From contig JAFGUM010000374.1 in assembly GCA_016938515.1 (NCBI GenBank), positions 1 to 11,062 on the forward strand: 11,062 bases of DNA, given 5' to 3'. The DNA is from Spirochaetales bacterium. Lineage in GTDB: Bacteria > Spirochaetota > Spirochaetia > Treponematales > UBA12059. The position numbers were made by a program, and so were the translations under genes. The notes under the pieces are model-generated. The model was not told the DNA's origin and did not search any database. It saw only the letters and a program-made list of their open reading frames with translations. Positions 1-11,062 of the stretch are shown here, piece after piece. The first letter of the stretch is position 1; every line of letters starts with the position of its first letter.

Positions 1-427
1 GTACAGTATCCAGCATATAACCTCGCCACGGGAAGCGAGGTTCGTCTTCTATTCGGCACGATGGCGCTCTGTCGCCATGGATGAGCGCCAGGGATCGAAG
101 CGTCTGGAGCGCGTAGAATGCGCCAGCGGGTTCAGACGCTTCAGCCCGTACACCAGTCGACTGTACGAGCAATCGGTACCCTTCGGTTCCGAGTCCATCG
201 GTGCGGGCCACGTGCACCAGTCCCGTGTCAGGCGCTACCTGCTCGAATCGTGCCGTAAAGGCCACTTCGAGCGCCGATATGGCCCAGGCGAGTTCTGAAG
301 CAAATGCCGGATCGGCCGAGATGGTCGCTCCGGCGTGGGGTTTGAACACGCCTGGCAGGTACGAAAAGTTGCGGGGGCGCGGAACGAGGCCGGCGTCAGG
401 TACTTTGGTTTGCCGTGATCGGGTCAT
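1..427 (-). CDS. Beta-N-acetylhexosaminidase, GH20 family (N-terminal part, cut by window edge)
   Basis: About 142 codons are visible; the gene runs off the left edge without a stop, so it is partial only because of the window. The second half of the visible protein has the typical GH20 entry signature: EGYRLLV, then PAGAFYALQTLRSL, then RIEDEPRFPWRGYMLDT. In this family these mark the end of the non-catalytic GH20b alpha/beta domain and the first strand of the catalytic barrel. GH20 enzymes remove terminal N-acetylglucosamine or N-acetylgalactosamine by substrate-assisted catalysis; the catalytic Asp-Glu pair would lie outside the window. I see no signal peptide, so it may be cytoplasmic and act on imported chitin or peptidoglycan sugars (inference). 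The start is uncertain: ATG at 427, or an in-frame ATG at 478 only 10 bases after the cyclase stop. Neither has a strong ribosome site. It is the last visible gene of the minus-strand operon. Confidence 0.85.
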   Translation of the reverse strand, partial: MTRSRQTKVPDAGLVPRPRNFSYLPGVFKPHAGATISADPAFASELAWAISALEVAFTARFEQVAPDTGLVHVARTDGLGTEGYRLLVQSTGVRAEASEPAGAFYALQTLRSLALIHGDRAPSCRIEDEPRFPWRGYMLDTV

Positions 428-488
428 GCATTTCTGTGTAGCGTCCGAGCACCCGAAAGTCAAGGCGCCGCTTGCCATGACTCAAGCG

Positions 489-2033
489 TCAGTTCGTGTT
501 TGGCAACGGGTTTTCGCCAGAGTAACCCAGTACCCTGTTCTTGCCACTTCTCTTTGCTTGGTACATTGCCGTATCAGCGCGGCCTACAAGGGTGTCCATG
601 GTTTCTTTACCCGTATAGGTGGAAACGCCCACGCTGATGGTTATCGTCTTTTTTTCACTGACCTGATTTTTCTCAACGCTCTCCCTGAGTTTGTTCGCCG
701 CTATCATCGCCGCCTCGAAAGGGGTGTTCTGTAAAATTGTAATGAATTCTTCTCCCCCCCAGCGCCCGATCGTGTCTGTAGACCTGAGCGTCGACATCAT
801 GATAGTCGCCAGTTTTTTGAGTACCTTGTCGCCTTCTTCGTGGCCGTAGGTATCGTTTACCTGCTTGAAATCATCTATGTCGATGATCATGACCGACAGC
901 GGCGTTTTGTAGCGCTCGTATCGCTGCAGTTCGTGTTCCAGAACCGCCGAAATCGTTCGCCTGTTGCACAGGCCGGTAAGTGAATCTGTGCTGGACATGA
1001 TGTGCAGGCGCTTGCGCTCTGTATGTAAAAGGTACAGTGCCAGCACCAAACCGACGTATCCGAATGTGGATACTATCAGCAATGCGAAAAATCCTCCGCG
1101 CATCACTTCGTAGGCGGGGTCGTTATCCACCGAGATAATTACTCCAACGGGGTTTGCCGCAAGATTCTTTATATGGTTGACCAGCACCAATACTGGCTTC
1201 CCTGCCAATTCCGAGACGATGCCGCCGTCCCTGCCTTCGGCCAGCAGTTGTTCCAGGGCTTTGGATTTGTAGTTAAAGGCCTGGCTCATTGGATGATCCT
1301 GTGACAAGCCCCCATCTTCCAGGTACACTGTTGAAAAGGTGCTCTCTCTATAGTTGGACTGCTGAGATTCGAATACGGTGGATTCTACGATGTCCTTGCG
1401 GACGCCAAAGTAGTAGTCACAGTTCTTGAGGTCGCGTAGTCTGCTCAGGAATGACGACATGGCGAACGACACCTCAACCGAGCCGCAATGCTGGCCGTTC
1501 CAGAATAGTGGATACACGAAACGGTACCCGTTATAAATCCTGCCTTCCTCAAACGCCGTAATAGCGGTCTGGGTCTGGTTTACCGTTCGTACTGTCGAGC
1601 GGATGTCGCCGAGGTAGTCTCCGAACAGCTCGGGAGCGTGCATGCGCAGAAAGCTTGTGGTGTCAGGAAAATGAAAGTGCAGTTGCCTGAAGTGATACCG
1701 TTCCATCTGCTGATATACGGGGAGCATCAGACCGTACAGTTCAGTTCTGATCGCATCCCGTTCCGCTGCTGTTCCATTCCAGGCACGGGCAATCATCTCG
1801 TTGACCATTGCGGTATCAACGTCGCGCGAGAACGCGTACGATGAAAATATTTCCAGGTTGCGGATTATGGTTTCTATTCGGGAATCTAGAATAAGCAGAT
1901 TGTTTTCTACGTGCTCCTCTGTCTGGTTTTTAAAATTGATACTTAGTAGGCTTATGATCCCTACGAGTCCAGCACTCGCCAGCAACGTGATAACTACGTG
2001 TATGGCTGTCGTCTGTTTCGTCTTCATGCTCAT
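489..2033 (-). CDS. Membrane-bound diguanylate cyclase with periplasmic dCache sensor and GGEEF domain
   Basis: This 514-residue protein makes c-di-GMP from two GTP. A first membrane helix lies at about residues 10-32. A periplasmic sensor follows to about 310 and resembles the dCache_3 family, with blocks such as LHFHFPDTTSFLRMHAPE, EEGRIYNGYRFVYPLF and GSVEVSF. The second membrane helix is at about 312-337. The GGDEF domain (about 350-505) begins at SSTDSLTGLCNRR and has an intact GGEEF active site at 426-430. The product-inhibition site RxxD is present at R417-D420 with the standard five-residue spacing, so feedback inhibition by c-di-GMP is expected. The sensor ligand cannot be told from the sequence. 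The gene starts 12 bases after the methyltransferase stop. AGGGAAGG lies just upstream and could serve ATG 2033 or ATG 2027, the latter having better spacing. Confidence 0.95.
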   Translation of the reverse strand: MSMKTKQTTAIHVVITLLASAGLVGIISLLSINFKNQTEEHVENNLLILDSRIETIIRNLEIFSSYAFSRDVDTAMVNEMIARAWNGTAAERDAIRTELYGLMLPVYQQMERYHFRQLHFHFPDTTSFLRMHAPELFGDYLGDIRSTVRTVNQTQTAITAFEEGRIYNGYRFVYPLFWNGQHCGSVEVSFAMSSFLSRLRDLKNCDYYFGVRKDIVESTVFESQQSNYRESTFSTVYLEDGGLSQDHPMSQAFNYKSKALEQLLAEGRDGGIVSELAGKPVLVLVNHIKNLAANPVGVIISVDNDPAYEVMRGGFFALLIVSTFGYVGLVLALYLLHTERKRLHIMSSTDSLTGLCNRRTISAVLEHELQRYERYKTPLSVMIIDIDDFKQVNDTYGHEEGDKVLKKLATIMMSTLRSTDTIGRWGGEEFITILQNTPFEAAMIAANKLRESVEKNQVSEKKTITISVGVSTYTGKETMDTLVGRADTAMYQAKRSGKNRVLGYSGENPLPNTN

Positions 2034-2045
2034 TGCCTTCCCTGG

Positions 2046-2978
2046 TTAGCCCTCCATCGCTGGCACCAGCATCCACGTCAGTTCGTGTTTGTTGTGCCAT
2101 AGGTGCAGGATCCTGGATCCGCGTATCGACGCAAAATGCTCGACGGTGGGCCTATCCCATTCTTTGCCCTGCATTTTTACCGTGCAAATGAAGTTGCGCG
2201 CCATGCCCGATTCAATCCACATCGTTACCCAGTCGAACAGAGCTGGCGGGTAGCAGATAACATCGGAAAACAGCCAGTCGACAGGGCCGATATCTCCGGG
2301 CTTCAGCGTAAAGGCGTTGTGCTTTAAAAAGGTAACGCCAGGCAACTTCGCTACCGAGTCGTCCAGCGGTGCGCGGTCTACGGCTACTACTTCCGCGCCG
2401 AGGCCGGCAAGAGCCCAGGTCCAGCCCCCCGGGCTGGCTCCGGCGTCCAGGCAGCGCTGGCCGGGTGACGGGCGCGAGCCTGCCATCACGAGGGCTTCCC
2501 ACAGCTTTCTGTACGCACGGCTCGGCGGGCCTTCCTTGTCTTCGACAAAGGCGAATTCCCCATTGGGCCAGGGGCTGCTGCATGCCGCGGAAGCCAGCAT
2601 CGTACGCTCATCGAGGAGGGTAAAGGCGCCCATCGGAGCGCTTGGCGCGTCGAAAGGAAAGCTCCTGGGTTTGCCGGACAGGGGCGGCAGGGCTTCGGCT
2701 ATCAGCGTGGTTCGCCGCGCGAGCCGCGTGGGGTAGGGTGCCCAGTTCCGCTGCATGCCGCGGAGGGCTCGCGCGGCGTCTGAAATTGAGTCAAACTCCA
2801 GCGTAAAAGGCCGGATCCACACGTTTCTGGTCCAGTACGCGGCGCGAGCCGGTCCCATCACGGTAAGCAGGTCGCCATCGCGGCGGTACGGTGCTGGCAG
2901 TTCGCCTTCCAGGTGTTGCATAAAACCAGGCGCGGCGTGGTAGCACGCGGCGTCGAGGAAGCGTGGGTCGGTACTCAT
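2046..2978 (-). CDS. rlmM: RlmM-like 23S rRNA 2'-O-ribose methyltransferase (FtsJ/RrmJ fold)
   Basis: This 310-residue protein resembles E. coli RlmM, which methylates the 2'-OH of C2498 in 23S rRNA. The N-terminal part begins with CYHAAPGF, matching the start of RlmM's THUMP-like region. The C-terminal Rossmann domain has the SAM-binding loop D178-AGASPGGW and the K-D-K-E catalytic tetrad of RrmJ-type enzymes. By motif these are K158 (SRAYRKLWEAL), D239 (FSDVICYPP), K268 (CTVKMQGK) and E299 (HNKHELTWML). It is somewhat shorter than E. coli RlmM. I chose ATG 2978 because it overlaps the upstream stop as ATGA (translational coupling) and sits just before the conserved N-terminus. A GTG at 3023 with GGAG upstream would add 15 residues. 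The exact target nucleotide is inferred from family resemblance. Confidence 0.85.
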   Translation of the reverse strand: MSTDPRFLDAACYHAAPGFMQHLEGELPAPYRRDGDLLTVMGPARAAYWTRNVWIRPFTLEFDSISDAARALRGMQRNWAPYPTRLARRTTLIAEALPPLSGKPRSFPFDAPSAPMGAFTLLDERTMLASAACSSPWPNGEFAFVEDKEGPPSRAYRKLWEALVMAGSRPSPGQRCLDAGASPGGWTWALAGLGAEVVAVDRAPLDDSVAKLPGVTFLKHNAFTLKPGDIGPVDWLFSDVICYPPALFDWVTMWIESGMARNFICTVKMQGKEWDRPTVEHFASIRGSRILHLWHNKHELTWMLVPAMEG

Positions 2979-5833
2979 ATGAACTTGTGCGTCCTTGCGG
3001 CTTCGAGGAGGCGTTTGTTCCACGCGTTCTTCTCCATGTACAAGGCGCGCTGCGCCCTGTCTTCTATGCGTCCCGCTCGCTGCTGGAGTATCTTGAACGC
3101 CCTCGAGAGGACGGTTTGCTTGTCTACTGGCGGCTCGGAGAGCCGTTCTTCCAGGAGGTAGCAGAAGAAGCTGTACGTTCCCATGCCGGGGTTTATTCTG
3201 GAAGCCCGTTCTGCACGAGTCAGCGCGTGCAGTTCCACCGCGCAGTCTGGATTTCTCTCGTCGAGCCCCTGGGCAAACAGAGCGAGCGCGGTACGCAACT
3301 CGGCGAGTGGCGCGTCGGCAGAATCAAACCCGATCGACCTGCCTTCTATTTCCGAAAACAGGCTTGACCATTCAAAAGAATCCGGGGGGCCGAATGGCCG
3401 AACCAGCGGGTCTGCCGGTGCGTCAAGCCATATTCTGGCGTCGCGTGGCCTGCCCCTCAAAATGTCCAGCTCTCCCCTGAACACGCGAGCTTCGTCATCG
3501 GAGGCTTCTGCTTCAAGGTCGCTTGCCGCCGTATCAAACTCGCCCGCGTACGCAAGGGCTCTGGAGCGCCATATGCTGGCCCGTTGCGTTGCTTGGTGTA
3601 TGCCGTACCGGGTGGCTTGCTCCGCCAGCAAACTGAACCTCCTGGCGGCTTCATCATACGCGCCGAGCTCCAGGTCTATCCGGCCGCGAAGGGCTTCGAT
3701 GCCCAGAGCCATGTCTATCCTGAAAAGCCTGGAAGCCGATTCCGCTGCGCAGGCGGCAGCCTTGACTGCGCGGCCTAGCGCTCCGACTAAAAACTCCACG
3801 AGAGCCTTGGCGTACGCGGCCATCATGCGCTCGTATTCATCCCCTGCGGTTTCGGCCATCTCCTGCGCGTTGGTGAGGTAATCCGCCGCCTCGGTATGCT
3901 TGCCCAGCGCCAGCGAAGCCAGCCCCATCATGCGCTGGCTTCTCGCTTCAAGCTTGGGAGGCGCGCCCCGGCCCAAAGCCAGCAACGCCTCGCGCGATCC
4001 CTTGGACGCCCGGTCGGCGTCTCCGGTAGCGTAGGCGAGCTCCGCGCGCACCAGGGCTTTGACCGCGAGTGACCGAGGACCCGCGACGCGCTCCTCGGCG
4101 GCCGCGGCGGCGGCTTCGCTTGATGGCCTGTCCGCGGCCATCAGCGCGGACCAGAACCTGTATACGCAAGCCGAGGATGCGGACAGGAAGCCAGGATCGA
4201 CGACTCGGGGATTATCGGGGCGCAGTACGTCTTCGAAAAGACATTCGTAAACGATTCGTTCTTCGTCGGGTTGTTCACCCACGCGATGAAGAAATCCCAG
4301 GCTGGGACGAATCCTGCCGCTTCTGTACAGGCGCTTGAGGAATTCCGAGAAGCCGCGTTCCATTTCAGCCGCTACGCTCTGCCCGATAATTTTGATGATG
4401 GCAGGGGCGTCGAGTGGTTCCAGGGGGCCGTGTGAGTCATACGGTGCAATAAGCCCGACTCTGGCAAGTACGCTGCGGATGAGGGCTTCTCCCTCGGGTT
4501 TGAGCCCGAATCCGAGCATGTATTCTGAAAACTCGGCTTCTGACAGCACCTGATCGGAGAGGTGGATGCCGTACAGGTACAAGGCCGCCTCCGTTGGCAG
4601 CAGTTTGAGTGCCTGAGCCGTTCCGCTCGAGCCGCTTTCCCCTGATATGGCGCTGAACCTGGTTTTCAGGGTTTCCCTGATGGCACCAGTCGTCGAGCCG
4701 AGCGCTGCTTCTACCGACGATGGCCAATCATCGGCTCCCGCCAGTTCTACCGGAACGCGGGCGGCCCATGAGCCTGTCCAGGCTTCTGGCACGGTATCAT
4801 CTGACAGAGACAGGTAGCGCTCGGTTCCACGACCCGAGGACAGCCTGTCCGCTATGAGGGATAGCGCTTCCGCGGAGAACCGTTCCGGTGCGTCGCATAC
4901 CACGACCCCGCCGCGGTCTCCGAAGCCATCCAGCCATCTACCTATGTACGAAGCGCAGCCCCTGGAAACCGAATCTGGAGCTCCTTCAGCGAATGACGAG
5001 GCGAGGACAAAGTCAAAAGCGGACTCGGCCGCGTAGTCGCTCTGTACCGTAGCCGTGATATCAGGGGATGATTCGCCAGTTTCGGTATAGCCCGATCGCG
5101 TTGAGCCAGCCTGTACGGTGTCCTGGCTGGTCGTGCTGTCGCGCGCCGCGGCGATAGTTTCAAGGAGGGGCGAGAAGGGTAATGGCCTTGTTTTGATTCC
5201 TGAGAGAACCAGGAACCGGTCCTGGGTCAAGCCCGCGGCAGCAGTGAGAGCTCCGGTGGATCTGGCTCTGTGCCCGGCTTCAAGGTGCACGAGCCTCGGC
5301 CCATCACGCTCTGCCTTGGCGATGGCGCGGGCCATCGTTTCAGCCAGACGGGGCCTTTCAAACAGACGACCAGCGTTAGCATCCGCCAGTACGTGAGCGA
5401 ATTCCGGTTCAATCCATGAACCATCAGTATCGCCAAAGGCAAAATACGCAGAGAGAGCGCTTTTCGCCTCAGTGCTTAAGACGCACGCAAAGGCAGCGCT
5501 GTCGCGATAGCGGATCATCGTGTTGAAGGCGAGCGCTTCCTCCGCGGCTTCAGCCTGGTGGGCGCTTATCACGACACCGCGCAAGAAGGCTTTGTGCCTG
5601 GCAGTAGAGGCTACCGACCTCCTGAGAGCCTCGACCACCTGAAGGCCGTCGAAGGAACCAGTTAGCGGATACCCTAGTACGAGGGGGTTCTTCCGGTTTG
5701 CTATGGTACCGCCGAACGCCGAGGCGATAGATCTGAGATCTTCGACGAAGGCCCCGACTTCCCGAACACCGGAGCGCTCCAGCTGAGATAGATAATCTAT
5801 GGCGATACAGCAGTACAACATTGGGCATTCCAT
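2975..5833 (-). CDS. Large TPR protein with degenerate cyclase-like and ATPase-like domains
   Basis: I cannot name this protein (about 952 residues). Its layout recalls the class III cyclase-like/STAND ATPase/TPR signalling proteins. Residues about 5-150 loosely resemble a nucleotide cyclase domain (CCIAIDY near the start, later AFGGT) but lack its metal-binding aspartates. Residues about 170-400 look like an AAA_16-type region. Where a P-loop is expected (181-194, LVHLEAGHRARSTG) no GxxxxGK[ST] is present, while 310-314 (VVVCD) resembles a Walker B strand. From about 588 to 830 alanine-rich helix pairs resemble TPRs (for example GDADRASKGSREALLALG and GAYDEAARRFSLLAEQA). The basic C-terminus includes YMEKNAWNKRLLEAARTH. 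It is probably cytoplasmic, since I see no signal peptide or membrane helix. A scaffold role is inference. The start is uncertain: ATG 5833, 5821 (AGGATGG upstream), or 5926, which overlaps a plus-strand promoter. It heads the minus-strand operon. Confidence 0.75.
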   Translation of the reverse strand: MECPMLYCCIAIDYLSQLERSGVREVGAFVEDLRSIASAFGGTIANRKNPLVLGYPLTGSFDGLQVVEALRRSVASTARHKAFLRGVVISAHQAEAAEEALAFNTMIRYRDSAAFACVLSTEAKSALSAYFAFGDTDGSWIEPEFAHVLADANAGRLFERPRLAETMARAIAKAERDGPRLVHLEAGHRARSTGALTAAAGLTQDRFLVLSGIKTRPLPFSPLLETIAAARDSTTSQDTVQAGSTRSGYTETGESSPDITATVQSDYAAESAFDFVLASSFAEGAPDSVSRGCASYIGRWLDGFGDRGGVVVCDAPERFSAEALSLIADRLSSGRGTERYLSLSDDTVPEAWTGSWAARVPVELAGADDWPSSVEAALGSTTGAIRETLKTRFSAISGESGSSGTAQALKLLPTEAALYLYGIHLSDQVLSEAEFSEYMLGFGLKPEGEALIRSVLARVGLIAPYDSHGPLEPLDAPAIIKIIGQSVAAEMERGFSEFLKRLYRSGRIRPSLGFLHRVGEQPDEERIVYECLFEDVLRPDNPRVVDPGFLSASSACVYRFWSALMAADRPSSEAAAAAAEERVAGPRSLAVKALVRAELAYATGDADRASKGSREALLALGRGAPPKLEARSQRMMGLASLALGKHTEAADYLTNAQEMAETAGDEYERMMAAYAKALVEFLVGALGRAVKAAACAAESASRLFRIDMALGIEALRGRIDLELGAYDEAARRFSLLAEQATRYGIHQATQRASIWRSRALAYAGEFDTAASDLEAEASDDEARVFRGELDILRGRPRDARIWLDAPADPLVRPFGPPDSFEWSSLFSEIEGRSIGFDSADAPLAELRTALALFAQGLDERNPDCAVELHALTRAERASRINPGMGTYSFFCYLLEERLSEPPVDKQTVLSRAFKILQQRAGRIEDRAQRALYMEKNAWNKRLLEAARTHKFI

Positions 5834-5861
5834 CCTGTATTCTTTTTTTTCGCTCGTAAAG

Positions 5862-5867
5862 AGTATA
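5862..5867 (-). promoter_or_regulatory. Candidate -10 box for the minus-strand operon
   Basis: On the minus strand TATACT matches the sigma-70 -10 consensus at five of six positions and would start transcription near 5855. That is just upstream of the ATGs at 5833 and 5821 and favours them over ATG 5926. There is no convincing -35 at normal spacing, so the call is weak. Confidence 0.3.
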
Positions 5868-5918
5868 GTAGAAGAGTCAATCCGCTGGAAGACGCCGATA
5901 GAAGAATTACCTTTTTGC

Positions 5919-5948
5919 TTGACCATATTTTTTTTGCCGTGCTACACT
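5919..5948 (+). promoter_or_regulatory. Sigma-70-type promoter for the partner-switch operon
   Basis: TTGACC at 5919-5924 and TACACT at 5943-5948 are separated by 18 bases that include an eight-T tract. The -35 matches consensus at five of six positions and the -10 at four of six. Transcription would start near 5955, giving a leader of about 57 bases before ATG 6012. It overlaps the farthest-upstream possible start (5926) of the divergent gene. Confidence 0.5.
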
Positions 5949-5964
5949 TGCGACGTAGTATGCA

Positions 5965-6008
5965 GGCGGTCCCACGACCCGCCGGAATGATCACGACTCC
6001 AAGGGACC
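5965..6008 (+). promoter_or_regulatory. Two competing stem structures in the leader of the phosphatase gene
   Basis: GGCGGTC (5965-5971) can pair with GACCCGCC (5976-5983) around a four-base loop, with one bulged C. Alternatively GGTCCC (5968-5973) is exactly complementary to GGGACC (6003-6008), which contains the likely Shine-Dalgarno AAGGGA of ATG 6012. The two pairings share bases and exclude each other, so one would free the ribosome site and the other mask it. The stems are short and may be chance. Confidence 0.25.
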
Positions 6009-6011
6009 CCC

Positions 6012-7961
6012 ATGACCATTGAATCTTTCAACCTGATTATCGCTTCACCCCTCCTCGCCAGGTTGCTCGTCCTCGTATGCGGAGCCGCCGTTTTTGTCGC
6101 GCTGCGCAGGAAAGACACTGAGGGACAAGCAGGGTTCTTTCTGGCAATTATCCTCATCCTGGCGCTGCGGGATGGGCTTCTTTCGATGTTTGCCGTACCA
6201 GAGCTACGGTACCCCACCGATGTACTCTATGTTTCAGTTGTACTGTTCGTGTACGCGTCGCCTTTCAAGCCAGCCAGGCTTGCGCTCTTCGCGACGCTCG
6301 CGATAAACCTTGCGGCGATGGGGTTGTACGCGTCGCGTGTCTACGCGGGAGCCGTGGGTTTTATTCCTGTGTGGGCCTACGATCTGGTGCCCGTAGTAAA
6401 CGGCGTGCTTATCGCCGTCGTAGGCATTGCCAACAGGCGTGATCCTGAAGCGGGCGCCGCGCGTATGGCAGCGGCGACGTGGCCGTATGCTTCAGCGGCT
6501 ATTACCTTGTACGCCGCGCTGGTGCTGGCAGTAGGAGATGAAGCCACGCCGATACGCTGGCTGGTAGCGCCGGCATCGTATACCTGGCTTGTTTTCGCGG
6601 GGCTCGCGGGGTTGCGCTTGCACGATGACGAGACGCTGGCAGCCATAAACTACTACGAAGCGGCCATAGACTCCCTGTATAACCTGTCGTTCCGCGTGGG
6701 TACCGTGCTCAAGGGCAGTTTCTCAACCGAGGATGTGCTGGGTAGCATGAACGAGGTGCTGATCTCCGAAACGGGTGCCAGCGGCGGTACCATCTACCTG
6801 GTTGACGAATTCGACGACATTATTGTGGCCAAGGCGTACTCGGGAGCCTTTCCTCCCCCGTTTGCCCTGCCAGAGAGCCTGCCGCGAAAGGCAAACCGGG
6901 TAGAGTCGTACATGCGCCACGCGCAGTTCCGCCTCGGTGAGAATGTACTCGGCGAGGTCGCCAGAACCGGCAAGAACATATACGAGCCGGACGCTGCGAC
7001 CACCGATCGCGCGGCGGGCAACGGCGACGAGGATTTTCTGAGGCTAAGCTCGCTCATGGCCGTGCCACTGATGGTTGAAGAGAAGATAATCGGCGTAGCG
7101 GCGGTAGCCAAAAACGAGCCCGGCTCCCAGTTCAGCGAGGCAGACTTTGACCGCTTCAAGCTGTTGGCCAACTTTGGAACGCTCGCCGTAAGCAATTTCT
7201 TCTCTTTTCTTGAAGCCAACGAACGCAGCGGCATAGAAAAATCCGCTGGTATCGCGGCCGAGATACAGAGAACCATCATACCCAAAAAACTCCCCCAGTT
7301 TCCTACGCTCGGCATAGGCGCGTATACGACCCCTGCCCGCGGTGTATCTGGTGACTACTACGACGTTATCCGCACCCGGGGTGACAGGATAGTCGGTGTC
7401 GTGGGAGATGTCGCGGGCAAAGGGGTGTCCGCCGCGCTCATCATGGTGATGATACGTTCGATACTCCACCTTATCACCAATACAGACAAGGACATAGCAA
7501 CGGTGCTTGACTGGGTTAACCGCGGCATCACTGGCAAGATAGACATGGATCACTACGCCACGCTCGGCATTGTAGCCGTCAACATAGAGACGGGCGAGCT
7601 TGAGTACGCCAATGCGTCGCACCAGCCGCTGCTCGTCTACAGAAGGGCTTCTGACACGATAGAAACCATAGACATAAAGAGCGTACCCATCGGGGTTGAA
7701 CGCGCTACCGAGTATCATCGCAAGGCTTTGCGCCTGTACGATGGCGATATGGCTGTTATGTACACCGACGGTATGGTCGAGGCGATGAATGAGCAGGGCA
7801 AGCAGTTTGGCAGAAAAAGCATCAGCCAGACGATTATAAGGAACAGGGACTTGTCACCCAAGGACATTGTAGGGAAAATACGAACGGAGCTCGCGTCCTT
7901 CATCGGTAACGCCCGCCAGCACGATGACCAGACGATACTCATCTTCAAGATGAAGTTATAG
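6012..7961 (+). CDS. Membrane PP2C-type serine phosphatase, RsbU/SpoIIE family, with 7-TM and GAF regions
   Basis: This 649-residue protein should be the input phosphatase of a partner-switching circuit, removing phosphate from the STAS protein encoded next. Residues about 10-205 contain seven hydrophobic stretches by eye. A GAF-like domain spans about 224-395, with SGGTIYLVDE, LMAVPLMVEEKIIGVAAVAK and a following helix. A helical linker (AAEIQRTIIPKKLP, the usual entry to RsbU-type domains) leads to the phosphatase domain, about 420-649. Its metal-binding acidic positions look intact: D448 in SGDYYD, D466 in GDVAGKG, D586 in YTDG and D638/D639 in HDDQT. The enzyme should therefore be active. 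The signal, sensed by the membrane or GAF part, is unknown. ATG 6012 follows AAGGGA. The stop lies 17 bases before the STAS gene. Confidence 0.95.
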   Translation: MTIESFNLIIASPLLARLLVLVCGAAVFVALRRKDTEGQAGFFLAIILILALRDGLLSMFAVPELRYPTDVLYVSVVLFVYASPFKPARLALFATLAINLAAMGLYASRVYAGAVGFIPVWAYDLVPVVNGVLIAVVGIANRRDPEAGAARMAAATWPYASAAITLYAALVLAVGDEATPIRWLVAPASYTWLVFAGLAGLRLHDDETLAAINYYEAAIDSLYNLSFRVGTVLKGSFSTEDVLGSMNEVLISETGASGGTIYLVDEFDDIIVAKAYSGAFPPPFALPESLPRKANRVESYMRHAQFRLGENVLGEVARTGKNIYEPDAATTDRAAGNGDEDFLRLSSLMAVPLMVEEKIIGVAAVAKNEPGSQFSEADFDRFKLLANFGTLAVSNFFSFLEANERSGIEKSAGIAAEIQRTIIPKKLPQFPTLGIGAYTTPARGVSGDYYDVIRTRGDRIVGVVGDVAGKGVSAALIMVMIRSILHLITNTDKDIATVLDWVNRGITGKIDMDHYATLGIVAVNIETGELEYANASHQPLLVYRRASDTIETIDIKSVPIGVERATEYHRKALRLYDGDMAVMYTDGMVEAMNEQGKQFGRKSISQTIIRNRDLSPKDIVGKIRTELASFIGNARQHDDQTILIFKMKL

Positions 7962-7978
7962 GTGAAAGGGGTCGACGC

Positions 7979-8317
7979 ATGGAGCTGAAGATCCGCAAGA
8001 ACGGATTTAACTATATAATCGACGTTAATGGCGAGATGGACCTGTACAATTCCTACAAACTCAAGGAACTCGTCATGAAGATGCTCGAGAAGAAGGTCCA
8101 GCGTTTCATTATCAACCTTGAGAATGTGGACTATATAGATTCCAGCGGCATCGGCGCCCTCATCTATATTTGTTCTACAATAAAAAAGATGAACTTGCGA
8201 CTGATCATCACGAATATCCATGGCTCGGTAAAGAAAGTCATCGAGCTTACCAAACTAATGGGCTACTTCCCGATCACCAACAGCATCGAGGAAGCGATTC
8301 TGCAGATGGAAGACTAG
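7979..8317 (+). CDS. STAS-domain anti-sigma factor antagonist (RsbV/SpoIIAA type)
   Basis: This is a single STAS domain of 112 residues, the usual length for the family. The conserved phosphorylation loop is DYIDSSGIGAL, and by comparison with SpoIIAA the phosphorylated residue should be S56, the second serine. In such systems the kinase phosphorylates this serine to inactivate the protein and the PP2C phosphatase reverses it; the unphosphorylated form binds the kinase and releases its target. The gene lies between a matching phosphatase and a kinase-like gene, which strongly supports this role. The start ATG follows a good ribosome site (GAAAGGGG, seven bases upstream). The target released is not visible in the window. 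Confidence 0.95.
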   Translation: MELKIRKNGFNYIIDVNGEMDLYNSYKLKELVMKMLEKKVQRFIINLENVDYIDSSGIGALIYICSTIKKMNLRLIITNIHGSVKKVIELTKLMGYFPITNSIEEAILQMED

Positions 8318-8329
8318 GAGAAGAGAGCC

Positions 8330-8887
8330 ATGTCAGACAAGACGTACCTGAGCGAGATGAAGGAAATACGCGTAGACGAAAACAGCCCTTTGTTTGACAA
8401 GACTGGTATGCTGTACAAGGAATTTCCGTCTGATTACCGTCAGATACGATACTTTACGCTGCTCATCGTCCAATCTGCGCCGCTGGAAATAAAAGAGATA
8501 AACCTGCTGGAACAGCAGATCAGCGAGGTTATAAAGAACGCCGTAAAACACGGTAACCAGTGCGCCGTCGATAAAAAAGTCCGGGTCTGGTACTCCTTCG
8601 ATTCGACGCACGCGCACCTCATCGTCCAGGATCAGGGTGCCGGTTTCAAGGATCTGGAAAAATGGAACGAGTTCAACAAGAAGAGGCTTGAGATTCTGTC
8701 AGCGCAGGATTTTGAGAAACTGTCAGACTTCGTTTCTTTCCGAACGCTCAAGAGCGATGACAACGATGGCGGCAACGCGCTGTTTGCCGCTCTCGAGTAC
8801 TGGAACGGCGGCTTCGTGTTCAATGACTCACGCAACGCGGTCGCGATGCTCAAGAGCTTTCCACAAAAAAAACACGCGATAGGCTGA
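8330..8887 (+). CDS. HATPase-domain anti-sigma factor kinase-like protein (RsbW/SpoIIAB type), divergent
   Basis: This 185-residue protein fits the GHKL ATPase fold of RsbW/SpoIIAB and is the expected partner of the upstream STAS protein. The N box is SEVIKNAVKHGN, with E66 and N70 as catalytic and metal-binding positions. The G1 box is D101-QGAGF. The expected G2 box is altered to GGNALFAAL (147-155), where canonical proteins have GxGLxL. The ATP lid is longer and charged (about 106-145, rich in K, E and D). It ends with GGFVFNDSRNAVAMLKSF, matching the last two strands of the fold. It may still bind ATP and phosphorylate S56, or may only bind. AGGAG overlaps the STAS stop region, nine bases before the ATG. 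No sigma gene follows, so its target is unknown. Confidence 0.85.
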   Translation: MSDKTYLSEMKEIRVDENSPLFDKTGMLYKEFPSDYRQIRYFTLLIVQSAPLEIKEINLLEQQISEVIKNAVKHGNQCAVDKKVRVWYSFDSTHAHLIVQDQGAGFKDLEKWNEFNKKRLEILSAQDFEKLSDFVSFRTLKSDDNDGGNALFAALEYWNGGFVFNDSRNAVAMLKSFPQKKHAIG

Positions 8888-8909
8888 GTTACGGGTTCGA
8901 TACGCGTAT
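8865..8909 (-). terminator. Possible intrinsic terminator of the lipoprotein-PilZ operon, inside the end of the rsbW-like gene
   Basis: On the minus strand, ATACGCG (8909-8903) can pair with CGCGTGT (8878-8872), giving seven pairs with one G-U, directly followed by a run of T to 8865. The loop is long (24 bases), which weakens the call. The T run is the AAA-rich codons near the 3' end of the convergent gene. Confidence 0.35.
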
Positions 8910-10133
8910 TCCTTCCACTGAGTCGGAATCCTCGTCGGTGAAGGGTCTGCCGTACAGGTACTCGAACAGGAACCTGAAATCCTCCGGAGCCATGGACTTG
9001 AACTCGATGCCAAAATAACCCTCGCCGGCACCGACGTAGTGGCGGCGTATGGTTCCGCTCGCGTGTACCCGACGTTTGCTGGCGCTTAACCTGAGACTCA
9101 CCGCGGTGCCTTCCTTGAGGGCCTGGATGAGTTTCTGGTCGTTGCACGCGAAGAGCAAGCCTCCCGCCGAAACATCTACTACCTGTGTACCATAGCTTTG
9201 GTCCAGGCGTGGAGCGTCTTTGAAGTACCCGTGGAGCTTGAGCGACCAGGTAAACACCCGGGCGAACGCCAGAAACGTTTCCACCGCGTTAAGGTCGAAC
9301 GGCGGCTTTCCCGCCTGTTTGTTTATTACCGACGCGTACCCGATAGCGTAATCCTGGAATAAAAGCGGAACGATCAGCTCTGAAAGCACGCCAGAAGATC
9401 GTTTGGCCCTCTCGAATCTGGCTACTTCATCTTCTGCGAACTCACGATCCATACCGGTATCCACAAAATGCGCCAGAAAATCATCACGCGTCAGTATGGT
9501 GCGGTCTGCGAAAGGATCGCTGCGGGGAATCCCTGAAATAGCCGTGGGCAGGTAAAAGCACCGCCCGCTAGAAGCTACCAGGTGCTCCTCCAGATCCTCA
9601 GGCGATCGCTCCTTGAACATTACGATACCCCGGTCGCTTGCTATCGCCAGCGCTTTGCGCTCGAATTCGTTCATGAGGCCGCGGAGGTTGGCAGGATCAA
9701 ACTCAGACGAGACCTCTGGCTCCTTGGCCGGGTTGTAGGCTTCGCTGGCTGGAAAGTCCAGATCGTAGCGTTCACCGGCGAAGGAAAAGGACGCGGCCAG
9801 GTCGCCCGGAGGGGTAAGCCTGGCAAAACGCCTGCTCAGGTTTTTATACACCTTTTCTGGCATCTCCAGTACAAAACGCTTTTCTCCTGGCTCCAGTATC
9901 GAGGCTTTGAACGCTATGGTCTGGCCGCGTACGTTGTAGCGAAAATCGTACTGTATGCCTTTGCGGAGCAGTTGCAGCGGAACTTCGTGCGCGAACGTTA
10001 TCCTTGATCTGTCAACCTCGAGTATTCTGACCGTCCACTCGCTGCCTCCGGCGCTCATCGTTATAACCGAGCGCTCGCGCGCCGCTGTAGACAGCAGGAA
10101 TTCCCGCTCTATGCTTTTAACCAGGCTGGCCAT
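8889..10133 (-). CDS. YcgR-like PilZ protein with a GAF-like insert splitting the PilZ domain
   Basis: This 414-residue soluble protein should bind c-di-GMP. Residues about 1-95 form a beta-rich region like the N-terminal domain of YcgR. The PilZ RxxxR motif follows at R101-R105 (SRRFARL). The second PilZ motif, DxSxxG, is at D320-G325 (DVSAGG), and the rest of the barrel continues to about 395 (GYFGIEFKSM). In ordinary PilZ domains these motifs lie roughly 20-40 residues apart; here about 215 residues separate them. The later part of the insert (SELIVPLLFQDYAIGYASVINK, then a helix) looks like the C-terminal half of a GAF domain. The likely output is a c-di-GMP-dependent interaction, target unknown. 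ATG 10133 was chosen because GGAGG lies ten bases upstream; a GTG at 10199 has no ribosome site. A possible -10 TACAAT lies at 10162-10157. Confidence 0.85.
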   Translation of the reverse strand: MASLVKSIEREFLLSTAARERSVITMSAGGSEWTVRILEVDRSRITFAHEVPLQLLRKGIQYDFRYNVRGQTIAFKASILEPGEKRFVLEMPEKVYKNLSRRFARLTPPGDLAASFSFAGERYDLDFPASEAYNPAKEPEVSSEFDPANLRGLMNEFERKALAIASDRGIVMFKERSPEDLEEHLVASSGRCFYLPTAISGIPRSDPFADRTILTRDDFLAHFVDTGMDREFAEDEVARFERAKRSSGVLSELIVPLLFQDYAIGYASVINKQAGKPPFDLNAVETFLAFARVFTWSLKLHGYFKDAPRLDQSYGTQVVDVSAGGLLFACNDQKLIQALKEGTAVSLRLSASKRRVHASGTIRRHYVGAGEGYFGIEFKSMAPEDFRFLFEYLYGRPFTDEDSDSVEGIRVSNP

Positions 10134-10156
10134 GCGAAAGAAGCCTCCATTCGGCG

Positions 10157-10162
10157 ATTGTA
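10157..10162 (-). promoter_or_regulatory. Possible internal -10 box before the PilZ gene
   Basis: TACAAT on the minus strand matches five of six -10 positions and would start transcription just upstream of the GGAGG ribosome site of the PilZ gene. No -35 is recognisable. The 94-base gap between lipoprotein stop and PilZ start (10134-10227) shows nothing else. Confidence 0.2.
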
Positions 10163-10227
10163 ACCGTGTACCAATGATTGTGCCGCGAAACAGGGGCACT
10201 TACAAGATTGAAGACCAGAAAGCAGCG

Positions 10228-10998
10228 CTATTCATCACCGTTGGCGGAGCCACTCCCAGTACGTGTACGCGTGTACGGATCCCAGCTTCCCCAATCGGCA
10301 TACTCCCGCAGCAACGCCTCGATATCGAGCTCAAGGTGCTCCACTACCCACGCGCCCTTGTCCCCAGGGCTTAGTAGAATGAGTCCCGTAGCCGCGCGCG
10401 GCACCGCTGCTTCCTGGGCATCGCCGACGCTGGCCAGGAGGCGCAGCGGCACGCTCATCGCGCCGCCTGGTACCGCCTGGCTTTCCCCGAAGCGAACGTC
10501 TCGTACCACCAGGGGTGGTCCTGCCGGCTCGTCATACAGGAGCCGGGAGATGGCAGCCATATCCGGGGAGAATATATCGTACGGCAAGGAGCCTTTCATA
10601 AAGCCCTCGCGTATCTTTGACAAGGTGGTAGACAGTTGCTGATTTGCGGGCAGAGAACTCAGCGTGCCAATTTCAAAGTCGGCGGCTGGCACCGCGTCAA
10701 ATGGACGATGTATCAGAAACCGGTCGTGTCCCGCGAGGCTGGACGACGGTGGCGATGTCACCGTCTTCTGCTGGCTGCGTTGAGGTGTCTTGGCATCTGC
10801 TGACTCCGGCTCCTGGGCTGGCGTCATGGGGACGGCTCTGGCTTCGGCTTGTGGCGCGGGTTCTGGCTGCGCGTTTTGCGTAGCCGGCGTTTCCGCGGCA
10901 GCCGGGCGACGCGAGCACGAGCTGGCAGTGACGGCCAAGCACAGCGACACACCAGCGAGAGTCATGATGAGGATACGAGATGATGGAAGACGCGTCAT
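10228..10998 (-). CDS. Putative lipoprotein of unknown function
   Basis: I do not recognise this 256-residue protein. The N-terminus has arginines at 3 and 8, a hydrophobic core (ILIMTLAGVSLCLAVTA) and Cys28 in ASSC, a relaxed lipobox of the kind spirochaetes use, so export and lipid attachment are likely. Residues about 29-85 are a low-complexity linker rich in Ala, Pro, Glu and Gln, which would hold the folded part away from the membrane. The folded part (about 88-256) has blocks such as RFLIHRPFDAVP, SLPYDIFSPDMAAISRLL and GAWVVEHLELDIEALLREYA. It ends in a Thr/Arg/Gly/Ser-rich tail. Upstream of ATG 10998 there is no ribosome site, and the candidate promoter would start the RNA at about the ATG, so translation may be leaderless. 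It lies upstream of the PilZ gene, 94 bases away, probably in the same operon. Confidence 0.75.
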   Translation of the reverse strand: MTRLPSSRILIMTLAGVSLCLAVTASSCSRRPAAAETPATQNAQPEPAPQAEARAVPMTPAQEPESADAKTPQRSQQKTVTSPPSSSLAGHDRFLIHRPFDAVPAADFEIGTLSSLPANQQLSTTLSKIREGFMKGSLPYDIFSPDMAAISRLLYDEPAGPPLVVRDVRFGESQAVPGGAMSVPLRLLASVGDAQEAAVPRAATGLILLSPGDKGAWVVEHLELDIEALLREYADWGSWDPYTRTRTGSGSANGDE

Positions 10999-11000
10999 CG

Positions 11001-11009
11001 TGGTATAGT
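11001..11009 (+). promoter_or_regulatory. Extended -10 promoter for the gene starting at 11055
   Basis: TGGTATAGT contains an upstream TGn followed by TATAGT, matching five of six -10 positions. No -35 is evident, as is often true of extended -10 promoters. It would start RNA near 11016, giving a leader of about 39 bases. It shares bases with the minus-strand -10 box of the lipoprotein gene. Confidence 0.35.
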
Positions 11010-11035
11010 ATCACCGGATGGTGCCTGCTCATCAA
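11007..11035 (-). promoter_or_regulatory. Candidate promoter of the lipoprotein-PilZ operon
   Basis: Read on the minus strand, TTGATG (11035-11030) and GATACT (11012-11007) are separated by 17 bases, each matching four of six consensus positions. The predicted RNA start, near 11000, falls within a few bases of ATG 10998. Confidence 0.35.
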
Positions 11036-11054
11036 CAGGGCCATGGAGGTTGTG

Positions 11055-11062
11055 ATGGGTAA
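11055..11062 (+). CDS. Start of an unidentified gene cut by the right edge
   Basis: Only ATG GGT and two more bases are in the window, so no product can be named. The evidence is the strong ribosome site GGAGG at 11045-11049, five bases before the ATG, together with the extended -10 sequence upstream. An in-frame ATG at 11043 is less likely because it overlaps that site. Confidence 0.4.

Follow-up and report, generated by a model that had tools for sequence, protein, structure and literature searches.

The window, by which we mean the whole stretch of 11,062 nucleotides analysed here, belongs to a fragmented spirochaete assembly (2.55 Mb in 605 contigs) whose closest named relatives are Spirochaetes MAGs such as HGW-Spirochaetae-3 (79% identity); names of homologues such as Rectinemataceae suggest to us that its order is Treponematales. 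On its minus strand, positions 8889..10133 hold a single open frame of 414 aa plus stop, and the product is referred to here as P0001. Three genes on the plus strand converge with it: one for a 649-aa GAF and SpoIIE phosphatase protein at 6012..7961 (PF07228, E 3.5e-43; PF13185, E 2.8e-13), one for a 112-aa STAS protein at 7979..8317 (PF01740, E 1.3e-22) and one for a 185-aa HATPase_c_2 protein at 8330..8887 (PF13581, E 5e-8), which we take to be RsbW-like. The minus strand also carries a gene for a 256-aa lipoprotein-like protein (10228-10998) just upstream of the P0001 gene, and homologues with 27-38% identity occupy the same place in close relatives. A protein of 983 aa, showing a weak match to MalT-like TPR, is encoded at 2975-5926 (minus strand). 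In the window the SpoIIE-STAS-HATPase cassette separates its gene from the P0001 gene, whereas in five more distant loci (L094, L100, L101, L107 and L108) the corresponding gene is followed on the same strand by one for a homologue of this TPR protein, and in L100 the two frames adjoin. A dCache_3-GGDEF diguanylate cyclase is encoded at 489-2033 (minus strand), at a distance of about 7 kb from the P0001 gene; it did not turn up among the gene neighbours listed for close relatives.

The order of parts along P0001, as supported by profile matches and covariation, appears to be a PilZN domain, the RxxxR motif with the first PilZ strand, a GAF-like insert, and the remaining PilZ domain with DxSxxG. 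The PilZN (YcgR N-terminal) domain is predicted from profile matches at about residues 1-95 (9849..10133). It is followed by the c-di-GMP motif R101xxxR105 (9819..9833) and the putative first PilZ strand, at about residues 108-117 (9783..9812). The inserted domain, named GAZ in the published family to which we assign P0001, spans about residues 128-303 (9225..9752), both boundaries being approximate, and includes the best Pfam GAF match (PF01590, residues 209-293, 9255..9509, E 0.023, below the cut-off). The rest of the PilZ barrel, together with a C-terminal segment, covers residues 311-396 (8946..9203; PF07238, E 2.6e-7), in which lie the second motif, D320xS322xxG325 (9159..9176), and residues 346-355 (9069..9098), the partner of the first strand in the covariation described below. 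The Pfam PilZ match scores 31.4 bits (cut-off 22.5) and runs over residues 311-394, corresponding to profile positions 20-101 of 102; because it begins at position 20, the start of the domain is absent from the C-terminal piece. An earlier note on this DNA had named both c-di-GMP motifs and a gap of about 215 residues between them; R101/R105 and D320/S322/G325 lie exactly at the residues it gave, and we count 214 residues from R105 to D320.

This layout, which the earlier note could not place in the literature, had already been described for spirochaetes, and P0001 is a member of the published YcgR-GAZ (DUF1577) family (PMC11800159, ACS Omega, January 2025). According to the available text of that paper, the insert, there named GAZ, is sited after the first strand and RxxxR, in agreement with the earlier note's description of one strand past RxxxR followed by the insert. 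LIC_11920 of Leptospira interrogans, the only member for which that text gives binding and oligomeric-state data, binds c-di-GMP with a measured stoichiometry of 2:1, loses binding when R112/R116 are exchanged for alanine, and is a monomer by SEC-MALS (PMC11800159). It has the same PilZN domain, RxxxR, first strand, GAF-like insert and remaining PilZ domain with DxSxxG as P0001; the latter differs in coming from a Treponematales-like branch and in being only weakly matched by Pfam DUF1577 (residues 154-285, 19.7 bits against a cut-off of 25, E 5e-4). Members from Spirochaetales listed there include Treponema primitia, Salinispira, Marispirochaeta and Brucepastera, the family is said to be confined to Spirochaetota (PMC11800159), and a 2026 paper repeats it for L. 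interrogans (PMC12943098). Searching 84,980 species genomes with two short patterns of close relatives, we found 39 loci, 37 titled spirochaete and two titled 'bacterium'. Among the 350 homologues listed below, many of them without a name, one (P0107) has a non-spirochaete label; it is 51% identical and comes from a TPA MAG under the label Magnetospirillaceae, which may reflect mislabelling or a mixed bin.

Canonical YcgR of E. coli (5y6f) shares PilZN and PilZ with both motifs and has no insert. The profile of our alignment A1 matches it weakly, first across profile positions 14-109, with a whole-sequence E of 0.0061, and again across 303-343 at 0.5 bits, too weak to count alone, with 4 chain residues between the two matches. 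In hhalign comparison with eight uninterrupted PilZ relatives, P0001 aligned over residues 26-108 (72%) and 312-396 (96.5%) and the insert was unmatched. A PilZN domain at the N-terminus is thus indicated by profiles, although Pfam PF12945 matches only four of 42 aligned proteins, P0001 not among them; DUF1577 matches 17 of the 42, P0001 included, at E 0.01 or better. Against solved structures, a phmmer search with P0001 alone gave chance-level matches (best E 0.2) and the A3 profile gave no match. A similar insertion site is found in the tetrameric PilZ protein XCC6012 (3RQA), with two helices between strands one and two, but there the insert is a two-helix segment of 57 residues, the c-di-GMP motif is partial and the protein is a tetramer, as far as the available text describes it (PMC3131395).

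Three database searches gave 350 homologues including P0001 (the best 120 of 155 matches, all 110 of 110, and the best 120 of 322). After proteins from fetched loci had been added, a filter of 330-480 aa left 461, and removal of identical ones left 426. All 426 have arginine at both R101 and R105. At position 320, D occurs in 359, N in 51 and E in 16; S322 is conserved in 424 and G325 in 425, so that RxxxR and (D/N)xSxxG are both retained. The spacing from R105 to position 320 is 177-220 across all 426 (median 214), against 27-43 in the eight uninterrupted PilZ proteins, which were picked from 30 PilZ loci of relatives. Motifs and wide spacing thus hold in nearly all homologues, and the long spacing is more than chance.

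Whether the two PilZ pieces form one unit was addressed by covariation restricted to the PilZ columns, residues 95-130 and 297-400, with 206 effective sequences; a full-length mean-field coupling analysis was noisy. Four antiparallel bands across the insert (113/350, 111/352, 112/351 and 114/349) ranked 1-4 of 5,980 seven-residue bands, with z 4.1-4.7, and together cover residues 108-117 and 346-355. Within the C-terminal piece, band 349/356 was the strongest, as expected for adjacent strands joined in a hairpin. The band across the insert kept rank 1 for the full set under all four penalty and weighting settings, and likewise in a low-gap subset (289 sequences), and was rank 2 with the low-gap sequences less than 60% identical to P0001 (239 sequences). 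With the 137 gap-rich homologues by themselves it disappeared, falling to rank 233 of 5,830 (effective number 71); of these 137, 135 originate from DUF1577-type sets. Hence, in the branch of P0001 the two pieces act as one unit, and for the divergent branch the test is silent; we read the pairing of 108-117 with 346-355 in this sense without assigning it to a known PilZ topology. Residues 299-307 were considered as an alternative first PilZ strand, the weak alignment to E. coli YcgR resuming at 303, and were set aside as the top covariation bands favour 108-117. The interruption of PilZ after its first strand, which the earlier note had proposed, is thus backed by covariation, by profile comparison and by the published family.

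The insert itself is related to GAF domains, a kinship that profile–profile comparison supports. A profile of residues 128-303 matched the GAF domain of the SpoIIE-type protein in the window with 93.7% hhalign probability (E 2e-7), and six other regions of the window (catalytic and N-terminal parts of the SpoIIE-type protein, HATPase, STAS, FtsJ and TPR) gave 0.0-2.1%; the resemblance to a GAF domain that the earlier note had seen at the end of the insert therefore appears sound. Pfam GAF (PF01590) scores 15.6 bits on P0001, under the curated cut-off of 22.4, and at a threshold of E 0.01 it matches three of the 42 aligned proteins. Among the couplings within the insert is the antiparallel pair 170/269 (z 4.2). 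The first and last strands of the GAF sheet pair, and such a coupling is what this topology would lead one to expect.

Two readings that depart from this architecture, or add to it, bear on the barrel and on the insert. The C-terminal PilZ domain could be complete by itself, RxxxR belonging to a separate domain and the spacing being an accident of tandem domains. Pfam does find PilZ in the C-terminal part alone, and since some PilZ matches in relatives outside YcgR-GAZ also begin as late as profile position 12-22, a late start does not by itself prove a split. However, the PilZ match of P0001 begins at profile position 20 of 102, compared with 1-7 for many of those in relatives, the invariance of RxxxR in all 426 homologues is hard on a separate domain, and covariation joins the two pieces; we disfavour this reading and regard it as highly improbable. 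GAZ might, alternatively, be a working sensor, along the lines the earlier note had suggested, in which a small ligand in its pocket alters c-di-GMP affinity directly through the shared barrel. Its relation to GAF domains and its position within the PilZ barrel speak for this, as do six positions (P178, E183, G190, P203, P256 and G265) identical in 42 of 42 aligned proteins. E183 is also conserved in 316 of 322 homologues of a wider set that have a residue there. However, P256 and G265, on our reading, fit GAF core positions, and P178, G190 and P203 are variable in the wider set. In the published GAZ model, moreover, several GAF elements are missing and the pocket is open and exposed to solvent, and its authors state that the functional significance of the inserted domain is unknown (PMC11800159, available text); no GAZ ligand was found in the open-licence literature as far as its text was available. 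A sensor of this kind seems to us rather unlikely.

A further possibility is that P0001 binds c-di-GMP and acts on a target other than the motor, for instance on the partner-switching cassette of SpoIIE, STAS and HATPase proteins encoded convergently. Outside the window, 26 unique A-type loci extend 3.5 kb or more downstream of the gene; STAS is convergent in 24 of them (exceptions L066 and L069) and HATPase in 23 (exceptions L055, L066 and L069). Across these loci STAS is 79-96% identical where YcgR-GAZ is 34-79% identical, which we counted for a link to the switch, and the SpoIIE-type protein carries a GAF domain of its own. Against it, convergent genes do not make an operon, the cassette was not found beside the gene in L066 and L069 or, within the sensitivity of tblastn, in nine loci of greater divergence (27-33% identity) that likewise reach 3.5 kb or more downstream, and YcgR-GAZ also lies near the flagellar cluster in families f1 and f4. 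We consider such a target unlikely.

The distribution of YcgR-GAZ was compared with those of FliG and GGDEF. YcgR-GAZ was matched in 37 of 58 relatives. For the 56 common to the YcgR-GAZ, PilZ, FliG and GGDEF searches, a clear FliG was present in 48, and YcgR-GAZ in 36 of these 48 and in none of the eight relatives without clear FliG; GGDEF was present in all 56. The eight all belong to family f4 (G030, G033, G036, G038, G044, G047, G049 and G052), seven without FliG and one, G047, with a single weak match at 9e-5. They yielded no PilZ match of any kind and 5-13 GGDEF matches each, so another type of c-di-GMP receptor may act there. The four FliG-positive f4 genomes all have YcgR-GAZ, and FliG is present with YcgR-GAZ absent in family f3 (11 of 11) and in the f5 genome G045. 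In a phylum sample of 296 genomes, FliG was found in 278, and 12 of the 18 lacking it make up family f13; none of these 12 was matched by the A5 profile at 1e-6. Four of the other six FliG-less genomes (54-88% complete) have the family (G102, G170, G247 and G261), and as the A5 profile spans the whole protein its weakest rows (e.g. G175 at 1.2e-7 and G079 at 1.9e-7) may be canonical YcgR. YcgR-GAZ is absent from the near-complete genomes without clear FliG. As the eight FliG-less relatives fall in one family they may represent a single loss, and f13 may be a second; with apparently two clades having lost both FliG and YcgR-GAZ, the co-loss is suggestive and not a tally of many events. The distribution of YcgR-GAZ is thus suggestive of a link to flagella.

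YcgR-GAZ comprises an A lineage, which includes P0001, and a B lineage. In a tree of 80 sequences, 15 from the B lineage group together as a single clade (support 1.0); three sequences from f5 (L033, L036 and L040) fall within the A lineage, so the rows labelled 'B' in alignment A1 include three A-lineage proteins. The second paralogue of the genome of the window (G000) is present as two pieces at contig ends (L048 on C469 and L049 on C390), probably split by an assembly gap. Distances to fliG were taken from start to start for the best-scoring FliG where both genes share a contig. The A paralogue lies 24.5-26.4 kb from fliG in seven of seven f1/f4 genomes (G002, G007, G012, G016, G019, G020 and G028), and the B paralogue 32-38 kb from it in 11 (G002, G003, G005, G007, G012-G016, G020 and G028), a count that leaves out G041, where a FliG fragment at a contig end is 42 kb from B. 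In G007, for which 10 proteins were scanned of the 58 frames listed for L212-L215, the stretch from A to B encodes FliM, a FliN-type protein, MotB, MotA, FlgE and an apparent FliI-type ATPase, together with a ParA-type protein, a sigma-70 factor and a rod protein, and a putative MurG-type glycosyltransferase lies one frame from B; the names FliI and MurG are our reading of Pfam matches. In three f5 genomes (G031, G034 and G053) fliG and YcgR-GAZ are hundreds of kb or more apart, hence linkage is not required for YcgR-GAZ to be retained, and in the fragmented genome of the window the two genes are on different contigs, so that linkage is not visible there. The published survey found flagellar genes rare within seven genes either side of YcgR-GAZ (PMC11800159, available text), whereas the distance of about 25 kb in f1/f4 relatives exceeds that range; PilZ-gene context is described as uninformative in Leptospira in what was available of PMC12943098. 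We found no report of linkage between fliG and YcgR-GAZ in the open-licence PMC literature.

Taken as a whole, we lean towards P0001 being a YcgR-GAZ member with a two-piece PilZ barrel that binds c-di-GMP and most likely acts at the motor like YcgR, GAZ probably having a tuning role. The first PilZ strand and the remaining PilZ domain would fold together into one barrel, and c-di-GMP would bind at the RxxxR/DxSxxG site, as published for one Leptospira member. On binding, PilZN and PilZ would shift in relative position, and the ligand-bound protein would most likely act at the flagellar motor through its PilZN and PilZ surfaces, a role we infer from YcgR, from the co-loss with flagella and from gene location. 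GAZ, anchored in the barrel at the first strand, would probably tune binding or the choice of partner; an interaction partner of YcgR-GAZ was not found in the open-licence literature, as far as its text was available. A bolder version, in which the two paralogues of Treponematales are dedicated motor regulators flanking the flagellar cluster and a second input through GAZ gates braking by c-di-GMP, possibly tied to the SpoIIE-STAS-HATPase switch, we hold to be quite unlikely.

The architecture itself had already been published, on the available text of PMC11800159, and what this analysis adds is flagellar context for the Treponematales-like clade. The covariation lends independent support to the view that a c-di-GMP barrel can accommodate a sensor-like domain and stay intact, and the YcgR-GAZ family gains members from uncultured Treponematales-like genomes. 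A pointer to the motor was not found in Leptospira in either published study, as far as the available text goes (PMC11800159, PMC12943098); for the Treponematales-like clade, the co-loss with flagella where diguanylate cyclases are kept, together with the steady distance to fliG in f1/f4 genomes, provides one that can be tested.
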